Assembly: GCF_007970665.1 (NCBI RefSeq) | Contig: NZ_CP042430.1 | Location: 5,022,001-5,086,000 of the forward strand | DNA length: 64,000 nucleotides | Direction of reading: 5' to 3' | Source: Baekduia soli | GTDB taxonomy: Bacteria; Actinomycetota; Thermoleophilia; Solirubrobacterales; Solirubrobacteraceae | Shown: in pieces, positions 1 through 64,000 of the stretch | Numbering within the stretch: the first letter of the stretch is position 1 | How the letters are laid out: each line of letters starts with the position of its first letter | Notes under the pieces: generated by a model | Database searches by the model: none | Told to the model about the DNA's origin: nothing | Seen by the model: only the letters and a program-made list of their open reading frames with translations | Made by a program: the position numbers and the translations under genes

Positions 1-862
1 ACCTTCGCCATTTCCGGTGTTCATCGTGGTGGCCGAGGAGGGCAACATCGGCCGGGCCGCCGCACGCCTGTTCATCACCCAGCCGGCGCTCTCCCGGCAG
101 ATGCGCCGGCTCGAGGAGGAGCTCGGCGCGCAGCTGCTCATCCGTGTCCCGCGGGGCGTCGAGCTGACCGGCTCCGGGCGCGAGCTGCTCGACAAGGCAC
201 GCGTCGCGCTCGCCGCCGCGGAGGACGCGCTGACGATCGGCCGCGGCAGCGAGCCGCGCGGCCGGCTCGCGCTCGGCGTCACCATGGCCTCCCACCAGGA
301 GTGGTTCGGGCTCGCCGAGGCGTTCCACGAGCGCTACGGCGCGGTCGACATGGAGGTCCACTCCGCGCTGAGCGACGTGCTCCAGCGCCGCGTCGCGGGC
401 GGCGAGCTGGACGCCGCGATCGTCCTGGAGCCCAACCGGCTGCCGGCGCTGACCTACCACCACATGCGCGACGAGCCCCTGTCGGTGTGGGCGCACCCCG
501 GGCATCGCCTCGCCGATCGCGGCGAGCTCTCGCTGCGGGACCTCGAGGGCGTACGGGTGCTCCTGGTCGGCGGCGCCGCCGGCAGGACCTCCGGGTTCAA
601 CCGCCGCGTGCGGCGGCTGTTCGACGCGGCGGGCATGCGCCCGCAGTTCCAGGAGGCCCCCGACCTGGTGCCGATGAACGCGCTGCGCACGCCTGATGCG
701 CTGTCGGTCTCGGTCGCCACCGGGTTCCCGGACGCCGTCGCGCGGCTGACGCTGGTGCCCGCGGCGTCCATGAGCTACGAGGTCGTGCACCGCACGGATG
801 CGGGCACCGCGGCGGTGCGCGCGTTCGCCGCCTTCGCGGCACGCCATGCGCGCGGCGCATGA
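1..862 (+). CDS. LysR-family transcriptional regulator, 5'-truncated by the window edge
   Basis: This is a LysR-type regulator with an N-terminal winged helix-turn-helix and a C-terminal effector-binding domain. The HTH is clear in the first 55 residues (AEEGNIGRAAARL, then ITQPALSRQMRRLEEELG). The reading frame is open to base 2 without a stop. The first possible start in the window, GTG at 17, begins inside helix 1, so about ten residues probably lie outside the window. The remainder (about residues 80-281) has the usual periplasmic-binding-protein-like fold length. The regulator lies upstream of two broken catabolic genes on the same strand and its target is unknown. Family assignment is secure; the ligand cannot be inferred. 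Confidence 0.9.
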   Translation, partial: PSPFPVFIVVAEEGNIGRAAARLFITQPALSRQMRRLEEELGAQLLIRVPRGVELTGSGRELLDKARVALAAAEDALTIGRGSEPRGRLALGVTMASHQEWFGLAEAFHERYGAVDMEVHSALSDVLQRRVAGGELDAAIVLEPNRLPALTYHHMRDEPLSVWAHPGHRLADRGELSLRDLEGVRVLLVGGAAGRTSGFNRRVRRLFDAAGMRPQFQEAPDLVPMNALRTPDALSVSVATGFPDAVARLTLVPAASMSYEVVHRTDAGTAAVRAFAAFAARHARGA

Positions 863-916
863 CGCGCACGCGATCGGCATTGGATCGCCGGAGCGACGGG
901 TCATAGCGTCGCGCCC

Positions 917-1236
917 ATGACCGAGACCACGAGCCCCACCACCGTCGTCCTCATCCACGGGCTGTGGATGAACGGCCGCAGCTGGGAGCATTGGGTGCAG
1001 CGCTACGAGCGGCGCGGCCTCACCGTCCTGGCGCCCAGCTGGCCGGGGATGGACGGCGACGTCGAGGCCCTGCGCGCCGACACCGCTCCAACTCCAAGCA
1101 CTAAAAGACCGAGACGGCGGTCACGGAGCTCAAGGAGTTCCCGGGGCGCTCGCACTTCACCCTGGGCCAGGAGGGCTGGGAGGAGGTCGCCGACTACGCG
1201 ATCGACTGGGCGCTGAGCGTCACCGCGGAGGGCTGA
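917..1236 (+). pseudogene. alpha/beta-hydrolase relic with internal deletion
   Basis: The first 55 or so codons encode a normal alpha/beta-hydrolase N-terminus (VVLIHGLWMNGRSWEHW, oxyanion-hole HG). From about 1081 the conserved C-terminus continues in another frame: after a TAA at 1102, the segment KEFPGRSHFTLGQEGW carries the catalytic-histidine motif and ends at TGA 1234-1236. The middle of the protein, including the GXSXG nucleophile elbow and the acid, is missing, since only about 105 codons remain of a roughly 270-codon family. The gene therefore has an internal deletion, a frame change and a stop, and cannot make an active enzyme. Confidence 0.8.
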
Positions 1237-1239
1237 GCG

Positions 1240-2032
1240 ATGGACCTGGGACTCCGGGGCGCCGTCGTCATCGTGACCGGTGCGAGCAAGGGCATCGGGC
1301 TGGCCGTCGCCGAGGCGTTCGCGGCCGAGGGCGCGCAGGTCGTCGCCGCCGCGCGCACGACCGACGCCCTGGAGGGCATCGCGGGCGTCACGCCGGTGGC
1401 GGTCGATCTCGCCGACGCCGCCGGGCCGCCGGCGCTGATCCGGCGGGCGATGGACGACCACGGCCGGATCGACGTGCTCGTCAACAACGTCGGCGGGGTG
1501 CGGCTGCGGCTGGACGGCTTCCTCGCACTGGGCGACGACGAGTTCCGGTGGGCGTTGGACCTGAACTTCTTCACCACCCTGCGGGCCACGCGCGCGGCCC
1601 TCGTGCCGATGGTCGACCAGGGTCGCGGCGCGGTCGTCAACATCGCCTCGGTCAACGCGTTCTTCCAGCCCGACGGCGCCACCGTGGACTCACTACGGGG
1701 CCGCCAAGGCCGCGGTCGCGAACCTGACCAAGGCGCTGGCGCAGGAGTTCGGCGCCAGCGGCATCCGCGTCAACGCGATCTCGCCCGGCCCGGTCGAGAC
1801 CGACCTGTGGCTCGGCGACCACGGCGTCGCGGCGACCGTCGCCGCCATGAGCGGCGTCGACGCCGACACCGCGCGCGAGCGCGTCATCGCCGGGATCGGC
1901 GGATTCGCCACGGGCCGCTTCACGCGGCCCGACGAGGTCGCCGCGCTGGCGGTCATGCTCGCCTCCGAGCGCATCGGCAACGTCACCGGGGAGAACGTGG
2001 TGATCGACGGCGGGCTGATCAAGACGCTGTGA
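1240..2032 (+). pseudogene. SDR-family oxidoreductase with a frameshift
   Basis: This is a classical short-chain dehydrogenase. It has the glycine-rich cofactor motif TGASKGIG at residues 14-21, the NNVGG motif, the catalytic Ser in NIASVNAF, and then YGAAKAAV with the YxxxK catalytic pair. The frame changes at about 1690. Codons up to GTG-GAC are in one frame, and the catalytic Tyr/Lys, the ISPGPVETD segment and the C-terminus (ending GGLIKTL, stop 2030-2032) are in the next. One extra base, or four relative to a VDYGAAK reading, explains it. If the shift is real, the product loses its catalytic Tyr and Lys. It starts 3 bp after the hydrolase relic, so both probably formed one operon. Confidence 0.85.
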
Positions 2033-3241
2033 GCGCCTGCGCGATGAGCAGCTCGCGGCTGCGTGTCACGGTCGCCCCCCACCCGTACGCGGCCGGGTCG
2101 TCGATCCAGCCCCGCAGCGCCCGCAGGTCGGCCGGCTCGGCGCGCCCGTCGAGCCGGGCGGAGCGCAGCACCGCGGCCGGGCGCCCGGCGCCGGCCTCGC
2201 GCAGGCGGGCCGGGCGGCGCGCCCAGGCGGTCCCGGAGACCGGGCCGCCCCAGGTCGGCGCCATCTTCCCGATGTCCAGGACACCGGCCTCGATCGCGGC
2301 GACACCGGCCCGGTTGCACGGACCGCCCCCTGATCGTCGTTCGCCATCTGCGGGCCATCGTGTCGGGAGGCGAGCGGTGAGCGATCACGACTTGAGGGTC
2401 AAGGCGTACGCGGCGCACGACCGGGCTCAGGTCCACGCTCAAGCCACCACGGACCGGCGCCTGCCCCGTCAGCATCCTCGTCCTCCCCCTTCCAGACCAG
2501 TCGCGCCACTCAGGGCCGACGATGCATCCGCGTGGAGCGCCTGACCGGGCTCGTCGCGGGTTGCCTGGCTGTCTGAGCTCTGGGGTACGGGGTCCGCCAC
2601 GATGGATGCGCGTGGTCGCACTGGCGGCGACCGAAGGTTGTAGACGTGAGTTGCCGCAGCGGAAGCGCGAGCAACTACGGATGGCCGACGCCGATGCAGA
2701 CCGCATGATCCTGAACATCGGCCGACCCAACACGGCTCCGGCCGTCCCAGCCTGGTAACCAAGGACGCCTCCGCCATCGACTGCTGCCCGGTCGCCATCG
2801 ACCACGGCAGGGGCGGCATGCTACGGGGACTCCTCTCTACCGCCCCCTAGCGCTGCAACGCGCGACCGTTGCTCGGCCTCTCGCCACGACCGTCGCTTGA
2901 GCGTCCCGACCCCGGTTACCGACCAGCGGCGCCCGGCCTGCGCCGGGCGCCGCTGAGGCTGCTTCCCGGTGCTCCTCGAAGGAGGAGCGCTCGGACACCG
3001 GGCCGCACCATCACCACCGAGCAGCCGTCCCACCCACGATCCGACCCGCTCCACCCCCCGGTCAGCGTCGAGCGCGGGACCCGGCCGAGCGACGCCGACC
3101 ATCGTCTCTCTCGGAACTTCACAACCGGGTTGTGGTTTGCCCGCATCGCGCCTCGTATGCCAATGCGGATGACACGACCCGTGCGGTCGGTGACGATCTC
3201 CTGCGCATTGATGTTCACCCCGAACGCCCTGCAGGAGCCTC
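2033..3241. other. intergenic stretch without a convincing gene
   Basis: No open frame here shows a recognisable domain, ribosome binding site and actinobacterial codon pattern together. The best candidate is a - strand frame at about 2033-2310, whose translation (for example PADLRALRGWIDDPAAYGWG) looks protein-like but matches no family I recognise and lacks a convincing start. It may be a relic. The stretch fits the decayed character of the first 4.7 kb. Confidence 0.5.
3120..3134. promoter_or_regulatory. perfect inverted repeat upstream of the SigB-like gene
   Basis: CACAACC-G-GGTTGTG has 7-bp arms around one base and lies about 107 bp upstream of the sigma gene start. It overlaps GTTT (3134-3137), which could be the -35 of a SigB/SigF-type promoter with CGTAT about 15 bp further on. 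A regulator operator or an autoregulated promoter are both possible. This is inference from position and symmetry only. Confidence 0.3.
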
Positions 3242-4032
3242 ATGCCCAACGCGCGACCACGCACTCCTGTCTCGTCCGACGGCGAGCGGTTGCTGCGTCG
3301 CTTTGCCCGAACCCGTGACCGGGCCACTCGCGACCGCATCGTCGTGCGCTATCTCCCCATGGCGCGCTTCGCCGCCTGCCAGTTCGCTTCAGGCCCTGAG
3401 CCGTTCGACGACCTGTTCCAGGTCGCGGCGGTCGGTCTTCTGAAGGCCATCGACCGCTACGACCCCGCAAACGGGGCGGCGTTCAGCTCCTATGCCCTCC
3501 CCACCATGAGCGGTGAGCTGCGCCGGCACTTCCGTGATCGCGGCTGGGCCGTGCGCCCGCCGCGCGGCCTGCAGGAGCGGGCACTGCGAGTCGAGCGCAT
3601 GGCGCAGCAACTGCAGGCCGACGGCCGGGGCGCGGTCACCGTTGACGACATCGCACGCGCGCTCGCATGCTCCCCACCGACGTCCGGCAGGCGCACGAGG
3701 CCCTCAACGCTCGGTACGCCGACTCACTGTCGACCGACGACGACTCGACGGAGCCAGGCGACCCCCTTGACCGGTCTCACGGCCAGATCGATGACGGCTT
3801 CGGACACGTCGAGGACAAGGCCACCATGGCGGCGCTCGCAGCCCAGACGCTCACGGGCCGTGAACGAGACATCCTGCGACTCCGCTTCGACGACGACCTC
3901 ACTCAGCACGACATCGCCCGGATGATGGGGCTCTCGCCAATGCAGGTCTCCCGGATGTTGCGCCAGATCCTCGACAAGATGCACCGAGGCGTGATGCACA
4001 GCACCGCGGACACGATGGACTCGCTCGGTTGA
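3242..4032 (+). pseudogene. SigB/SigF-type RNA polymerase sigma factor with a frameshift
   Basis: This is an alternative sigma-70-family factor of the SigB/SigF/SigG stress type. Region 2 is present (DDLFQVAAVGLLKAIDRYDP, FSSYALPTMSGELRRHFRDR). Region 3 follows, and region 4 contains LTGRERDILRLRFDDDLTQ and a SPMQVSRMLRQIL recognition helix. The frame breaks at about 3668-3675: ALACSP ends one frame and TDVRQAHEALNARY continues in the next. Restoring a single C in the run TCCCCA repairs it. Unrepaired, the product would lack regions 3 and 4 and could not recognise -35 elements. A homopolymer consensus error is as likely as decay. No anti-sigma or anti-anti-sigma gene is adjacent, so regulation by partner switching cannot be assigned. 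Confidence 0.82.
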
Positions 4033-4694
4033 CACATCGTCCCTACGCGGTGATCGCACGCACCGAGTGGGGGCAGCGACCGCGTCGTCTGCCGCCCGGC
4101 CGCGCTCGAGGTCGGCGGCGGCGATGAGATCACCAGCTGCTCCGGACCTGGACTCGCCGCAATCGTCCTTCATCTGCGGTCCCGGACCGGGTTGGCGGCG
4201 AGAAGCTCGATCACGAGGTCCCGGAAGGTTGGTCTCCTCTGCGCCCACGGCAGCGCAGCGACTCACAGGCGGTCAGTCGAGACCCTCCGGCGCTTCTCGG
4301 CCTCGCTGTCGTACCTCCGCGCGCCGTTCTCATAGCTCCTGACGACGATGTCGCGGCGATCCACCTCTTCGAGTTGCGCGAGGCGCTTCCGAGACCCAGG
4401 TCGGAAGTGGGGCGCCATCGAGCCTCCCATCTCGTCCACGCCGGCAACGGTCGTCCAGACCGATCGCAAGCGACAGCCGTTGGTCGCCCTGCGCTGGCGT
4501 TGCGGCGAAGCCCCGGTTCGGCGTCCCGACCTCTCGCGGAAGACCCGTACCTGCCGTCCGGGCCCCACACCCGCCGCGCCAACCGCGGGGTGACGACCTC
4601 ATCCGCGTCCGCCTTCTGCGCGACGGCGGGCCAGCGGGACCTCCGAACCGCGGGCGTCGGACGGGACAAGGCGGATGAGCCCGCCGCGCGTGGC
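4033..4694. other. intergenic stretch, no established gene
   Basis: Between the sigma factor and the tetR gene I see no long conserved frame. The only candidate with a good ribosome binding site is the small - strand ORF at 4263-4418, listed separately. Confidence 0.5.
4263..4418 (-). CDS. possible small basic protein (51 aa)
   Basis: A short ORF (MAPHFRPGSRKRLAQLEEVD and onwards) is rich in Arg, Lys, Glu and Asp. A strong GGGAGG lies 6 nt upstream of its ATG, which is the main support. No domain is recognised. It lies alone between a sigma-factor pseudogene and tetR, so it may be a fragment or chance ORF. Confidence 0.3.
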   Translation of the reverse strand: MAPHFRPGSRKRLAQLEEVDRRDIVVRSYENGARRYDSEAEKRRRVSTDRL

Positions 4695-5303
4695 TCAGGG
4701 CGCGTCGCGCGAGACGCGTCGATCCACGGCGCGGCGCGCCCGATCGAAGACGGCCGGGTCGCCCTCAAGCACGAACGTGGTGTTCGCGGCGGCCAGCAGC
4801 GCCTGGAGCTCGAAGGCCAGCTGCGCCGGGTCGGCGTCGTCCAGCTCGTGGAGCTCCTGGGCCTCGCGGACCAGCCGCTCGAGCACCCCCAGCCACTCGC
4901 GACGCTGCGCGGCGATGGCGTCGCGCACCGGCCCCGGCCAGGACGCGACGTCGACCGCGGCCGCCGAGAAGAAGCAGCCACCCGGGAAGACCCGGCGCTC
5001 GACGTGCGAGAGGAAGGCCTCGCAGGCGGCCAGGAGCCGCTCGATGCCCCGCGGCGCCCGGAGCGCCGGCCGCAGCACCTCCTCGGCGAAGGTCGCCCGG
5101 GCCCGCTCGACGGTGGCGAGCTGCAGCTCCTGCTTGGATCCGAAGTGCGCGAAGACGCCGCTCTTGCTCAGGCCCGTCGCCTTCGCCAATCCACCTACCG
5201 ACAGCCCGTCGATCCCGACCACGGTCGCCAGGCGCGCCGCCTCGTCGAGCACGAGCGCCCGCGTGCGTGCCCCCTTGCCGACAACGACCTCGTCCATCGC
5301 CAT
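4695..5303 (-). CDS. TetR-family transcriptional repressor
   Basis: This 202-residue protein has a canonical N-terminal TetR HTH at residues 14-60 (LDEAARLATVVGIDGLSVGG, LAKATGLSKSGVFAHFGSKQEL). The C-terminal ligand domain includes ERRVFPGGCFFSAAAVD, resembling the TetR_C_11 type. It is transcribed divergently from the flavoprotein gene at 5383, with 79 bp between them that hold two palindromes. The simplest model is repression of both promoters, relieved by a hydrophobic or aromatic ligand. An alternative ATG six bases downstream (MDEVVV) is possible. Confidence 0.93.
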   Translation of the reverse strand: MAMDEVVVGKGARTRALVLDEAARLATVVGIDGLSVGGLAKATGLSKSGVFAHFGSKQELQLATVERARATFAEEVLRPALRAPRGIERLLAACEAFLSHVERRVFPGGCFFSAAAVDVASWPGPVRDAIAAQRREWLGVLERLVREAQELHELDDADPAQLAFELQALLAAANTTFVLEGDPAVFDRARRAVDRRVSRDAP

Positions 5304-5319
5304 CTCACGGAGTCTAAAC

Positions 5320-5362
5320 GCACGACCGTGCTAATCTCGCGCCAGAAGAGAACGACCGTTCT
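5320..5362. promoter_or_regulatory. twin TetR operator palindromes
   Basis: Two inverted repeats share the core CGACCG: GCACG-AC-CGTGC at 5320-5331 and AGAACG-AC-CGTTCT at 5349-5362. Their centres are 30 bp apart, close to three helical turns, so two repressor dimers would sit on the same face of the DNA. They lie in the divergent tetR/flavoprotein intergenic region, where promoters for both genes must be. Confidence 0.65.
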
Positions 5363-5382
5363 TTTCCTCTGAGGAGTGGAGC

Positions 5383-6771
5383 GTGGAGACCGACTACCTG
5401 GTTGTGGGCGCAGGCGCGAGCGGCTTGGCGTTCGCGGACGCGCTGATCGCCGGCGCCGACGTCGAGGTGACGCTTGTGGACCGCCGCCCGGCCGTCGGTG
5501 GTCACTGGCGCGACGCGTATCCCTTCGTCCGCCTGCACACGCCCTCGGCCTACTACGGCGTGGACTCGATCCCCCTCGGCGAGGACCGCCTCGACGTCGA
5601 GGGCTTCTACGAGCGCGCGTCCGGGCCCGAGCTGCACCGCTACTTCGACGCCGTGGCCGCGCAGCTCGACGCCTCCGGGCGCGTGCGGTTGCTCACCGGC
5701 CACGATCACCTGGGCGTCGAGGCCGGCGTGCACCTGGTGCGGGACCGGCGCACCGGCATCGACCAGCGCATCGCCGTGCGCCGGAAGGTCGTCGACGCGC
5801 GCTACCTCGAGGCGTCGGTGCCCGCGACGCATTCCCCGACGTTCGACGTCGCGCCGGGCGCGCCGCTGATCGGCATCCACAAGCTCCCCGATGTCGTCCG
5901 CCCGGGGGCCGTGTACAGCGTCATCGGCGCCGGCAAGACCGCGGTCGACGCGTGCACGTGGCTTCTCGGTCACGACGTCGCGCCCGACCACATCCGCTGG
6001 ATCCGTCCCCGTGACGCATGGTTCCACGACCGCCGCGAGTTCCAGCCGCTCGATCAGGTCGGCGCGACCATGGCCGGCATCGCCCTCGACGCGGAGGCGG
6101 CGGCCCAGGCGGGGGATCTCGACGACCTGCTCGGTCGTCTCGAGGACGGCGGCCGCCTGCTGCGCATCGATCCGTCGGCCCCTGCCAGCATGTATCGCGC
6201 CGCCATGCTCAGCGGGGCCGAGCTCGAGGCGCTGCGCGAAATCGACCACGTCGTCCGCCTCGGGCGGGTTCGGCGCATCGAGGCCGACCGGGTCCTGCTC
6301 GAGCGCGGGCAGGTCGCGGCGGGCACGTCGGTCATCCACGTCGACTGCACGGCGCGCGGCCTCAACGACGCACCCGCACAGCCCATCTTCCAGCCGTGCC
6401 GCGTCGTGCTCCAGCAGGTGCGCCACAACTCACCGACGTTCAACGCGGCGCTGATCGGACACCTGGAGGCCCGGGGCGGCACGGACGCCGACAACAACCG
6501 GCTCTGTCCGCCCAACCCCTATCCGCGCAGCATCCTCGACTGGCCGCGGATGTGCGCCACGACGTGGCGTGCCGAGCGCGGCTGGGCGGCCGACCGCGAG
6601 CTGTCGGCTTGGGTGGCCGGCACGCGGCTCAACCTCCTCGCGGCGGTCCGCGACCGTGCCGCCGGGCCGCCCGTCCGAGAGGCGGTGGCGCGATTCGTGG
6701 CGCACGTGGGCGCCGCCGTCGAGCACCTCGACCGTATGCAGCCACCCCCGTCGGAAGGCGGCGATCGATGA
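5383..6771 (+). CDS. FAD/NAD(P)-dependent oxidoreductase
   Basis: This 462-residue flavoprotein has an N-terminal Rossmann motif for FAD (VVGAGASGLAFADAL, residues 6-20) and RPAVGGHWRDAYPFVRLHTP, typical of flavin-containing monooxygenase and lycopene-cyclase-like folds. A second dinucleotide motif, SVIGAGKTAVDACTWLL, lies around residue 183. GTG at 5383 is chosen because GAGGAG precedes it closely. It is probably repressed by the divergent TetR protein. The substrate is unknown; the regulator context suggests an inducible lipophilic compound. Confidence 0.88.
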   Translation: METDYLVVGAGASGLAFADALIAGADVEVTLVDRRPAVGGHWRDAYPFVRLHTPSAYYGVDSIPLGEDRLDVEGFYERASGPELHRYFDAVAAQLDASGRVRLLTGHDHLGVEAGVHLVRDRRTGIDQRIAVRRKVVDARYLEASVPATHSPTFDVAPGAPLIGIHKLPDVVRPGAVYSVIGAGKTAVDACTWLLGHDVAPDHIRWIRPRDAWFHDRREFQPLDQVGATMAGIALDAEAAAQAGDLDDLLGRLEDGGRLLRIDPSAPASMYRAAMLSGAELEALREIDHVVRLGRVRRIEADRVLLERGQVAAGTSVIHVDCTARGLNDAPAQPIFQPCRVVLQQVRHNSPTFNAALIGHLEARGGTDADNNRLCPPNPYPRSILDWPRMCATTWRAERGWAADRELSAWVAGTRLNLLAAVRDRAAGPPVREAVARFVAHVGAAVEHLDRMQPPPSEGGDR

Positions 6772-6778
6772 ACACCAA

Positions 6779-6990
6779 CAAGGCACTACGGGGGGAAGGG
6801 CGACTCCACCCGCGTGGCGGCGACGATGCCCGCGAGCGGCGAGGAGCTGATCTCTGGCCTCGGGGTCCGGCTGACCTCGATCGACGCGGCGCGTGCTGAC
6901 GCCGCAGACATGGGCCTGCTGGACCACGGAGACCAGCGCCTGCTCGCTGCGATCGCGGCTGCAGATGGCAAGAAGCATGTCGCGCGCGCC
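6779..6990 (-). mobile_element. IS256-family transposase relic
   Basis: On the - strand the peptide SEQALVSVVQQAHVCGVSTR closely matches the N-terminal part of the intact IS256 transposase at 32.3-33.5 kb (SEQALVAVVQQAYVCGVSTR). The similarity continues on either side only after frame changes. About 200 bp remain, roughly 80 percent similar to the intact copy by eye, with no ends or target duplication. It is a dead fragment of an old insertion. Confidence 0.7.
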
Positions 6991-7026
6991 CTGTTGATCG
7001 GGAGGGCGAGGCGGAGCGTCGGGTCG

Positions 7027-7476
7027 CTACTGGGCGCCGTCGGCTGCCACGATGGCGTGTAGGACCTCTTCGAACACGGCGTAGCGCTCCTCGCCGACGA
7101 GTTCGGCCCAGCGGCGTCCGACAGCGTTGCTGCTCTCCTGTGCCGTGTCGCTGGCCTGCCGGCCACGCTGGGTGGCGACGATGCGCTTGGCGCGGCCGTC
7201 GTCGGGGTCGGGTTCGAGCGTGATGTAGCCGTTGGACTCGAACTCGCGGACGAGATCGTTGGCGGCCTGCTTGCTGAGACGCAGGCGGGCGGCGAGCTCT
7301 GACGGTCGCAAGTTCGAGACGAGCAGGTCGCGCAGGATGGGCCGGTGGATGGGGCGCAAGTCGTCAAAGCCAGCGGCCACGAGGTTCTCGAAGACCTCGT
7401 CGATCAGCTCGGTCCACGCCGACCGCAGCATCGAACCGACGGTCAGCGGTGGGACTGCCCGAGTCGCGCTTGACAT
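7027..7476 (-). CDS. MarR-family transcriptional regulator
   Basis: The 149-residue protein has the MarR winged helix: SELAARLRLSKQAANDLVRE is the recognition region, followed by the wing ESNGYITLEPDPDDGRAKR and helices used for dimerisation. ATG at 7476 is taken as the start, leaving a 60-bp divergent intergenic region with the SnoaL-like gene. That region contains a perfect 16-bp palindrome, the likely binding site. Confidence 0.92.
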   Translation of the reverse strand: MSSATRAVPPLTVGSMLRSAWTELIDEVFENLVAAGFDDLRPIHRPILRDLLVSNLRPSELAARLRLSKQAANDLVREFESNGYITLEPDPDDGRAKRIVATQRGRQASDTAQESSNAVGRRWAELVGEERYAVFEEVLHAIVAADGAQ

Positions 7477-7502
7477 ACCAGTACGGTACAGCATACTATT
7501 TC

Positions 7503-7518
7503 GTACGGCTTGCCGTAC
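7503..7518. promoter_or_regulatory. palindromic operator between marR and the SnoaL-like gene
   Basis: GTACGGCTTGCCGTAC consists of 7-bp perfect arms around TT. A second GTAC-rich half (AGTACGGTAC) lies about 20 bp upstream. Size and placement suit a MarR dimer site that controls both divergent genes. Confidence 0.6.
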
Positions 7519-7536
7519 TACCATCGAGGACGCGCC

Positions 7537-7950
7537 ATGAATCAGCAGCGCATGAAGGAACTGATCGAGCAGCACATCGCCGCCGAGATGGCCGGCGACA
7601 CCGCGGGCGCCGTCAGCGTCTATACCGATGACGTCGAGCATGAGGTGATCGGCTCGCCGACCGGCCCCGTCCATGGGCCGGCGGCCGCCCAGGGCTTCTA
7701 CGACCATCTCATCACCGACCTCCACACCGAGCAGATGATCCCCAAGCGCGAGCAGTACGGCGAGGACTTCTGCGTCGTCGAGCATGACGCCACGTGTGTC
7801 GTCAAGGGCGCATTCATGGGCATCCCGGGCCAAGGCCGCAGGGTGACATTCCGGATGCTCCACGTCTGGGACTTCAAAGACGATGGGATCAGCCGCGAGC
7901 AGGTGTGGCTCGACGGCGCCGCCATCGCCGCGCAGCTCACAGCCCCGTAG
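7537..7950 (+). CDS. SnoaL-like / NTF2-fold protein
   Basis: This 137-residue protein has the nuclear-transport-factor-2 cone-fold pattern: an N-terminal helix HIAAEMAGDTAGAVSVY, VEHEVIGSPTGPVHGPAAAQ, and strand repeats ending FKDDGISREQVWLD. Such proteins act as small polyketide cyclases, dehydratases or ligand binders, and the substrate cannot be read from the sequence. ATG at 7537 (MNQQRMKEL) is preferred to a TTG at 7510 that falls inside the operator. It is divergent from marR and likely controlled by it. Confidence 0.82.
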   Translation: MNQQRMKELIEQHIAAEMAGDTAGAVSVYTDDVEHEVIGSPTGPVHGPAAAQGFYDHLITDLHTEQMIPKREQYGEDFCVVEHDATCVVKGAFMGIPGQGRRVTFRMLHVWDFKDDGISREQVWLDGAAIAAQLTAP

Positions 7951-8207
7951 CAATGAGGAATCCGGCCGGTCGGTCGACGGCCAGCGCGCGCAGGCGGGTC
8001 TGCATCTCGGGCTACGCGCCAGGTCCCGCCAGCAACCTGATGAAGAACTCCGGCGCGTTCCGCGGCGGACCTGGCGCGGCGGATTGCGGCGTCGGCTTCG
8101 ACGTCAGCTCGAGGTCGGTGGCCACGCCTCCCAGAATCAAACAGTTCCGGACCTTTTCAAACGCAACCCGTTGATGTGCGAACACGACCGCCACTACACT
8201 GCCGACG

Positions 8208-8950
8208 ATGCTGCCGGCCGAGAGGCGAAGGTCGATGGAGGACGCCGTCCGCTCCGGCATGACCGAGGTGGGCCAGCTGGCCGCGCGCTTCAAGGTCTCG
8301 GAGATGACGGTGCGGCGCGACCTCCAAGAGCTCCAGGGCGCCGGGCGGATCGAGCGCGTGCGCGGCGGCGCGGTCCCCGCCCAGCCGGAGCGCCCGTTCA
8401 CCCAGACGGTGGTCGAGCGGCTGGCCGAGAAGGAGCGCATCGGCGCAGCGGCCGCAGCGCTCGTGCAGGACGGCCAGACGGTCATGATCGACGTGGGGAC
8501 GACCGCGCTGCAGGCCGCCCGCGGCCTCCGTGATCACGAGATCACCGTGATCACGACCAATCTCGCCGTCTACGAGGAGCTGCTGAGCGCCGAGGCCGTC
8601 ACGCTCGTGCTCCCCGGCGGCCAGGTCCGCCGGAACTACCGCTCGCTCGTCGGCTTCATCGCCGAGGAGACCCTGCGGACCATGAGCGCGGACATCGCCT
8701 TCCTCGGCGCCTCGGGCATCGACCGGCGGCTCACCATCCGCGACTCCACCATCGTCGAGGTCCCGATCAAGCGGGCGATGCTCGCCGCCGCCCACCGCAC
8801 GGTGCTGCTGGCCGATGCGGCGAAGTTCACCACCAGCGGCTTCGTGTCGATCTGCGAGGCTCGCGACCTCGACACCGTGGTGACCGATACCGGCGTCCCC
8901 GACGCGTCGCGACGTGCGCTCGAGGCGGCGGGGGTCGAGGTGATCGTGGC

Positions 8951-8954
<4 letters not shown>
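8208..8954 (+). CDS. DeoR-family transcriptional regulator
   Basis: The 248-residue protein has the DeoR N-terminal HTH (GQLAARFKVSEMTVRRDLQ, residues 22-40), the RVRGGAV linker and a C-terminal sugar-phosphate-sensing domain with DVGTTALQAARGL, GASGIDRRLTI and ADAAKFTTSGF. Members usually repress sugar or amino-sugar catabolism and respond to a phosphorylated intermediate. The stop overlaps the start of the first ABC ATPase gene by 4 bp (ATGA), so the regulator is the first gene of the transporter operon. Confidence 0.93.
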
Positions 8955-9987
<1,033 letters not shown>

Positions 9988-9991
<4 letters not shown>

Positions 9992-11046
9992 GCGTGGCCG
10001 GCGCGACGGAGGGCGCGATCGCCACCGCGCCGCTGCTGGACGTCCGTGGCGTCACCAAGGAGTACCCGGTCGGCGGCGGCCTGTCGCTGCGCCGGGCCCG
10101 CAGCCACGTCCACGCGATCACCCAGGTGTCGATGTCCGTGGCCGAGGGCGAGGTCTTCGGCCTCGTCGGTGAGTCGGGCTGCGGGAAGTCGACGCTCTCA
10201 CGGCTCATGGTCGGACTCGAGCTCCCCACGTCCGGCGAGGTGCGCGTCGCCGGCGTCAGCCTCTCGGAGGCCGGCCGTCGCGAACTGCGGGTGATGCGGC
10301 GCGACGTCCAGCTGATGTTCCAGGACCCGGATGCCTCGCTCGACCCGCGGATGCGCGTCGGCGCCAGCGTGGCCGAGCCGCTGGCGATCCAGCGCGTCGG
10401 CACCCGCCGCGAGCGCACGGCGGCCGTGGCGCGACTGCTCGAGGAGGTCGGGCTGCGCGCCGAGGTGGCCGACCGCCTGCCCCACGAGCTCTCCGGCGGC
10501 CAGCGCCAGCGCGTGGGCCTGGCTCGCGCGCTCGCGCTGCGCCCGCGGCTCATCGTGGCCGACGAGCCGGTCAGCGCGCTCGACGTCTCCGTCCAGGCGC
10601 AGGTGCTGAACCTCCTGCGCGAGACCCGCGCCCGACACGGTCTGACCTACGTCGTGATCTCCCACGACCTCGCGGTGATCCGCTACCTCGCCGACCGGGT
10701 CGGCGTCATGTACCTGGGCCGGCTCGTCGAGGTCGGACCGGCCGAGCGCATCTACGCCGCCCCCGCGCACCCCTACACCTCCGGCCTCGTGGAGACCATC
10801 CCGCGGCCCGAGCCCGACGTGCGGCGCCGCCGGCGCCCGGTCGCCATCCGCGGCGAGCTCCCCTCCCCCGTCGATCCACCGTCAGGCTGCCGGTTCCGTA
10901 CGCGTTGCCCGCGCGCAGAGGAGCGCTGCGCGGCCGAGGTCCCCGCGCTGCGCCCCTTCGGTCCCGGACACGTCGCGGCGTGCCACTTCCCGCTGCTGGC
11001 GCCCGCCGCGGGCGCGTCGGATGGGGTCGTCGACGACCGCGGGTGA
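9988..11046 (+). CDS. oligopeptide/dipeptide-type ABC transporter ATPase (DppF/OppF-like)
   Basis: This second ATPase of the importer has 352 residues. Walker A is GESGCGKSTLS, the Q-loop MFQDPDASLDPRM, the signature LSGGQRQRVGLARAL, Walker B LIVADEPVSALDVS, and the H-loop SHDLAVIRYL. The C-terminal cap has CRFRTRCPRAEERC. An in-frame GTG at 9955 exists, but ATG at 9988 gives the usual 4-bp coupling with the previous gene. The gene ends 17 bp from the convergent permease gene. Confidence 0.95.
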
Positions 11047-11063
11047 CCTCCCGCTCGTCGACG

Positions 11064-11924
11064 TCAGCGGACGCGCAGGCGGGCGCTGAGCCCGTCGCGC
11101 AGCGCGTCGCCGATGAAGTTGAAGGCCACGACGGTCAGCACGATCGCCACGCCGGGCGGGTACACCAGCCACCAATAGCCGTTGGCCGTGTAGGTCACCC
11201 CGTCGGAGAGCAGCGACCCCCAGTTGGCCGACGGCGGGCGCACCCCGAGGCCGAGGAAGCTCAGCGTCGCGACGATGAGGATCGCGTCGGCGATCTGGAA
11301 GGTGACGTTGACCACGATCGTCCCCACGGTGTTGGGGATGATGTGGCGCAGGATCGCGCGCCAGGGTCCGCGGCTGCCCATCACGCGCACCGCGTGGACG
11401 TAGTCCAGCCCGCGCAGCGACAGCGTCTCCCCGCGGACGAGGCGCGCCGGGGCCAGCCACGAGATCAGGGCCACCACGAGGATGAGCATGGGAACGCTCG
11501 TGGTCAGCACCGAGGCCAGGAACAGCAGCAGGAACAGCGACGGGATCGCCAGGAGGCCGTCGACGAACCGCATCATCAGCGAGTCGACGGCACCGCCGGT
11601 GAACCCGGCGACCGCGCCCCACAGCGCGCCGAAGAAGGTCGCGATGACCGCGGCCGCCAAGCCGACCTCGAGCGAGGTCTGGCCGCCGAGCATGAGGCGC
11701 CCGAGCATGTCGCGGCCGGTGTCGTCGGTCCCCAGCGGGTGGGCGCCGCTGGGCGGCTTGGAGGCCTGGTCGAGCATGACGTGGATCTGATCGGTGCGGT
11801 AGATCAGCGGGCCGACGAAGCAGAAGAGCACCATCGCGACGACGATGGCCAGTCCGGCGATCGCCAGCCGATTCTCGAGAAAGACGTCCAGGACGAGCCG
11901 CCACACCGAGCGGCCGGCGGGCAC
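11064..11924 (-). CDS. ABC transporter permease (DppC/OppC-like)
   Basis: This is an inner-membrane permease with six predicted membrane segments. It has the N-terminal FLENRLAIAGLAIVV helix, HPLGTDDTGRDMLGRL (diagnostic of DppC), and an EAA-type loop (ARVLG-like HAVRVMGSRGPWRAILRHI). GTG at 11924 is the first canonical start in frame. The frame stays protein-like further upstream (TDGRAAPAPELAG), overlapping the end of the other permease, and an ACG codon there sits where an ATG would be expected. The true N-terminus may therefore be about 20 residues longer with a rare start, or one base may be wrong. Confidence 0.88.
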   Translation of the reverse strand: MPAGRSVWRLVLDVFLENRLAIAGLAIVVAMVLFCFVGPLIYRTDQIHVMLDQASKPPSGAHPLGTDDTGRDMLGRLMLGGQTSLEVGLAAAVIATFFGALWGAVAGFTGGAVDSLMMRFVDGLLAIPSLFLLLFLASVLTTSVPMLILVVALISWLAPARLVRGETLSLRGLDYVHAVRVMGSRGPWRAILRHIIPNTVGTIVVNVTFQIADAILIVATLSFLGLGVRPPSANWGSLLSDGVTYTANGYWWLVYPPGVAIVLTVVAFNFIGDALRDGLSARLRVR

Positions 11925-11985
11925 CTCGCCGGCGGCGACGGCGGGCGGCCGGCCGGCGAGCTCGGGTGCGGGGGCAGCGCGGCCA

Positions 11986-12930
11986 TCAGTCGTAGCGCAC
12001 GCGCGGGTCGAGCGCCGCGTACATGAGGTCGGAGAACAGCGACCCGACCACCGTCCCGATGGCCGCCACGAGGGTGACGCCGAGCATGATGGCGTAATCC
12101 TGACCCTGGGCGGCGTTCCAGAAGAGCAGTCCCGTGCCCGGGAAGTTGAAGACCGACTCGACCACGAGCGCACCGCCCAGGATCCAGGGAAGGCTCAGGC
12201 CCAGCAGGGTGACCACCGGGACCAACGCGTTGGAGAGCGCGTGACGCACGACCACGCGCCACTCGGGCACGCCGCGCGCCCGGGCCGTCCGGACGTAGTC
12301 CTGGGAGAGCTGCTCGAGCATGGAGGAGCGCATGTAGCGGCTGAACTGGGCGATGGTGACCAGGGCCAGCGTGGCCACCGGGAGCACGAGGCCTGACGGG
12401 TGCGACAGGACCTCGCCCATGCTGCCCTGGGGCGCCTGCGGCGGGAACCAGCCGAGGCGCACGGCGAAGAGCTCGACGAGCACGAGGCCCAGCCAGAAGC
12501 TGGGCATCGCGTAGAAGATGAACGCCGCGCCGGTGAACACGTAGTCCACCGGCCGGTTGCGGCGCACAGCCTGCAGGATGCCCAGGGGGACGGCGAGCAG
12601 CGCCGCCAGCAGCGTGCTCACGCCCACGAGCAGGAGGGTCTTGGGCAGCGTCTGGCCGAGCAGCGCGGTGACGCTCTGACTGCGCTTGTAGGAGTAGCCC
12701 AGGTCGCCCTGGAACAGGTGACCGACGTAGACGGCGTACTGCACCGGCAGCGCGCGGTCGTAGCCGTTGAGATGGTTGAACTCGGCCTTGGCCGCCGGGG
12801 TGGCCCGCCGCCCGAGGATGGCCTCGGCGGGCCCCCCGGGCAGCAGGCGCACGAGCAGGAACACCAACACGGTCACCACGAAGAGCACGACGATCGCCTG
12901 CCCCGCGCGGCGGAGGAGATAGCCCGCCAT
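11986..12930 (-). CDS. ABC transporter permease (DppB/OppB-like)
   Basis: The 314-residue permease begins with the typical MAGYLLRRAGQAIVVLFVVT helix and the short periplasmic PGGPAEAILG segment. It has about six membrane helices and the cytoplasmic EAA loop (RTARARGVPEWRVVVRHAL). It forms a heterodimer with the DppC-like protein. It lies 25 bp downstream of the binding-protein gene in the same - strand operon. Confidence 0.95.
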   Translation of the reverse strand: MAGYLLRRAGQAIVVLFVVTVLVFLLVRLLPGGPAEAILGRRATPAAKAEFNHLNGYDRALPVQYAVYVGHLFQGDLGYSYKRSQSVTALLGQTLPKTLLLVGVSTLLAALLAVPLGILQAVRRNRPVDYVFTGAAFIFYAMPSFWLGLVLVELFAVRLGWFPPQAPQGSMGEVLSHPSGLVLPVATLALVTIAQFSRYMRSSMLEQLSQDYVRTARARGVPEWRVVVRHALSNALVPVVTLLGLSLPWILGGALVVESVFNFPGTGLLFWNAAQGQDYAIMLGVTLVAAIGTVVGSLFSDLMYAALDPRVRYD

Positions 12931-12955
12931 CGAGTGCTCCGCTCGGCTCCCGGGC

Positions 12956-14821
12956 TCAGCCCGCCGGTCGCCACTCCTCCGGGTAGAGGTTCCCGAACGG
13001 GTCCTTGGGCTGGGTTCCGGAGAGCTTGGTGCTCACCGCGACCAGCGCGTCGGGCTTCGGCGTCCAGAGGACCGGCAGCTGGCGCGCCAGGTAGTCCTCG
13101 TAGGCCACCAGCGCCTGGTGATCGGTGCTGATGTGCGTGGCGGTGATGAGCTTGTCGGCCTGCGGGTCGCTGTAGCCCCCCGCGTTCGACGAGCCCTGGC
13201 TCGAGAAGATCAGCGAGCCCTCGGGGTAGTAGTTGGGCTGGAAGGTCCACGCCAGATCGCCCTGCACCATCTGCCAGTCGCACTTGGACTCGCCGGGCTT
13301 GCAGCGGACCTCGTGCGCGTTGAGCGTGTCCAGCGGCTCGGGCTTGAGCTCGAGCTTGATGCCCGCCTTGGAGAACGTCGACTGCACCGACTGGATGCCC
13401 CGGTCGAGGGCTGCGATGCCGTTGGCGTATTCGAGGGTGACGTGCAGTCCGGCGCCCCCCTTGATCCCGGCGCCGCACTGCGACGGCCCGGAGCCCGGGG
13501 ACGCGCACGTGCTCACACCGTCGGGCTTGACGTCCCAGCCGTGGGCCTTGAGCATCGCCACCGCCTTGTCGGGGGCGTAGGGATAGACGCCCTGCTTGAG
13601 CAGCGGGCTGGCGAAGGGGTTGGGCGGGTCGATCGGAACCGGACCATGCGTCTCGGCGCCGTACCCGCCGAGGGCTGCCTTCACCCACGTCCCCTGGTCG
13701 ATCAGGGTCTGCATGGCCTGGCGGATGTAGAGCTGCTTGAACAGCGGTCCGGCCTGCGCGTTGTTGTAGTTCAGGACGGTGTAGTTGATCGACCACGTGG
13801 CCGTCTTGGACACCTTGTAGCCGTTGCTCGCGAGCTGGGGGATCTGCGCCGCGTTCTGCGCGGGCAGGTAGCCGTAGTCGAGGTCGCCTCCGGCGCGCAG
13901 CACGTTGTACTCGGCCGTGTCGCTCGTGAACGGCACGAGCTTGAACGTCTTGAGCACCGGCTTGACCGGGCCCGAGTACGCCGGGTTGGGCACGAGCGTC
14001 ACGCGGTTGGAGGTGTCGAAGCTCCCGATCCTCCACGGGCCGCTGACGACCTTCCAGAGCGGGTTGGCCGCGTAGCTGCCGAGCTTGCCGCCCTCCTTGG
14101 CCAGGAAGGCGTAGACCTTCTTGGCTCCCGCCGGGGTCATGTCCGCGTCGCCGACGGTTCCCGCCGCGCTCGTCTTGTCCCAGGCGTGCTGGGGCATCGG
14201 CGTGATCTGGCTGAGCTCGTTGTAGAGGACCCAGTCGGGGTTGTAGGCCTTGTCGAACGTGAACGCGATGGTGTCGGCGCCCTGGGCCTTGACGCTCTTG
14301 ACGTTGTCGGGGAACTCGCCCGGCACGTACCCGGCCCAGTTGTCCTTGGCCGCCACGAGCAGGTTCATCCAGAAGACCACGTCGCGGCTGGTGATCGGGG
14401 TGCCGTCCGACCACTTGTAGGGCTTGAGCTTCACGACGGCGGTGCGGCCGCCGTCGCGGTAGGTCGGTGTGTCGGCCAGGCTCAGGCGGTCGTTGAAGCC
14501 GGGGGTGCCGTCCTTGCCGAACCAGTACAGCGGCCGGTAGATCAGGTCCTGGAACTGCGCATCGTTGTTGCCGTTGTAGTTGGTCAGCGGCGTCAAGGGG
14601 AAGATGTAGTACGTGGGCGAGTTCGGCGGCTCGGCGAACGTCGCGCTGGTCAGCGCGGCCCCGCCCGACGTGCCGCCGGCGCCGGCCGGCGCGTGCTGTC
14701 CGGTGTCGACCGGCTTGCCCCCTCCGCAGCCCGCGGCGAGTGCCGCGGTCGCGGCCACCGCAACGCCTGCGAGCTGCGCGCGCCGTCGCCCACGGCGCCG
14801 GGCCCCTGCGTGGATCCTCAT
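12956..14821 (-). CDS. extracellular solute-binding lipoprotein, family 5
   Basis: This 621-residue ABC substrate-binding protein has an Arg-rich N-terminus, a hydrophobic segment and a lipobox (ALAAGC). Family-5 features follow: GRTAVVKLKPYKWSDGTPIT, PYKWSDG-type strand, and DLDYGYLP. ATG at 14821 is chosen over upstream starts because GGAGGAAG lies 4 nt before it and the signal peptide then begins normally. It is longer than typical Dpp/Opp proteins (about 530) owing to Cys-containing loops (STCASPGSGPSQCG). It probably captures peptides, glycoconjugates or opine-like ligands for the adjacent permeases. Confidence 0.93.
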   Translation of the reverse strand: MRIHAGARRRGRRRAQLAGVAVAATAALAAGCGGGKPVDTGQHAPAGAGGTSGGAALTSATFAEPPNSPTYYIFPLTPLTNYNGNNDAQFQDLIYRPLYWFGKDGTPGFNDRLSLADTPTYRDGGRTAVVKLKPYKWSDGTPITSRDVVFWMNLLVAAKDNWAGYVPGEFPDNVKSVKAQGADTIAFTFDKAYNPDWVLYNELSQITPMPQHAWDKTSAAGTVGDADMTPAGAKKVYAFLAKEGGKLGSYAANPLWKVVSGPWRIGSFDTSNRVTLVPNPAYSGPVKPVLKTFKLVPFTSDTAEYNVLRAGGDLDYGYLPAQNAAQIPQLASNGYKVSKTATWSINYTVLNYNNAQAGPLFKQLYIRQAMQTLIDQGTWVKAALGGYGAETHGPVPIDPPNPFASPLLKQGVYPYAPDKAVAMLKAHGWDVKPDGVSTCASPGSGPSQCGAGIKGGAGLHVTLEYANGIAALDRGIQSVQSTFSKAGIKLELKPEPLDTLNAHEVRCKPGESKCDWQMVQGDLAWTFQPNYYPEGSLIFSSQGSSNAGGYSDPQADKLITATHISTDHQALVAYEDYLARQLPVLWTPKPDALVAVSTKLSGTQPKDPFGNLYPEEWRPAG

Positions 14822-14873
14822 GACTTCCTCCTCGGCCGTCGGCCATCCGCGTGGACGTGTGTGCAGTGGGTGG

Positions 14874-15611
14874 TCATCGCGTGTCGACCCGCTGGAAGAC
14901 CTCGGCGACGCGGCCGGCGGCCATCCCGGCCGCCGCACCGGCGTCCTCACCCGCGCGCCGTGCGGCGGTGATCAGGCCACCGGCGGCGTCGTGCTGGCTG
15001 ACGTGGCAGGCCAGGACGGCCTCCTTGCCCGCCGCCTCCGCCGTGACGTCGACAGCGAGATCCGGAGCCGGCGCACCGTACAGCCACGTCTCGGGCACGG
15101 CGTGAGGCTCGAGCCCGGCCTCGAGCAGCTCCGTGTGGGAGAACGGATTGCGCGCCTCGGGGTAGACGGCGGCGAGCGCCGCGGCCCCGACCGCCAGATG
15201 GTCGGGATGGCACTGGTACACGCGCGACCAGTCGCGCTCGGGCGAGTGCACGAGCAGGCGGACGGGCCGGACGCGGCGGATCACGCGCGCCAGCTCCCGG
15301 CGCAGCGCGGGATCATCGGCCACCTCGCCGTCGCGCAGGCCGAGGAACACGACGTCCTCGACCCCGGCCGCGCGGGCCGCCGCCCGCTGCTCGCCACGGC
15401 GCTGGGCCGGCACCTCGGCGCGGTCGAGGTCCGCGTCGAAGCCACCGCTCTGGCCGTCGGTGACGACGCACCACGTGACGTCGACGCCCTGTGCACGCCA
15501 CGCGATCGCGCATCCGGCGGCGTTGAAGTCGATGTCATCGGGATGGGCGCCGATCATGAGGACCGGGCCGTCCGGGCGGTCAGGCGAGGAAGCCGTCGGC
15601 GATCGCGTCAT
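14874..15611 (-). CDS. PIG-L-family (LmbE-like) deacetylase
   Basis: The protein has the PIG-L zinc site: AHPDDID near the N-terminus supplies His and Asp, and HPDHLAVG supplies the second histidine pair. The family removes N-acetyl groups from glucosamine-type conjugates (MshB, Mca, BshB). ATG at 15611 overlaps the upstream hydrolase by 32 bp; an internal ATG at 15557 (MIGAHPDD) is an alternative. The operon position upstream of the binding protein suggests it deacetylates the imported compound, possibly an N-acetyl amino sugar or chitooligosaccharide. Confidence 0.9.
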   Translation of the reverse strand: MTRSPTASSPDRPDGPVLMIGAHPDDIDFNAAGCAIAWRAQGVDVTWCVVTDGQSGGFDADLDRAEVPAQRRGEQRAAARAAGVEDVVFLGLRDGEVADDPALRRELARVIRRVRPVRLLVHSPERDWSRVYQCHPDHLAVGAAALAAVYPEARNPFSHTELLEAGLEPHAVPETWLYGAPAPDLAVDVTAEAAGKEAVLACHVSQHDAAGGLITAARRAGEDAGAAAGMAAGRVAEVFQRVDTR

Positions 15612-16455
15612 GGAGGACCTCGGCGAGCTGCCGGGGATGCTGGGCGTGGATGTCATGGTCGGCGGGGGAGAACCAGTGCGCCCGCCCTCGGGCGAGGGTG
15701 TCCAGCGCGTGCTGCACATCGCGGCGCTTGTCGGCGGTGAACGCGACGGACCCTCCACCCTCGGCGGGCAGGAGCAGCATCGGGACCGTCAGGTGCGCGA
15801 GCCGACGTGCCGGCGGGCGCTCCCAGAGCTCGCGCAGAAGCCTCATGTGGCGCTCGCGCGTCAGGTGGGGGCGCACGGTGCCCTCGTCGCTGACGCCGAA
15901 GCAGGCCATCATCGCGTCGATGCCCTCCTCCGGCCAGTCGGGCGAGCCGGCCCGGATCATCGCGCGCAACTCGTCGGGCGTGCGGTGCGTCAGGTCGGGC
16001 GGGGCGAGCTCGCGCTCGCAGTCGGCCCATGCGGGGAAGTGCGCGGGCAGATCGATCATGCCGCCGTCGACGCCCGCGACGGCGGCGACGGCACCGGGAT
16101 GCGAGGCGGCCAGCTCGACCACGAGGTTGCCTCCCATCGACTGCCCGGCGACGACGGGCCGGCGCCAGCGCTCGCCATGCTCCGCGGCCAGCGCGCTCAG
16201 CACACGGACAAGATCCTCGACCATGGTCGGGAAGTCGTACCCGCCGTCGGGCTTGTCCGACGTGCCGTGCCCGCGGAGGTCGACCGATACGCTGGGATGC
16301 CCGAGCGCGTCCAGCTCGCGCGCCGTCCCGGCCCACATCCGGGCGTTCGAGGCCAAGCCGTGCACCAGCAGGAGCGGCGCGCCGTCGGCGTCTGTGCCCT
16401 GCGCGATGCCGCGCAGGACGACACCGCCGCCGGCCTCGAACACGACCGGCCTCAC
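15580..16455 (-). CDS. alpha/beta-fold hydrolase
   Basis: This 291-residue hydrolase has the HG oxyanion motif (LLLVHGLASNARMW), the nucleophile elbow GQSMGG around residue 105, and a C-terminal histidine in SPADHDIHAQHP. A GTG start at 16455 follows the divergent promoter region shared with the cds1-like gene. The 3' end overlaps the deacetylase gene, so both are co-translated. The substrate is unknown; an ester or amide of the transported compound is plausible. Confidence 0.9.
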   Translation of the reverse strand: MRPVVFEAGGGVVLRGIAQGTDADGAPLLLVHGLASNARMWAGTARELDALGHPSVSVDLRGHGTSDKPDGGYDFPTMVEDLVRVLSALAAEHGERWRRPVVAGQSMGGNLVVELAASHPGAVAAVAGVDGGMIDLPAHFPAWADCERELAPPDLTHRTPDELRAMIRAGSPDWPEEGIDAMMACFGVSDEGTVRPHLTRERHMRLLRELWERPPARRLAHLTVPMLLLPAEGGGSVAFTADKRRDVQHALDTLARGRAHWFSPADHDIHAQHPRQLAEVLHDAIADGFLA

Positions 16456-16487
16456 GTCGCGACGGACTCGGAGCGCGCGGCGTGTGT

Positions 16488-16497
16488 GAACATGTTC
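16488..16497. promoter_or_regulatory. GAACATGTTC palindrome in a divergent promoter region
   Basis: A perfect 10-bp palindrome lies 33 bp upstream of the hydrolase start and 35 bp upstream of the cds1-like start. A TAAGAT at 16514-16519 could be the -10 of the + strand gene. The site is probably recognised by one of the local regulators, but which one cannot be told. Confidence 0.4.
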
Positions 16498-16531
16498 TCA
16501 AGCGTAAACAACTGTCGCTAAGATTGCGAGC

Positions 16532-17647
16532 ATGAGCGAAGTTGTGCCGCGTCCTGTCCGGGCACGCCGTTGGGCCGCGCAGGCCATCGCGCTCATCGAG
16601 GCGGACTTCGAGCGCTCCGCCGACACCCATCTGCTGCGCTACCCGCTGCCCGTGGACTGGGGCGTGGACCTCTATCTCAAGGACGAGTCGACGCATCCGA
16701 CCGGGTCGCTGAAGCATCGGCTGGCCCGCTCCCTGTTCCTCTACGGCCTGTGCAACGGCTGGATTTGCGAGGGCCGCCCCATCATCGAGGCCTCATCCGG
16801 ATCGACGGCGGTCTCAGAGGCCTACTTCGCCCGCCTGCTCGGGTTGCCGTTCGTCGCCGTGCTGCCCTCCGGCACCTCGGCCGAGAAGGTCGCCGAGATC
16901 GAGCGCTATGGCGGGAGCTGCCACTTCGTGAGGCAGGCCTCGGAGATGTGCCGCGAGTCCCAGCGCCTCGCCCGGGAGCTGGACGGCCACTACATGGACC
17001 AGTTCACCTACGCCGAGCGCGCCACCGACTGGCGCGGCAACAACACGATCGCCGAATCGATCTTCGAGCAGATGCGCCGCGAGCCCCACCCGGTGCCCAT
17101 GTGGGCCGTCGTCGGCGCCGGCACGGGGGGCACGTCGGCCACGATCGGGCGCTACGTCCGCTATCAGCGGCTGTCGACACGCGTCTGCGTGGTCGATCCC
17201 GAGCATTCGGTCTTCGCCGAGTTCCATCGCAGCCGCGACCGGGACCTCACCTGTCCGCGCGCCTCGCGCATCGAGGGCATCGGCCGCCCGCGGGTGGAGC
17301 CGTCGTTCCTGCCCGACGTCGTCGACCGCATGATCGAGGTCCCCGACGCGGCCTCGATCGCCGCCGCCCGGGTGGCAGCCGGGTCGCTGTCGCGCTCCCC
17401 AGGAGCGTCCACCGGGACGAACCTCTACGGCGTGCTCCAGCTCATCGCCGAGATGCTCGAGCAGGGACAGCGTGGCTCGATCGTCTCGCTGGTGTGCGAC
17501 CCCGGCGAGCGCTACACCCACACCTACTACGACGATGCCTGGCTGGCCCAGCAGGGGCTGGACATCGGTCCCTACGTCGACCAGATCGAGCGCTTCCTGC
17601 AGAGCGGCCGCTGGGCGTCGCTCGCGGTCGGCTCCCCGATGGCCTGA
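16532..17647 (+). CDS. PLP-dependent cysteine desulfhydrase (Cds1-like, cysteine-synthase superfamily)
   Basis: The 371-residue protein belongs to the fold-type II PLP enzymes. PTGSLKHR places the PLP lysine at about residue 60. [20 protein letters not shown] is the phosphate- and substrate-binding stretch, and [14 protein letters not shown] is the PLP-phosphate loop. Overall features resemble mycobacterial Cds1 (Rv3684), which releases H2S, pyruvate and ammonia from L-cysteine, more than biosynthetic CysK or CysM. It stands alone, divergent from the hydrolase operon and convergent with the PfkB gene. Confidence 0.8.
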
Positions 17648-17662
17648 CCGGCCCCCGCGAGG

Positions 17663-18538
17663 TCAGGCGCCCGGAAGAGCCAGGCCCAGCCGCTGCGCAC
17701 GGGCCGCGAGCCCGGCGCATGCCCGCGCTCCCGCGGCGCCCGACGGCACCGACACGGCCAGCGCTCCGGCCAGCACCGCCAGCGCCAGGGCGTCGGCGAG
17801 CGCCAGCCCGGCAAGATCGGCCCAGACGTAGGCCGCCGCGAAGACGTCGCCGGCGCCCGTCGCGTCCACGAGCTGCGCCGGGACGGACGGCGCGGTGAGC
17901 ACCGCGCCGTCGCGCTCGGCGGCGATCGCGCCGAGCGCTCCACGCGTGACCACGACGGCCGCCGCGCCGGTGCCGGCGACCAGCGCCCCGAGCGCCGCCT
18001 CGACGTCCGCCTTCCCGGTCAGCCGCCGGGCCTCGCCGGCGTTGAGCACCAAGGCGCGGACACCGGTCAGGTCGGGCAGCGCGCCCCCGGCCCCGGCGAA
18101 GTCGGCCATCGCGTAGACCCGGCCCGGGGCCGCCGCCGCTGCCGCGCGGGCGCGGTCCAGGGCTGTCACCAGCGCCCGTCCGTCCGGCGGCGGATCTGCC
18201 GTGTCGGTCGGCGTGACCCGCGTGACCATCGCGCGGTCGCCGTCCAGGGCCATGATCGCGGTGACCGGCGTCTCTTCGACCCGAGGGCCCACCCACGCGA
18301 CCTCCTCGGCGGCCAGCGCCTCCGCCAGCCAGCGGCCGGCGGCGTCGTCGCCCACCGGCCACGCCACGGCGCTGCGCAGCCCGAGCCGGGCGGCCGCGAT
18401 CGCGGTGATGGCGGCGCCGCCCGGGCCGGCGACGAGCCCGGTCGCGTGCAGCTCCTCGCCCAGGCGCGGCAGACGCGGCAGCCCGAGGAAGCCGAGATCG
18501 AGGAACGGCGGCCCTGCGACGACGACGTCGTAGGTCAC
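17663..18538 (-). CDS. PfkB-family carbohydrate kinase
   Basis: This 291-residue ribokinase-fold enzyme has a PfkB signature near the N-terminus (GPGGAAITAIAAARLG) and the C-terminal DATGAGDVFAAAYV with the catalytic Asp and anion hole. The GTG start overlaps the GH4 stop (GTGA), so translation is coupled. As last gene of the nine-gene operon it may phosphorylate the pathway intermediate, the role IolC plays in inositol catabolism. It is short for IolC (about 330), and its exact substrate is open. Confidence 0.9.
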   Translation of the reverse strand: MTYDVVVAGPPFLDLGFLGLPRLPRLGEELHATGLVAGPGGAAITAIAAARLGLRSAVAWPVGDDAAGRWLAEALAAEEVAWVGPRVEETPVTAIMALDGDRAMVTRVTPTDTADPPPDGRALVTALDRARAAAAAAPGRVYAMADFAGAGGALPDLTGVRALVLNAGEARRLTGKADVEAALGALVAGTGAAAVVVTRGALGAIAAERDGAVLTAPSVPAQLVDATGAGDVFAAAYVWADLAGLALADALALAVLAGALAVSVPSGAAGARACAGLAARAQRLGLALPGA

Positions 18539-19881
18539 CGCAGGCTGTGGCGCAGCTGCGGGTGCTGCGCGGAGTAGGCGTCGAAGATCCGCCTCGCGAC
18601 GGTGACCGACGGCACGAGCGGGTGGAGCGCGATGGCCTGGACCGCCAGCTCGCGCGAGCCGGAGACCGCCGCCTCGATGGTCGTACGCTCGACGTCCTTG
18701 ATGGTGGTGATCAGCCCGCGCGCATGGCCGGGGACGTCGCCGACCGCGGTCGGGACGATCCCGGTGGACCCGGCGATACACGGCACCTCCACCACCGCGC
18801 CGGCGTCGAGGAACGGCAGGCTGCTGGCATTGGCGGTGTTGAGGATCAGCACGCGGCCCTGGTTGCGCGCGATCGCCTCGACGACGGCGATCGCCTCCCC
18901 CTCGTAGCCCCCGGCGTCCATCTCGTGCTCGTCCCGCCCGTCGAGCCCGGCCGCGCTGCGGGCCTCCTCCATGTAGCGCGCCTCGCGTTCGCGGCGCGTC
19001 GCGTGCCAGGCGTGCAACGCGGCGGCGGGGCCGTCGCCGCCCGCGGCGTAGAAGGCGTGCTGCTGCTCGAGCAGGAACTCGCCTCGCGACTGCAGGCTCG
19101 AGCGCACCGCACCCACCGCATCCGAGGCGTAGTAATAGAAGTACAGGTACTCGTTGGGGATCATCCCCAGCGAGCGCAGCCACTCCCCGCCGAAGAGGCG
19201 GCCCTCCTCGAAGCTCTCCAGGCGCGCGTCGTCGGCGAGCAGGTCCGGCAGCAGGTCGCGCTCGCCGTCGCGGACGGCGCGCAGCCAGCCGAGGTGGTTC
19301 AGGCCGAAGTAGTCGAACCACAGGTCCTCGGGGTTGCGGCGCAGCGCTCTGGCCACCCGGCGGCACAGCGCGGTCGGCGAGTCGCAGATCCCCACGACGC
19401 GCCCGCCGAGCACGCCCTGGATGGCCTCGGTCACCAGGCCGGCCGGGTTGGTGAAGTTGACGAACCAGGCCCGCGGGGCGTGGCGCGCGACCGCCTCGGC
19501 CAGCTCGAGCATGACCGGGACGGTCCGCAGCGCGAAGCAGAGGCCGCCCGGGCCGGTGGTCTCCTGCCCGACGACTCCGGCGTTCAGCGGGACGCGCTCG
19601 TCGATGACGCGCCCCTCCAGCTCACCGACCCGGATCGCGCAGAACACGAAATCCGCGCCCTCCAGGGCCTCCTCGAGCCGCGTGGTGCAGGTGAAGGGCA
19701 GCAGCACCCCGCCGGAGGCCGCGGCCTGCCCCTGCAGGACGACGCTGATGCGGTTCAGCCGCTCGCTGCTGATGTCGTAGAGCGCGAGCTCGTCGACCCC
19801 GAGCCGCGGCGCACAGGCCAGCAGCGCGTCATACAGCATCGGGACGCGGAAGCCGCCGCCGCCCAGGATGGTGATCTTCAC
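18535..19881 (-). CDS. glycoside hydrolase family 4 enzyme
   Basis: The 448-residue protein is NAD- and Mn-dependent GH4. It has MKITILGGGGFRVPML (Rossmann motif), NFTNPAGLVTEAI, the metal-site cysteine in GICDSPTALC, and GLNHLGW with a catalytic-region histidine. The family cleaves glycosides by transient oxidation at C3. The CDSP tetrapeptide does not match the CNVP of classic 6-phospho-beta-glucosidases, and no PTS genes are present, so the substrate may be unphosphorylated. The upstream gap (19882-19984) contains GGAAC-GGGT-GTTCC at 19936-19949, a possible operator. Confidence 0.92.
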   Translation of the reverse strand: MKITILGGGGFRVPMLYDALLACAPRLGVDELALYDISSERLNRISVVLQGQAAASGGVLLPFTCTTRLEEALEGADFVFCAIRVGELEGRVIDERVPLNAGVVGQETTGPGGLCFALRTVPVMLELAEAVARHAPRAWFVNFTNPAGLVTEAIQGVLGGRVVGICDSPTALCRRVARALRRNPEDLWFDYFGLNHLGWLRAVRDGERDLLPDLLADDARLESFEEGRLFGGEWLRSLGMIPNEYLYFYYYASDAVGAVRSSLQSRGEFLLEQQHAFYAAGGDGPAAALHAWHATRREREARYMEEARSAAGLDGRDEHEMDAGGYEGEAIAVVEAIARNQGRVLILNTANASSLPFLDAGAVVEVPCIAGSTGIVPTAVGDVPGHARGLITTIKDVERTTIEAAVSGSRELAVQAIALHPLVPSVTVARRIFDAYSAQHPQLRHSLR

Positions 19882-19984
19882 GGCCGCGAGGGTACCACTG
19901 GTGTGCGTTGCTGCAAGAAGATGATCGAAGATGGTGGAACGGGTGTTCCGGCGATCGCGGGCTCCGCAGGCGCGGATCGGCCGA

Positions 19985-20950
19985 TCAGGCGTAGACGTCC
20001 GGGTTGGCGACCGCCGGGGCGCGGCGGCCGGACAGGACCTCGGCCAGCCCGCCGGCCAGCAGCTGGAAGGTCCGCCGCCGGGCCGCCGGGGTCAGCGCGA
20101 GGGCGTGTGGCGAGCAGAGCACCTCGGCACGCCGGAAGATCGGATGGCCCGGATCCGGTGGCTCGGGGTCGAACACGTCGAGCCCGACGCCGGCCAGGAT
20201 GCCGGCCGCCAGCGCGCCCTCGAGCTCGTCCAGAGGGGCGACCGCTCCGCGGCTGACGTTGACGAGGCGCAGGCCCGGGCGCGCGGTGGCCAACAGCGTG
20301 CGGTCGATGAGGCCGCGGGTGGCGGCGGTCAGGGGAACGTGCAGGGTCAGGTAGTCCGCCGCCGCGACCGCCGCGCGCAGCGGCGCGGCCCGGACGCCCG
20401 CCGGCAGCCCGGCGCCCGCCGGATCCAGGGCGGGATCGACGGCGAGAACGTCCATGCCGAAGGCGACCCCGAGCTGCGCCACACGCCGCCCGATGCGCCC
20501 CGCGCCGACGACGGCCAGGGTCGCGCCGGCGAGATCCCCCAGGGCGATCCGGTCACGACCGTCCCAGTCGCCCTCGCGCACGAGCGCATCGAGCTCGCCC
20601 AGGCGCTTGGCCAGCGCGAGCAGCAGCGCCAGCGTGCCTTCGGAGACGGCGTCGACAGCGCCGTCGGGCACGACGACCACCGCGACGCCGCAGCGCGTCG
20701 CCGCCGCCAGGTCGATGCCGTCGACACCGATGCCGTTGCGTCCGATGGCCCGCAGCCGCGGCGCGGCCGCGATGAGCTCCGCGGGCACCCTCGTCGGGCC
20801 CCGTGCGATGAGGACGTCGGCATCGGCCAGCAGCGGCAGGAGCGTCGCCGGCTCGCCGTCAGGGGCCTCGACGAGGTCCCCCAGCGATCCGAGCAGATCG
20901 GGGCCGGGCTCCGGCAGCGGGCCGGCACAGACGATCCGCGACCGGCTCAC
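19985..20950 (-). CDS. D-2-hydroxyacid dehydrogenase (NAD-dependent)
   Basis: The 321-residue enzyme has a GAGRIGRRVAQLG cofactor motif (about residue 150). The catalytic triad is all present: Arg in NVSRGAV, Glu in DVFDPEPP, and His in CSPHALALT. The GTG start overlaps the aldolase stop. In this operon it may reduce a 2-keto acid released by the aldolase, or oxidise a 2-hydroxy acid intermediate. Phosphoglycerate-dehydrogenase-like naming would be too specific because no ACT domain is present. Confidence 0.92.
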   Translation of the reverse strand: MSRSRIVCAGPLPEPGPDLLGSLGDLVEAPDGEPATLLPLLADADVLIARGPTRVPAELIAAAPRLRAIGRNGIGVDGIDLAAATRCGVAVVVVPDGAVDAVSEGTLALLLALAKRLGELDALVREGDWDGRDRIALGDLAGATLAVVGAGRIGRRVAQLGVAFGMDVLAVDPALDPAGAGLPAGVRAAPLRAAVAAADYLTLHVPLTAATRGLIDRTLLATARPGLRLVNVSRGAVAPLDELEGALAAGILAGVGLDVFDPEPPDPGHPIFRRAEVLCSPHALALTPAARRRTFQLLAGGLAEVLSGRRAPAVANPDVYA

Positions 20951-21708
20951 GTCGCGTGCACGGCGGCTGCCGCGGCGCGGGCGCCGGCGACCATGAGCGT
21001 CGAGTCCGAGCCCACGGCGATCAGCGTGAAGCCCAGCGCCAGCATGCCCGGCACCGCCTCGTGCCCGGGCACGAGGATGCCGGCCGCCTTCCCGTGGGCG
21101 TCAGCGGCGGCGACGACGGTCCGCAGCGCCTGCTGGAACTCCGGGGCATCGACGCGACCGAAGGCGCCCATGGCATGCGACAGGTCGCCCGGGCCGACGA
21201 AGAGGGCGTCGACGCCATCCAGCGCTGCGATGTCCCCGGCCGCGGCCACCGCGGCCGGAGTCTCGATCTGCACGATCCCCACCGTGTGCCGCGCGGCCTC
21301 GGCGATGGCCTGCGGCCGGGTGCCGAACGCGCAGGCGCGGTTGTAGGTCGCCACGCCGCGGTCCCCGTGGGGCGCGTAGTGCAGGTGGGCGACCGCCGCA
21401 CGCGCCTCCTGCACGCCGTCGATCCGCGGGACCATGATGCCCTCGGCGCCGAGGTCGAGCGCCCGCCCGGCGCGGGGCCGTTCGGCCGATTCGACGCGCA
21501 CGACGGCGTGGACGCCGCCGGCCCGCGCGCCGTGCAGCTGGGCGAGCAGGTCGCCCTCGGAGCCCGATCCGTGCTCGAGGTCGATGAGCACCCAGTCCAG
21601 CCCGGCCACCCCGCAGGCCTCGGCGGCGAGCGCCGAGCCCAGGTTCAGGAACGTCCCGGCCAGGACGTCCCCGCGGCGCAGCCGCTCGCGCAGGCCGGTG
21701 GCGCCCAT
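20947..21708 (-). CDS. HpcH/HpaI-family aldolase
   Basis: This 253-residue class II pyruvate aldolase has DWVLIDLEHG near residue 45, RVES, GAEGIMVPRI, QIETPAAV (metal-binding Glu) and FVGPGDLSHAMG (metal-binding Asp). The family cleaves 2-keto-3-deoxy sugar acids or 4-hydroxy-2-oxo acids into pyruvate plus an aldehyde. The start overlaps the IolD stop by one base (TGATG). It may replace the class II DhaP aldolase IolJ of canonical inositol degradation. Confidence 0.92.
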   Translation of the reverse strand: MGATGLRERLRRGDVLAGTFLNLGSALAAEACGVAGLDWVLIDLEHGSGSEGDLLAQLHGARAGGVHAVVRVESAERPRAGRALDLGAEGIMVPRIDGVQEARAAVAHLHYAPHGDRGVATYNRACAFGTRPQAIAEAARHTVGIVQIETPAAVAAAGDIAALDGVDALFVGPGDLSHAMGAFGRVDAPEFQQALRTVVAAADAHGKAAGILVPGHEAVPGMLALGFTLIAVGSDSTLMVAGARAAAAAVHAT

Positions 21709-23600
21709 CAGCCGTGGAAGCGCTGCAGGCGCGCGCGGTCGTCCTCGTAGGCGGCGCGCCGCTCGCGCACCCCGGGATCGTCGGAGACCTCGGCCGGTGC
21801 CACGTCCCACCACACCCCGCCCGGCGGGAGGTCGTGGTGGGGCACCGTCTCGACGACGATGACCACCGGGCCCCGCGCCGCTCGGGCCGCATCCAGCGCC
21901 GCGGCGACCTCCGCCGCCGTCCGCGCCTGGTATGCCTGCGCGCCGAAGCCGCGGGCCGTGGCCGCCAGATCGAGCGCGATGTACTCGCCCTCCAGGCCCG
22001 CGCCCTGCAGCGGCCCGTCGCCGTTGCGGGCGCGCGCGCGGAACTCGTTGCCGAACTCCTGTCCGGCGCGCGCCACCTGCAGGCGCCGGATGCACTGGAA
22101 GCCGTGGTTCTCGGAGACCACCACCGTGATCGCCATGCCCTCCTGGGCGGCGGTCACGAGCTCGGTCGGGTTCATGAGGTAGGTCCCGTCGCCGACGAAG
22201 GCGATCACCTCGCCATCGGGTTGGGCCAGGCGCACGCCGAGGGCGGCAGGGATCTCGTAGCCCATGCACGAGAAGCCGAACTCGAGGTGGCAGTGACGCG
22301 CGCCCGTGGCGTCCCAGACCTTGAGCAGATCGCCGGGCGGTCCGCCGGCGGCGGCGACGATCGTGTCGCCCGGGCAGGCGTGCTCCTGCAGGATCCCGAT
22401 GAGCCGGCCCTGGGTCATCGCCTCCGCGCCGTCGCCGGCCAGCGCGGCCGACCGTCGCGCCGTCCACTCGGTGCGGCGGGGCTGCACCGCCTCACGGCGT
22501 CCCTCCTGCGGCGCGGCGCCGGCCGCCACCGCGGCGGCCTCCAACGCCGCCAGCGTGTCCCGGGCATCGCCGATCACCGGCAGCGCCCCCAGCTTGTGCG
22601 CGTCCCGGCCATCGACGTTGATCGCCACGACGGTCACGTCGGGGTCTTGGAAGAGCGAGTGCGACCCGGTGGCGAAGTCGGTCAGCCGCGTGCCGACGGC
22701 GATCACGAGGTCGGCCTCGGCCGCGGTCGCATTGGCGGCCGGATTGCCCTCCAGGCCGAGCCCGCCCAGGGCCCACCATGCGTCCTCCTCCACGGCGCCC
22801 TTGCCCGCGAAGGTCTCCACGACGGGGATGCCGAGTCGCTCGGCCAGCGACGCGAGCGTCCCCTGCGCCTCGCTGTAGTGCACGCCTCCGCCGGCGATGA
22901 TGATCGGCCGGCGGGCGGCCGCCAGCGCCGCGCCGGCCCGGGCCAGCGCCTCGGGCTCGGCCGGCGGCCGGGCGATCCGCCAGGTACGAGGCTCGAACAG
23001 GGCGATGGGGAAGTCATAGGCCTCGGACTGGACGTCCTGGGGCAGCGCCAGCGTCACGGCTCCGGCGTCGACGGGGCTCGTCAGCACGCGCATGGCCTCG
23101 GGCAGCGCGGTGAGCAGCGCCTCGGGCCGCGTCACGCGGTCGAAGTGGCGCGAGACGGGACGGAAGCAGTCGTTGACGCTGACGTCCCCGGCGCTCGGAT
23201 GCTCGAGCTGCTGGAGCACCGTGCCCTGACGGCGCGTCGCGTAGGTGTCGGAGGGCAGCAGCAGAACCGGCAGGCGGTTGACCGTCGCCAGCGCGGCCCC
23301 CGTGACCATGTTCGTCGCGCCCGGGCCGATCGAGCTCGTGCAGGCGAGCGTCGCGGTGCGGCGCATCGCCTTGGCGTAGCCGACGGCCATGTGCACCATC
23401 GACTGCTCGTTGCGCGCCTGCACGAAGGGCAGCTCGGCGCCGGCGGCCTGCAGCGCCTGACCCATCCCGGCGACGTTGCCGTGGCCGAAGATCCCGGCGA
23501 CGGCGGGCACGAGCCGCGCCACGCGGCCGTCGCGCTCGCTGTGCTGGACGGCCAGGTACCGGACCATCGCCTGGGCGGTGGTGAGCCTGATGGTCTTCAT
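21708..23600 (-). CDS. iolD: 3D-(3,5/4)-trihydroxycyclohexane-1,2-dione acylhydrolase
   Basis: The 630-residue ThDP-dependent enzyme matches IolD in length and layout. The N-terminal PYR domain has GIFGHGNVAGMGQAL and the RNEQSMVHMA glutamate. The C-terminal PP domain has EFGFSCMGYEIPAALGVRLA and the Mg-ThDP motif GDGTYLMNP. IolD hydrolytically opens the cyclohexanedione ring to 5-deoxy-glucuronate in inositol catabolism. This is the most specific gene in the operon and anchors the prediction that the pathway passes through an inositol-type ring. Confidence 0.93.
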   Translation of the reverse strand: MKTIRLTTAQAMVRYLAVQHSERDGRVARLVPAVAGIFGHGNVAGMGQALQAAGAELPFVQARNEQSMVHMAVGYAKAMRRTATLACTSSIGPGATNMVTGAALATVNRLPVLLLPSDTYATRRQGTVLQQLEHPSAGDVSVNDCFRPVSRHFDRVTRPEALLTALPEAMRVLTSPVDAGAVTLALPQDVQSEAYDFPIALFEPRTWRIARPPAEPEALARAGAALAAARRPIIIAGGGVHYSEAQGTLASLAERLGIPVVETFAGKGAVEEDAWWALGGLGLEGNPAANATAAEADLVIAVGTRLTDFATGSHSLFQDPDVTVVAINVDGRDAHKLGALPVIGDARDTLAALEAAAVAAGAAPQEGRREAVQPRRTEWTARRSAALAGDGAEAMTQGRLIGILQEHACPGDTIVAAAGGPPGDLLKVWDATGARHCHLEFGFSCMGYEIPAALGVRLAQPDGEVIAFVGDGTYLMNPTELVTAAQEGMAITVVVSENHGFQCIRRLQVARAGQEFGNEFRARARNGDGPLQGAGLEGEYIALDLAATARGFGAQAYQARTAAEVAAALDAARAARGPVVIVVETVPHHDLPPGGVWWDVAPAEVSDDPGVRERRAAYEDDRARLQRFHG

Positions 23601-23610
23601 CGTGCGCCTC

Positions 23611-25029
23611 TCAATCCACGTCGTGGAAGACCACGGCCTTGAGCTCGGTCATCTCCTGCACCGCGTACCGCGGCCCCTCCTTGCCGATGCCGCTGCCCTT
23701 CAGGCCGCCGTAGGGCATCGGGTCGGCGCGCCACAGCGGCGTCCAGTTCACGTGCAGCGCCCCGCAGTCGACGTCGCGCACGAAGCGCAGCGCCGCCTGG
23801 ATGTCGCGGGTGAACACGCCGGCGCCGAGGCCGTAGCTGGTGTCGTTGGCCACCCGGATCGCCTCGGCCACCCCGTCGACCGTGGTCACGGCGATGGCCG
23901 GGCCGAACAGCTCGTCCTGGCTGAGCGGATCGCTCGGGTCGACGCCGTCGACCACCGCCGGCGACACAAGCGCGCCGTCGCGCTCGCCGCCGGTCAGCAG
24001 GCGGGCGCCGCGCGCGCCGGCCGCAGCCACGACGGTCTGGACGCGCCGTGCCTCGTCCTCGCTGATGAGGGGGCCCATCGTCGTGCCGTCGGCCAGCGGG
24101 TCACCCGGGCGGATCGCGTCGACCTGCGGCAGCAGGGCGTCGAGCAGGTCGCCATGCACCGCGCGGTCGACGAGCACCCGCTGCACCGAGATGCACACCT
24201 GGCCGGCGTTGGCGTACCCGCCGGTGGCGATGGCCCGTGCGGCCTGGTCGAGATCGGCGTCGGCCAGCACGAGCGTCGGGCAGCTGGCCCCGAGCTCCAG
24301 CGACAGGCGCTTGACGCCCGCCACCGCGGCGATCCGCTCACCCACCGCGGTGGAGCCGGTGAACGACACCTTGCGCACCCGGTGGTCGCGGCACAGCAGC
24401 GGGCCGAGGCGGCCTCCCGCTCCGGTCAGGCACTGCAGCGCGTGGTCGGGCAGGCCGGCGCCGACCAGCAGCTCGGTGAGCGCCAGTGCCGTGAGCGGCG
24501 TCTGGGTGGCCGGCTTGAGGATCACCGCGTTGCCGGCGGCCAGCGCCGGGGCGACCTTGTGCAGGACCAGCAGCAGCGGGAAGTTGAACGGGGCGATCGC
24601 CACGACGACGCCGCACGGCTGGCGCAGGGTGAAGCCCAGCTTGCCGACGGCCCCGGGGCTCGCGTCCAGCGGCAGCGTCTCGCCGTGCATCCGTGCGCCC
24701 TCGGCGGCACTGACGCGCAGCAGCTCACCGGCGCGGCCGGCCTCGCCGCGCGCCTCGGTCAGCGTCTTGCCCGATTCCCGGGCGATCGTCCGCGCCAGGT
24801 CCTCGACCTTGGCGTCGGCGCGGTCGGCCGCCCGGCGGAGGATCGCCGTGCGCTCGGCGCCGGGCAGCGCACGCATGGCCGCCGCGCCCGCCACGGCCGC
24901 CCGCAGCGCGCGCTCGACCTCGGCCGGGGTGGCCTCCGGGACCGTGCCCACCGGCTCGCCGTCGAACGGGCTGACGACCGTCGCGTCCTCGCGCCCGATC
25001 CACTCCCCCGCCACGTACATGGCGCTCAC
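23611..25029 (-). CDS. aldehyde dehydrogenase (NAD(P)-dependent)
   Basis: The 472-residue ALDH-superfamily enzyme has the catalytic Cys in NAGQVCISVQR (about residue 280), the general-base Glu in SLELGASCP, the FTGSTAVGERI cofactor loop and the PFNFPLLLVLHK segment. It resembles lactaldehyde or glyceraldehyde dehydrogenases more than the CoA-acylating IolA, whose methylmalonate-semialdehyde motifs are not evident. It probably oxidises the aldehyde released by the aldolase. The GTG start overlaps the stop of the preceding dehydrogenase gene. Confidence 0.92.
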   Translation of the reverse strand: MSAMYVAGEWIGREDATVVSPFDGEPVGTVPEATPAEVERALRAAVAGAAAMRALPGAERTAILRRAADRADAKVEDLARTIARESGKTLTEARGEAGRAGELLRVSAAEGARMHGETLPLDASPGAVGKLGFTLRQPCGVVVAIAPFNFPLLLVLHKVAPALAAGNAVILKPATQTPLTALALTELLVGAGLPDHALQCLTGAGGRLGPLLCRDHRVRKVSFTGSTAVGERIAAVAGVKRLSLELGASCPTLVLADADLDQAARAIATGGYANAGQVCISVQRVLVDRAVHGDLLDALLPQVDAIRPGDPLADGTTMGPLISEDEARRVQTVVAAAGARGARLLTGGERDGALVSPAVVDGVDPSDPLSQDELFGPAIAVTTVDGVAEAIRVANDTSYGLGAGVFTRDIQAALRFVRDVDCGALHVNWTPLWRADPMPYGGLKGSGIGKEGPRYAVQEMTELKAVVFHDVD

Positions 25030-26213
25030 GCCACCGACCTCCTCGGGATGTCATCGCCGACCGCGACCCAGCCCTCGACCTCGACTGAGCGCGCCATCGC
25101 CGCCACGACCCGCGCGGCCGCCAGCGCGTCGGTCGCCTCCGGCGCACGCGGCATGCCGTCGCGGATCGACTCCAGAAAGCCGCGGGCCTCGATCACCTTC
25201 AGGTCGGAGAACCCCATCGCGTTGCCCGCTCCGGGCTGGAAGGCGGCGAAGTCGGGATGGTGGGGCGCGGCGTACACGGTGGCGTAGCCCCCGTCCTCGC
25301 CCGGCGCGGGGCGCCGGTGGCGGCGCAGCTCGTTGAGCCGTTCGAAGCTCCACGACAGCGCGCCGTCGGTTCCGTGGACGTCGAACTCCATGGCGGCGTG
25401 CGGTCCCGTGGCCACCCGGCTGACCTCGAGCGTGCCCCGCAGCCCGCCCTCGAACTCGACCAGGGCCGCGGCCCAGTCCTCGTTCTCGACGCGGGCGCGC
25501 GGGCCGTCGGGCGCGACCGCGAAGTGGGTGGCGGTGCCTGGTGGCAGCAGCGGCCGCTCGGCGATGATCGTGGCGCTCTGCGCGCACACGCGGACGATCG
25601 GACCCACGAGCAGGTGGGCCATGTCGACCACGTGCGACATCAGGTCGCCCAGGACGCCGAGGCCGGCCTGCTCGCGCAGGAAGCGCCAGGTCAGGGCGCC
25701 GTCGGGATGGCTGGCGTAGTCGCACAGGAACGCGCCGCGGTAGCGGGTCAGCGGACCCAGCTCACCGCCGGCCAGCAGCCCGGCCGCGTGCTGAACCAGC
25801 GGCGCATGGCGGTAGTTGAAGCCGACCGTCGTCATGATGCCCGCCGCGGCGCAGGCCTCGGCGATCTCGGCGGTCTCATGCGGCCAGAGCCCGAGCGGCT
25901 TCTCCCCCCACACGTGCTTGCCGGCCGCGGCGGCGGTGAGCGCCATCTCCCGATGCAGCGCGTTGGGAGCCGTCAGGCTGACCGCCTCGACCTCGGGATG
26001 CGCGATGACCGCCCGCCAGTCGGAGGTCGCCTGCTCGTAGCCGAGCTCGCGCACGGCCCGCTCGGCGCGTCCCGGCGCATCGTCGGCAGCGATGACGAGC
26101 CGGGGCTCGAGGCCCAGCGCCGGGAAGTGGCCGCTCACCCGGCGGTAGGCGGCGCTGTGCATCGCGCCCATCCAGCCCGCGCCCAGCAGCCCGATCCCGA
26201 TCTGTCGACCCAC
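25026..26213 (-). CDS. Gfo/Idh/MocA-family oxidoreductase (inositol 2-dehydrogenase-like)
   Basis: The 395-residue enzyme has the N-terminal Rossmann motif GLLGAGWMGAMHSAAYRRV, the conserved GEKPLGLWPHE with the catalytic EKP lysine, and a C-terminal beta-sheet domain with GDLMSHVVDMAHLLVG (the D-x3-H pair). The family oxidises inositols, glucosides and related sugars. Beside IolD it is the best candidate for an IolG-type first step. A LacI-type half-site lies about 40 bp upstream. Confidence 0.92.
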   Translation of the reverse strand: MGRQIGIGLLGAGWMGAMHSAAYRRVSGHFPALGLEPRLVIAADDAPGRAERAVRELGYEQATSDWRAVIAHPEVEAVSLTAPNALHREMALTAAAAGKHVWGEKPLGLWPHETAEIAEACAAAGIMTTVGFNYRHAPLVQHAAGLLAGGELGPLTRYRGAFLCDYASHPDGALTWRFLREQAGLGVLGDLMSHVVDMAHLLVGPIVRVCAQSATIIAERPLLPPGTATHFAVAPDGPRARVENEDWAAALVEFEGGLRGTLEVSRVATGPHAAMEFDVHGTDGALSWSFERLNELRRHRRPAPGEDGGYATVYAAPHHPDFAAFQPGAGNAMGFSDLKVIEARGFLESIRDGMPRAPEATDALAAARVVAAMARSVEVEGWVAVGDDIPRRSVA

Positions 26214-26250
26214 GCGACCTCGTCTCCTCCCCGGCGGCGACCGCCGCCGT

Positions 26251-26267
26251 GTGGCAACGATTGCACA
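26251..26267. promoter_or_regulatory. LacI-type operator candidate upstream of the Gfo/Idh/MocA gene
   Basis: GTGGCAACGATTGCACA contains GCAA-CGA-TTGC. Its GTGGCAACG half is identical to the half-site overlapping the lacI start region at 28367-28375, read on the - strand. It lies in the only sizeable gap near the head of the operon (26214-26282), so a second LacI-controlled promoter may exist here. Confidence 0.45.
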
Positions 26268-26282
26268 GCGCGGCGCCGCGCG

Positions 26283-27293
26283 TCAATTCCCGCCATCGTC
26301 GGCGGCGAACGCCGCGTCGAAGCGCTGACCCGAGGGTGTGCGCTGCAGCGAACGCACGAATCGGAGCGCGTCTTGAGCAGCGAGCTCGCGGTCCATGCCG
26401 GCGTCCTCCCACTCGATGGCGATCGGCCCGTCATAGCCGACGTCGTCGAGCGCGCGGATGATCTCCTCGAAGTCGATCTGGCCACGGCCGGTCGAGCGGA
26501 AGTCCCAGCCGCGGCGCCCGTCGCCGAAGGGCAGGTGGGACGAGAGGAGGCCGTTGCGCCCGTCCAGGCGCAGGGCGGTGTCCTTGGCATGGACGTTGAT
26601 GATCCGCCCACCGTGGGCCCGGACGAAGCCCGCCGGATCCACGTGCTGCCAGTGCAGGTGGCTCGGGTCGAAGTTCAGCGCGAAGGCGGGATGGTCGAGC
26701 GCGGCGAATGCCCGCTCGGTGGTCCAATGGTCGTAGGCGATCTCGCCCGGATGGACCTCCAGCGCGAACCGCACCCCCTCGGCCGCGAACACGTCGAGGA
26801 TCGGCCTCCAGCGCTCGGCGAAGTCTGCGTAGCCCGCGTCGACGGCCGTGTCGGAGATCGGCGGGAAGCCGGCGAGCGCGTGCCAGATCGCCGAGCCGGT
26901 GAACCCGACCACGACCTGGGCGCCGATCGCTGCCGCCGCTCGCGCGGTGTCGGCCATTTCGGCCGCCGCGCGGCGCCGCACGCCCTCGGGCTCGCCGTCG
27001 CCCCACACGCGCGCGGGCAGGATGGCGCGGTGGCGGGCGTCGATCGGCACGTCGCAGACGGCCTGCCCGACGAGGTGCGCCGCGATCGCCGAGCACACCA
27101 GTCCGCAGCGCTCGAGCAGCCGGCGGCGCGCGATGACGTAGGGCGGGTCCGACAGCGCCCGGGCGACGTCGTAGTGCTCGCCCCAGCAGCAGAGCTCCAG
27201 CCCGTCGAACCCCCACGCGGCGGCCCGGGCCGCGACCGACCGCAGGGGACGATCGGCCCATTGACCGGTGAAGAGGCTCACGGGGCGGCTCAT
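26283..27293 (-). CDS. sugar phosphate isomerase/epimerase-family TIM-barrel enzyme (IolE/IolI-like)
   Basis: This 336-residue AP-endonuclease-2/xylose-isomerase-like barrel shows metal ligands in the usual order: Glu in FALEVHPGEI, Asp and His in NFDPSHLHWQH, His in INVHAKDT and a C-terminal Glu in AIEWEDAG. In an IolD operon it may be the inosose dehydratase (IolE) or isomerase (IolI). In systems with Gfo/Idh/MocA and GH4 such enzymes also act on 3-keto glycosides. ATG at 27293 overlaps the lacI stop. Confidence 0.87.
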   Translation of the reverse strand: MSRPVSLFTGQWADRPLRSVAARAAAWGFDGLELCCWGEHYDVARALSDPPYVIARRRLLERCGLVCSAIAAHLVGQAVCDVPIDARHRAILPARVWGDGEPEGVRRRAAAEMADTARAAAAIGAQVVVGFTGSAIWHALAGFPPISDTAVDAGYADFAERWRPILDVFAAEGVRFALEVHPGEIAYDHWTTERAFAALDHPAFALNFDPSHLHWQHVDPAGFVRAHGGRIINVHAKDTALRLDGRNGLLSSHLPFGDGRRGWDFRSTGRGQIDFEEIIRALDDVGYDGPIAIEWEDAGMDRELAAQDALRFVRSLQRTPSGQRFDAAFAADDGGN

Positions 27294-28357
27294 GAGGCCG
27301 CCTGCGCGCCGCAGCCGCACGAGCGACGGACCACGAGCTGGAGGGTGAGCCGGACCGGCTCGGGCTCGGCGGGCTCGCCGGCCAGCGCGCGAAGCAGCAG
27401 CTCGGCCGCGAGGTCGCCGAGCTCGCGATCGTGCCGGCCCAAGGCCGTCAGCGGGCTGCTGAGCAGGTCGGCGTCCTCGGGATCGTCGAAGGACACCAGC
27501 GCGACGTCGGCGGGAACGGCCCGGCCGTGGCGGCGCAGCGCCCGGAGCGCGCCGAGGGCCAGCGTGTCACCGGCCGCGACGATCGCCGTCGGCGGATCGG
27601 AGAGCCCGAGCAGCCCGGCGACCGCCCGCTCCGCCGCGGCCTGGGACCAGCCGTGGTCAGCGCAGGCCAGGTACTCCGGCGCGACCGGCAACCCCCGGCG
27701 ACCCATCGCGGCACGGAACGCCTCCCGGCGCTCGTAGGCCGGCCCCCCCTCGAGCACCGCGGCGCCGGGGGCGGAGGTCACCGGGGCGCCGAGGAAGGCG
27801 ATGCGGCGGTGGCCGTGAATGTCGGCGAGGTGCTCGACGAGCAGGGACATGCCCGCCTCGTTGTCGGGCGCGACGGCACCGGCGCCCGCGCCGGTGAGCA
27901 CGTGGTCGAAGAACACGACGGGCACGTCGAGCGGGGCGAAGCCACCGGAGGTGGCCACCAGGACGGCGTCGACCTGCCGGGACTGCAGCGTGCGCAGCGC
28001 GCGCTGCTCGCGGGCCGGCTCGCGCTCGGTGTTCATGACCAGGACCTCATAGCCCGCGCCCTCGAGCCGGCTCTGGGCGCCCTTGAGAACGCTCGCGTAG
28101 AACGGGATCGCGACGTCGGGAACCACGACCCCCACGAGCATCGAGGCCTGCAGCCGCAGCGACCGGGCGAGGTCGTTGCGCGCGAAGCCGAGCTGGTCGG
28201 CGATCGCGACGACGCGCTGGCGCGTCGCCGCCGAAACGCGGGGATGGTCGCGCAACGCGCGGCTGGCGGTCGAGGTGGAGACCCCGGCGGCCTTTGCGAC
28301 GTCGGCCAGCGTCGTCCGGCGACGGCGACCGTTCGGCGTGGCACGTTGGGCGATCAT
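27290..28357 (-). CDS. LacI-family transcriptional regulator
   Basis: The protein has the LacI HTH (TTLADVAKAAGVSTSTASRA), hinge helix ARSLRLQAS, and periplasmic-binding-protein-like ligand domain (VPDVAIPFYASVLKGAQ, ending VRRSCGCGAQ). ATG at 28357 gives 355 residues. A GTG at 28375 in frame would add six residues but lies inside the palindrome proposed as its own operator. It is the first gene of the - strand catabolic operon, so autoregulated repression induced by a pathway sugar is the natural model. Confidence 0.93.
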   Translation of the reverse strand: MIAQRATPNGRRRRTTLADVAKAAGVSTSTASRALRDHPRVSAATRQRVVAIADQLGFARNDLARSLRLQASMLVGVVVPDVAIPFYASVLKGAQSRLEGAGYEVLVMNTEREPAREQRALRTLQSRQVDAVLVATSGGFAPLDVPVVFFDHVLTGAGAGAVAPDNEAGMSLLVEHLADIHGHRRIAFLGAPVTSAPGAAVLEGGPAYERREAFRAAMGRRGLPVAPEYLACADHGWSQAAAERAVAGLLGLSDPPTAIVAAGDTLALGALRALRRHGRAVPADVALVSFDDPEDADLLSSPLTALGRHDRELGDLAAELLLRALAGEPAEPEPVRLTLQLVVRRSCGCGAQAAS

Positions 28358-28361
28358 GGGA

Positions 28362-28373
28362 GCCAACGTTGCC
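28362..28373. promoter_or_regulatory. LacI-type operator candidate at the lacI start
   Basis: GCCAACGTTGCC is centred on the CAACGTTG palindrome with the central CG typical of LacI-family sites. It lies just upstream of the ATG at 28357, where bound repressor would block the operon promoter or early transcription. Confidence 0.5.
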
Positions 28374-28558
28374 ACCTCCCCGGTGGCGGCGCAATCCGTG
28401 GCCCTCGGCAGCCGGGATCGTCACGACTCAATCGTCCGGCTGGGATCGCGAGTGGATGGTCCGTGGAGGCGGAACTCATTGGGCCGGTGCCGGCACCGAC
28501 GCTGGGGCCGCCCCAGTTCTACGGCATGACCCAAGTGCCCTGACCGCCCCGGACACGA

Positions 28559-28582
28559 CAAAGCCCGCCGAAGCGGGCTTTG
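28559..28582 (-). terminator. hairpin, probably the displaced terminator of tRNA-Thr
   Basis: CAAAGCCCGC and GCGGGCTTTG form a perfect 10-bp stem around a four-base loop, which reads TTCG on the - strand. It lies 27 bp beyond the partial tRNA-Thr 3' copy at 28610-28656 and in the orientation of that tRNA. It therefore most likely followed the tRNA before the island inserted. Confidence 0.65.
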
Positions 28583-28609
28583 CGCGACAGCCTCGTTGCG
28601 GGGTCTTCG

Positions 28610-28656
28610 CGTGAAGCCCTCGATGGGACTCGAACCGATGACCCCTTCCTTACCAT
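28610..28656 (-). repeat. distal attachment site: 3' part of tRNA-Thr
   Basis: These 47 bp match 38234-38280 in the same orientation with two mismatches, including an uninterrupted 31-bp core (28626-28656). They correspond to the tRNA-Thr sequence from the anticodon loop to just past the 3' end. The mismatches fall in the T-stem and acceptor stem and break pairing, as expected for a copy no longer under selection. Confidence 0.88.
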
Positions 28657-28782
28657 CCGGACAAGGGGGTTCTTAGGGTTCAACTCAAGGAACACCGGAT
28701 CGACAAATCCCTGCTCACAGTCGGTTTCGTGAGCGGACGTCATGTCGCCAGTGTACGTGAATGGGCGCCCGCGAACCGGCGA

Positions 28783-28800
28783 TTGCCCCGCATTTGGCCC
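28783..28800. repeat. subterminal 18-bp direct repeat, left copy
   Basis: TTGCCCCGCATTTGGCCC occurs here, 126 bp inside the distal att repeat, and again at 38146-38163 near the other end in the same orientation. It may be a recombinase arm-type site or part of the ancestral attachment region. Confidence 0.55.
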
Positions 28801-28847
28801 CGAGACATGTAGGACTACTAGAAGTCGGACCGTCGTCGGGGCGCCGC

Positions 28848-29297
28848 TCATCGGTCCAGCGGGACGCGGATGTCGCGACCGCCGCTCGACTGATGGTCCA
28901 ACAGCGAGAGCTCGGTGACGTCGGCTCGGTACAGCCGCAGCTCCGCCGGCGCCACCACGTCGGCGACGGTCCACGCACCGATGCCGACATCGACGCTCGC
29001 ACGCGAGAACACGTCGACGCCCGCGCCGTCCGGGACCATCGCCGCTCGCGCACGCATGTAGACGGCCTGCGCTTCGCCGACGCGCGCGTTCGTGTCGAAC
29101 ACGACGATGGACACGTCCGCGCGCGCAGCGATGTTCTGCGAATGCACAGACGTCGGACGCGAGACCCAGAACAGCGCTCGATCGTCGCCGACGGCGAACC
29201 AGACCGGCGAGGCCCACGGCAACCCGTCGCCGTCCGCCGTCGCCAGCGTCATGTACGGGGTCCGCTGCAGGATCACGTCGACCAGTGCTGCGCTCAT
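28848..29297 (-). CDS. pyridoxamine 5'-phosphate oxidase-fold (PPOX) protein
   Basis: The 149-residue split-barrel flavin/F420-binding protein has the typical start ILQRTPYMTLATADGDGLPW, ASPVWFAV, and LFWVSRPTSVHSQNI with the family Trp/Ser pattern. Such proteins bind FMN, F420 or heme and reduce or oxidise small molecules. ATG at 29297 is chosen because it places the first beta strand where the family begins. It is the first cargo gene of the island and has no operon partner. Confidence 0.85.
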   Translation of the reverse strand: MSAALVDVILQRTPYMTLATADGDGLPWASPVWFAVGDDRALFWVSRPTSVHSQNIAARADVSIVVFDTNARVGEAQAVYMRARAAMVPDGAGVDVFSRASVDVGIGAWTVADVVAPAELRLYRADVTELSLLDHQSSGGRDIRVPLDR

Positions 29298-29459
29298 GAC
29301 ACCACGGACGCCCAGACCGGCCGGGACTCGTCGGTGGACATCAGACCGAGCGTCCGGCACGCGCTCACAGGGTGGCGCGGTCCGCGTGGGCATTGTGTCG
29401 AGCGATGTGACGCGACGACAGTGTCGAGGTTCGCGGCTCCGGTCCATTCCAGGCGCTAC

Positions 29460-29471
29460 CGCTTGTCGTCC
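29460..29471 (+). repeat. island boundary motif, copy 1
   Basis: CGCTTGTCGTCC lies inside a hairpin whose 8-bp perfect arms are GGCGCTAC (29452-29459) and GTAGCGCC (29478-29485). It sits between the PPOX gene and the small membrane-protein gene. The same 12-mer or a close variant recurs at 29749, 33815, 34597, 35316 and 35944. Confidence 0.6.
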
Positions 29472-29519
29472 AGAGCAGTAGCGCCACCCTGCGCGCGAGT
29501 TGGGTAGACCGACGCGTAG

Positions 29520-29744
29520 GTGCACCTGCTGTCGCTCATCGTCGTGTTCGTCGCCGTGCTCGCCCTAGGCATCTGGATCGCGTGGCGATGGCTGATCGTC
29601 GGGACCTCCGACAACTTCAATCGGTTCTCTGCACGCAATCCCCGCGACCTGGTCGTCATGGTCGCGATCATGTTGGCGACCTTCGGCGGAGCGCTCGGTT
29701 ACATCGGGAGCAAGATCGTCGCTCGCTGCTTCGGGTCCGGCTAG
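29520..29744 (+). CDS. small membrane protein (74 aa, two membrane segments)
   Basis: A GTG-started 74-residue protein has an N-terminal helix LLSLIVVFVAVLALGIWIAW, a short polar loop (TSDNFNRFSARNPRD) and a second helix VVMVAIMLATFGGALGYIG. No family is recognised. It ends 4 bp before the second copy of the boundary motif and has no neighbour on the same strand. Confidence 0.6.
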   Translation: MHLLSLIVVFVAVLALGIWIAWRWLIVGTSDNFNRFSARNPRDLVVMVAIMLATFGGALGYIGSKIVARCFGSG

Positions 29745-29748
29745 CACG

Positions 29749-29760
29749 CGCTTGTCGTCC
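29749..29760 (+). repeat. island boundary motif, copy 2
   Basis: This exact copy of CGCTTGTCGTCC begins 4 bp after the stop codon of the 74-aa gene and is followed by GTAGCAGCAGCG. It separates that gene from the convergent secreted-protein gene. Confidence 0.6.
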
Positions 29761-29787
29761 GTAGCAGCAGCGGGGATAGTCTCCTGT

Positions 29788-30681
29788 CTACCGCAGTGGT
29801 GCGGCGCGGCGTTCGGAGCCGTTCGTCCATGCGATTTCCTGAGCGCCGAGCGGCTGGAGAAAGGTGGGGCCAATCTCCGGCCCTGCGTCGAGGAGACGGT
29901 CGCCTTGGTCGTCTAGGGCGCGGACACGCCAGCCCCCGGGGTCTGAGGCACGCTCGATCCACGCCACCGCACCCGTCGGCCTCAGCACGAGGTCGGTCAC
30001 GGTGGGTGCGGTCTCGCGCAAGCGGACTCGCCGCCGAGCCCGAACGTCGAACACAGCCACCGCAGTCCCATGGGACACGTACTTTCCATCACCCGTCGCT
30101 ACAGGGCCGCCGACGTACTGGCCGCTGATACGGATCGGGCGCTCGAAGCCGTCGGTCAACCGAGTTGGGTGCCCGTTGGGCCGCAGGCATCCGTAGTCGC
30201 CGAAGCCCGTCAAGCGCATGACCCGTATGGTCCGAGACGAGGCCAAGGTCTCACCGCCGCTCGCGCACGAAGCGACCGGCCGCAGGCCGATCAGAACTCT
30301 CAGCGAACGGCCCCTGCGTGGCGCGAGGGTCAGTTCGGCTCCCCCCGCGTCTACGGCGTTCCGCAAGCCGTAGTCAAGCGCCTCGGCAGTGAACCGGAGG
30401 AACACCCGTCGGCTTTGACCAGCCCGCAAGGAAACGTCGCGCCTCGCGGTCAGATGCGAGCCGTCAAGGCCGCCCGCCCGCAGCTCCCCTCGGCAGCCAA
30501 TGGCCGGTGCGTTGCAGCGCACGGTCACGCGGAGGGCGAAGGCGTTGCCGTCGAAGACCACGACCGACCCGAGTCCCTGCAGGCGGCTTGGGTGGTCCGC
30601 CTGCGCCCCGGCCGCCGACGGGCCTGCAGCGCAAACAAGAACCAACATCGACATCGCGACACCGCGACCTACTGCTCGCAT
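29788..30681 (-). CDS. secreted protein of unknown function
   Basis: The 297-residue protein begins with a signal peptide (AMSMLVLVCAAGPSAAGAQA). The mature part has beta-rich repeats, cysteines at CNAPAIGCRG and DYGCLRPNG, and a C-terminal region suggestive of a WD/propeller-like sheet (TAVAVFDVRARRR, GAVAWIERASD). It shares a layout with the broken secreted gene at 33893-34578, so both probably belong to one family. ATG at 30681 puts the signal peptide at the start; a longer form from 30714 is possible. Confidence 0.6.
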   Translation of the reverse strand: MRAVGRGVAMSMLVLVCAAGPSAAGAQADHPSRLQGLGSVVVFDGNAFALRVTVRCNAPAIGCRGELRAGGLDGSHLTARRDVSLRAGQSRRVFLRFTAEALDYGLRNAVDAGGAELTLAPRRGRSLRVLIGLRPVASCASGGETLASSRTIRVMRLTGFGDYGCLRPNGHPTRLTDGFERPIRISGQYVGGPVATGDGKYVSHGTAVAVFDVRARRRVRLRETAPTVTDLVLRPTGAVAWIERASDPGGWRVRALDDQGDRLLDAGPEIGPTFLQPLGAQEIAWTNGSERRAAPLR

Positions 30682-30703
30682 AGCAAGCGGGTTCCTCCTG
30701 CTG

Positions 30704-30721
30704 CTGCTTTCCATGCAAAGC
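30704..30721. repeat. inverted repeat flanking the SIR2 gene, left copy
   Basis: CTGCTTTCCATGCAAAGC is repeated in inverted orientation at 31808-31825 with one mismatch. The two copies bracket the SIR2-domain gene. Each copy is itself a small hairpin (GCTTT-CCATGC-AAAGC here). Confidence 0.6.
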
Positions 30722-30788
30722 GGCAGTCACGTCCTGTGTCGGATGAGCGGCGCTCACCATCCGCCGGAGCAGGGCCTAGAGTCGCGCG

Positions 30789-31778
30789 GTGCACATCCGG
30801 AACCTGGGAATGCCGACCCGCCGGACGTTGGTCGTACTCGGAGCTGGCGCGACTCGCGGCGCGAGCTTCGTCGGCGACTCCGGCCAGCTGCACCCGCCCC
30901 CTCTTGACGCGGACTTCTTCCGACTGCTCTCACGCTCACCGGCCGGCCGCTCGCAGCAAGCTCGCGCGCTTCTCAAATACGTCGCCAAGAACCACTCCTC
31001 GGTCCTGGACGTGTCGATGGAGGCGATCTTCGTCGAGCTGCAGGGAAGCGCCGACTTCTACGAGCAGTTCAACATCGGACGAGGTCGGATCGTTCGTGAG
31101 CCTCAGCGGACCATCGAGCACTTCTACCGTGTGTTGCCAGCCGTCATGAAGCACTCGGTCACTGACAGCTGCGCCCACCACGAGGCCATTGCGGCAAGCC
31201 TCGAATCGGGCGACGCGATCATCAGCTTCAACTACGACTGCCTAATCGACCGCGCCCTGAAGCTCAAGGGTGCTCGTCGGTGGAATCCCGACTCCGGCTA
31301 TGGACTAGCCCTCAACGACGGTACCGACGAGTGGAAGCAGTGGGGCGGCGGGCCCGACGCCAGCGAGCCGATCAAGCTGCTCAAGCTTCACGGATCTTTG
31401 AATTGGGAGTTCGACTCGACCGGTGCGGTGTCGCTGCTGCCTGATCCCTACGACCGCGACTCGGCGGCGGGCGCGGTGGTGCCTCCCCTCGGACGCAAGC
31501 CCGTATCGGAGGAGCCCTTCCTTCAAGCGTGGCGTGCGGCTCGCGAGGTGGTGAGACGCACCGAGCGTCTCATCGTCATCGGGTACAGCCTGCCGGCCGC
31601 CGACTACCTCGTTCGCTCCTTGTTCCGAGCAGACGTCGACAACGATCGGCTGAAGGAGCTGCTCGTCGTTGATCCGGCCTCTGCGGTCGCCGATCGGTTT
31701 CTTCAGCTGCTGACGACGCCGCCTTCTCGCATCGAAACGATGCGGAGTCTCGGGGAGTTTGCCTCGTGGCTTGAGTGA
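30789..31778 (+). CDS. SIR2-like domain protein, candidate defence NADase
   Basis: The 329-residue protein carries SIR2-fold landmarks: LVVLGAGATRGASF (NAD-binding loop, residues 13-26), SFNYDCLIDRAL with the conserved Asn and Asp, KLHGSLNW with the catalytic-position His, and IGYSLPAADYLVRSLF near the C-terminus. These are features of the SIR2_2 group found in anti-phage systems, where the domain depletes NAD on infection. It has no fused sensor domain and no obvious partner gene, and it sits on an integrated island. GTG at 30789 is used; ATG at 30810 (MPTRRTLVV) is equally plausible. Confidence 0.85.
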   Translation: MHIRNLGMPTRRTLVVLGAGATRGASFVGDSGQLHPPPLDADFFRLLSRSPAGRSQQARALLKYVAKNHSSVLDVSMEAIFVELQGSADFYEQFNIGRGRIVREPQRTIEHFYRVLPAVMKHSVTDSCAHHEAIAASLESGDAIISFNYDCLIDRALKLKGARRWNPDSGYGLALNDGTDEWKQWGGGPDASEPIKLLKLHGSLNWEFDSTGAVSLLPDPYDRDSAAGAVVPPLGRKPVSEEPFLQAWRAAREVVRRTERLIVIGYSLPAADYLVRSLFRADVDNDRLKELLVVDPASAVADRFLQLLTTPPSRIETMRSLGEFASWLE

Positions 31779-31807
31779 GCGGTCCCAAGCGACAAACTGC
31801 GGCTTCT

Positions 31808-31825
31808 GCTTGGCATGGAAAGCAG
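31808..31825. repeat. inverted repeat flanking the SIR2 gene, right copy
   Basis: GCTTGGCATGGAAAGCAG is the reverse complement of the left copy at 30704-30721 apart from one base. It folds as CTGCTT/AAGCAG and lies 29 bp after the SIR2 stop, between that gene and the convergent membrane-protein gene. Confidence 0.6.
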
Positions 31826-32190
31826 AGGCGCGCAGGGCGTCGGAGATCTTGCTGCGTGGGTGCGGTAGCGGGCCGACGGTGCGTGCGAGTTCGGAGACCT
31901 CGTCTAGAGCTGCTGATAACCGGAAGCGATCAGGGCAGCCCAACCGCCCGCCGCCGCGACTGAGACGCCAAACGCAGCGATCGCAGAGCGCCGCCAACCT
32001 GCAGCATTGAGCAGCGGAGCAATGATCGCGGCCACGAAAGCGATGAGCGCCGACCAGAGGATTGCGTACCATTGCCAAGAACCACTGATGTCGATCCAGC
32101 CGCGTGGACTCGTGCGTCTTGGGCAGTTCTCTTCGCATGTCATCGCCAGGTCGAAGACGAATCCAGCCGGCAGCGTGAGGAACATCAGAC

Positions 32191-33608
32191 AGTCAAGTCC
32201 CAGGGCGTGGTGTAGGAGTCGGAGCTCGTTCTTGTCGTTGCTGCGGTCGGCGGCTCAGGCCGCGAGGAGCTCTTCGACCTCCTCCTGATTGTTGGTGGTG
32301 ATGGTCGTCTGATCCTGGGATTGGAAGAGAGGGGTCATCGACTTCTGGCTGATGTAGCTTCGCCCGACGAGCCATTCGTCGTTGGCTTCGATCGCGAGCA
32401 TCGAGACCAGTCGGATCACCGAAGCGTCGTCGGGGAAGATGCCGACGACGTCGGTGCGGCGGCCGATCTCGCGGTTGAACCGTTCCAGCGGATTGGTCGA
32501 GCGGATCTTGGGCCAGTGCTCCTTCGGGCAGCTGTAGAAGGCCAGGACGTCGTCCTCGGCCTGTTCGAGTAGCCGGGCGACCTTGCCCAGCCTGGGCTCG
32601 AGCTGAGAAACGGCGTCGGCCAGCCGCTTGCGAGCTTCGGTGCCGTCGGGCGCGGTGAAGATCGAGCGGATCAAGGCGCCCAAGGCGTCGTGCTGTTCGC
32701 GGTGGGCGTGGCCGCGGAGGTCTCTGAGGAAGTGCACGGTGCAGCGCTGCCAGGGCGCCCCTAACACCTTGGCCAGCGCGTTCTTGAGGCCTTCGTGGGC
32801 GTCGGAGATCGCGAGCTGGACTCCGAGCAGCCCGCGGGCGACCAGGGACCTGAGGAACTCGGTCCAGAACGCTTCGGTCTCCGCGGCGCCGATGTCTAGG
32901 CCGATGATCTCGCGGCGGCCTGTCTCGTGGACGGCATGCGCGACAACAACGGCCTTGCGCTGCACCCGTCCGCCGTCGCGGACCTTCTCGATCTTGGCGT
33001 CGACGAACAAGTACGGGTAGCGGCCTTCGAGCGGCCGCTGGCGGAACGCCTGGACCTGCTCGTCGAGCAGGCCGGCGATCCGCGAGACCTCCGACTTGCT
33101 GATTCGCAGCCCGAGGCTCTCGACGAGCTGGTCGACGCGCCGGGTGCTCACGCCGCAGACATAGGCCTGCTGGACGACCGCGACCAGCGCCTGCTCGCTG
33201 CGCTTGCGCGGCTGCAAGAACGACGGGAAGTAGCTGCCCTGACGGATCTTGGGGATCTGCAACTCGATCTCCCCAGCCCTCGTGTCCCAACGCCGCGGCC
33301 GGTAGCCGTTGCGATGCGTCGCGCGATCCTCGGTCCGCTCGCCGCGCTGAGCGCCGATGAGCTCGGAGACCTCGGCCTCCATCAACTCCTGAGCGACGGC
33401 CTTGACCGACTCGCGGATCACGTCTGCGTGCTCATCACGAAGCACCTGCCTGACGACCTCCACGATCGTCATCCTGTCCTGACCGGCCATCGCCGGCCTC
33501 CCTTCCTCGTCGTTGCGTGAGAACTCCGACGAAGAATGAGCGCCGCGGTGGCCGGACCTACGTCCGTTCCGTCCGACCGGCTCCTACACCAACACTAGGG
33601 ACGTGACC
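32191..33608. mobile_element. intact IS256-family insertion sequence, 1,418 bp
   Basis: The element is bounded by 32-bp imperfect inverted repeats (32191-32222 and 33577-33608, 24 of 32 matching, sharing TGGTGTAGGAG). A perfect 8-bp target duplication CATCAGAC flanks it (32183-32190 and 33609-33616). It carries one uninterrupted transposase gene. The intact duplication and gene suggest a recent insertion. A relic of a related element lies at 6.8-7.0 kb. Confidence 0.92.
32255..33490 (-). CDS. IS256-family transposase
   Basis: The 411-residue DDE transposase begins MAGQDRMTIVEVVRQ. It has an N-terminal DNA-binding part with LMEAEVSELIGAQRGE, the first catalytic Asp in YLFVDAKIEKVRDGG, the second in LAISDAHEGLKNA, and the catalytic Glu in TNPLERFNREIGRR, in the order and spacing of the family. 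All catalytic residues are present and the frame is open, so it is probably active. Confidence 0.95.
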   Translation of the reverse strand: MAGQDRMTIVEVVRQVLRDEHADVIRESVKAVAQELMEAEVSELIGAQRGERTEDRATHRNGYRPRRWDTRAGEIELQIPKIRQGSYFPSFLQPRKRSEQALVAVVQQAYVCGVSTRRVDQLVESLGLRISKSEVSRIAGLLDEQVQAFRQRPLEGRYPYLFVDAKIEKVRDGGRVQRKAVVVAHAVHETGRREIIGLDIGAAETEAFWTEFLRSLVARGLLGVQLAISDAHEGLKNALAKVLGAPWQRCTVHFLRDLRGHAHREQHDALGALIRSIFTAPDGTEARKRLADAVSQLEPRLGKVARLLEQAEDDVLAFYSCPKEHWPKIRSTNPLERFNREIGRRTDVVGIFPDDASVIRLVSMLAIEANDEWLVGRSYISQKSMTPLFQSQDQTTITTNNQEEVEELLAA

Positions 33609-33814
33609 CATCAGACCGGCCCACATCAGCGACTTCCAGGCGATTCGCGGGGAATCGGTTGCCATGTCTACACCTACGCTCGTCAGCCGCGAAGTTGCAG
33701 CGGGCCTGGACGGACGGACGGCCACACGGGTCCTCCGCCTCTGCTTACGCGCGCTGTGAGCGCCGTCTCGGGAGGAATCGAATGCGGGCCCGTTCCCGCG
33801 GGCGCTCCCGCTTG

Positions 33815-33826
33815 GGACGACGAGCG
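33815..33826 (-). repeat. island boundary motif, copy 3 (variant)
   Basis: Read on the - strand this is CGCTCGTCGTCC, one mismatch from copies 1 and 2. It is framed by GCGCT (33803-33807) and AGCGC. It lies between the interrupted membrane gene and the start of the secreted gene at 33893. Confidence 0.5.
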
Positions 33827-33892
33827 CTCGCGTAGCGTGGGGACCAACAGCCGTTGGCGCGACTTCACGGCAGCGCATACGTTTCGCGCAGC

Positions 33893-34578
33893 ATGAGACG
33901 GCTGTTGCTCGCGGTCTTGGCGATGTGCAGCCTGCTGACCATTGGTCAGACCGAGGCACAAGCACGCGTCAAGCGGCACTGCCCGACGCGTGCGTTGGCG
34001 CTGAAGACGGATCGGCTGGTCGTGTTCAAGGTCCGGGTGAAACACCTGGACGCCTGGGTGGAGTACGTGTCCTGCTGGCGCTCGACGGGCGTGCACCATG
34101 CCGTCACGGGACGTCTCTGCCGGCGAATCTGAGGATCAGGGCCCGCGGCGCCTGGGTCGCGTTCTCGCGCACAGACGGACCCGATAGCCGGGGACAGTTC
34201 TCATGGATCGCCGGGGCCCGCAACGCCAAGACCGGCGTCTGGGGCTCGCTCCTTGTGGGAACCCCGAATGACCCGAGTTTCCCTGAGCCGCCGGTCGACG
34301 GGCCGCCAGGTGACTTTGTGGTCTCGTCAGAAGGGCTCTTCGCGTGGCGGGCCGATATTCCAGCAACGTCACGCGCGCCGGCACACGAGGAGATCGTCAC
34401 CGCGAGGACGTCAGACCGCCCCTTCGCGGTTGTCGCCAATGCGCCACTGCTCGACCTCGCCGCGCCGCCATTCAGCGCCCTGACATTCCGAAGCCCGTGC
34501 CTCCTGACCTGGACGACGGCTCCCGAAGTCAACGCTCCGAGCCAGGCCGACGTGTGCGCTGCGACGGCGACGCGCTGA
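33893..34578 (+). pseudogene. secreted protein gene with a frameshift
   Basis: ATG at 33893 begins a signal peptide (MRRLLLAVLAMCSLLTIGQT). The frame runs to a stop at about 34130, just after RLCRRI. The downstream part (LRIRARGAWVAFSRTDG to the stop at 34578) continues in the next frame with the same kind of beta-rich sequence and a Cys near the end. One base change at about 34110-34130 would join them into a protein of about 228 residues. The layout parallels the intact secreted gene at 29788-30681. Confidence 0.6.
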
Positions 34579-34596
34579 CCCGACGCGCCTCCTCCG

Positions 34597-34608
34597 GGAC
34601 GACAAGCG
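34597..34608 (-). repeat. island boundary motif, copy 4
   Basis: An exact copy of CGCTTGTCGTCC on the - strand lies 4 bp after the stop of the gene at 34613-35239. The stop codon is part of GCCTAAC. It separates two convergent genes. Confidence 0.6.
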
Positions 34609-34612
34609 GGCG

Positions 34613-35239
34613 TTAGGCGGAGGGTTGGGCGTGCGGGAGTGCTGGGGGTCTGACAGGCATCGGGATGTCCGTGCTGCCACTGGGCCCTGCGATATGGACC
34701 TTGGCTGTGTTCCGCGACAGGTTGGCCACGACGACGTTGTCTGCCTCGGCCGCGAGCACGGCCGATCCTCCGGCGTTGTCGATGGCCGTGGCGGTCGCTC
34801 CGGCCGGCAGTGCCAGCGCGATGGTGGCGCGATCAGACTGTGTCGGATCGACCATCAGGACCGCGACACCGGTCTTGCTCGCGCTGGCCGAAGGAGCGCA
34901 GGCCTTGCCGAAGCCGTCCACCGGGTCGGGGATAGCGATGCACAGGCCGTCGGCCTGCGGGATGACGTAGCCGCGACCGGCGTCGGTCGAGAACGAGCGG
35001 ATCCCGGCCTGGTCGACGCCAGGCCTGGCCGCGATCATCCTGGTCAGGTTCGCCGGAGGCGTGTCGTCCGCCCTTGCCACTCGCTTCAGCACCGGGACCG
35101 CAAAGGCCCGGTCGACGGAGACCGCAGACGCTGATGCTGTGCTGTGCGAGCGCCCCGCGGAGGCGACGATCACTGCGACGGCCCCTGCGGCCACGACGAT
35201 GAACACTGCAGACAACCGCTTCGCAGTCCTGATCGCCAT
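34613..35239 (-). CDS. membrane-anchored or secreted protein of unknown function
   Basis: The 208-residue protein has a short basic start, one hydrophobic segment (LSAVFIVVAAGAVAVIVASA) acting as anchor or signal, and an Ala/Asp-rich outer part with two cysteines (GLCIAIPDPVDGFGKACAPS). No family is recognised. ATG at 35239 gives a normal N-terminus; a longer ORF starts at 35296. It stands between boundary motifs 4 and 5. Confidence 0.6.
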   Translation of the reverse strand: MAIRTAKRLSAVFIVVAAGAVAVIVASAGRSHSTASASAVSVDRAFAVPVLKRVARADDTPPANLTRMIAARPGVDQAGIRSFSTDAGRGYVIPQADGLCIAIPDPVDGFGKACAPSASASKTGVAVLMVDPTQSDRATIALALPAGATATAIDNAGGSAVLAAEADNVVVANLSRNTAKVHIAGPSGSTDIPMPVRPPALPHAQPSA

Positions 35240-35315
35240 GGGCCAGAATCCTACGTCCCTCACGCTGCGCCGTCGAACGACGACCGCGCGGGGCAAGACC
35301 TTCGGCGCCCGCTCT

Positions 35316-35327
35316 GGACGAAGAGCG
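35316..35327 (-). repeat. island boundary motif, copy 5 (variant)
   Basis: On the - strand this reads CGCTCTTCGTCC. CGCTCT-GGACGA-AGAGCG forms a perfect 6-bp hairpin here, with the conserved GGACGA as the loop. It begins 15 bp after the stop of the 180-aa gene. Confidence 0.5.
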
Positions 35328-35341
35328 CTCGCGCGGGTCGC

Positions 35342-35884
35342 TTAGTGCCCGGGGTCGTCGAATGGCTGAGGGGTTGGGCGGATGCTCTCGCGGAGGGTGG
35401 GATGCATCCATGGATCTGGCTGCATTTCGATCAGCACGTAGTGGTCGGGCTGTCGGGCGTGGGATGGGAACCCGGTGAGGATCTCGGGCAGCCGGCGTTC
35501 GGCCTCTGCACGGTCGGCGGCTGCGAATGCCGCCCGACACGGTCCCGGCGTGCTGACGGGGTGATCGAAGTCGGCCGGGCGTTCGAGCAGGACGTACCAC
35601 CGCGGCTCGGTGGGATCGACCGGATAGGGCGGAGAAGGTGGTCCCGTGTCGAGGACCTCGATCGTGTCGATGGCCGCCAGCGCGATCTCAGCGCCCGGCA
35701 ATGGCTCGGTGCCATGGAGGTATTCGATGAGTAGGAGGTACGGCTCGTCGTCGCGCTCTTCGATGAGGCTGAAGTAGCCCTCGGCTTGAGCCGACGGACC
35801 CTGGACGCCGGGCTCGCGGTACCTCACCGCGATCCGGTGGTCAGAGGTCAGTCCGTCGGGAAACGAGTCCAAGTCCATCATCAA
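35342..35884 (-). CDS. hypothetical cytoplasmic protein (180 aa)
   Basis: The acidic, proline-rich protein (MMMDLDSFPDGLTSDHRIAV) has no signal peptide or membrane segment and no recognised domain. Paired stretches EPYLLLIEYLHG and PRWYVLLERPADFD look like two copies of one beta-alpha unit, and HYVLIEMQPDPWMH may be a third. It lies between boundary motifs 5 and 6. Confidence 0.55.
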   Translation of the reverse strand: MMMDLDSFPDGLTSDHRIAVRYREPGVQGPSAQAEGYFSLIEERDDEPYLLLIEYLHGTEPLPGAEIALAAIDTIEVLDTGPPSPPYPVDPTEPRWYVLLERPADFDHPVSTPGPCRAAFAAADRAEAERRLPEILTGFPSHARQPDHYVLIEMQPDPWMHPTLRESIRPTPQPFDDPGH

Positions 35885-36524
35885 GGCCTAACCTTCGCGG
35901 CTGCGAGACGGTACCGACGCGAGCCAATACCCACGCCCGCAATGGACGAAAAGCAGGCATGGCACATCGGCGCCTACCGCGGGCTTGGCGGGAAGGGTGC
36001 GGCCGGGTCGCCGCTCGCGCGACAGGCCCAGCGCGTGATGCCGTCACCGCCGTCACCGCCGCTTCTCATCAACGACGTCGGTCGACGTTCTATCCGTCCG
36101 TTGACCCCGTCCGACAGTCGGTAGGCCCACCACCGCCAAACGCCGCATAGGAATGCGGAATTCGGGCCTGGTCGTGACCCCGACCACCCGCGCCCTCCAT
36201 GAGAACAGAAGGAGAGCGGGCTCGGGTGGTCGGACTCACTCCCAGGACAAGGAATCAGGGACATGGGCTGGCGGTGGTGGGCCAGGAGAAATGAGGACGG
36301 AGACGGGTGAGACGAACGACAGCAGAAGAGGAGGAACAGTTCATCGAGAGAGGGCGGGCACGGGGACGCGGGCGGACATGGGACGGGCAACGAGAGGCGG
36401 CAACGATCAGGGACAGTCGGCAGCGGTGGCAAGACGGCGAGCGCGGAGTGGCCGGCGGCGTTGTTGTAGTGGTAGAGCACGGCGGGCACGGTTCAGAGGC
36501 GATCAAGGCATTGGCCTATGTGAG
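35885..36524. other. non-coding stretch of the island, purine-skewed
   Basis: I see no convincing gene. From about 36150 to 36470 the + strand is strongly purine-rich (runs of GAGA, GGAG, GACGGG), giving Arg/Gly/Glu-rich frames on + and Ser/Pro/Cys-rich frames on -, neither of which looks like a natural protein. The sixth boundary-motif variant lies at 35944-35955. Confidence 0.5.
35944..35955 (-). repeat. island boundary motif, copy 6 (weak variant)
   Basis: The - strand reads TGCTTTTCGTCC, sharing GCTT and TCGTCC with the other copies but not the rest. It lies just upstream of the 180-aa gene. Listed for completeness; it could be chance. Confidence 0.35.
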
Positions 36525-36570
36525 CTAGGTTGATAGCGAGATAGCTAGCGTGCTAGCTCGGTAGCTAGCT
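36523..36570. repeat. AGCTAG/GCTAGC cluster at the 3' end of the integrase gene
   Basis: Within 48 bp, AGCTAG or GCTAGC occurs four times (36523, 36544, 36552 and 36564). This is A/T-richer than anything nearby and encodes the last residues of the integrase. Clustered short palindromes beside a recombinase gene may be protein-binding sites or a terminator region. Confidence 0.45.
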
Positions 36571-37727
36571 GAGACGTCCGTTGCGACCTCGCGTGCGAGG
36601 CGGATCTCGTCGTCGATGCAGATCCGGCGGCCGCGGTATTCGCGGATCTCGTGCGCGTAGCGGTTCTCGAGCATCTCGATGCTGTGGCCCATTCGCGACG
36701 CGATCTCGCGCGAGTCGAGTCGGCCTTCCTTGATGAGCAGCGACGCGTGCAGGTGGCGGAGCTTGTTCGGTGCGGCATCCACCCAGCCGGCAGCCAGCGC
36801 GACGCGGCGAAACGTCCGCCGGCCCCAGCGCTTGGCCTCGTCGTCGCTCCAGTGCCGCCGTCGGCCGTTCGGCACGATCGGATCGCCCGGCTCAGCGAAC
36901 GGCGTCAGCGCCCGCCACTCGGCAAGGTCGCCGGCCAGGGCGCTCCACAGATCGATGCTGCGATCCCTGCCGGTCTTGGTCCGCCCGCGCAGGGAGCCGT
37001 CGACGTCGGTGCTGTCTCGCACGACGAGGCTGGCTTCGCGGATGTCGCGCCAGCGCAGCGCGCGCCACTCCCCCGGTCGCAGGCCGGCCAGGTAGCCCAG
37101 CGAGATCGCGATCGCCGTCAGCGGCGAGCCCTCCCGGTCGAGGGCGATGAACCGCATCCGCTCGACCGTGGCGATGTCGACCACCTCAACTTGCCGCGTG
37201 CTACCGACCCTCGGCTTGCGGATCTGCGGCACCGGGTTGATCTCGACAATGTCGAGCTCCAGGGCGTGCGCGAACAGGGCTCCGAGCGTCTGCAGCGCCT
37301 TGCGCACCGTCTGCGGTCCGAGGCCGTCGGCGAGCATGTCGCCCCGCAGCGCCTTGATGTGCCGTGGGCGGACATCGATTGCCAGCTCGGCGCCCACGCG
37401 GTCGGCCAGATGCCGTCGCCAGACCCCGCCGTAGTTGTTCTGGGTCCGCAGGGCGAGCTCGGGCACGACGTGCTCGCGCATCCACAGCTCGTAGCAGTCG
37501 GCCACCGTCATGCTGCGCCGGCCCGAAGGGCCGTCGGCGATCAGCGCCGCGCGGCGATCCAGCTCATCGCGGAAGGCGACCGCCGCCTCCAGCGCGTCGA
37601 ACGCCCGCGAGAGCCGTCGGCCGTCAGGTCCTGCCCACCGCACGCGGTAGCTCTCAAGCACCGTGCCGTCGGTACGTCGGTGCCGGCGCCGCTCGATGCT
37701 CCGCAGGTCGGGGGCAACCGCGCTCAT
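36525..37727 (-). CDS. tyrosine-type site-specific recombinase (integrase)
   Basis: The 400-residue integrase has an N-terminal arm-binding part, a SAM-like core-binding domain (TVADCYELWMREHVVPELAL) and a catalytic domain. The catalytic Arg is in GYLAGLRPGEWRALRW, a Lys in RGRTKTGRD, the second Arg in NKLRHLHASL, His in SRMGHSIEML and the nucleophile Tyr in ENRYAHEIR. The first position of the HxxR box is Asn, a tolerated deviation. Its start overlaps the HTH gene stop (ATGA). The att repeat and tRNA-Thr lie 0.5 kb away, so it probably catalyses integration at the tRNA. Confidence 0.93.
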   Translation of the reverse strand: MSAVAPDLRSIERRRHRRTDGTVLESYRVRWAGPDGRRLSRAFDALEAAVAFRDELDRRAALIADGPSGRRSMTVADCYELWMREHVVPELALRTQNNYGGVWRRHLADRVGAELAIDVRPRHIKALRGDMLADGLGPQTVRKALQTLGALFAHALELDIVEINPVPQIRKPRVGSTRQVEVVDIATVERMRFIALDREGSPLTAIAISLGYLAGLRPGEWRALRWRDIREASLVVRDSTDVDGSLRGRTKTGRDRSIDLWSALAGDLAEWRALTPFAEPGDPIVPNGRRRHWSDDEAKRWGRRTFRRVALAAGWVDAAPNKLRHLHASLLIKEGRLDSREIASRMGHSIEMLENRYAHEIREYRGRRICIDDEIRLAREVATDVSASYRASTLAISLST

Positions 37728-38023
37728 GGGCCCACCCGGCCGATGCGTCGCCGCCGCCCATCGGCGACCAGTCGGTCGACGGCCAGCGCGCCGGCGTCGG
37801 GCTGCACGAGCTGGGCCTCGGCCCACGCCTGCGCATCCTCGGCGCTGACGCGGTAGCTGCCGCGACCGCCGTCGAGCTGGATCGCGCGGAGCTTGCCGCG
37901 CCGGATGTGCTGGCGCACGGTCTTGGCCGTGATCCGCAGCACGGCGGCCACCTCGGTGGCGGTCATCAGCGGCGCGGGCCACTGAAGCGTCAGCGGCACC
38001 TCGGCCGCCAGGCGGGTCTGCAC
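37724..38023 (-). CDS. excisionase-like helix-turn-helix protein
   Basis: The 99-residue protein has a MerR/Xis-type HTH: MTATEVAAVLRITAKTVRQH, followed by IRRGKLRAIQ and RGSYRVSAEDAQAWAE. This is the layout of DNA-binding excisionases. GTG at 38023 is chosen because GGAAGGAG lies 6 nt upstream; ATG at 37966 would shorten it to the HTH alone. It is translationally coupled to the integrase and probably sets the direction of recombination. Confidence 0.85.
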   Translation of the reverse strand: MQTRLAAEVPLTLQWPAPLMTATEVAAVLRITAKTVRQHIRRGKLRAIQLDGGRGSYRVSAEDAQAWAEAQLVQPDAGALAVDRLVADGRRRRIGRVGP

Positions 38024-38145
38024 CTCGGGCTCCTTCCCGTCGGGTTCGACGGAAAGAGCGACGGCGGCAGACCCCTCCCTCGCGCCCAACGGATCGGGGG
38101 TTCGGCCGCGGCTGCGCGTGCCGCTTCGAGCTGACCGCAGTCCGT

Positions 38146-38163
38146 TTGCCCCGCATTTGGCCC
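38146..38163. repeat. subterminal 18-bp direct repeat, right copy
   Basis: TTGCCCCGCATTTGGCCC lies 71 bp inside the tRNA-proximal att repeat, identical and in the same orientation as 28783-28800. Confidence 0.55.
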
Positions 38164-38233
38164 GCAACTTCGGTTTCGGAGCCTCAACCGGGGCCGGTGG
38201 TGACGCGGAAGTCTGCGCTGAGCAGGGAGATCC

Positions 38234-38311
<78 letters not shown>

Positions 38312-38361
38312 GGGAGCGGGAAGTGTAGCCCGGCTTGCGGTCCCCCGTAGGCTCCCGGGTC

Positions 38362-38706
38362 GTGGCCGCCGCGACGTTCACCATCGAGCCCCAGGGTCCG
38401 TTCGACCTGCGGCTCGCGGCGGGCTTCGGGTTCGGGCCCGACAGCGGGCGGCTCGACCGGCGGCATGCCGTGGCCGCGGCGCTCGAGCGCCGGCTCGACG
38501 CGGGCCGACTGGCCGCGATGGGCCCCGACGACGCCATGGCCGACGTCCTGGCCACCGGCGGGCCCCGGCTGCGCCGGCCCGTGCAGGAGCGCCAGAGCCT
38601 GGACGCCGAGCCGGACGCCGTCGCGTCCACCGCGCCGGCCGAGCCCCGGCGCGCGCGCCGCACGTGGGCGTGCGGCCTCATCCGCTACGCCGCGGGGCGC
38701 CCGTGA
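38362..38706 (+). CDS. short protein resembling the N-terminus of AlkA-type DNA glycosylases
   Basis: The 114-residue protein starts FTIEPQGPFDLRLAAGFGFG, much like the N-terminal beta domain of DNA-3-methyladenine glycosylase II. It then goes into an Arg/Ala-rich stretch (AVAAALERRLDAGRLAAMGP) and ends without the helix-hairpin-helix and catalytic Asp of a full enzyme (about 290 residues). It may be a truncated relic or a separate small family. GTG at 38362 is assumed. The stop overlaps the Nudix start (GTGA), which argues that it is translated. Confidence 0.5.
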   Translation: MAAATFTIEPQGPFDLRLAAGFGFGPDSGRLDRRHAVAAALERRLDAGRLAAMGPDDAMADVLATGGPRLRRPVQERQSLDAEPDAVASTAPAEPRRARRTWACGLIRYAAGRP

Positions 38707-39257
38707 GCGGCCACAACCCCTCCGACGACCACGGGCTGAACCCGGCGCTGGCGGCCACGCGCTTCTGCCCGCGCTGCGGGACGGCCGAGCCACGCGTCGC
38801 CTACCCCCGCTCGCTGCACTGCGACGCCTGCGGCCATCAGTCCTACTTCAACCCCAAGCCGGTGGCGGCCACGATCCTGCGCGAGGGCAGCGGCGACGCT
38901 CCGGGCGCGCCGATCTGGCTGCTGCGCCGCGGCTTCGATCCCGGGGCCGGGCTGTGGACATTCCCCGGCGGCTTCGTCGACCTCGGCGAGTCCGTCGAGG
39001 ACGCGGCGCGGCGCGAGGCCAGGGAGGAGGTCGGCGTCGAGGTCGACATCGTCGGCCTGATCGGCGTGTACAGCCGCCCGGAGGACCGCGTCGTGCTCGT
39101 GGTCTTCGAGGCGCGGCCGCTCGGGACGCCGCAGACCTCGCCGGAGGCCACGGAGGTGGCGCCGTTCACGGCCGCCACGCTGCCCTGGGAGGACCTGGCG
39201 TTCTGGTCGACGACGCAGGCGCTGCGCGACCTCGTGGCCGGCCGCCCCGGCGGCTGA
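38703..39257 (+). CDS. Nudix hydrolase with N-terminal zinc ribbon
   Basis: The 184-residue protein has a zinc-ribbon (CPRCG, 14 residues, CDACG) followed by a complete Nudix box at about residues 92-114 (GGFVDLGE through REAREEVG). The ribbon-Nudix arrangement is that of NudC-like NADH pyrophosphatases and relatives, but at 184 residues it lacks the N-terminal NudC domain. It probably hydrolyses a nucleoside diphosphate derivative. Translation is coupled to the preceding gene. Confidence 0.9.
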   Translation: MSGHNPSDDHGLNPALAATRFCPRCGTAEPRVAYPRSLHCDACGHQSYFNPKPVAATILREGSGDAPGAPIWLLRRGFDPGAGLWTFPGGFVDLGESVEDAARREAREEVGVEVDIVGLIGVYSRPEDRVVLVVFEARPLGTPQTSPEATEVAPFTAATLPWEDLAFWSTTQALRDLVAGRPGG

Positions 39258-39308
39258 CGCGCGGGATGCGGGGACGGGCGGACACACCGAGCACGGGGGA
39301 TGAGGTGT

Positions 39309-39333
39309 GCCCGCCCGCTGCTGCCGGGCGGGC
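39309..39333. terminator. hairpin between convergent genes
   Basis: GCCCGCC and GGCGGGC form a 7-bp perfect stem in the gap between the Nudix gene and the response-regulator gene. There is no clear U-run. A weak bidirectional terminator is possible. Confidence 0.3.
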
Positions 39334-39455
39334 CGCCCGGCGGGGGTGGGTGGACCGGCGTGATGACGACAGGGCGATCGGCCCACCGAGCGCGGCCCTC
39401 GTTCCCAAGGAGGGTGAACCGCGCTCAGCGGTCACCGATCTGGAGTGCCGGAGGG

Positions 39456-40040
39456 CTACTCGACCAGCCCGCGGCGCATGCCCTCGGCGACCGCGGCGGC
39501 CCGGTCGCTGACCCCGAGCTTCTCGTAGACGTTCTTGAGGTGGGTCTTGATGGTCTCGGGGCTGAGGTGCAGCGCGCGGCCGATCGCCGGGGCCGACCCG
39601 CCGCCGGCGGTGAGCCGCAGGACCTCGAGCTCGCGCGGGCTGAGCAGCGGGCGCACCGGGGCGGGCTCGGCGACGTCGTCCTGCAGGCGGGCGCCGCGCG
39701 CGGCGGCGGCGACCGCGTCGCAGATCTCGTCGCGGCCGGCCTCCTTGGAGAGGTAGGCCATCGCGCCGGCCGCCAGCGCCGCCCGCGACTCGGGCGGCAG
39801 CACGGTGGCCGAGAGCAGGACCACACGCGTGGGCAGGGCGTCGCGCTCGATGGCACGCAGCACCGCGTGGCCGTCCAGGCCGGGCATCTGCACGTCGAGC
39901 AGCGCGACGTCGGGCGCCAGCGCGCGGATGTCGTCGAGGGCCTTGCGGCCGTCCTCGGCGGTGCCGACGACGTCGAAGTCCGGGCGCCGGCGCAGCGCGA
40001 AGACCATCCCGTCGCGGAAGACGGGATGGTCGTCGGCCAC
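39456..40040 (-). CDS. NarL/LuxR-type response regulator
   Basis: The protein has a receiver domain with ADDHP acidic residues, phospho-acceptor Asp in VALLDVQMPG, and the conserved Lys in MAYLSKEAG. A C-terminal LuxR HTH follows (LSPRELEVLRL, then SPETIKTHLKNVYEKLG). The GTG at 40040 begins at VADDHP, omitting the first beta strand. The open frame upstream reads DRRTGSSRVGVY, so the real protein probably starts about 18 residues earlier at a non-ATG/GTG codon (CTG is available). No histidine kinase is adjacent. The universal stress gene lies directly upstream. Confidence 0.9.
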   Translation of the reverse strand: MADDHPVFRDGMVFALRRRPDFDVVGTAEDGRKALDDIRALAPDVALLDVQMPGLDGHAVLRAIERDALPTRVVLLSATVLPPESRAALAAGAMAYLSKEAGRDEICDAVAAAARGARLQDDVAEPAPVRPLLSPRELEVLRLTAGGGSAPAIGRALHLSPETIKTHLKNVYEKLGVSDRAAAVAEGMRRGLVE

Positions 40041-40074
40041 GTAGACGCCGACCCGCGAGGAGCCGGTCCGGCGG

Positions 40075-40518
40075 TCAGGCAGTGACAGCGGCCTCGTCCT
40101 TCGCCGTCACGGTCGTCACCGGCAGTCGCAGGCCCTCCAGCTTGTGCGGGAGGTCGAGCTTGAGCCAGCGCGAGAGGCGGGCCGGCAGCGTCGAGATGAT
40201 GATCTCGTCGAAGCCGTGCAGGTTGACCGCGTCCTGCACCGCGTCGAGCGGCTCGGCGTGCCCGATCATGCCCTCGACCGGTGCTCCGACCACCTCCTGC
40301 AGCAGCGGAAGGGCGCGCGCGAGCACCGCCGCCGCCTCCCCGTCATGGTGATCCTCCGGGTCCGTGATCCGGTGCAGGCCGTGGGCGCTGTCGGGGACGA
40401 GCAGGGTGAACGTGCACGGCCCCCTCGCCGCACGATCGCGCACCGCCTCCAGGAGCGCCGGGGTGGCCGCCGTGCGGTGGGCGACCACCAGGACGCGCGA
40501 AGGGGTGGAGGACTCCAT
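40075..40518 (-). CDS. universal-stress/permease-associated domain protein
   Basis: The 147-residue alpha/beta protein has SRVLVVAHRTAATPALLEAV at the N-terminus, GFDEIIISTLPARLSRWL in the nucleotide-binding half, and LPVTTVTAKDEA at the end. This is the UspA-like fold often found next to response regulators. A clear AGGAG precedes ATG 40518. It is probably co-transcribed with the response regulator. Confidence 0.75.
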   Translation of the reverse strand: MESSTPSRVLVVAHRTAATPALLEAVRDRAARGPCTFTLLVPDSAHGLHRITDPEDHHDGEAAAVLARALPLLQEVVGAPVEGMIGHAEPLDAVQDAVNLHGFDEIIISTLPARLSRWLKLDLPHKLEGLRLPVTTVTAKDEAAVTA

Positions 40519-40614
40519 GACCAGGAACTCCTTTCGTCGCGAAACCGGACGGCCATTGTCCCACCGCGACCGGCGACGCGCCACCTCCAACCCCTGCGGG
40601 CGTGGTGCGGTGCG

Positions 40615-41223
40615 TCAGCCGATCTTCTTGAGGTCGACGACGAAGACCAGCGGCGCGTTGGCCGGGATGGTCGGCGGCTGGCCCGTGGCGCCGTAGGCGA
40701 GGTCGGCCGGGATGACGAGCACGCGCCGCCCGCCGACCTTCATGCCCGGGATGCCCTGGTCCCAGCCCTGGATGACCTGGCCCTGGCCGATCGTGAACTG
40801 GAACGGCGTGCGGCCCTTCTTCCAGCTCGTGTCGAACTCCGTGCCGTTGAACAGCGTCCCCACGTACTGGACGGTGACCTTGTCGCCGTCCTTGGCCGCG
40901 GCGCCGGTGCCCGTCACGACGTCGGAGCCCTGGAGCACGGTCGGCGCGGTCCCCGTCGCCTTGGGCACCTTGGGCTTCGTGCTGAGATCGGTGCTGATCC
41001 CGCTGATGTTCTTCTGGACGGGGAGCGGCTCGCCCGGCTTGCGCTGCTTGACCGTCGAGGCCGTCGAGGCCAGGTCGGCGGGCAGGGTCGTCGACGGGTC
41101 GCCGTCGATCTTGGACCCGGCGCTGCGGAAGCCCCCGCTGTCGCTGCTGCCACAGCCGGCGGCGAGGCCGGCGGTCAGGGACAGGAGGCTGAGGGAGAGG
41201 GCGAGGGGGCGGGTTCGTCTCAT
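40615..41223 (-). CDS. FKBP-type peptidyl-prolyl isomerase, lipoprotein
   Basis: The 202-residue protein has a lipoprotein signal (LLSLTAGLAAGCGSSD, Cys about residue 24). A C-terminal FKBP domain follows, with VTVQYVGTLFNGTEFDTSW, GQVIQGWDQGIPGMKVGGRR and PANAPLVFVVDL. It would assist folding of exported proteins at the outer face of the membrane. Confidence 0.95.
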   Translation of the reverse strand: MRRTRPLALSLSLLSLTAGLAAGCGSSDSGGFRSAGSKIDGDPSTTLPADLASTASTVKQRKPGEPLPVQKNISGISTDLSTKPKVPKATGTAPTVLQGSDVVTGTGAAAKDGDKVTVQYVGTLFNGTEFDTSWKKGRTPFQFTIGQGQVIQGWDQGIPGMKVGGRRVLVIPADLAYGATGQPPTIPANAPLVFVVDLKKIG

Positions 41224-41271
41224 GAGCAGCCGCGCATGCTAGCCCCTCCGCCCCGCAGGCCGGTGCAGTGG

Positions 41272-41299
41272 CCCGGCCGGCCGGCATGCGCCGGCCGGG
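41272..41299 (-). terminator. GC-rich hairpin upstream of FKBP / downstream of the secreted-protein gene
   Basis: CCCGGCCGG and CCGGCCGGG form a 9-bp perfect stem, with a further nested CCGGC-ATGC-GCCGG. It lies 11 bp after the stop of the - strand gene at 41310 and could end its transcript. Confidence 0.45.
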
Positions 41300-41309
41300 T
41301 CTGCCCCAC

Positions 41310-42329
41310 CTAGCCGAAGAAGACCCGGCGGGTGATGCGCACCTGGGCGACGATCGTGCCGCTCGCCACCGTCGAGGAGCCCTTGTAGCGGACCCGGATG
41401 CGGTAGGTGCCCGCGCGCGTCTCGCGGAAGCGCTTGGTGAACGTGCCCTTGGACGAGATCTTCACGCTGCCCAGCGAGCGGTACTTGCCGCCCTTCTTGC
41501 CCCGGGCGATGGCCAGGCTCACCCGGCCGCGGATCGACGTCTCGCGCAGCGCGCCGCGCACCTGGTAGCTCGGGCCCCGGGCGTCGGGGAAGCGCAGGGT
41601 GTCCAGGTCGAACGGCGCGATGGCCCGGACGATGATCGGTGCGCTCCAGGGCGTGCTGTACTGGCCGACGGACGCTCGCGCGACGACCGTGTAGCTGCCG
41701 GGGGTCCTGAACGACAGCCCGGCGGTGCCCGTCGTGGTGCTGACGAACGCCTGGTCCGACGGTCCCGAGATCGCGCCGTCGGGGCCGACGACGCCACCGG
41801 CCGCGTAGCGGACCTCGTAGCTCGTCGTCCCGGGGTTCAGGCCGACGGGGAGGTTCAGCGTGTTCGTGGCGAAGCTGTTGGGGTTGCGGATCAGGAACGG
41901 GCCGGGGGGCGCCGCCAGGCCCACGCCCGCGCCGATCGTGAAGACGTAGGTCTCCGTCGAGGTCGGGGTGCGGCAGCTCGTGTCGGCGTTGGCGTAGTTC
42001 GTGACGGTCACCGTGTAGTTGCCGTTGCCGCGGTAGTCGATGTAGCGGGTGAACGACGACGTCGTGAAGCAGCTCAGCGACGTGGCCACCGCGGCCCCGT
42101 CGGGGCCGGTCACCGTGGCGCTGAACCGCGCAGGCGTGGCCGGGAAGGCCAGGCCGACGACCGGCGACATGTTGCGGATGGCCGTCGGGGTGCCCTGGGC
42201 GATGCCGACGGGGTTGCCGTCGTCGCCGGTCACGGTGACGGTCGCGGCCTGCGCCGCCGACGCGCCGGCCGCGACGATGAACACGGCGGCCGCGGCGATG
42301 GCCGTGCCGCGGAGTCGCACTCTGAGCAT
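41310..42329 (-). CDS. secreted beta-sandwich protein of unknown function
   Basis: The 339-residue protein has a signal peptide (AAAAVFIVAAGASAAQAA) followed by repeated Ig-like strands (VTVTGDDGNPVGI, NGNYTVTVTNYAN, PGSYTVVARASVG). The C-terminal module GTFTKRFRETRAGTYRIRVR is common in actinobacterial surface proteins. Two cysteines (LSCF, DTSCR) may form a disulfide. No enzymatic motif is seen. It probably functions on the cell surface or outside the cell. Confidence 0.8.
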   Translation of the reverse strand: MLRVRLRGTAIAAAAVFIVAAGASAAQAATVTVTGDDGNPVGIAQGTPTAIRNMSPVVGLAFPATPARFSATVTGPDGAAVATSLSCFTTSSFTRYIDYRGNGNYTVTVTNYANADTSCRTPTSTETYVFTIGAGVGLAAPPGPFLIRNPNSFATNTLNLPVGLNPGTTSYEVRYAAGGVVGPDGAISGPSDQAFVSTTTGTAGLSFRTPGSYTVVARASVGQYSTPWSAPIIVRAIAPFDLDTLRFPDARGPSYQVRGALRETSIRGRVSLAIARGKKGGKYRSLGSVKISSKGTFTKRFRETRAGTYRIRVRYKGSSTVASGTIVAQVRITRRVFFG

Positions 42330-42452
42330 GGGTTGCTGATCCTCCCTGATGGACCTGTCTGGACCTGTCGGACTTCTCCGTGCCCCAACCCGGCGACCCT
42401 ACGACGGATGCGGTGCCCGGCCCGTCCGTGCGCAGACGGGTCCGGCAACGGC

Positions 42453-42480
42453 GTGAGCCCCGGCGCAGGCCGGGGCTCAC
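42453..42480 (-). terminator. terminator hairpin of tRNA-Tyr
   Basis: GTGAGCCCCGGC and GCCGGGGCTCAC form a perfect 12-bp stem around GCAG, starting 10 bp downstream of the tRNA-Tyr 3' end. Confidence 0.65.
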
Positions 42481-42490
42481 GGACCAATAG

Positions 42491-42572
42491 TGGCGGGAGA
42501 AGGATTCGAACCTTCGAAGGCGTAGCCACCTGATTTACAGTCAGGCCCCTTTGACCGCTCGGGTATCCCGCC
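42491..42572 (-). tRNA. tRNA-Tyr (GTA)
   Basis: The 82-nt gene has acceptor stem GGCGGGA pairing with TCCCGCC. The anticodon stem-loop is CTGA-CTGTAAA-TCAG with anticodon GTA, there is a long variable arm typical of bacterial tRNA-Tyr, and the T-loop is TTCGAAT. CCA is not encoded. Confidence 0.95.
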
Positions 42573-42637
42573 GGACGGCCGTGAAGTTTACAGGGCTGCA
42601 GCGCAACCTTCGGCGTCGTCCTACGGTCTTGGGAGTG

Positions 42638-43666
42638 ATGGCCGCCATCGACGCACCCCCGCCTGCCCTGCCGCCGACGATGCTCGCCGCGATGGGCGAC
42701 GACACGCTGGTCGGGCTGATCGCGGCCGGCAGCGACGACGCGTTCGCCGCCCTGGACGAGCGCTACCGCCGCCGCCTGGTGCGCTTCACCCGGGGCTTCG
42801 TCCCCGGCGGGACCGCCGACGCCGAGGACGCCGTCCAGGAGGCCATGGTCCGTGCCGTCCGCGCGCTGCGGGGCGGCTCCCGGCCCGAGGCGGTCGGCCC
42901 CTGGCTGCACCGCATCGCGCGCAACTGCGCGCTGGACCTCACCGCGTCGCGCCGCCGCCACCCGGTCGTCGAGCTGGCCGACCACGCCCATCCGGCCGCC
43001 GAGGACGCCGCCGCCACGGCCGAGCGGCGGATGGGCATGCGCGGCCTGGTGTCCGACGTCGGCCGCCTGCCCGCCTCCCAGCGCTCCGCGCTCGTGCTGC
43101 GCGAGCTCGAGGGCCGCAGCTACGCCGACATCGCCGACGAGCTCGACGTCACGGTGCCCGCGGTCAAGTCGCTGCTCGTCCGCGCCCGCCAGGGCCTGCG
43201 GCGCGCGCACGCCGAGGGCCGCGCCGCCGCGCTGGTCCCGGTGTCGCTGCTGACGCGCCTGGCCGAGCGCCTCGGCTCGCTCTGGGAGCCCGTCTCGGGC
43301 GCGGCCACGCCGAAGGTGGCGACGGTCGCGGCCGTCATGGCGGGCTCCATCCCCGCGCTGGCGCCCTCGCTGCCCTCGCCCGTGCCGATGCCCAAGCCCC
43401 GCCACCACGTCGCGCCGGCGCCGGCCCAGGCCCGGCCCGCGGCGGTCACCACCGCACCGGCCACCACCGCCACCGCGCCGACCGGCGGCACGCCGGCCCC
43501 GGCGAACGGCCCCGACAGCGCGGCCGCCCTGCACGCCGACTGCGCCGACGGCACGATCGACAGCACGTTCTCCCACGCCGCCCTGCTGCGCGGCCTGCGC
43601 CACCTGGACCAGAGCGCCGGCGAGTACGGCGACTGCAGCCGCGCGATCCGCCAGGCGCTGCTGTAG
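42638..43666 (+). CDS. ECF-type RNA polymerase sigma factor with C-terminal membrane extension
   Basis: The 342-residue protein has sigma region 2 (DDAFAALDERYRRRLVRFTR, EDAVQEAMVRAVRAL) and region 4 (LPASQRSALVLRELEGRSYA, IADELDVTVPAVKSLLVRAR). An extra 150 or so residues follow, with a hydrophobic stretch (VATVAAVMAGSIPALAPS), a Pro/Ala/Thr-rich linker and a tail with two cysteines (ADCADG, YGDCSR). Classical ECFs are about 190 residues. The tail may place a sensor outside the membrane, replacing a separate anti-sigma factor. ATG 42638 follows GGGAG closely; an in-frame start inside the tRNA is rejected. Confidence 0.88.
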   Translation: MAAIDAPPPALPPTMLAAMGDDTLVGLIAAGSDDAFAALDERYRRRLVRFTRGFVPGGTADAEDAVQEAMVRAVRALRGGSRPEAVGPWLHRIARNCALDLTASRRRHPVVELADHAHPAAEDAAATAERRMGMRGLVSDVGRLPASQRSALVLRELEGRSYADIADELDVTVPAVKSLLVRARQGLRRAHAEGRAAALVPVSLLTRLAERLGSLWEPVSGAATPKVATVAAVMAGSIPALAPSLPSPVPMPKPRHHVAPAPAQARPAAVTTAPATTATAPTGGTPAPANGPDSAAALHADCADGTIDSTFSHAALLRGLRHLDQSAGEYGDCSRAIRQALL

Positions 43667-43697
43667 ACGCTCGGGCCCCGAGGTGCGGGGGAAAAAT

Positions 43698-43725
43698 GAG
43701 GGGCGCGCTCCCCAGCGCGCCCCTC
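43698..43725 (-). terminator. rho-independent terminator of rpoD
   Basis: A perfect 12-bp stem (GAGGGGCGCGCT / AGCGCGCCCCTC) with a CCCC/GGGG loop is followed on the - strand by ATTTTT. It lies 35 bp past the rpoD stop and could also end the convergent ECF transcript. Confidence 0.8.
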
Positions 43726-43760
43726 TGACCCCTCTCCTCCTCCGGGAACGAAACCCCGGA

Positions 43761-44909
43761 CTACGAGGCGTCCCTGAGGCGCTGGGCCTCGGGGAGCGAC
43801 TCGAGCTTCTTGAGCGTGTGATTCTCGATCTGCCGGATGCGCTCACGCGTGACGTTGAACGCCCGGCCGACCTCCTCAAGGGTACGCGGTCGGCCGCCCG
43901 TGAGGCCGAAGCGCATCTCGATCACTTCACGCTCGCGCTGCGGCAGCGCCGCCAGCGCACGATGGACGTTCTCCTTGCGGAGGTTCTCCGCGGCGAGCTC
44001 GAACGGGGACTCCGCCGTCTGGTCCTCGACGAAGTCGCCGAGCTCGGACTCCTCCTCGTCGCCGATCGGCTTCTCGAGCGAGATCGGCTGCTGGCTCATC
44101 CGCAGGATGTCGCGCACCTCGCGCGGCGTGCAGTCCAGCTCGGAGGCGATCTCCTCGGGGGACGGCTCGCGGCCGAGGGACTGCACGAGCTGGCGCTCGA
44201 CGTGCACGACCTTGTTCAGCTTCTCGACCATGTGGACCGGGATGCGGATCGTCCGGCCCTTGTCGGCGATCGCGCGGGTCACGGCCTGGCGGATCCACCA
44301 GGTCGCGTAGGTGGAGAACTTGTAGCCCCGGCGGTAGTCGAACTTCTCGACGGCGCGGATGAGGCCCAGCGAGCCCTCCTGGATGAGATCCAGGAACGTC
44401 AGGCCGCGGCCGAGGTAGCCCTTGGCGATCGAGACGACGAGGCGCAGGTTGGCCTCGACCATCTGCTGCTTGGCCAGCATGTCGCCGCGCTCGATGCGCT
44501 TGGCCAGCGAGACCTCCTGCTCAGCCGTCAGCAGCGCCACGCGCCCGATGGAGCGCAGGTACAGCCGCAGCGAGTCGAGGCTCGGCTCGACGGTGAGGTC
44601 GATCTCGGGCTTCTTGCGCGTCTCGGCGGGCGTGGGCGACTGGCGCTCCTCCGCCGCGGCCTCCGCGCGTCCGCTGTCCGACGTGACGGGACGTCCGTCG
44701 GCGGAGACGATGGCGATGCCCTGCTCGTCGAGGTGGAGGTGCAGCTCGGTGATCTGCTCCTTGGTGACCTCGACCTCTTCCAGCGTGGTCGTGATCTGCT
44801 CGATGGTCAGGAACCCTCGCTCCTGGCCGTCCTGGATCAGCGCCCGGAGCTCTTCGAGCTCAGTGATGGGGGCCTCATCCGCGAGCAATACGTCGGTCTT
44901 GGTGCTCAA
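43761..44909 (-). CDS. rpoD: primary RNA polymerase sigma factor
   Basis: The 382-residue sigma-70 protein has region 1.2 ([20 protein letters not shown]), region 2 ([55 protein letters not shown]), region 3, and region 4 ([36 protein letters not shown]). It lacks the long acidic N-terminal extension of mycobacterial SigA but has a short region-1.1-like segment ([20 protein letters not shown]). It directs housekeeping transcription. It is divergent from folE2 with a 233-bp promoter region. Confidence 0.96.
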
Positions 44910-45142
44910 CCCGATCCTTGTGGACGTCGTTCCCGGGCGGGCGCCTCCGCGCCTGCCCCTCTCTACCCTTGTGCTTCATGTTGGAACGCACCGACGGTGC
45001 AATGCGACGGACCGCCGCAGGTGGCTTGAGCCTGGTCCTCTCGTGCTCTGACGGAGGGGCCCGTGCCGACCCGCGGATGTTTAGCACAGGTTCAGGTGCC
45101 CTGAAAATCCCAAGAACTGGGGTCGGTAGCCTCAGGGGCGTC

Positions 45143-46135
45143 ATGCAGCCGCCTTCGAGCCTCGTCACCTCCCCGGACGTCCAGGCCCAGCGTCCGACCG
45201 TGCACCTCTCCCTGTCCCGCGTCGGGGTCACCGGCGTCGAGAAGGTGATCCGCATCTCCCGCGACGGGCACGAAGAGCTCTACTGGGCCCGGCTGGAGTG
45301 CTTCGTCGACCTCGGGCCGAGCCAGAAGGGCGCCCACATGTCGCGCTTCGAGGAGACCGTCAACGACGCGATCAGCGAGGTCATCCTGGGGACGTCGGCG
45401 TTCCGGGCCGAGGAGCTGGCCCAGCGCATCGCCGAGCAGGTCCGCGACCGCCAGGACGCCCGCCGCGCCGAGGTCACGATCGCCGCGCGCTACCCCGAGC
45501 ACAAGCCGGCCCCGGTCAGCGGCATCCAGACCCAGGAGCTCTACACGCTGTTCGGCACCGCGGTGGCCACCACCGCCGGGACGCGGCGCCTCATCGGCGT
45601 CGCCGCGCAGGGCATGACGGCCTGCCCGTGCGCCCAGGAGCTCGTCGCCGGCGCCGCCCGCGCGCGCCTGGGCGACGACGGCTTCGACGACGACCAGATC
45701 GAGCGCATCCTCGAGCACGTCCCCGTGGCCACGCACAACCAGCGCGGCCTGGGCACGCTGCATGTCGGCTGCCCGGAGGACTGCGACGTAGACGTCGACG
45801 CCGCGACGCTGCTGTCCATCGTCGAGGACTCCATGTCCTCGGAGATCTACGAGCTCATGAAGCGCTCCGACGAGGCCGCGGTGGTCGAGAAGGCCCACCG
45901 CCGCCCGCGGTTCGTCGAGGACTGCGTGCGCGAGATGATCAGCGGCGTGGCCCAGCGGCTGCCCGACCTGGACCCCTCGGCGTTCGTCTCGGCCCGCCAG
46001 GAGAACCTGGAGACGATCCACCAGCACAACGTCGTCGCCGAGCGCTTCGGCCTGGTGTCCGAGCTGCGCCGCGAGATCGCCAGCGGCGCGCACGCCGAGC
46101 ACCACACGTCGATGCAGGATTGGCTGGCGGGCTGA
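45143..46135 (+). CDS. folE2: GTP cyclohydrolase, FolE2/MptA type
   Basis: The 330-residue enzyme opens the guanine ring of GTP to start folate/pterin synthesis. Conserved features are PTVHLSLSRVGVTGVEKVI, FVDLGPSQKGAHMSRFEETV, the cysteine motif GMTACPCAQ, THNQRG, and the ligand Glu near AVVEKAHRRPRFVEDCVRE. It is the metal-flexible type IB enzyme. ATG 45143 is chosen because the conserved region begins soon after and CAGGGG precedes it; an open frame to 44918 is upstream run-through. Confidence 0.93.
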   Translation: MQPPSSLVTSPDVQAQRPTVHLSLSRVGVTGVEKVIRISRDGHEELYWARLECFVDLGPSQKGAHMSRFEETVNDAISEVILGTSAFRAEELAQRIAEQVRDRQDARRAEVTIAARYPEHKPAPVSGIQTQELYTLFGTAVATTAGTRRLIGVAAQGMTACPCAQELVAGAARARLGDDGFDDDQIERILEHVPVATHNQRGLGTLHVGCPEDCDVDVDAATLLSIVEDSMSSEIYELMKRSDEAAVVEKAHRRPRFVEDCVREMISGVAQRLPDLDPSAFVSARQENLETIHQHNVVAERFGLVSELRREIASGAHAEHHTSMQDWLAG

Positions 46136-46189
46136 ACTCGCCCGGCTCGTTCAGCCGCGCGAGCTCGCCCAGGGCGCGCTCGCACGCGC

Positions 46190-46792
46190 TCAGGCAGCGT
46201 GGTCGCCACTGGCGCCCGGCGGGGTGCGGCCCGCCGCCGACCCGTGGCGGCGGCGCTCCTCGGCCTCGCGCAGCATCCGCCGCAGGCCGAAGAAGTAGTC
46301 CACGCCGGAGATGACGGTCACCGCGACGGCGACGTAGGTCAGCAGGTCGACCCAGAGGGGTGTCGGGTCGTAGGCGATGAGGAAGAAGATCGCCGCCACC
46401 TGCACCATGGTCTTGACCTTGCCCCACCCGGCGGCGGGGACGACGACGCCCTGCGCCGTGGCGGCCATCCGCGTGGCCGTCACCGCCAGCTCGCGCGTGA
46501 CGATGACCATCGCGATCCACGCCTCGAGGCGGTGCAGCGACACGAGCGCGAAGAGCGCGGCGACCACGAGCAGCTTGTCGGCGATCGGGTCCATGAGCTT
46601 GCCGAACGTCGTGATCGAGTTGCGCGCCCGCGCGATGTAGCCGTCGATCGCGTCGGTGGCCGAGGCCGCGGCGAACACGATCGCCGCCAGCAGGTCGCCG
46701 TCCTTGGTCTCCCCCAGCAGCGCGACCACGAGCACCGGCACGAGCAGGATCCGCACGACGGTGAGGACGTTGGGGAGGTTCAGCGGCAGCAC
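46190..46792 (-). CDS. pgsA: CDP-diacylglycerol--glycerol-3-phosphate 3-phosphatidyltransferase
   Basis: This 200-residue integral membrane enzyme makes phosphatidylglycerophosphate. The CDP-alcohol phosphotransferase signature DG-x2-AR-x8-G-x3-D-x3-D is complete in the segment DAIDGYIARARN to LMDPIADK. It begins LPLNLPNVLTVVRI as usual for PgsA. GTG at 46792 is the best start. It ends 54 bp from convergent folE2. Confidence 0.9.
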   Translation of the reverse strand: MLPLNLPNVLTVVRILLVPVLVVALLGETKDGDLLAAIVFAAASATDAIDGYIARARNSITTFGKLMDPIADKLLVVAALFALVSLHRLEAWIAMVIVTRELAVTATRMAATAQGVVVPAAGWGKVKTMVQVAAIFFLIAYDPTPLWVDLLTYVAVAVTVISGVDYFFGLRRMLREAEERRRHGSAAGRTPPGASGDHAA

Positions 46793-46824
46793 GCGGGGCG
46801 CAAGTATCCCCGGTCGGCGTGCGC

Positions 46825-47715
46825 TCAGGCCTCCGGGGCCGCCGCGGCGGTGCGAGAGACCCCGATGCTGGCCGCCACGACGAGCGCCATCGCGACGAGG
46901 TCGCGGGCGCCGAGCGCCTGGCCGAGGATGACCAGCCCGGCCAGCGCGGCGACCGCCGGCTCCAGGCTCATGAGCACGCCGAAGACGTGGGCGGGCAGCC
47001 GGCGCAGCGCCTCGGTCTCCAGCGTGTAGGGGATGACGCTGGACAGCAGCGCGACGGCGGCGCCCAGCGCCAGCAGCCCCGGGTGCAGGAGGTGCGTGCC
47101 GCCCTGCAGGACGCCGGGCACGACGGGCACCAGCGCCGCGACGACCATCGCCAGCGCCACGCCGTCGGTGCCGTCGAACAGGCGCCCGGCGCGCTGGGCG
47201 ACGAGGATGTAGAGCGCCCAGCACGCCGCCGCGGCCAGGCAGAAGGCCAGGCCCAGCGGGTCCAGGCCGCCCGGCCCCTCGCCCGACCCGCCGGCGGCCA
47301 GCAGCACGATGCCCACCGCGGCCATCGCCGCCCAGACCAGGTCCAGGCGCCGGCGCGACATCACCACCGCGACGCCGAGCGGGCCGGCGAACTCGATCGT
47401 CACCGCGATGCCGAGCGGGACCCGGTCCAGGCCCTCGTAGAAGAACACGTTCATCGCGCCGAGCGCGAGGCCGAACGCGGCGGCCATCCACAGCGCGTGG
47501 GCGCTGCGCCCGCGCAGCCGCGGGCGCACGACCGCGACCAGGATCACCGCCGCGAAGGCCAGGCGCAGCAGCGACGTGCCCCCGGGCCCGAGCTCGTCGA
47601 ACAGCGTGGCGGCGAGCGCCGCCCCGAACTGGATGGAGGTCACGCCGGAGAGGACGAGCGCCATCGGCGGCACCCGGTCCAGTCCCGGGAGCCCCTGCGC
47701 CGTGGCCGTGGACAC
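46825..47715 (-). CDS. DMT-superfamily (EamA) transporter
   Basis: The 296-residue protein has ten predicted membrane helices in two EamA repeats ([20 protein letters not shown], and later [20 protein letters not shown]). It resembles RhtA-type threonine/homoserine exporters, including [20 protein letters not shown]. It lies upstream of pgsA in the same direction with a 32-bp gap. The substrate is not certain. Confidence 0.88.
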
Positions 47716-47777
47716 GCGGCCACGGTACCGCCGGCAGCTACGGTGCGCGGACCGCCACGACCTCGGAGGACCTCCCC

Positions 47778-48750
<973 letters not shown>

Positions 48751-48754
<4 letters not shown>

Positions 48755-49902
48755 GCCCGCCCGGGGAGGACTTCACCGCGGTCCTGCGCACCGCCGACGC
48801 CGCGCTGGGCCGGTACCGGCACGTCGTCGTCGTGCTGCTCGACGCGTTCGGCTGGCGCTTCCTGCAGCGCCACGCCGAGCACCCGCTGCTGCGCCGGCTC
48901 GCGCGCGACGGGACGGTGCGGGCGTTGCCCTCACAGTTCCCGTCGACGACCGCCGCGCACGTCACGACGATGCACAGCGACCTGGGCGTGGGTGAGCACG
49001 GCATCTACGAATGGCGGATCTGGGAGCCGGCGCTGGGCCGCGTGATCTCGCCGCTGCTGTACTCCTACGCCGGCGACCGCGAGCGCGACACGCTGGCGCC
49101 GACCGGCCTGGCGATGGGCGACGTCCTGCCGGTGCACACGCGCTACGAGCGCCTCGCGCAGGAGGGCGTGGCGTCGATCGTCGCGCAGCCCGCGGCGTTC
49201 AGCCCCTCGACCTACGACCGCGCCGCCACCCGCGGCGCGCTGCTGGCCCCGTGGCCCGACCTGGCGGCCGGGCTCGAGGACCTCCTGCGCCGCGCGGCGG
49301 CGCACGAGCACTGCTACGCCTACCTCTACACGGACGCCATCGACACGACGGGCCACCTGCACGGCCCGAGCAGCCGCGCGTTCGACGACGTCGTGACCGC
49401 CACCCTGAACGCCGTGCATGCCGCGTTCTTCGGGCCGCGCGCCCCGCGCCTGGACGACGCCCTGCTCGTGCTGACCGCCGACCACGGCCAGGTCGACGTC
49501 TCCCCCGAGCGCGTCGACGTCCTCGACGAGCTGTGGCCCGGCCTGCCCGGCGCGCTGGCGCCCGACGCGACCGGTGCGCCGACGCCGCCGGCCGGCTCGG
49601 CGCGCGACGTGTTCCTGCACGTGGCGCCGGAGCGCGTCGACGAGGCGGTCGCGGCGCTGGCCGCCGCGCTGGGCGACCGCGGCACGGTGCACCGCACCGC
49701 CGACCTCGTCGCCGCGGGGCGCTTCGGCGCGGCCGGTCCGCGCCTGCTGGAGCGCGTGGCCCCGGTGTGCGTGCTGCCGGGCCCGGGGCGCATGGCCTGG
49801 ACACGCGCCCACGAAGGGATCGAGCGCCGCTTCCTCGGCCACCACGGCGGCCTGCACCCCGACGAGGCGCAGACGTTCGTGGCGACGATCCCCCTCGCCT
49901 GA
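48751..49902 (+). CDS. alkaline-phosphatase-superfamily phosphodiesterase (nucleotide pyrophosphatase type)
   Basis: The 383-residue enzyme has VVVVLLDAFGWRFLQRH with metal-binding Asp, SQFPSTTAAHVTTMHSD with the nucleophile Thr, YLYTDAIDTTGHLHGP with Asp and His, and LTADHGQVD with the second Asp-His pair. This is the metal-site order of type I phosphodiesterases/nucleotide pyrophosphatases. No signal peptide is seen. GTG at 48751 overlaps the repaired AKR stop (GTGA). Confidence 0.88.
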
Positions 49903-49909
49903 CGGGCTC

Positions 49910-49951
49910 GGCCCCCTGGGCCCGATCCGCGACGACCCGGCCCCCTGGGCC
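49910..49951. repeat. duplicated GGCCCCCTGGGCC between convergent genes
   Basis: The 13-mer occurs at 49910-49922 and 49939-49951, and each copy is a near-palindrome. It lies between convergent phosphodiesterase and universal-stress genes and may act in transcript ending. Confidence 0.4.
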
Positions 49952-49960
49952 GGCGTTCGC

Positions 49961-50419
49961 CTAGAGACGGCTCGACGCGACGGGGAACGGGCGGAACCCC
50001 GGATGGCGGCCGGAGTCGACCACGAGCATGTCGACCCGGCACTCGGCCCGCCACCGCAGCTCCCGCGCCAGCGACACCCAGCCCGCCGGCACGACGATGA
50101 GCTCGGCGTCGTGCTCGCTGGCGACCGCGCACAGGGCGGCCACGAGGCCACAACGGCGTACATGCCCGTTGACGGTCAGGCCGGCAGCGCCCAGGGCGCC
50201 CTCGACGTCCGCGAGCACGGCGTCGACCTCGGCCCGGCGTCCCAGCGTCCGTGCCAGCTCCTGTGCGCGGGCGCCCGGCGGCTCCCATGCCGCCACCACG
50301 TGCACCGTGCCGCGACGCGCCTCGGCCACCGCACCGGCGTACCATGCCGCCGCTTCCGCGGCGGGCGAGCCGTCCGCGGGGACGACGATGTTGGTGGTGG
50401 AGGCGAGCGTCTCGAGCAT
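49961..50419 (-). CDS. universal stress protein (UspA family)
   Basis: The 152-residue protein has NIVVPADGSPAAEAAAWYAG at the N-terminus and AELIVVPAGWVSLARELRWR near the C-terminus, matching the Usp fold. The usual G-2x-G-9x-G(S/T) ATP loop is not evident, so it may be a non-ATP-binding member. Its start is back to back with the upstream region of the desaturase-like gene. Confidence 0.82.
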   Translation of the reverse strand: MLETLASTTNIVVPADGSPAAEAAAWYAGAVAEARRGTVHVVAAWEPPGARAQELARTLGRRAEVDAVLADVEGALGAAGLTVNGHVRRCGLVAALCAVASEHDAELIVVPAGWVSLARELRWRAECRVDMLVVDSGRHPGFRPFPVASSRL

Positions 50420-50495
50420 GGCGCAGGAGTCCTTTCACGACGAGGGCGTTCGTCTGGACGGAACGACGTTCGCCCACTACGGTCGCCCTTCGGAC

Positions 50496-52562
50496 ATGGG
50501 GCGACGGCGGGTGGCGATTCTGGGTGGGGGCGCAGGCGGCCTGACGGCGGCCTTCGAGCTGACCGCCACGCCCGAGCTGCGCGAGCGCTACGAGGTCACC
50601 GTCCACCAGCTCGGCTGGCGCCTGGGCGGCAAGGGCGCCAGCGGGCGCCGGGAGGTCGGCGCCGCCCGCCCGATCCATGAGCACGGGCTCCATGTCTGGT
50701 TCGGCTTCTACGAGAACGCCTTCGACGTCATGCAGCGCGTCTACGCCGAGCTCGACCGGCCCGTGGGCATGCCGCTGGCGACCTGGCGCGACGCCTTCCA
50801 CCCCGTCGACGAGGTCGTGCTGTTCGACGACACGGGCGACGACGGCTGGCGGCCGCGGCGCTTCCGCTTCCCGCGCAACGACGGGCAGCCGGGCATCCCG
50901 GTGCCCGCGCCGTCGCTGCACGGCCTCCTGCGCGACGCGATCCACACGCTGCGCCTCGTCGAGCCGCCCGAGAACGCGTCGCGCCCGCTCAAGCTGCTCG
51001 ACGCGGTCGTCGACCGCTTCCTGCTCGCGCTCGAGCGCTTCCTGGGCGGCGACGACGACCACCTCGACCTCGGCGACGTCGTGGAGGGCCTGCTGGCCAT
51101 CAGCGACCCGCTCCTGCACCTCGGCGGCGACCAGGACGACGAGCCCGTGGTCTGCCGGCTGCTGCGCGCGCTGCGCGACGCGCTGTGGCGCGTGACGGGC
51201 GGCGACCGCTACGCCATGACGTTCGACCTCGTCTCGACCGTGTTCCGCGGGATCCTGTCCGACGGCCTGGACGACGACGGCTTCGGCACGGTCAACGACG
51301 AGGAGCTGCGCGCCTGGCTGGCCCGCCACGGCGCCAAGCGCGCGACGCTGGACGGCTCGCCCCTGCTGCGCGGCTTCTACCAGCTGTGCTTCGCCTACGA
51401 GGACGGCGACCGCGACCGCCCGTCGCTGGCCGCGGGCAAGGCGCTGCAGGCCATGCTGCGCATGACGCTGGGCTACCGCGGCTCGATCATGTAGAAGATG
51501 CAGGCGGGGATGGGCGACGCCATCTTCGCCCCGCTGTACGAGGTGCTGCGGGCCCGCGGCGTGCGCTTCGAGTTCTTCGACGAGGTCACGGGCCTGCGGC
51601 TCTCCGACGACGGCGACCTCGTCGAGCGCCTGGAGATCCGCCGACAGGTCCAGCTGCGCCACGACGGCGGCTACGACCCGCTGGTCCGTGACCCGGGCGG
51701 CCTGCCGAGCTGGCCGGCCGAGCCCCTGTGGGACCAGCTGCGCGACGGCGAGGACCTCCGCGCCGCGGGGGTGCGCTTCGAGGCCACGGAGGCGGCGCGC
51801 CACGCGGCGGTGCGGACGCTGCGCCGCGGCGAGGACTTCGACGACGTCGTCCTGGCGATCTCCGTGGCGTCGCTGCCGCCGATCTGCACCGAGCTGGCCG
51901 CCCGCCACGGGCGCTTCGCCCGCATGCTCGAGCACGCGCGCACGGTCGCGACCCAGGCCCTGCAGGTGTGGATGACCCGCGACCGCGAGGAGCTGCGCTT
52001 CGCCCCCGCGGGCATGGTCGCCGGTGCCTACGCCGAGCCGCTGGACACGCTGTGCGACATGACGCACCTGCTCGAGCGCGAGGGCTGGGCGCCCGGCGAC
52101 GGCGTCCGCTCGCTGGCCTACCTCTGCGGCACGATGCGCGAGGTGGCGGGCGAGACGCAGGCCCAGGCCGACGCCCGTGCGCTGGCCGACGGCCTCGAGC
52201 ACCTGCGCGCCCGCGCGGCCGTGCACTGGCCCGGGGCGGCCGGTCCCGGCGGCTTCGACTTCTCGGTGCTGGCCGACCCCGAGGACCGCGACGGCGAGGC
52301 ACGCATCGCCGCCCAGTACTGGCGGGCCAACATCTTCGGCAGCGAGCGCTACGTGCTCACGCCGCCGGGGTCGATCCGCCATCGCCTGCGCCCCGACGAG
52401 TCCGGCGTGGCCAACCTGGTCCTCGCCGGCGACTGGACGCGCAACGGCATCTGCGGCGGCAGCGTCGAGGCCGCCGTGACCTCGGGGCGCCTGGCCGCCC
52501 GCGCGCTGTGCGGCAGCCCGGCCTTCGTGCCGGGGACCGAAGGCTGGCTGGAGGCCGACTGA
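50496..52562 (+). pseudogene. FAD-dependent amine-oxidase/phytoene-desaturase-like protein with in-frame amber stop
   Basis: The protein starts RRRVAILGGGAGGLTAAFEL (FAD motif), then QLGWRLGGKGASGRR and HGLHVWFGFYENAF, and ends with NLVLAGDWTRNGICGGSVEA, the C-terminal FAD motif of carotenoid desaturases and hydroxysqualene dehydroxylases. TAG at 51492-51494 interrupts the frame between GYRGSIM and KMQAGMGD. The reading frame continues unchanged for another 356 codons with full family conservation. A Trp fits the position, so TGG to TAG is the simplest change. The product would otherwise be about 688 residues. The gene is followed at once by an acetoacetate-decarboxylase-like gene. Confidence 0.85.
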
Positions 52563-52563
52563 G

Positions 52564-53526
52564 ATGGCCCCGACGCCGCCCTACGTCGAGTTCGGGGGCC
52601 TGGCCTCCGCACCCGGACCGCTGCAGTGCGACGACACGACCCTGTACGTCTTCGCGCTGCAGGCCGACGCCGCCCGCCTCGACACGCTCTGCCGCCGGGT
52701 GTTCGCCGGCCCGACCGGCGGGGCGGTCGACTACCGCCCGCTCGGCGACCACGTCCTCCTGACCTTCGGCGTCGTCGGCGCGATCCGCCCCGTGCTCGAG
52801 CCGTGGCACTCGATGGGCGCCGTGCGCGAGCCCCAGGTGGGCTTCTGGATCCCCGTCGCGCGCGTGCGCGCCGACGACGACGGCGACCTCGTGGGCGAGC
52901 GGTTCGGGATGTTCTGCGCCGCGATGATGCTCGACAACCCCATCTCGCTGCTGTCGGGCCGCGAGGACTACGGCTACCCCAAGACCATGGGGTGGTCGAC
53001 GATGCCCGACGGCGATCTCGCCGACCCGTTCACCCTGGAGGTCTTCGGCATGGACTTCGGCGGCGGCCAGGCGCCCGCGCGCCGGCCGCTCATGGAGCTT
53101 CGCCCGGCCGGCGACGAGCTCGGCGAGGCCGACCTGGCCCTGGGCGACATGCTCGAGGTCGGGCAGTGGATCCGCGACGTGCTGTTCGCGGGCCCGGACC
53201 GCGTCGCGCTCGGGCTGCGCTTCGCGATGGACTTCGCGCAGGACCTGCGCGCCCACCGCGTCGACCAGGTCTTCCTCAAGCAGGTGCGCGCGACCGAGGA
53301 CGGCCGGCGCGCCGACCTGCAGCAGGTCGTCGTCGCCCCGGCCGTCACCCGCAACGTCCGCGCGACCCAGCTGCGCCGGGACTACGACCTGACGCTGCAC
53401 CACCTCGACAGCCACCCGCTGGGCGACGAGCTCGGGCTCACCGACCAGCGCGTGACGCTGGCCGCGCGCCTGGACTTCGACTTCCTCATCGAGGCCGGCA
53501 CCGTGGCCTGGGCTGCGCGGACCTGA
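52564..53526 (+). CDS. acetoacetate decarboxylase-family protein
   Basis: The 320-residue protein has GREDYGYPKTMGWSTMPDGD, matching the family motif GRE-(W/Y)-G-(F/Y)-P-K that carries the Schiff-base lysine region. The upstream FCAAMMLDNPISLLS segment fits too. It begins one base after the preceding flavoprotein stop (TGAGATG), so both were co-translated. True decarboxylase activity is uncertain, since many members act on other keto compounds. The pairing suggests a shared lipid or terpenoid pathway. Confidence 0.82.
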   Translation: MAPTPPYVEFGGLASAPGPLQCDDTTLYVFALQADAARLDTLCRRVFAGPTGGAVDYRPLGDHVLLTFGVVGAIRPVLEPWHSMGAVREPQVGFWIPVARVRADDDGDLVGERFGMFCAAMMLDNPISLLSGREDYGYPKTMGWSTMPDGDLADPFTLEVFGMDFGGGQAPARRPLMELRPAGDELGEADLALGDMLEVGQWIRDVLFAGPDRVALGLRFAMDFAQDLRAHRVDQVFLKQVRATEDGRRADLQQVVVAPAVTRNVRATQLRRDYDLTLHHLDSHPLGDELGLTDQRVTLAARLDFDFLIEAGTVAWAART

Positions 53527-53553
53527 CCCCTCAAGACCCATCCGGCGCGCCCG

Positions 53554-56067
53554 ATGCACACGAGCGTGCGCCTGTCGCGCGGCCTTCCCTCCATCACCCG
53601 CTCCTGCCTCGCCGTCGCCCTCGCGGTGGCGGTCGCCGACGCCCTCGCCGGGCGGGCGACGTTGGCGATCGCCGGCGTCGACGGGCTCGCCCCCGTCTGG
53701 CCGCCGGCCGCCATCGCGCTGACGGCGCTGCTGTGGCGCGGGCTCCGGCTGTGGCCCGCGGTCCTGGCCGGCGTGGTGGCCGCCGAGCTGCTCGCGGGCG
53801 CCGGCGTGCTCGCGGGCCTGGGCTGGGGCCTGGCCGACACCGCGCAGGCCGTGCTGACCGTCACGCTGCTGGGCCGGCTGGGCGCCGACGCGCGCTGCCC
53901 GCGCCAGCGCGACGCCGTCCTGCTGCTCGTCTGCACCGCCGCCGCGGCGACCGTGACCGCCCCGCTGGGCTCCGGGATCCTCGCCGCCACCGGCCACGGC
54001 GCCGCCGGCTGGCCACGCTCGGCGGTCGTCTGGGGGCTGGGCGACGTGCTCGGCGTGGTCCTGCTGACCCCCGCGCTGCTGGGCCTGGTCCGTCCGGGCC
54101 GCGGCCCGCGCGCCCAGGCCGCTGCGGCCGAGCGCACCGTCGCGGCCCTCGCGCTCGCCGCCCTCCTGGCCTACGCGGCCACCGACGCCGGGCCCTCGCT
54201 GTGGGTGCCCGTGCCCGTGATGATGTGGATCGCCCTGCGCCAGGGCATCACCGGCGCGGGGCTCGCCGGGCTGGGCAGCGCCCTGGCCGTCTGCTGGGCG
54301 GCCGCCCACGGCATCGGCCGCTACGACGGCAGCGTGCAGGACGTCGCACACGCCCAGCTCGTCATCGGCATGATCGCCGTGCTCATGGCCATGGTGGCCG
54401 CCGCGACCGCCGAGCGCCTGGCGATCGCCGCCGACCTGACCGCGATCGCCGCCGAGGACGGCGCGCTGCGCCGCGTGGCGACGACCGTCGCGGCGGGCGT
54501 CGCGCCGGGTGAGGCGCTCGAGGCCGTAGCCTGCGAGATGGCGCGGCTGCTCGACGTCCACACGGGCGTCGTCGTGCGCTTCGAGGGCGGCCGCGACGCG
54601 CGCGTGCTCGCGCTGTGGTCGCAGACGGAGGCCCCGCAGCCCGGCGTGGGCGAGCTCGTCACCATCGTCCCCGACAGCGCGGTCGACCGCGCCCGCCTCG
54701 GCGAGATCGGCCGCTTCGACGAGCGCGACGCCGAGACCCTCACGCTCCCGCCCTTCCGCCTGCGCATCGCCGCGCCGATCCTCGCCGACGGCCGCCCCTG
54801 GGGCGCGCTCATCGCCTGCTCGGTGGACTCCACCGACCTGCCCGCCGAGATCGGCCAGCGGCTGGCCCGCTTCGCCGAGCTGGCCGGACTGGCCGTGCAG
54901 CTGGCCGCCGAGCGCGACCGCCTCGTCGAGCAGGCCAGCAGCGACCCGCTGACGGGCCTGCTCAACCACCGCGCCTTCCACGAGCGCCTCGTCCAGGAGT
55001 GCGCGCGGGCGCGGCGGGCCGGCCGGCCGCTGTCGCTGGCGATCTTCGACCTCGACCGCTTCAAGCAGGTCAACGACACCCTCGGCCACCTCGCGGGCGA
55101 CGCCGTGCTGGCCGAGGCCGCGCGGCGGATGGCCGACGCGACGCGCGACGGCGAGATCGTCGCGCGCATCGGCGGCGACGAGCTGGCGCTGCTCATGCCC
55201 GACACGGCCAGCCGCGAGGCGCACGCCGCGGGCGAGCGCGTGCGCCGGGCGATCGGCGCCGAGGCGTTCGAGGGCGCCGGCACGCTGACGGTCTCGGCCG
55301 GCGTGTGCGACCTCGAGGAGGCCGCCGACGCCGACGAGCTGCTGCGGCTGGCCGACGGCGCCCTGTACTGGGCCAAGGCCCACGGCCGCGACGCGTGCAT
55401 CCGCTACTCGCCCGAGGTCGTGGAGGAGCTCTCGGCCACCGAGCGCGCCGAGCGCCTCGAGCACGCCCGGGCCCTCGCCGCCCTCGGCGCGCTGGCCAAG
55501 GCCATCGACGCCAAGGACCCGGCGACGATCCGCCACTCCGAGCGCGTCGCCGCGCTCGCCGCCGAGCTGGCGGCGGAGTCGGGATGGGCCCCCGCCGCGG
55601 TGCGCCGCCTCTACGACGCCGCGCTCGTGCACGACGTCGGCAAGATCGGCGTGCCCGACGCGGTCCTCAGCAAGCAGGGGCGCCTGACCGACGGCGAGTA
55701 CGACGTCATCAAGCGCCACGCCGACCTGGGCGCACGCATCGTCGCGGGCGTCCTGGACCCCGACCAGGTCGCGTGGGTGCGGGGCCACCACGAGCGCCAC
55801 GACGGCGGGGGCTACCCCGACGGCCTCGCGGGCGAGGACATCACGGAGGGCGCCCGGCTGCTGGCGCTCGCCGACGCGTGGGACGCGATGACCGGCGCAC
55901 GCATCTACAGCGCGCCGATGCCCGTGCCCGAGGCCATGGAGGAGGTGCGCCGCGGCGACGCCCGCCAGTTCCATCCCGCCGCGGTCGCCGCGCTGGAGCG
56001 CGTGCACGCGCGCGGCGGCCTGGGCGTCGCCGAGGCCGCCGACGAGCCCGTCGGCGTCGCGGCCTGA
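53554..56067 (+). CDS. MASE1-GAF-GGDEF-HD-GYP cyclic-di-GMP signalling protein
   Basis: The 837-residue protein has four parts in order. A MASE1-like membrane sensor occupies residues 10-290 (VWPPAAIALTALLWRGLRLW and several helices). A GAF-like domain follows at 310-450 (VTIVPDSAVDRA, LRIAAPILADGRPWGALI). A GGDEF domain spans about 465-625 (DPLTGLLNHRAF, IFDLDRFKQVND, active site RIGGDELALL, that is GGDEL). The last part is an HD-GYP phosphodiesterase (HSERVAALAAEL, HDVGKIGVPD, HHERHDGGGYPDGLAG). Both synthesis and breakdown of c-di-GMP are possible. A GGDEL signature is usually still active. Confidence 0.93.
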   Translation: MHTSVRLSRGLPSITRSCLAVALAVAVADALAGRATLAIAGVDGLAPVWPPAAIALTALLWRGLRLWPAVLAGVVAAELLAGAGVLAGLGWGLADTAQAVLTVTLLGRLGADARCPRQRDAVLLLVCTAAAATVTAPLGSGILAATGHGAAGWPRSAVVWGLGDVLGVVLLTPALLGLVRPGRGPRAQAAAAERTVAALALAALLAYAATDAGPSLWVPVPVMMWIALRQGITGAGLAGLGSALAVCWAAAHGIGRYDGSVQDVAHAQLVIGMIAVLMAMVAAATAERLAIAADLTAIAAEDGALRRVATTVAAGVAPGEALEAVACEMARLLDVHTGVVVRFEGGRDARVLALWSQTEAPQPGVGELVTIVPDSAVDRARLGEIGRFDERDAETLTLPPFRLRIAAPILADGRPWGALIACSVDSTDLPAEIGQRLARFAELAGLAVQLAAERDRLVEQASSDPLTGLLNHRAFHERLVQECARARRAGRPLSLAIFDLDRFKQVNDTLGHLAGDAVLAEAARRMADATRDGEIVARIGGDELALLMPDTASREAHAAGERVRRAIGAEAFEGAGTLTVSAGVCDLEEAADADELLRLADGALYWAKAHGRDACIRYSPEVVEELSATERAERLEHARALAALGALAKAIDAKDPATIRHSERVAALAAELAAESGWAPAAVRRLYDAALVHDVGKIGVPDAVLSKQGRLTDGEYDVIKRHADLGARIVAGVLDPDQVAWVRGHHERHDGGGYPDGLAGEDITEGARLLALADAWDAMTGARIYSAPMPVPEAMEEVRRGDARQFHPAAVAALERVHARGGLGVAEAADEPVGVAA

Positions 56068-56081
56068 CCGCTACCGCCCGC

Positions 56082-56990
56082 TCAGGCGCGCGCGGGCGCC
56101 ACGGCGGCCGCGGGCGGCGGCTCGAGCACCTCGGGCGGCGCGGGACCGGGCGTCAGCGCGGCGCCGGTGAGCACCGCGGCGAACGCGACGAGGCGCAGGA
56201 CCAGCGCCGCCGTGCCGTCGGGCAGCGGCTCGCCGAAGACCGCCGACCCCGCGGCGATCGTCACCACGTTGGCCGCCAGCGTCGTGAGCGCGATGACCGA
56301 GACCGGCGGGCCGATCTGCAGCGAGCGCGCGCTGACCACCAGCCCGACGACCGACAGCACGAAGATCGCGGCGGCCTCCGGGCTGATGACCACGAGCGGG
56401 CCCTCGTGGCCCAGCTCTCCGGACTTGGCCTTGATGACCACGTCGCTGGCGCCCCACAGCAGACCGGCGGCCAGCGCGAGGACCGGGCCGGGCCGCGGGC
56501 CGCGGTCGCCGGTCACGACCAGGCAGCACAGCAGCGCCGCGACCGTGAGCCCGGCCACGTAAAGCGCGAGCGTCCCCGTGTGGTAGTCGCCGTGGCTGCT
56601 CTTGGCGCCGTCGCCGATCGTCGCGGCCAGCAGCGCCAGGCCCAGCGCCGCGACCGCGACGCCGATCCAGTCGCGGCGGCGGACGTGCAGCCCGAAGACG
56701 CGGTCGGCCATCGGGGTGAGGAGCACCAGGCCGCCCGCGATGACCGACTGCACGATGCTGATCGGCGCGAGCGCCAGCGCTCCGACGTGGAACACCCAGG
56801 CGCCCATGGCCACCACCACGCCGAGCGTCCACCAGCGGTGGCGGAACAGCTCGCGCGTCGAGCGGACGGGATGGCGCCACTCGATCGCGGGCGCCTCGGC
56901 CGCGCCGCGCAGCTTGAAGAAGAACCCCAGCAGCGCGATCACGGCGCAGCACAGCGCGAGGAGCAGCCCGAGGCCGACGGCGGCGGTCAC
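56082..56990 (-). CDS. DMT-family transporter
   Basis: The 302-residue protein has about nine or ten membrane helices (AVGLGLLLALCCAVIALLGF, LALAPISIVQSVIAGGLVLL, GPVLALAAGLLWGASDVVIK). SIVQSVIAGGLVLLTPMADR and the GASDVVIK turn resemble EamA/NIPA-like transporters. GTG 56990 is assumed. It is convergent with the c-di-GMP gene, 15 bp apart. Confidence 0.82.
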   Translation of the reverse strand: MTAAVGLGLLLALCCAVIALLGFFFKLRGAAEAPAIEWRHPVRSTRELFRHRWWTLGVVVAMGAWVFHVGALALAPISIVQSVIAGGLVLLTPMADRVFGLHVRRRDWIGVAVAALGLALLAATIGDGAKSSHGDYHTGTLALYVAGLTVAALLCCLVVTGDRGPRPGPVLALAAGLLWGASDVVIKAKSGELGHEGPLVVISPEAAAIFVLSVVGLVVSARSLQIGPPVSVIALTTLAANVVTIAAGSAVFGEPLPDGTAALVLRLVAFAAVLTGAALTPGPAPPEVLEPPPAAAVAPARA

Positions 56991-57059
56991 GGGCGGGGAG
57001 GGTAGGGCACGCACCGGTGGGCCGGGCCGGCGGCCACACGCGCCCCGCGCCGGGCACAC

Positions 57060-57215
57060 GTCCACCGGCGGACGCCCGGCTCGTTCCTCGACCTGCCCGG
57101 CGCCGAGCACCACCTCGAGTTCACCGAGCACGTCGACGGCAGCCCGTGCCCGGCTCCCATCGAGGACAACCTGCTCGTGCTCTGCCTCCGCGACCCGGAG
57201 CAGGTCGGCGACGAT
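57060..57215 (+). pseudogene. VOC/glyoxalase-family relic
   Basis: The frame RRTPGSFLDLPGAEHHLEFT, then EHVDGSPCPAP and DNLLVLCLRDPEQVGDD, is the central beta-alpha-beta part of a vicinal-oxygen-chelate protein. It has a metal-binding Glu, but no start, N-terminal half or C-terminal end. It survives as a fragment of about 50 codons between two - strand genes. Confidence 0.55.
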
Positions 57216-57238
57216 CGGCGTGGGCCGGCCGGGGTCGC

Positions 57239-60200
57239 TCAGCGCCGGACGCTGATGCGCCACGCGTCCGGGCCGGGCGGCCCGGGCTGGTAGGCGCAGA
57301 ACACGCCGGTGCGCACCGAGCGCTCCAGGTGGTGGCCGAGCCGGGCGTCGTGCTCGGCGATGGCCTTGACCGCCCCGCGGATCGCGCGGGTCACGTTGAC
57401 GCGCGCCCGCTCGGCGGCGTTGCTCGCGCGGCGGTCGCGGCCGCCCAGCCCGACGGCCCGGGCCAGCTCCGCCGCGATGAACTCCAGCTCCTCGCGGACG
57501 CGTGCGGCGCGCTCGACGTCGTGGAAGCGCTCGGCCTCCTCGAGCTCCTCGCGGGCCTCGGAGATGCGGCGGCGGTAGGCGCTCTTGGCCTCGGAGTCCA
57601 ACAGCTCCCCGGCGTCGCCGCCGTCGCCGACCGACAGCTCCCCGCCCGCGGTCCCGGCGTCGGCCCCGCGCCCGGCGGCGTGGACCGGCCCGCTGACCAG
57701 ATCGATGGCGTGGACCTCCACGTCGGGGCGTTCGAGCAGCGTGGCGAGGTACTGCAGGCCCTTGCGGTCCTTGAGCCGCACGAGCGTGTCGACGCCCGTC
57801 ACCGTCCAGATCTCGCCCTCCAGGCGCAGCGTCGCCTCACGCGCGCCGGCGACCGCCGAGGCCGCGGCGGCCCCCGCCGCGGGCGTCGCGGCCCCCGGCG
57901 CGGCGGCCCCCGGGGCCGGCCCGGGATCCGACAGGACCGGGATCGGCAGGGCACCCAGGGCCTTCTCGTAGCCGAGCAGGCCGGCCGCGCGCCGCGCCAG
58001 CGTGGCCGAGCCCAGGCGCTGCGCCGCGGCCGCGGCGCGCTCGAGCAGCGCTCGGCCGCGCTCGCGGTCCCCGGCGCCGTCGCGCTGCAGCAGCAGGCGG
58101 GCGGTGGCCAGCTCGGTCCGCGCGGTCCAGATCGGCGCCCGCAGCGCCAGGTTCAGCTCGGCCGCCGCGCGCAGGTGGGCCTCGGCCTCGGTGAGCCGGC
58201 CGAGCACGGCCGCGACCGCGCCGAGGTGATGGTCGACGCAGCCCCAGGCGCTGATCCCGCTGTAGACGACCTGCCCGGCCCAGGGCTCGAGCAGCCCGTA
58301 CAGGACCTCGGCGGCGGCGCGGTGCTGCAGGTGGGCCGCGACCTCGGCGTAGATGGCCAGCCCCGGCAGCCACGTCACGTCGGGCGGCAGCTCGGCGAAG
58401 CCGCTGCCCGTCTCGTGGCTGAGCAGCCGCCGCGCCTCGTCGTCGAGATCGCCCTCACAGCAGGCCAGCGCGAGCACCGCCCGGAACGCCGGGATCCCCG
58501 GGTTGTCGGATACGACCTGGGCGATGAGCGGCTGCAGCTCGGCCAGCCGGCCCTGCTCGTAGCGGATGTTCGTGAGCTGGCTCGTGAAGAACGACAGCGC
58601 GTCGGGCTGGGCGCTCATCGTGGCGATCTGCAGCGCCTCGTGCGCGTGCTGCTCGGCCTCGGCCAGGCGCCCCGCGATGATCTCCAGGTTGCCGCGGTCG
58701 TAGGTCGCCAGCCAGCGCATCGTCGGCTGGCCGAGGCGCTCGGCCAGCTCGGCCTCGTGCTCGACGTCGCGCCAGGCGTCGTTGAGGCGGGCGGCCTCGA
58801 CGAACGCGGCGGCGCGCCAGTGCACGGCGTGGAACTCGGTGACGGGATCGCCCGTGCGCCGTGCCGCGCCGACGTTCTCGTCGTTGTTGGCCAGGCGCTC
58901 GCCCAGGGTCTCGGGCATCCACAGCGTCACGAACCGCAGGCTGAGCACGCGGCTCAGCGCCGCCGGGTCGTCGAGCCGGCGCGCCAGGGCCAGCGCCTCG
59001 TCGCTGAGCGTGATCCGCCGGTCGCGGTCGGCGGGCGAGAAGGCCAGCTCGGCCGCCAGCGTCGCCAGGAGCACCGCCCGCTCGGCGCCGTCGTCGGGCC
59101 CGACGGCCACGAGCGCGTCCTCCAGCGCGTCGAGGCGCTCGTCGTCGACCACGCCCGAGGCGCTGACGAAGCCGCGGCTGTTGGCCAGCACGGCGGCGAC
59201 CAGGCGCGGGCCGTCGCCGAGGCGCCGGGCCAGCGCGGCGGCCTCCAGCAGCGTGGTGCGGAAGCTCGGGTCGCCCGACTGGCGCTCGGCGTCGCCCAGG
59301 CCGACCAGCAGCTCGCAGCGCGTGGCGTCGTCGCCGCCGTCGAGCTGGCCGTGCAGCTCCAGGCCCTGGCGGTACCAGCGCACGCCGTCGTCCGGCGCGA
59401 GCTGACGGACCGCGTGCTCCCCGGCCGCCACCGTGTAGCGCAGCGCCCGCCGCAGGTCGGCGGGCTCGGCGTTGAGCCAGTGGCGCGCGAGCTCGGCGTG
59501 GCGCGCCGGGCCAACGCCGCCCTCGGCCAGCTCCTCCAGCGCGGTCGCGGCCCGCCAGTGCATGTGGGCGCGCCGGGCGGGCCCCAGGCCCTCGTAGAGC
59601 GTGGTGACGATGAGCCCGTGGGCGAAGGCGTAGCGGTCGCCCGGTCGGCGCGGGGGCACGACGAGCGCCGCGTCGCCCGCGGCGTCGACGGCCGCGGCGA
59701 CCGCGTCGAAGCCCTGCTCGGGCAGCATGCGGGTGACCAGGTCCAGGTCGAACTCCTGCCCGATCACCGCCGCGGCGGCCAGCGGCTCGCGCACCGTGTC
59801 GCCGAGGCGCTGCAGCCGGCGGTCCAGGACGTCGCGGACGCTGCCGGGGACCGGGCCGGCCAGCAGGTCGGCGGTGCTCGTCCGGGGCCCGGTCTCGTGC
59901 TGGCGCAGGATCTCGGTGACGAAGAACGCGTTGCCCGACGTGCGCCGCTGCAGCGTCTGCACGGCGTCCAGCGCGGCGCGGTCCAGGACCTCGCCGGTGG
60001 CGGCGCCGGCCAGCTCGGCGACCTCGTCGGCCGCCAGGCCGGCCAGCTCGAGCCGGGTGACGTCGGGCTCGCGGTGCAGGTCGGCCAGGAGCTTGGCCAG
60101 CGGCTGCTCGTCGTCGAGCTCGGTCGAGCGGAACGTGCCGACGATCGTCAGGCGCCGGCGCAGGTCCGACGTGACGAGGTGGCGCACGAGCAGCAGCGTG

Positions 60201-61156
60201 GGCACGTCGGCCCACTGGATGTCGTCGAGCAGCAGCAGCACCGGGCGCTGGGCCTGCTCGGCGTCCAGCAGGCCGGTCACCGCGCCGAAGAGCAGGTAGC
60301 GCTCCGTGTCGCGGTCGGCGCTGCGGGGCGCGGGCGCGTCGGGCAGCCGCTGCTCCAGGGCGCCGACCAGGCGGCCCAGCTCGCCGCCGTGATCCTGCAC
60401 GTGGCGCTCCAGCAGCTCGTCGGTCCCGTGGGCGACCAGGTGCGCCAGGGCCTCCACGAACGGCTGGTAGGGCATGCGCAGGTCCTCGTCGCAGCGCCCC
60501 TGCAGCACGGTCGCGCCGCGGGCGTGCGCGGCGACCGCCAGCTCGCGGGCCAGGCGCGACTTGCCGATGCCCGGCTCCCCGCCGAGCAGGACGACGTGGC
60601 GGCCGGCGTGCGCGGCGCGCAGCATGAGCGGCTCGAGGCGGTCGAGCTCGGCGCGGCGCCCGACGAAGCGGTCGGGCCGCGCGACCTCCAGCCGCGCCGG
60701 CAGCGGGATCGCCGGCGCGGGCAGCGGCTCCCAGCGGATCTCCGCGGCCGCCTCGGGGCCACCCAGGCGCCGCGGCTCGCCGAGGTCCAGGCCGGCGCCG
60801 CGCAGACCCTCCCACACGCCGACGTCGACGAGGATCTGGCCGGCGCCGGCCAGCAGGCAGAGCCGGCCGGCGGCGACCGCGTCGCCGGCGATGGCGATCC
60901 GCAGCACGCTCGGCGCGACCGCGACGCGGTTCTCGGCCTCGATGCGCTGGTGCAGCTGGATCGCGCAGGCCGCCGCCGCGGCCGCGTCGGCGAAGCCCGC
61001 ATGCAGCGCGTCGCCGTCCTGCCCGGCGTCGACGGTCCCGGAGGCCGCGTGCACGACCGCGGCCAGGCGGCCGGCGGAGGGCGCTGCGGCCCCGCCCGCG
61101 AGGGCGGCGGCGAGCACGACCGTCGTGTGCAGCTCTGCGTGGTCTGGGTCCCCCAT
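57239..61156 (-). CDS. large AAA-ATPase/TPR regulator with degenerate cyclase-like N-terminus
   Basis: The 1,305-residue protein has an N-terminal part like a class III nucleotide-cyclase homology domain without clear catalytic Asp pairs (IAIAGDAVAAGRLCLLAGAG). An AAA_16 ATPase follows, with Walker A GGEPGIGKSRLARELA and Walker B VLLLLDDIQWAD. Then come long helical TPR-like repeats and a C-terminal module (GEIWTVTGVDTLVRLKDRKG, KSAYRRRISEAREELEEAE, AERARVNVTRAI) seen in actinobacterial adenylate-cyclase/AAA relatives. It resembles MalT/LuxR-type STAND proteins but has no LuxR HTH. ATG 61156 is preferred to an earlier start at 61255. Confidence 0.85.
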   Translation of the reverse strand: MGDPDHAELHTTVVLAAALAGGAAAPSAGRLAAVVHAASGTVDAGQDGDALHAGFADAAAAAACAIQLHQRIEAENRVAVAPSVLRIAIAGDAVAAGRLCLLAGAGQILVDVGVWEGLRGAGLDLGEPRRLGGPEAAAEIRWEPLPAPAIPLPARLEVARPDRFVGRRAELDRLEPLMLRAAHAGRHVVLLGGEPGIGKSRLARELAVAAHARGATVLQGRCDEDLRMPYQPFVEALAHLVAHGTDELLERHVQDHGGELGRLVGALEQRLPDAPAPRSADRDTERYLLFGAVTGLLDAEQAQRPVLLLLDDIQWADVPTLLLVRHLVTSDLRRRLTIVGTFRSTELDDEQPLAKLLADLHREPDVTRLELAGLAADEVAELAGAATGEVLDRAALDAVQTLQRRTSGNAFFVTEILRQHETGPRTSTADLLAGPVPGSVRDVLDRRLQRLGDTVREPLAAAAVIGQEFDLDLVTRMLPEQGFDAVAAAVDAAGDAALVVPPRRPGDRYAFAHGLIVTTLYEGLGPARRAHMHWRAATALEELAEGGVGPARHAELARHWLNAEPADLRRALRYTVAAGEHAVRQLAPDDGVRWYRQGLELHGQLDGGDDATRCELLVGLGDAERQSGDPSFRTTLLEAAALARRLGDGPRLVAAVLANSRGFVSASGVVDDERLDALEDALVAVGPDDGAERAVLLATLAAELAFSPADRDRRITLSDEALALARRLDDPAALSRVLSLRFVTLWMPETLGERLANNDENVGAARRTGDPVTEFHAVHWRAAAFVEAARLNDAWRDVEHEAELAERLGQPTMRWLATYDRGNLEIIAGRLAEAEQHAHEALQIATMSAQPDALSFFTSQLTNIRYEQGRLAELQPLIAQVVSDNPGIPAFRAVLALACCEGDLDDEARRLLSHETGSGFAELPPDVTWLPGLAIYAEVAAHLQHRAAAEVLYGLLEPWAGQVVYSGISAWGCVDHHLGAVAAVLGRLTEAEAHLRAAAELNLALRAPIWTARTELATARLLLQRDGAGDRERGRALLERAAAAAQRLGSATLARRAAGLLGYEKALGALPIPVLSDPGPAPGAAAPGAATPAAGAAAASAVAGAREATLRLEGEIWTVTGVDTLVRLKDRKGLQYLATLLERPDVEVHAIDLVSGPVHAAGRGADAGTAGGELSVGDGGDAGELLDSEAKSAYRRRISEAREELEEAERFHDVERAARVREELEFIAAELARAVGLGGRDRRASNAAERARVNVTRAIRGAVKAIAEHDARLGHHLERSVRTGVFCAYQPGPPGPDAWRISVRR

Positions 61157-61418
61157 GCCCCCGGCTCCGTGGGCGGGCCGTCCGAGGCCCGCATCATGAC
61201 GGAGCCGGGGGGCATGGAGGCGCAGCGGCGTGGAATGTCCGGAGGAGGCGTCCACCCCATGGTCCTTCCGTGAACCTGCCCGGAGAGCGTCATCCCCGCC
61301 GCTCTCGGTGCCGCGCTGTCGTCCTTACGCCCCTTGGGCGTGATCTCGGGACGTACGCCGTTCAGCGCGACCGAACAGCCCGGGCGTCTGCGGGTCGAGG
61401 CCCGCTAGGGTCTGTGTC

Positions 61419-62000
61419 ATGCCCATGGTCCCGATGGTGATCGAGCGCACCGCGCGCGGCGAGCGCGAGTACGACATCTTCTCGCGCCTGCTCAACGAGC
61501 GGATCATCTTCCTCGGCTCGGCCGTGGACGACCAGGTGGCCAACCTGATCGTCGCCCAGCTGCTGCACCTGGAGTCCTCGGATCCCGACAAGGACATCTC
61601 GATCTACATCAACTCGCCGGGCGGATCGATCTACGCCGGGCTGGCGATCTACGACACGATGCAGTTCATCAAGCCCGACGTGTCGACGATCTGCGTCGGC
61701 ATCGCGATGTCGATGGGCTCGCTGCTGCTCATGGGCGGTGCGAAGGGCAAGCGCTTCTCGCTGCCCAACAGCCGGATCCTGATCCACCAGCCGTCGGCCG
61801 GGTTCGAGGGCCAGTCCTCGGACATCGAGATCCACATGAACGAGATCCTCAAGACGCGCGCCAAGATCGACGAGATCTACGCCAAGCACACGGGCCAGCC
61901 GCTGGAGCGCGTCCACGAGGACATGGAGCGCGACCGCTTCTTCAAGCCCGACGAGGCCGTCGAGTACGGCCTCATCGACAAGGTCATCGAGTCGCACTAG
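61419..62000 (+). CDS. clpP: ATP-dependent Clp protease proteolytic subunit
   Basis: The 193-residue serine protease has the catalytic Ser in [15 protein letters not shown], His in [10 protein letters not shown] and Asp in [31 protein letters not shown] forms the oxyanion strand. Length matches ClpP. The Ser neighbourhood (AMSMGSLLL) differs slightly from the common QAASMGA, a pattern of a second ClpP paralogue group. No clpX or tig is adjacent. Confidence 0.95.
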
Positions 62001-62043
62001 GGGCGACGCTCGCGGGTGGGCCGCCCGGGCGAGCCTGCGGACG

Positions 62044-63033
62044 CTACGGCGTGGCGCAGGCCGCCGGTCGCCGGTGCTTGGCCAGCAGGCGGTGGAACTC
62101 GACCGGCCGCGCGGTCATCACGCCGTCGACGCACCAGTCGATGAGCTGCGTCCACGTCGCCGGCGACTCGGTGTCGTCGCTGAGCCAGGTGTGCCACGCG
62201 TAGCCGTCGCGGTGGGCGTGGGCGACGTTGGCCGCCGTCGTGATGTCCAGGAGCTGGCCGCCGAACTGGTAGGTGATCGGCAGCTGGAAGGCGACGACCC
62301 CGGGGCCGGGGGACTGGCCGCCCAGCAGCCAGTCGGCGGTCCCGCCGATGCCCGGCGCCAGCGGGATCTGCGGGGCGATCTCGTGGAAGCGGTCCACCGC
62401 CTCCTGCTTGAACGACACGACGATGAGGTCCTTGCGCGGATTGCCCTTCAGCAGGCGCCCGAGCACACCGGCGTTCTGGAGGTACTCGGCGAGCGCCTCG
62501 TCCTTCGTGCGGCCCTTGATCTCGATGTTGATCGGCGTGCGTGGGAACGCCCGCAGCACCTCGCGCAGCGTCGGGACGCGGAAGTCGGAGGCGTTGTAGC
62601 CCTTGGGCGGGCGCCGCTTGCCCGTGGCCACCCCGCGCCAGCGGTAGGCGGCGGCGCGGCGGTCATGGCGGTAGGCGTTCGCGGTGCTCGGCGAGAACCA
62701 GTAGGCCCCGTCCAGGCGCCGGATCTGCGCCAGCGTGTGCGAGGCGATCGTCCCGGTCCCGTTCGTCGTGCGGTCCAGCGTCGTGTCGTGCATGACCACG
62801 ACCTGGTCGTCGGACGTGACACCGACGTCGAGCTCGAGCATGTCGGCGGCCGCCTTCAGCGAGCGCTTGAAGGCGTACATCGTGTTCGACGGGAACTCGT
62901 CCTCGCCGCCCTGGTGGGCGATGTCCAGCGGCTGCGGGACGAGCCAGCGGTTGGAGGCCGCCTGCGCACCCGCGGGCAGCGCGAGCACGGCGACGGCGAC
63001 GAGCAGACCGAGGACCCGGGGCACGCGCGGCAT
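62044..63033 (-). CDS. secreted glycerophosphodiester phosphodiesterase
   Basis: The 329-residue protein has a signal peptide (VLGLLVAVAVLALPAGAQAA). GDPD motifs follow: DIAHQGGEDEFPSNTMYAF (His and Glu), MLELDVGVTSDDQVVVMHD (Glu, Asp and second His) and INIEIKGR. The usual HRG is HQG here. It would hydrolyse glycerophosphodiesters outside the cell for phosphate and glycerol. Confidence 0.92.
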   Translation of the reverse strand: MPRVPRVLGLLVAVAVLALPAGAQAASNRWLVPQPLDIAHQGGEDEFPSNTMYAFKRSLKAAADMLELDVGVTSDDQVVVMHDTTLDRTTNGTGTIASHTLAQIRRLDGAYWFSPSTANAYRHDRRAAAYRWRGVATGKRRPPKGYNASDFRVPTLREVLRAFPRTPINIEIKGRTKDEALAEYLQNAGVLGRLLKGNPRKDLIVVSFKQEAVDRFHEIAPQIPLAPGIGGTADWLLGGQSPGPGVVAFQLPITYQFGGQLLDITTAANVAHAHRDGYAWHTWLSDDTESPATWTQLIDWCVDGVMTARPVEFHRLLAKHRRPAACATP

Positions 63034-63063
63034 TCTGCCAGCGCGTGGCCCGGCGCGCGGGAC

Positions 63064-63852
63064 TCAGGCGATCCGGTGTTCGATCGCGCCGAGCGGCTCG
63101 ATCTCGATGCGCACGACGTCGCCGGGCTGCAGGTAGCTCGGCGGCTTGCGGCCCATCCCGACGCCGGCGGGCGTACCGGTCAGGATGAGGTCGCCGGGCT
63201 CCAGGGTGCAGGTCTGCGAGAGGAACTCGACGATGTGCGGCACGTCGAAGATCAGGTCCGACGTCGAGGAGTCCTGGCGCAGGTCGCCGTTGACCCAGGT
63301 GCGCAGCGTCAGGGAGTGCGGGTCGGGCACCTCGTCGGCGGTCGTGATCCACGGGCCGTAGGGGCAGGAGTTGTCGAACCCCTTGGCCCGCGTCCACTGC
63401 GGCTCGCGGCCCTGGAGGTCGCGGGCGCTGAGGTCGTCGGCGACCGCGTAGCCGGCCACGGCGCCGTCGGCGCCGATGACTGCCACGAGCTCGCCCTCGT
63501 AGTCCAGGCGCCGTTGTGCGGCCACGGGCACGACGACCTCGCCGCCGGGCGCCGTCGCGCTGGACGGCAGCTTCATGAAGATGATCGGGGCCGGCGGCGG
63601 CTCGCTGCCGGTCTCCGCGGCGTGGGCGGCGTAGTTGAGCCCGACGCAGAAGATGGCCCGCGGGCGGGGGACGGGCGCGAGCAGCGTGACGGCGGAGAGC
63701 GCGTACTCCTCGCCGCCGGCCGGGGCGCGGTCGCCGGAGGCGAGCCGGTCCAGGACGGTGCCGGCGTCGGCGAAGGCGACGACGGCGTCGCCGCGGACCT
63801 CACCGGCCTGCGGGGCGTCGGAGCCGGGGACCAGGAACGTTGCGAGCCTCAT
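63064..63852 (-). CDS. fumarylacetoacetate hydrolase-family protein
   Basis: The 262-residue protein has the FAH fold: IFCVGLNYAAHAAE, IIFMKLPSSATAPGGEVVVP, metal-binding Glu in LDYEGELVAVIG, Asp in GYAVADDLSARDLQ and the GDLILTGTPAGVG motif. Members hydrolyse or decarboxylate 2-oxo acids in aromatic degradation, for example HpaG-like or acylpyruvate hydrolases. ATG 63852 gives the normal start MRLATFLVPG. The specific substrate is not evident. Confidence 0.92.
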   Translation of the reverse strand: MRLATFLVPGSDAPQAGEVRGDAVVAFADAGTVLDRLASGDRAPAGGEEYALSAVTLLAPVPRPRAIFCVGLNYAAHAAETGSEPPPAPIIFMKLPSSATAPGGEVVVPVAAQRRLDYEGELVAVIGADGAVAGYAVADDLSARDLQGREPQWTRAKGFDNSCPYGPWITTADEVPDPHSLTLRTWVNGDLRQDSSTSDLIFDVPHIVEFLSQTCTLEPGDLILTGTPAGVGMGRKPPSYLQPGDVVRIEIEPLGAIEHRIA

Positions 63853-63881
63853 GGGCCCGCGACCCTAGTCCATCCGCGCCG

Positions 63882-64000
63882 CTACGGGGTGGTGCGGGCG
63901 GCGCGGCGCTGGCGGCGGCGCTGGGCCGCTGCGGCACGACGGCGATCGGCCGGGCTGGCCGAGACCTCGGTCTCCTCGCGATGCTTCGCCCACTTGGCGC
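63882..64000 (-). CDS. C-terminal end of an unidentified protein, cut by the window edge
   Basis: A - strand frame open at the right edge ends at TAG 63882-63884 and encodes AKWAKHREETEVSASPADRR followed by an Arg/Ala-rich tail. Only 39 residues are visible, so the family cannot be named. The basic tail resembles a nucleic-acid-binding extension. Confidence 0.5.
   Translation of the reverse strand, partial: AKWAKHREETEVSASPADRRRAAAAQRRRQRRAARTTP

Follow-up and report, generated by a model that had tools for sequence, protein, structure and literature searches.

The window (the whole stretch of 64,000 nucleotides analyzed) contains an island of ~9.7 kb that ends at a tRNA-Thr gene and carries, between two inverted repeats, a stand-alone gene for a SIR2_2 protein. 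The main features, by position in the window, are as follows.

28607 to 28656: left attachment site, a copy of the 3' half of tRNA-Thr (47/50 identical)
30704 to 30723, + strand: left repeat of the bracketing pair, hairpin CTGCTTTCCATGCAAAGCGG (stem of 11 bp when local flanks are included, z -3.4)
30789 to 31778, + strand: stand-alone SIR2_2 gene (GTG start, 329 aa; 322 aa if the start is the ATG at 30810)
31806 to 31825, - strand: right repeat of the bracketing pair, hairpin CTGCTTTCCATGCCAAGCAG (stem of 15 bp when local flanks are included, z -4.7)
32192 to 33607, - strand: apparently intact IS256-family element (Mutator-type transposase, 32255 to 33490)
36525 to 37727, - strand: tyrosine-recombinase integrase of the island, adjoining tRNA-Thr
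37724 to 38023, - strand: small HTH_17 protein, putatively AlpA/excisionase-like
38239 to 38311, - strand: tRNA-Thr (GGT), right attachment site

The island has the makeup of an integrative element targeted to a tRNA gene, namely, an att duplication, an integrase, foreign composition, and a site that is empty in relatives. Its GC content is 0.63-0.69 vs about 0.75 outside, and the SIR2_2 gene has a GC3 of 0.79, while three genes that are not on the island have 0.93-0.99. In two congeners, synteny holds for the genes to the right of tRNA-Thr, and a gene of the island was not found next to the tRNA; to the left, synteny is absent, and the evidence for an empty site therefore comes only from the right. 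Taken together, the att copy, the integrase, the GC dip, and the congeners lacking the island identify the SIR2 gene as cargo of an integrative element of ~9.7 kb, which would have entered tRNA-Thr by means of its tyrosine integrase. The preliminary description had also placed the gene on a mobile island, and it is this tRNA-Thr island that moved as a unit. A search of positions 28000-39000 against Rfam returned nothing but tRNA.

The 329-aa protein matches the Pfam SIR2_2 family (PF13289), scoring 24.7 bits where the cut-off is 24.5, and Pfam found in it neither a further domain nor a fused APAZ; an NCBIfam search with the same protein gave no family match. PADLOC assigns it to Aga_SIR2 (E 6.6e-14) and other SIR2 models, the best of which describe Argonaute-associated SIR2. 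The motifs are complete: GAGATRG from residue 18, FNYDCLID (N148, Y149, D150), LKLHGSLNW (H201), and IGYSLP from residue 264. The alternative start at ATG 30810 fits the N termini of homologues better than the GTG does. Compared with solved structures, the family profile matched 8yhx (E 1.3e-5), 8w9l (E 0.0027), and 8j4u (E 0.11, not significant), and the alignments to the latter two span the Asn and His motifs. N148, Y149, D150, and H201 correspond to N133, Y134, D135, and H171 of DSR2, whose NADase activity is reduced by changing Y134, D135, or H171 (PMC11263360), and to N112, Y113, D114, and H152 of ThsA. An AlphaFold model built from six sequences is weak (mean pLDDT 61).

One genome scan yielded five SIR2_2 homologues with 31-39% identity: three belong to Planctomycetota, one to a deltaproteobacterium, and one to an omnitrophote. 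One of the five is truncated by the end of its contig, and the other four ORFs, about 356-381 aa long, are complete. The complete homologues have the same stand-alone architecture and keep GAGAxRG, DFF, FNYDCLID, and LKLHGS. When 396 genomes of the phylum were searched with a profile, 8 gave matches at E 1e-10; the gene described here and those of two other genomes (G260 and G180) are strong matches of nearly full length, the others being weaker or partial. A search for the gene in 101 relatives gave a single partial match, while viral contigs, phages, and plasmids gave none or weak partial matches only.

The neighborhoods of the homologues differ from one another. At one locus (L007, 1724-10330), the homologue lies in a dense operon-like run together with type I restriction genes, a PD-Lambda-3_B-like gene, an AAA ATPase, and genes without a family, possibly a composite defense operon. 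The G180 homologue (L069) adjoins mobile-element-like genes and has tRNA genes a few hundred bases away. No defense genes were seen beside the homologues at four loci (L008-L011), and no partner gene recurs across the neighborhoods. The earlier account of a SIR2_2-like protein with intact NAD-loop, Asn/Asp, and His motifs, encoded by a gene with neither fused sensor nor partner, agrees with the PF13289 score, with the alignment of the motifs to those of homologues, and with the absence of a partner common to the homologues.

Several characterized systems resemble this protein in part. In BPAS, the long-B Argonaute system, bAgaS is likewise a separate SIR2_2 protein unfused to APAZ (PMC10620215), but BPAS needs a linked Argonaute gene, and a search for the Piwi domain (PF02171), whose positive control in Methanocaldococcus worked, found none here or in seven genomes that carry homologues. 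SPARSA combines SIR2-APAZ with a short Ago, whereas the protein described here has a SIR2 domain only. The Asn-Tyr-Asp plus His active-site set is common to the protein and ThsA of Thoeris, yet ThsA has a C-terminal SLOG domain and the partner ThsB, neither of which was matched in the protein or the island. The antiphage sirtuins DSR1 and DSR2 share with it the SIR2 NADase pocket and the single-gene layout, but they possess a long C-terminal helical phage-sensing region, while the 329-aa protein ends with its SIR2 domain. There is weak local profile similarity to SIR2-HerA, whose SIR2 is among the solved-structure chains matched; the HerA ATPase is encoded adjacently in that system, whereas no HerA-like gene was matched among the island genes, nor was a ThsB/TIR gene. 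FAM118A/B and other SIR2_2 proteins (PMC12700824) are small and carry the same SIR2_2 annotation, a likeness by domain annotation only; some proteins of this type form NAD-processing filaments (PMC12700824), and FAM118A/B are a vertebrate clade, unlike the protein from this island.

The inverted repeat around the SIR2 gene is as it had been reported: CTGCTTTCCATGCAAAGC, at 30704, recurs in inverted orientation with its end at 31825, the two copies agreeing at 17/18 positions over the 18-mer (87% over 23 nt), and the pair has a best inverted match score of 15, whereas 25 shufflings of these flanks reached at most 12. The core pattern has no further match in the 5,212,251-base genome; two degenerate copies are located at 4.05 Mb. 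Each arm is a near-palindrome that folds alone as its own hairpin, and the homology between the arms ends at the core, beyond which the local stems extend with differing sequences. The ATG of a divergent 308-aa ORF (29788-30714) falls within the left hairpin, and translation of this ORF therefore probably begins farther downstream, at about 30681.

Five further palindromes related to the two bracketing arms, in which the loop is TCGTCC instead of CATG, were found in the island:

29459 to 29478, + strand: intergenic hairpin, TCGTCC-loop variant (z -4.9)
29748 to 29767, + strand: intergenic repeat, TCGTCC variant (fold not better than shuffles)
33808 to 33827, - strand: intergenic repeat, TCGTCC variant (fold not better than shuffles)
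35309 to 35328, - strand: intergenic repeat, TCGTCC variant
35937 to 35956, - strand: intergenic hairpin, TCGTCC variant (z -3.8)

Sites matching the consensus CYGCTTBYCRYSCRAAGCRG with up to three mismatches number seven in the 9.7-kb island (0.23 expected) and one in the other 54 kb (1.5 expected), an enrichment that is somewhat circular because the consensus was partly built from the window's own copies. By provisional gene calls, all seven fall in gene gaps; along the island, three are on the + strand and then four on the - strand. Folding of six copies gave two whose stability does not exceed that of shuffles. Among 121 genomes, the CATG-loop motif occurs in 23, with far more matches than a reversed control, and most copies in the fetched loci of relatives are intergenic. 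In relatives, closely spaced pairs of the wider consensus are common. The flanks of 53 motif copies pair above shuffled flanks (p 0.001; relatives alone, p 0.016), while covariation of the pairing in the hairpin core is weak (p 0.03 and 0.24). The loose stem pattern CNGCTTN8AAGCNG showed no clear enrichment over its reversed control in seven whole genomes, and the palindrome family is thus marked by its loop-bearing consensus and not by the stem alone. Like REP elements and REPINs (PMC3116915, PMC2817692), these are short intergenic palindromes, some closely paired; REP elements differ in having a high genomic copy number, the palindromes described here being low in copy and without a shown GTAG/CGTC end tag.

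The preliminary description took the bracketing repeat as a sign that the gene had moved as a unit. The repeats would then be terminal inverted repeats of a small non-autonomous SIR2 element served by a transposase in trans, for which the inverted pair, unique in the genome and more similar than shuffled flanks, could be cited. Yet outside the pair there is no target-site duplication (4 bp or longer), and the contrast with the IS256 copy in the same island is plain, since that element carries both 31-bp terminal inverted repeats and an 8-bp duplication, CATCAGAC, once its edge is shifted by one base. The arms are near-palindromes whose homology stops where differing local stems continue, and they are two of seven similar palindromes, the rest of which occupy other gene gaps of the island. 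In relatives without this SIR2 gene, single copies of the motif lie between genes, no second CATG-loop copy was found to bracket a nearby gene in the fetched loci, and repeats flanking the SIR2 gene at six homologues are not above chance. We therefore reject the repeats as termini of a mobile unit, a reading that we now consider very improbable, and conclude that the arms are two REP-like intergenic hairpins and not the ends of a SIR2 unit. As the two CATG-loop copies resemble each other more than they do the other five palindromes of the island, this pair might conceivably still have an origin of its own. It is conceivable, at the far end of what we would entertain, that the palindromes are recombination sites of an undescribed integron-like gene-collecting system, the SIR2 gene being one cassette of the array; the flip in orientation argues against such an array, as do several copies in relatives that are 5-100 bp apart with no gene between them.

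With the repeats set aside as REP-like hairpins, the function of the protein can be considered by itself. Its family makes an antiphage NADase the likeliest role, and with moderate confidence we favor a stand-alone SIR2_2 NADase, most likely an effector of abortive infection, carried as cargo of the tRNA-Thr island. An unlikely competitor is an NAD-consuming enzyme that serves stress, signaling, or the stabilization of the island as an addiction gene. Four homologues lie outside recognizable defense islands, and no other island gene clearly matched a defense family, both of which favor this role, but the characterized bacterial SIR2_2 proteins that the cited papers name are antiphage effectors (PMC12700824, PMC11263360), and the sparse spread in the phylum, mostly through partial or distant matches, is the pattern of defense cargo. 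Less probably, the gene could be an orphan, a SIR2 effector once paired with, e.g., the long-B Argonaute of BPAS and now alone, either inactive or regulated otherwise. The Argonaute-associated models that score best in PADLOC are in line with this origin, and so is bAgaS, likewise a SIR2_2 protein of its own, whose gene adjoins that of its Argonaute (PMC10620215). Against it stand the Piwi search, which found no such domain in any of the eight genomes, and the intact motifs in distant stand-alone homologues, which argue for selection as a single gene.

Under the favored interpretation, an antiphage NADase, the SIR2_2 protein would be inactive in healthy cells and would be activated by a signal of infection, either directly or via an unlinked protein, whereupon it would cleave NAD+ and stop the cell before phage progeny form. 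When expressed alone, bAgaS kills cells, and it is restrained by its Argonaute (PMC10620215). Given this toxicity, a lone SIR2 must presumably restrain itself or be restrained either by low expression or by an unlinked protein. Should this one gene be protective, it would amount to a minimal SIR2 defense consisting of the NADase domain alone, without a sensor domain or a partner, and such an enzyme would be useful for asking how it stays off and what triggers it. At the locus, then, a stand-alone SIR2_2 protein, probably an antiphage NADase, is encoded on an ordinary tRNA island; its lasting interest is modest and lies in the domain-only SIR2 protein and in the palindrome set that fills the gaps of the island. 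As a caution for similar cases, what looks like an inverted repeat enclosing a single gene can be a pair of hairpins from a scattered family.

Palindromes of this family also occur elsewhere. In relatives, TCG-loop and CATG-loop variants are often paired 5-20 bp apart, like composite REP elements (L079, 9654/9692; L080, 9298/9323; L084, 8893/8918). In the genome described here (G000), the palindrome pattern has 14 matches vs 6 for the reversed pattern. A second cluster lies at 4.049-4.053 Mb (5082-5101, 5876-5895, and 8968-8987 of locus L012), where it surrounds unrelated ORFs that were named from their translations: DHFR-like ORFs, a membrane protein, and an exported protein, near an IS110-like ORF.

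What the first reader, a model, noticed from the sequence alone, without database searches (positions are those of the whole stretch)
50496..52562. In-frame amber codon at a conserved position of a desaturase-like gene
TAG at 51492 is the only defect in an otherwise intact reading frame of about 688 codons, and both sides keep full family motifs. TGG to TAG is a single change. The downstream decarboxylase-like gene is still intact and coupled. Very recent inactivation, read-through, or a base-calling error are the options.
Basis: seen in the sequence. Interest (0 to 1): 0.5.

Follow-up and report, generated by a model that had tools for sequence, protein, structure and literature searches.

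The report
Amber stop interrupts a desaturase-like gene
One gene for a flavin enzyme in an actinobacterium carries a single premature stop codon where its relatives have tryptophan, most likely a recent loss-of-function mutation or possibly a sequencing error, and there is no sign of an altered genetic code.

Summary
Window 50496-52562 (+) reads as a 688-residue enzyme interrupted once, by TAG at codon 333 (51492-51494). In 91 other rows covering that codon, 88 have TGG, 3 TAC and none a stop. The nearest orthologue matches over 45 flanking bases and differs only in that codon.

It is not recoding: RF1 is present, none of 45 tRNAs found has a CUA anticodon, and TAG ends ordinary genes. No relative shares the stop.

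Two readings stay open: a real, recent nonsense mutation (0.60) or a consensus base error (0.33). For error, the genome has about three times the frameshift-like events of two congeners, with the one-base-loss, homopolymer-biased pattern of long reads. Against it, that signature is of indels; substitution errors could not be measured. A functional split or read-through enzyme is unlikely (about 0.06).

The gene is half of a conserved pair, a phytoene-desaturase-fold flavoprotein and an acetoacetate-decarboxylase-fold enzyme, found together in 90 of 101 loci and in one uninterrupted frame in 29 of 87. The partner here is intact. The finding is ordinary; the pair is the more interesting object.

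The parts
50496..52562 (+). Desaturase-like flavoprotein gene (688 codons plus TGA), interrupted once in frame
   Evidence: translation, 9 families (NAD_binding_8, Amino_oxidase, HpnE-like); fold nearest rice phytoene desaturase 5mog
51492..51494 (+). In-frame amber codon TAG (codon 333) where relatives have TGG or TAC
50496..51491 (+). First open half (332 codons): N-terminal dinucleotide-binding part and helical middle part
51498..52562 (+). Second open half; ATG three bases after the TAG, a possible but unproven re-initiation start (354 aa)
   Evidence: ORF 51498..52562; no Shine-Dalgarno-like run seen just upstream
52550..52554 (+). GGAGG, 9 bases before the partner gene's ATG
   Evidence: Read from the sequence
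52564..53526 (+). Intact acetoacetate-decarboxylase-fold partner gene (320 aa)
   Evidence: Pfam ADC 1.8e-6 with 28.1 bits, just under its cut-off of 29.8; model pLDDT 89.0, nearest 3bgt/3c8w; conserved Lys140 aligned

Best explanation
A real, recent nonsense mutation. A single G-to-A type change turned a near-invariant Trp codon into TAG in an accessory flavoenzyme gene. Ribosomes stop at codon 333 and release a 332-residue fragment that holds the N-terminal nucleotide-binding motif but lacks the rest of the flavin domain, so the enzyme is inactive. The decarboxylase-fold partner can still be translated because it has its own GGAGG and ATG. Shown: the stop, the Trp in relatives, the intact partner, no CUA tRNA found, no second copy found. 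Inferred: that the base is real, that the fragment is inactive, that the event is recent, and that the partner is still made.
For: One TAG only, with no frameshift or other stop in 688 codons. Aligned codon TGG in 88 and TAC in 3 of 91 other rows, none a stop; 45 flanking bases identical to G003. GC3 is alike on both sides (0.982 and 0.977) and there are no private indels. The ratio of private changes at codon positions 1+2 to position 3 lies within the congeners' range (window 1.15 and 1.42 for the two halves; four congeners 0.65 to 1.67), so the event, if real, is recent. The gene is accessory: close orthologues in 4 of 6 congeners (G001, G004, G006, and G003 in two contig pieces); G002 has only a 45% relative and G005, 97% complete, only weak matches. 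In the family 24 of 146 genomes, G000 included, have any match, 14 of the 24 weak. One match in the own genome at E <= 0.001. RF1 present; 45 tRNAs above cut-off, none with CUA. TAG closes 33 of 129 long frames (the amber may be one of the 33), and a frame that I recognise as rpsM ends in TAG. Rarity: of 16 strongly coding in-frame stop bridges in 464 kb, 15 are gene junctions by eye and one is this. Of 63 genes tested against relatives this is the only internal nonsense; the other stops listed lie within the first 24 or last 18 query residues. Weak sign of relaxed constraint: 5 of 10 hand-picked private changes at conserved columns fall on the window lineage against a 22% share of branch length (P 0.049).
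Against: The assembly seems error-bearing: 42 frameshift-like events in 704 kb against 11 in 560 kb (G001) and 7 in 400 kb (G006); 33 of 42 shift the frame like a one-base loss and 8 of 42 lie within about 15 bases of a run of 5 or more; two lie in the window. A substitution error cannot be excluded. With outgroup G022 the window gene is not accelerated, so there is no firm decay signal. A second in-frame amber exists at genome position 4,999,711, so ambers are not unique to this gene.
Confidence: 0.6

Rival explanations
1. Consensus base error: the chromosome carries a sense codon and the assembly records TAG, as one of the residual errors of a long-read assembly.
For: G000 shows about three times the frameshift-like rate of two congeners (5.97 against 1.88 per 100 kb, P 1.9e-5); in the 304-kb stretch around the window it is 3.95, about twice. 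The events are biased to one-base loss (33 of 42 against 7 of 18, P 0.006) and to homopolymers (8 of 42 against 3.9% of control positions, P 2e-4). Four of them coincide with breaks in homologue alignments. PMC11649196 (passages) describes homopolymer deletions, G/C runs 1 bp short in PacBio-derived assemblies, and methylation as an error source. PMC12007338 (abstract and section 6) found 69% of detected errors in one nanopore assembly to be indels, mostly false deletions.
Against: The signature is of indels; this is a substitution, and substitution errors could not be measured here. My rough estimate, from the excess indels and a one-third substitution share, is under one error-made stop in 704 kb, where two ambers were found. 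The same paper says substitution errors there are more likely to be G or C (section 6), whereas the base here is A. In whole-genome family scans 0 of 53 listed AMP-binding matches (by my count; 60 in all), 0 of 85 short-chain dehydrogenase matches and 1 of 8 aldo-keto reductase matches have an internal stop. A congener, G002, has an internal TGA in the aldo-keto reductase, so such stops occur without this assembly (G002 is itself a fragmented draft).
Confidence: 0.33
2. Functional despite the stop: low-level read-through by near-cognate tRNAs, or termination and re-initiation at the ATG three bases after the stop, giving two chains that assemble into one enzyme.
For: TAG AAG ATG places a start 3 bases after the stop, at the border between the helical part and a conserved strand-helix segment. 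PMC7918605 (abstract, Results part 1, Discussion part 1) argues that many in-frame stops in bacteria are tolerated for short times. The frame is intact on both sides.
Against: None of the 91 other rows has the stop. No CUA tRNA found. No Shine-Dalgarno-like run seen before the ATG. The cut falls in a short strand (332-335 in the model) and separates two parts of the flavin domain. The hairpin after the stop also folds in orthologue L008, which has a sense codon, though not in L007 (those two stretches were offset by 6 bases).
Confidence: 0.06
3. TAG is reassigned to an amino acid in this genome.
For: Two in-frame ambers in otherwise intact genes (51492 here; 4,999,711 in an aldo-keto reductase).
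Against: TAG closes 33 of 129 long frames, including junctions in clusters I recognise as flagellar and ribosomal. RF1 present. No CUA tRNA among 45.
Confidence: 0.01

Closest known systems
Nonsense-mutation pseudogenes / in-frame stops in bacterial genes (PMC7918605)
   Same: Single in-frame stop in a conserved gene with unchanged flanks: resembles the short-lived, polymorphism-like stops described there
   Different: That study kept stops shared by two or more species; this one is seen in one genome only, and only one genome of the species is held
Gene-fragmenting long-read assembly errors (PMC12007338)
   Same: The genome shows a deletion-biased, homopolymer-biased frameshift pattern
   Different: This lesion is a substitution, the minority class there
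Phytoene desaturase (PDS, 5mog) and HpnE hydroxysqualene dehydroxylase (TIGR03467)
   Same: Same flavoprotein fold and terminal motifs
   Different: HpnE score 56 bits against a cut-off of 283.05; 688 residues against about 430 to 500; 16% identity to 5mog
Acetoacetate decarboxylase superfamily (3bgt, 3c8w)
   Same: Partner gene has the fold and a G-R-E-x-x-G-x-x-K segment
   Different: 320 residues against about 250; 14 to 17% identity; Pfam score just under cut-off

Membership tests
Pseudogene by nonsense mutation | In-frame stop at a position that is a sense codon in orthologues | tested here: met
   88 TGG and 3 TAC of 91 other rows
Pseudogene by nonsense mutation | No intact copy elsewhere in the genome | tested here: met
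   one match in G000 at E <= 0.001
Pseudogene by nonsense mutation | Relaxed selection after the event | tested here: inconclusive
   P 0.049 for private conserved changes; rate tests depend on the outgroup
Pseudogene by nonsense mutation | Base confirmed by reads and product absent | not testable with these tools
   No reads or proteomics available
Amber recoding or suppression | Cognate tRNA with CUA anticodon | tested here: not met
   45 tRNAs above cut-off, none with CUA; two sub-threshold matches gave no tRNA in ARAGORN; tRNAs too odd for RF00005 would be missed
Amber recoding or suppression | RF1 absent or TAG avoided as a terminator | tested here: not met
Programmed read-through | Stop conserved at the position in relatives | tested here: not met
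   no other stop in 91 rows
HpnE hydroxysqualene dehydroxylase | Score above the NCBIfam equivalog cut-off | tested here: not met
   56 bits against 283.05
Phytoene-desaturase-like amine oxidase superfamily | Flavoprotein fold with N-terminal dinucleotide-binding motif and C-terminal flavin motif | tested here: met
Acetoacetate decarboxylase superfamily (partner) | Fold and conserved lysine | tested here: met
   (K140 invariant in 18 of 18 rows; that it is the catalytic lysine is recalled)

The most novel reading that the evidence does not exclude
The gene has become a two-chain enzyme in this lineage: ribosomes stop at TAG and re-initiate at the ATG three bases on, and the halves assemble into one flavoenzyme, a newly born split gene next to a module that elsewhere joins its two enzymes into one chain.
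Probability: 0.04. Interest if true: 0.45.

Novelty: already known. Interest (0 to 1): 0.12.

Why it matters
As a single nonsense allele it matters little beyond annotation: the gene should be flagged as interrupted and the base checked. Two by-products matter more. The genome shows an indel-error-like signature, so other 'pseudogenes' called in it need caution. And the desaturase-fold plus decarboxylase-fold pair is widely conserved, often in one reading frame; three full-text searches with the terms listed there returned no paper on such a pair (they do not cover subscription journals). It is a candidate for a two-step pathway.

Tried and rejected
Genome-wide TAG reassignment: rejected. Stops near the 5' ends of the sigma-factor and ClpP-like genes in the window looked like further lesions but lie upstream of the likely starts. 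Stop-dependent hairpin: not stop-specific, since L008 folds alike while L007 does not; the L007 and L008 stretches were offset by 6 bases. Relative-rate test for decay: contradictory between outgroups G006 and G022, because the tree groups the window with G022; not used as evidence. The frameshift counts come from my own script, uncalibrated on finished genomes; real pseudogenes and atypical genes may be among the events in all three genomes. The counts quoted are for penalty 20. At penalty 16 and 26, G000 gave 6.58 and 2.63 per 100 kb (304-kb stretch) and 8.75 and 5.75 (400-kb sample), G001 2.86 and 1.79, G006 2.75 and 1.0. Junction calls for stop bridges were made by eye; the 16 were sorted, the lists (15, 24 and 21 for G000, G001, G006) only skimmed, so no nonsense rate for the congeners is claimed. 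The 'one uninterrupted frame' count (29 of 87 rows, duplicates and the window's own locus included) means same frame without a stop between the two matches; long single ORFs were seen for L079 and L046.

Full report
What is there. Window 50496-52562 (+) encodes 688 residues and a final TGA, with a single internal stop, TAG at 51492-51494, codon 333. The window is part of a one-contig genome of 5,212,251 bases (G000). Its closest orthologues among named records come from MAGs called Conexibacter sp., so it is an actinobacterium of that neighbourhood. Each half matches parts of one flavoprotein superfamily: NAD_binding_8 before the stop, Amino_oxidase after it, HpnE weakly in both. Read through, the model has mean pLDDT 85.1 and its nearest solved fold is rice phytoene desaturase (5mog, TM-score 0.75 by target length, 16% identity). 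The HpnE equivalog cut-off is not met (56 against 283 bits), so 'desaturase-like' is right and a specific function is not established.

The codon in relatives. In 92 of 116 loci then held an alignment covers codon 333. Apart from the window's own genome, 88 have TGG and 3 have TAC. Four pairs of rows are the same stretch fetched twice, and one of the six patterns contained the Trp, which favours Trp-bearing hits. In five orthologues read directly the codon is TGG, and G003 matches the window over the 21 bases before and 24 after. One transition therefore accounts for the difference. The residue lies in a short strand (332-335) before a helix of the flavin domain.

Is it old or young? There is no other stop, no private indel, and GC3 is alike on both sides (0.982 and 0.977). 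Private changes by codon position fall in the congeners' range. Relative-rate tests contradict each other with the outgroup. The window does carry private changes in conserved columns, including P for R and H for E in the R-I-E-E-H-G motif. Of 10 such changes picked by hand among four genomes, 5 sit on the window lineage against a 22% share of branch length (P 0.049), a weak hint at most. With backgrounds outside the genus the window has 17 departures in 140 columns against 12 to 14 in four congeners. So if the stop is real it is recent.

Recoding excluded. RF1 is encoded. All 45 tRNAs above the RF00005 cut-off were read and none has a CUA anticodon; the only tRNA-Trp has CCA. TAG closes 33 of 129 long coding frames (the amber may be one of them). 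Of 16 strongly coding in-frame stop bridges in 464 kb, 15 are junctions between two genes by eye, and one, the window's, is inside a gene. In a homologue-based scan of 63 genes of a 304-kb stretch this was the only internal nonsense, other stops lying within the first 24 or last 18 query residues. A wider bridge scan, only skimmed, showed a second intragenic amber at genome position 4,999,711, in an aldo-keto reductase at a position that is Q, A or R in relatives; the G002 relative of that gene has an internal TGA. Family scans of the whole genome gave internal stops in 0 of 53 listed AMP-binding matches (60 in all), 0 of 85 short-chain dehydrogenase matches and 1 of 8 aldo-keto reductase matches, the last being that same gene.

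Assembly quality. A frame-tracking script found 42 frameshift-like events in 704 kb of G000 (12 in the 304-kb stretch around the window, 30 in a 400-kb sample), 11 in 560 kb of G001 and 7 in 400 kb of G006. In G000, 33 of 42 shift the frame as loss of one base does (or gain of two), against 7 of 18 in the congeners (P 0.006); 8 of 42 are within about 15 bases of a run of five or more, against 3.9% of control positions (P 2e-4); the rate difference has P 1.9e-5. Homologue alignments independently show four of them. Two are in the window: an aldo-keto reductase near 48586 and a short-chain dehydrogenase near 1689. This resembles the pattern described for long-read assemblies: homopolymer deletions, G/C runs one base short (PMC11649196, passages); 69% indels, mostly false deletions, in one nanopore assembly (PMC12007338, abstract and section 6). 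It raises the chance that the amber is an error, but the amber belongs to the minority substitution class, which I could not measure. My rough estimate from these shares is less than one error-made stop in 704 kb, and in-frame stops are reported to be widespread in bacterial genes (PMC7918605, abstract, Results part 1, Discussion part 1). I put a real mutation at 0.60 and an error at 0.33; these odds are judgement.

What the gene does. It is accessory: 4 of 6 congeners have close orthologues, all four next to the same universal-stress gene, and 24 of 146 family genomes, G000 included, have any match. Its partner, 52564-53526, starts after a 1-base gap and has GGAGG nine bases before its ATG. 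It has the acetoacetate-decarboxylase fold, with the lysine of its G-R-E-x-x-G-x-x-K segment aligned to solved members. The two genes lie in the same locus in 90 of 101 loci (duplicates and weak matches included) and in one frame without a stop between in 29 of 87, as single long ORFs in Shewanella ANA-3 (1041 aa) and Spirulina subsalsa (1076 aa). By inference they act on one substrate, a flavin oxidation next to a Schiff-base type decarboxylation or aldol step. Three full-text searches found no paper naming such a pair.

Mechanism of the lesion (inferred). Translation stops at codon 333; the 332-residue product lacks the second half of the flavin domain; the partner can still be made. Re-initiation at the ATG three bases on is possible but I see no Shine-Dalgarno-like run and no conservation. 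Verdict: observation confirmed, ordinary in kind, unresolved mainly between a true recent mutation and a base error.

Noticed in passing
47778-48754 (+), break near 48586: Aldo-keto reductase with a one-base frameshift relative to G001 and G006 orthologues; fits the one-base-loss pattern.
   Followed up: partly
1279-2017 (+), break near 1689: Short-chain dehydrogenase split over two frames.
   Followed up: partly
G000:C1:4999711, locus L213 17711-17713 (-): Second intragenic amber in this genome, in an aldo-keto reductase, at a position that varies among relatives.
   Followed up: partly
50496-53526 and loci L046, L079, L012: Desaturase-fold and decarboxylase-fold genes form a widely conserved pair, in one frame in 29 of 87 loci, with gene order reversed between lineages.
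   Followed up: partly
53554-56067 (+): MASE1-GAF-GGDEF-HD gene lies after the decarboxylase here, while its G001 and G006 matches (53 to 55% identity) lie on the far side of the aldo-keto reductase and desaturase block: a local rearrangement or a paralogue.
   Followed up: no
G000 compared with congeners: 60 AMP-binding matches in G000 against 14 to 22 in six congeners at E <= 1e-20.
   Followed up: no
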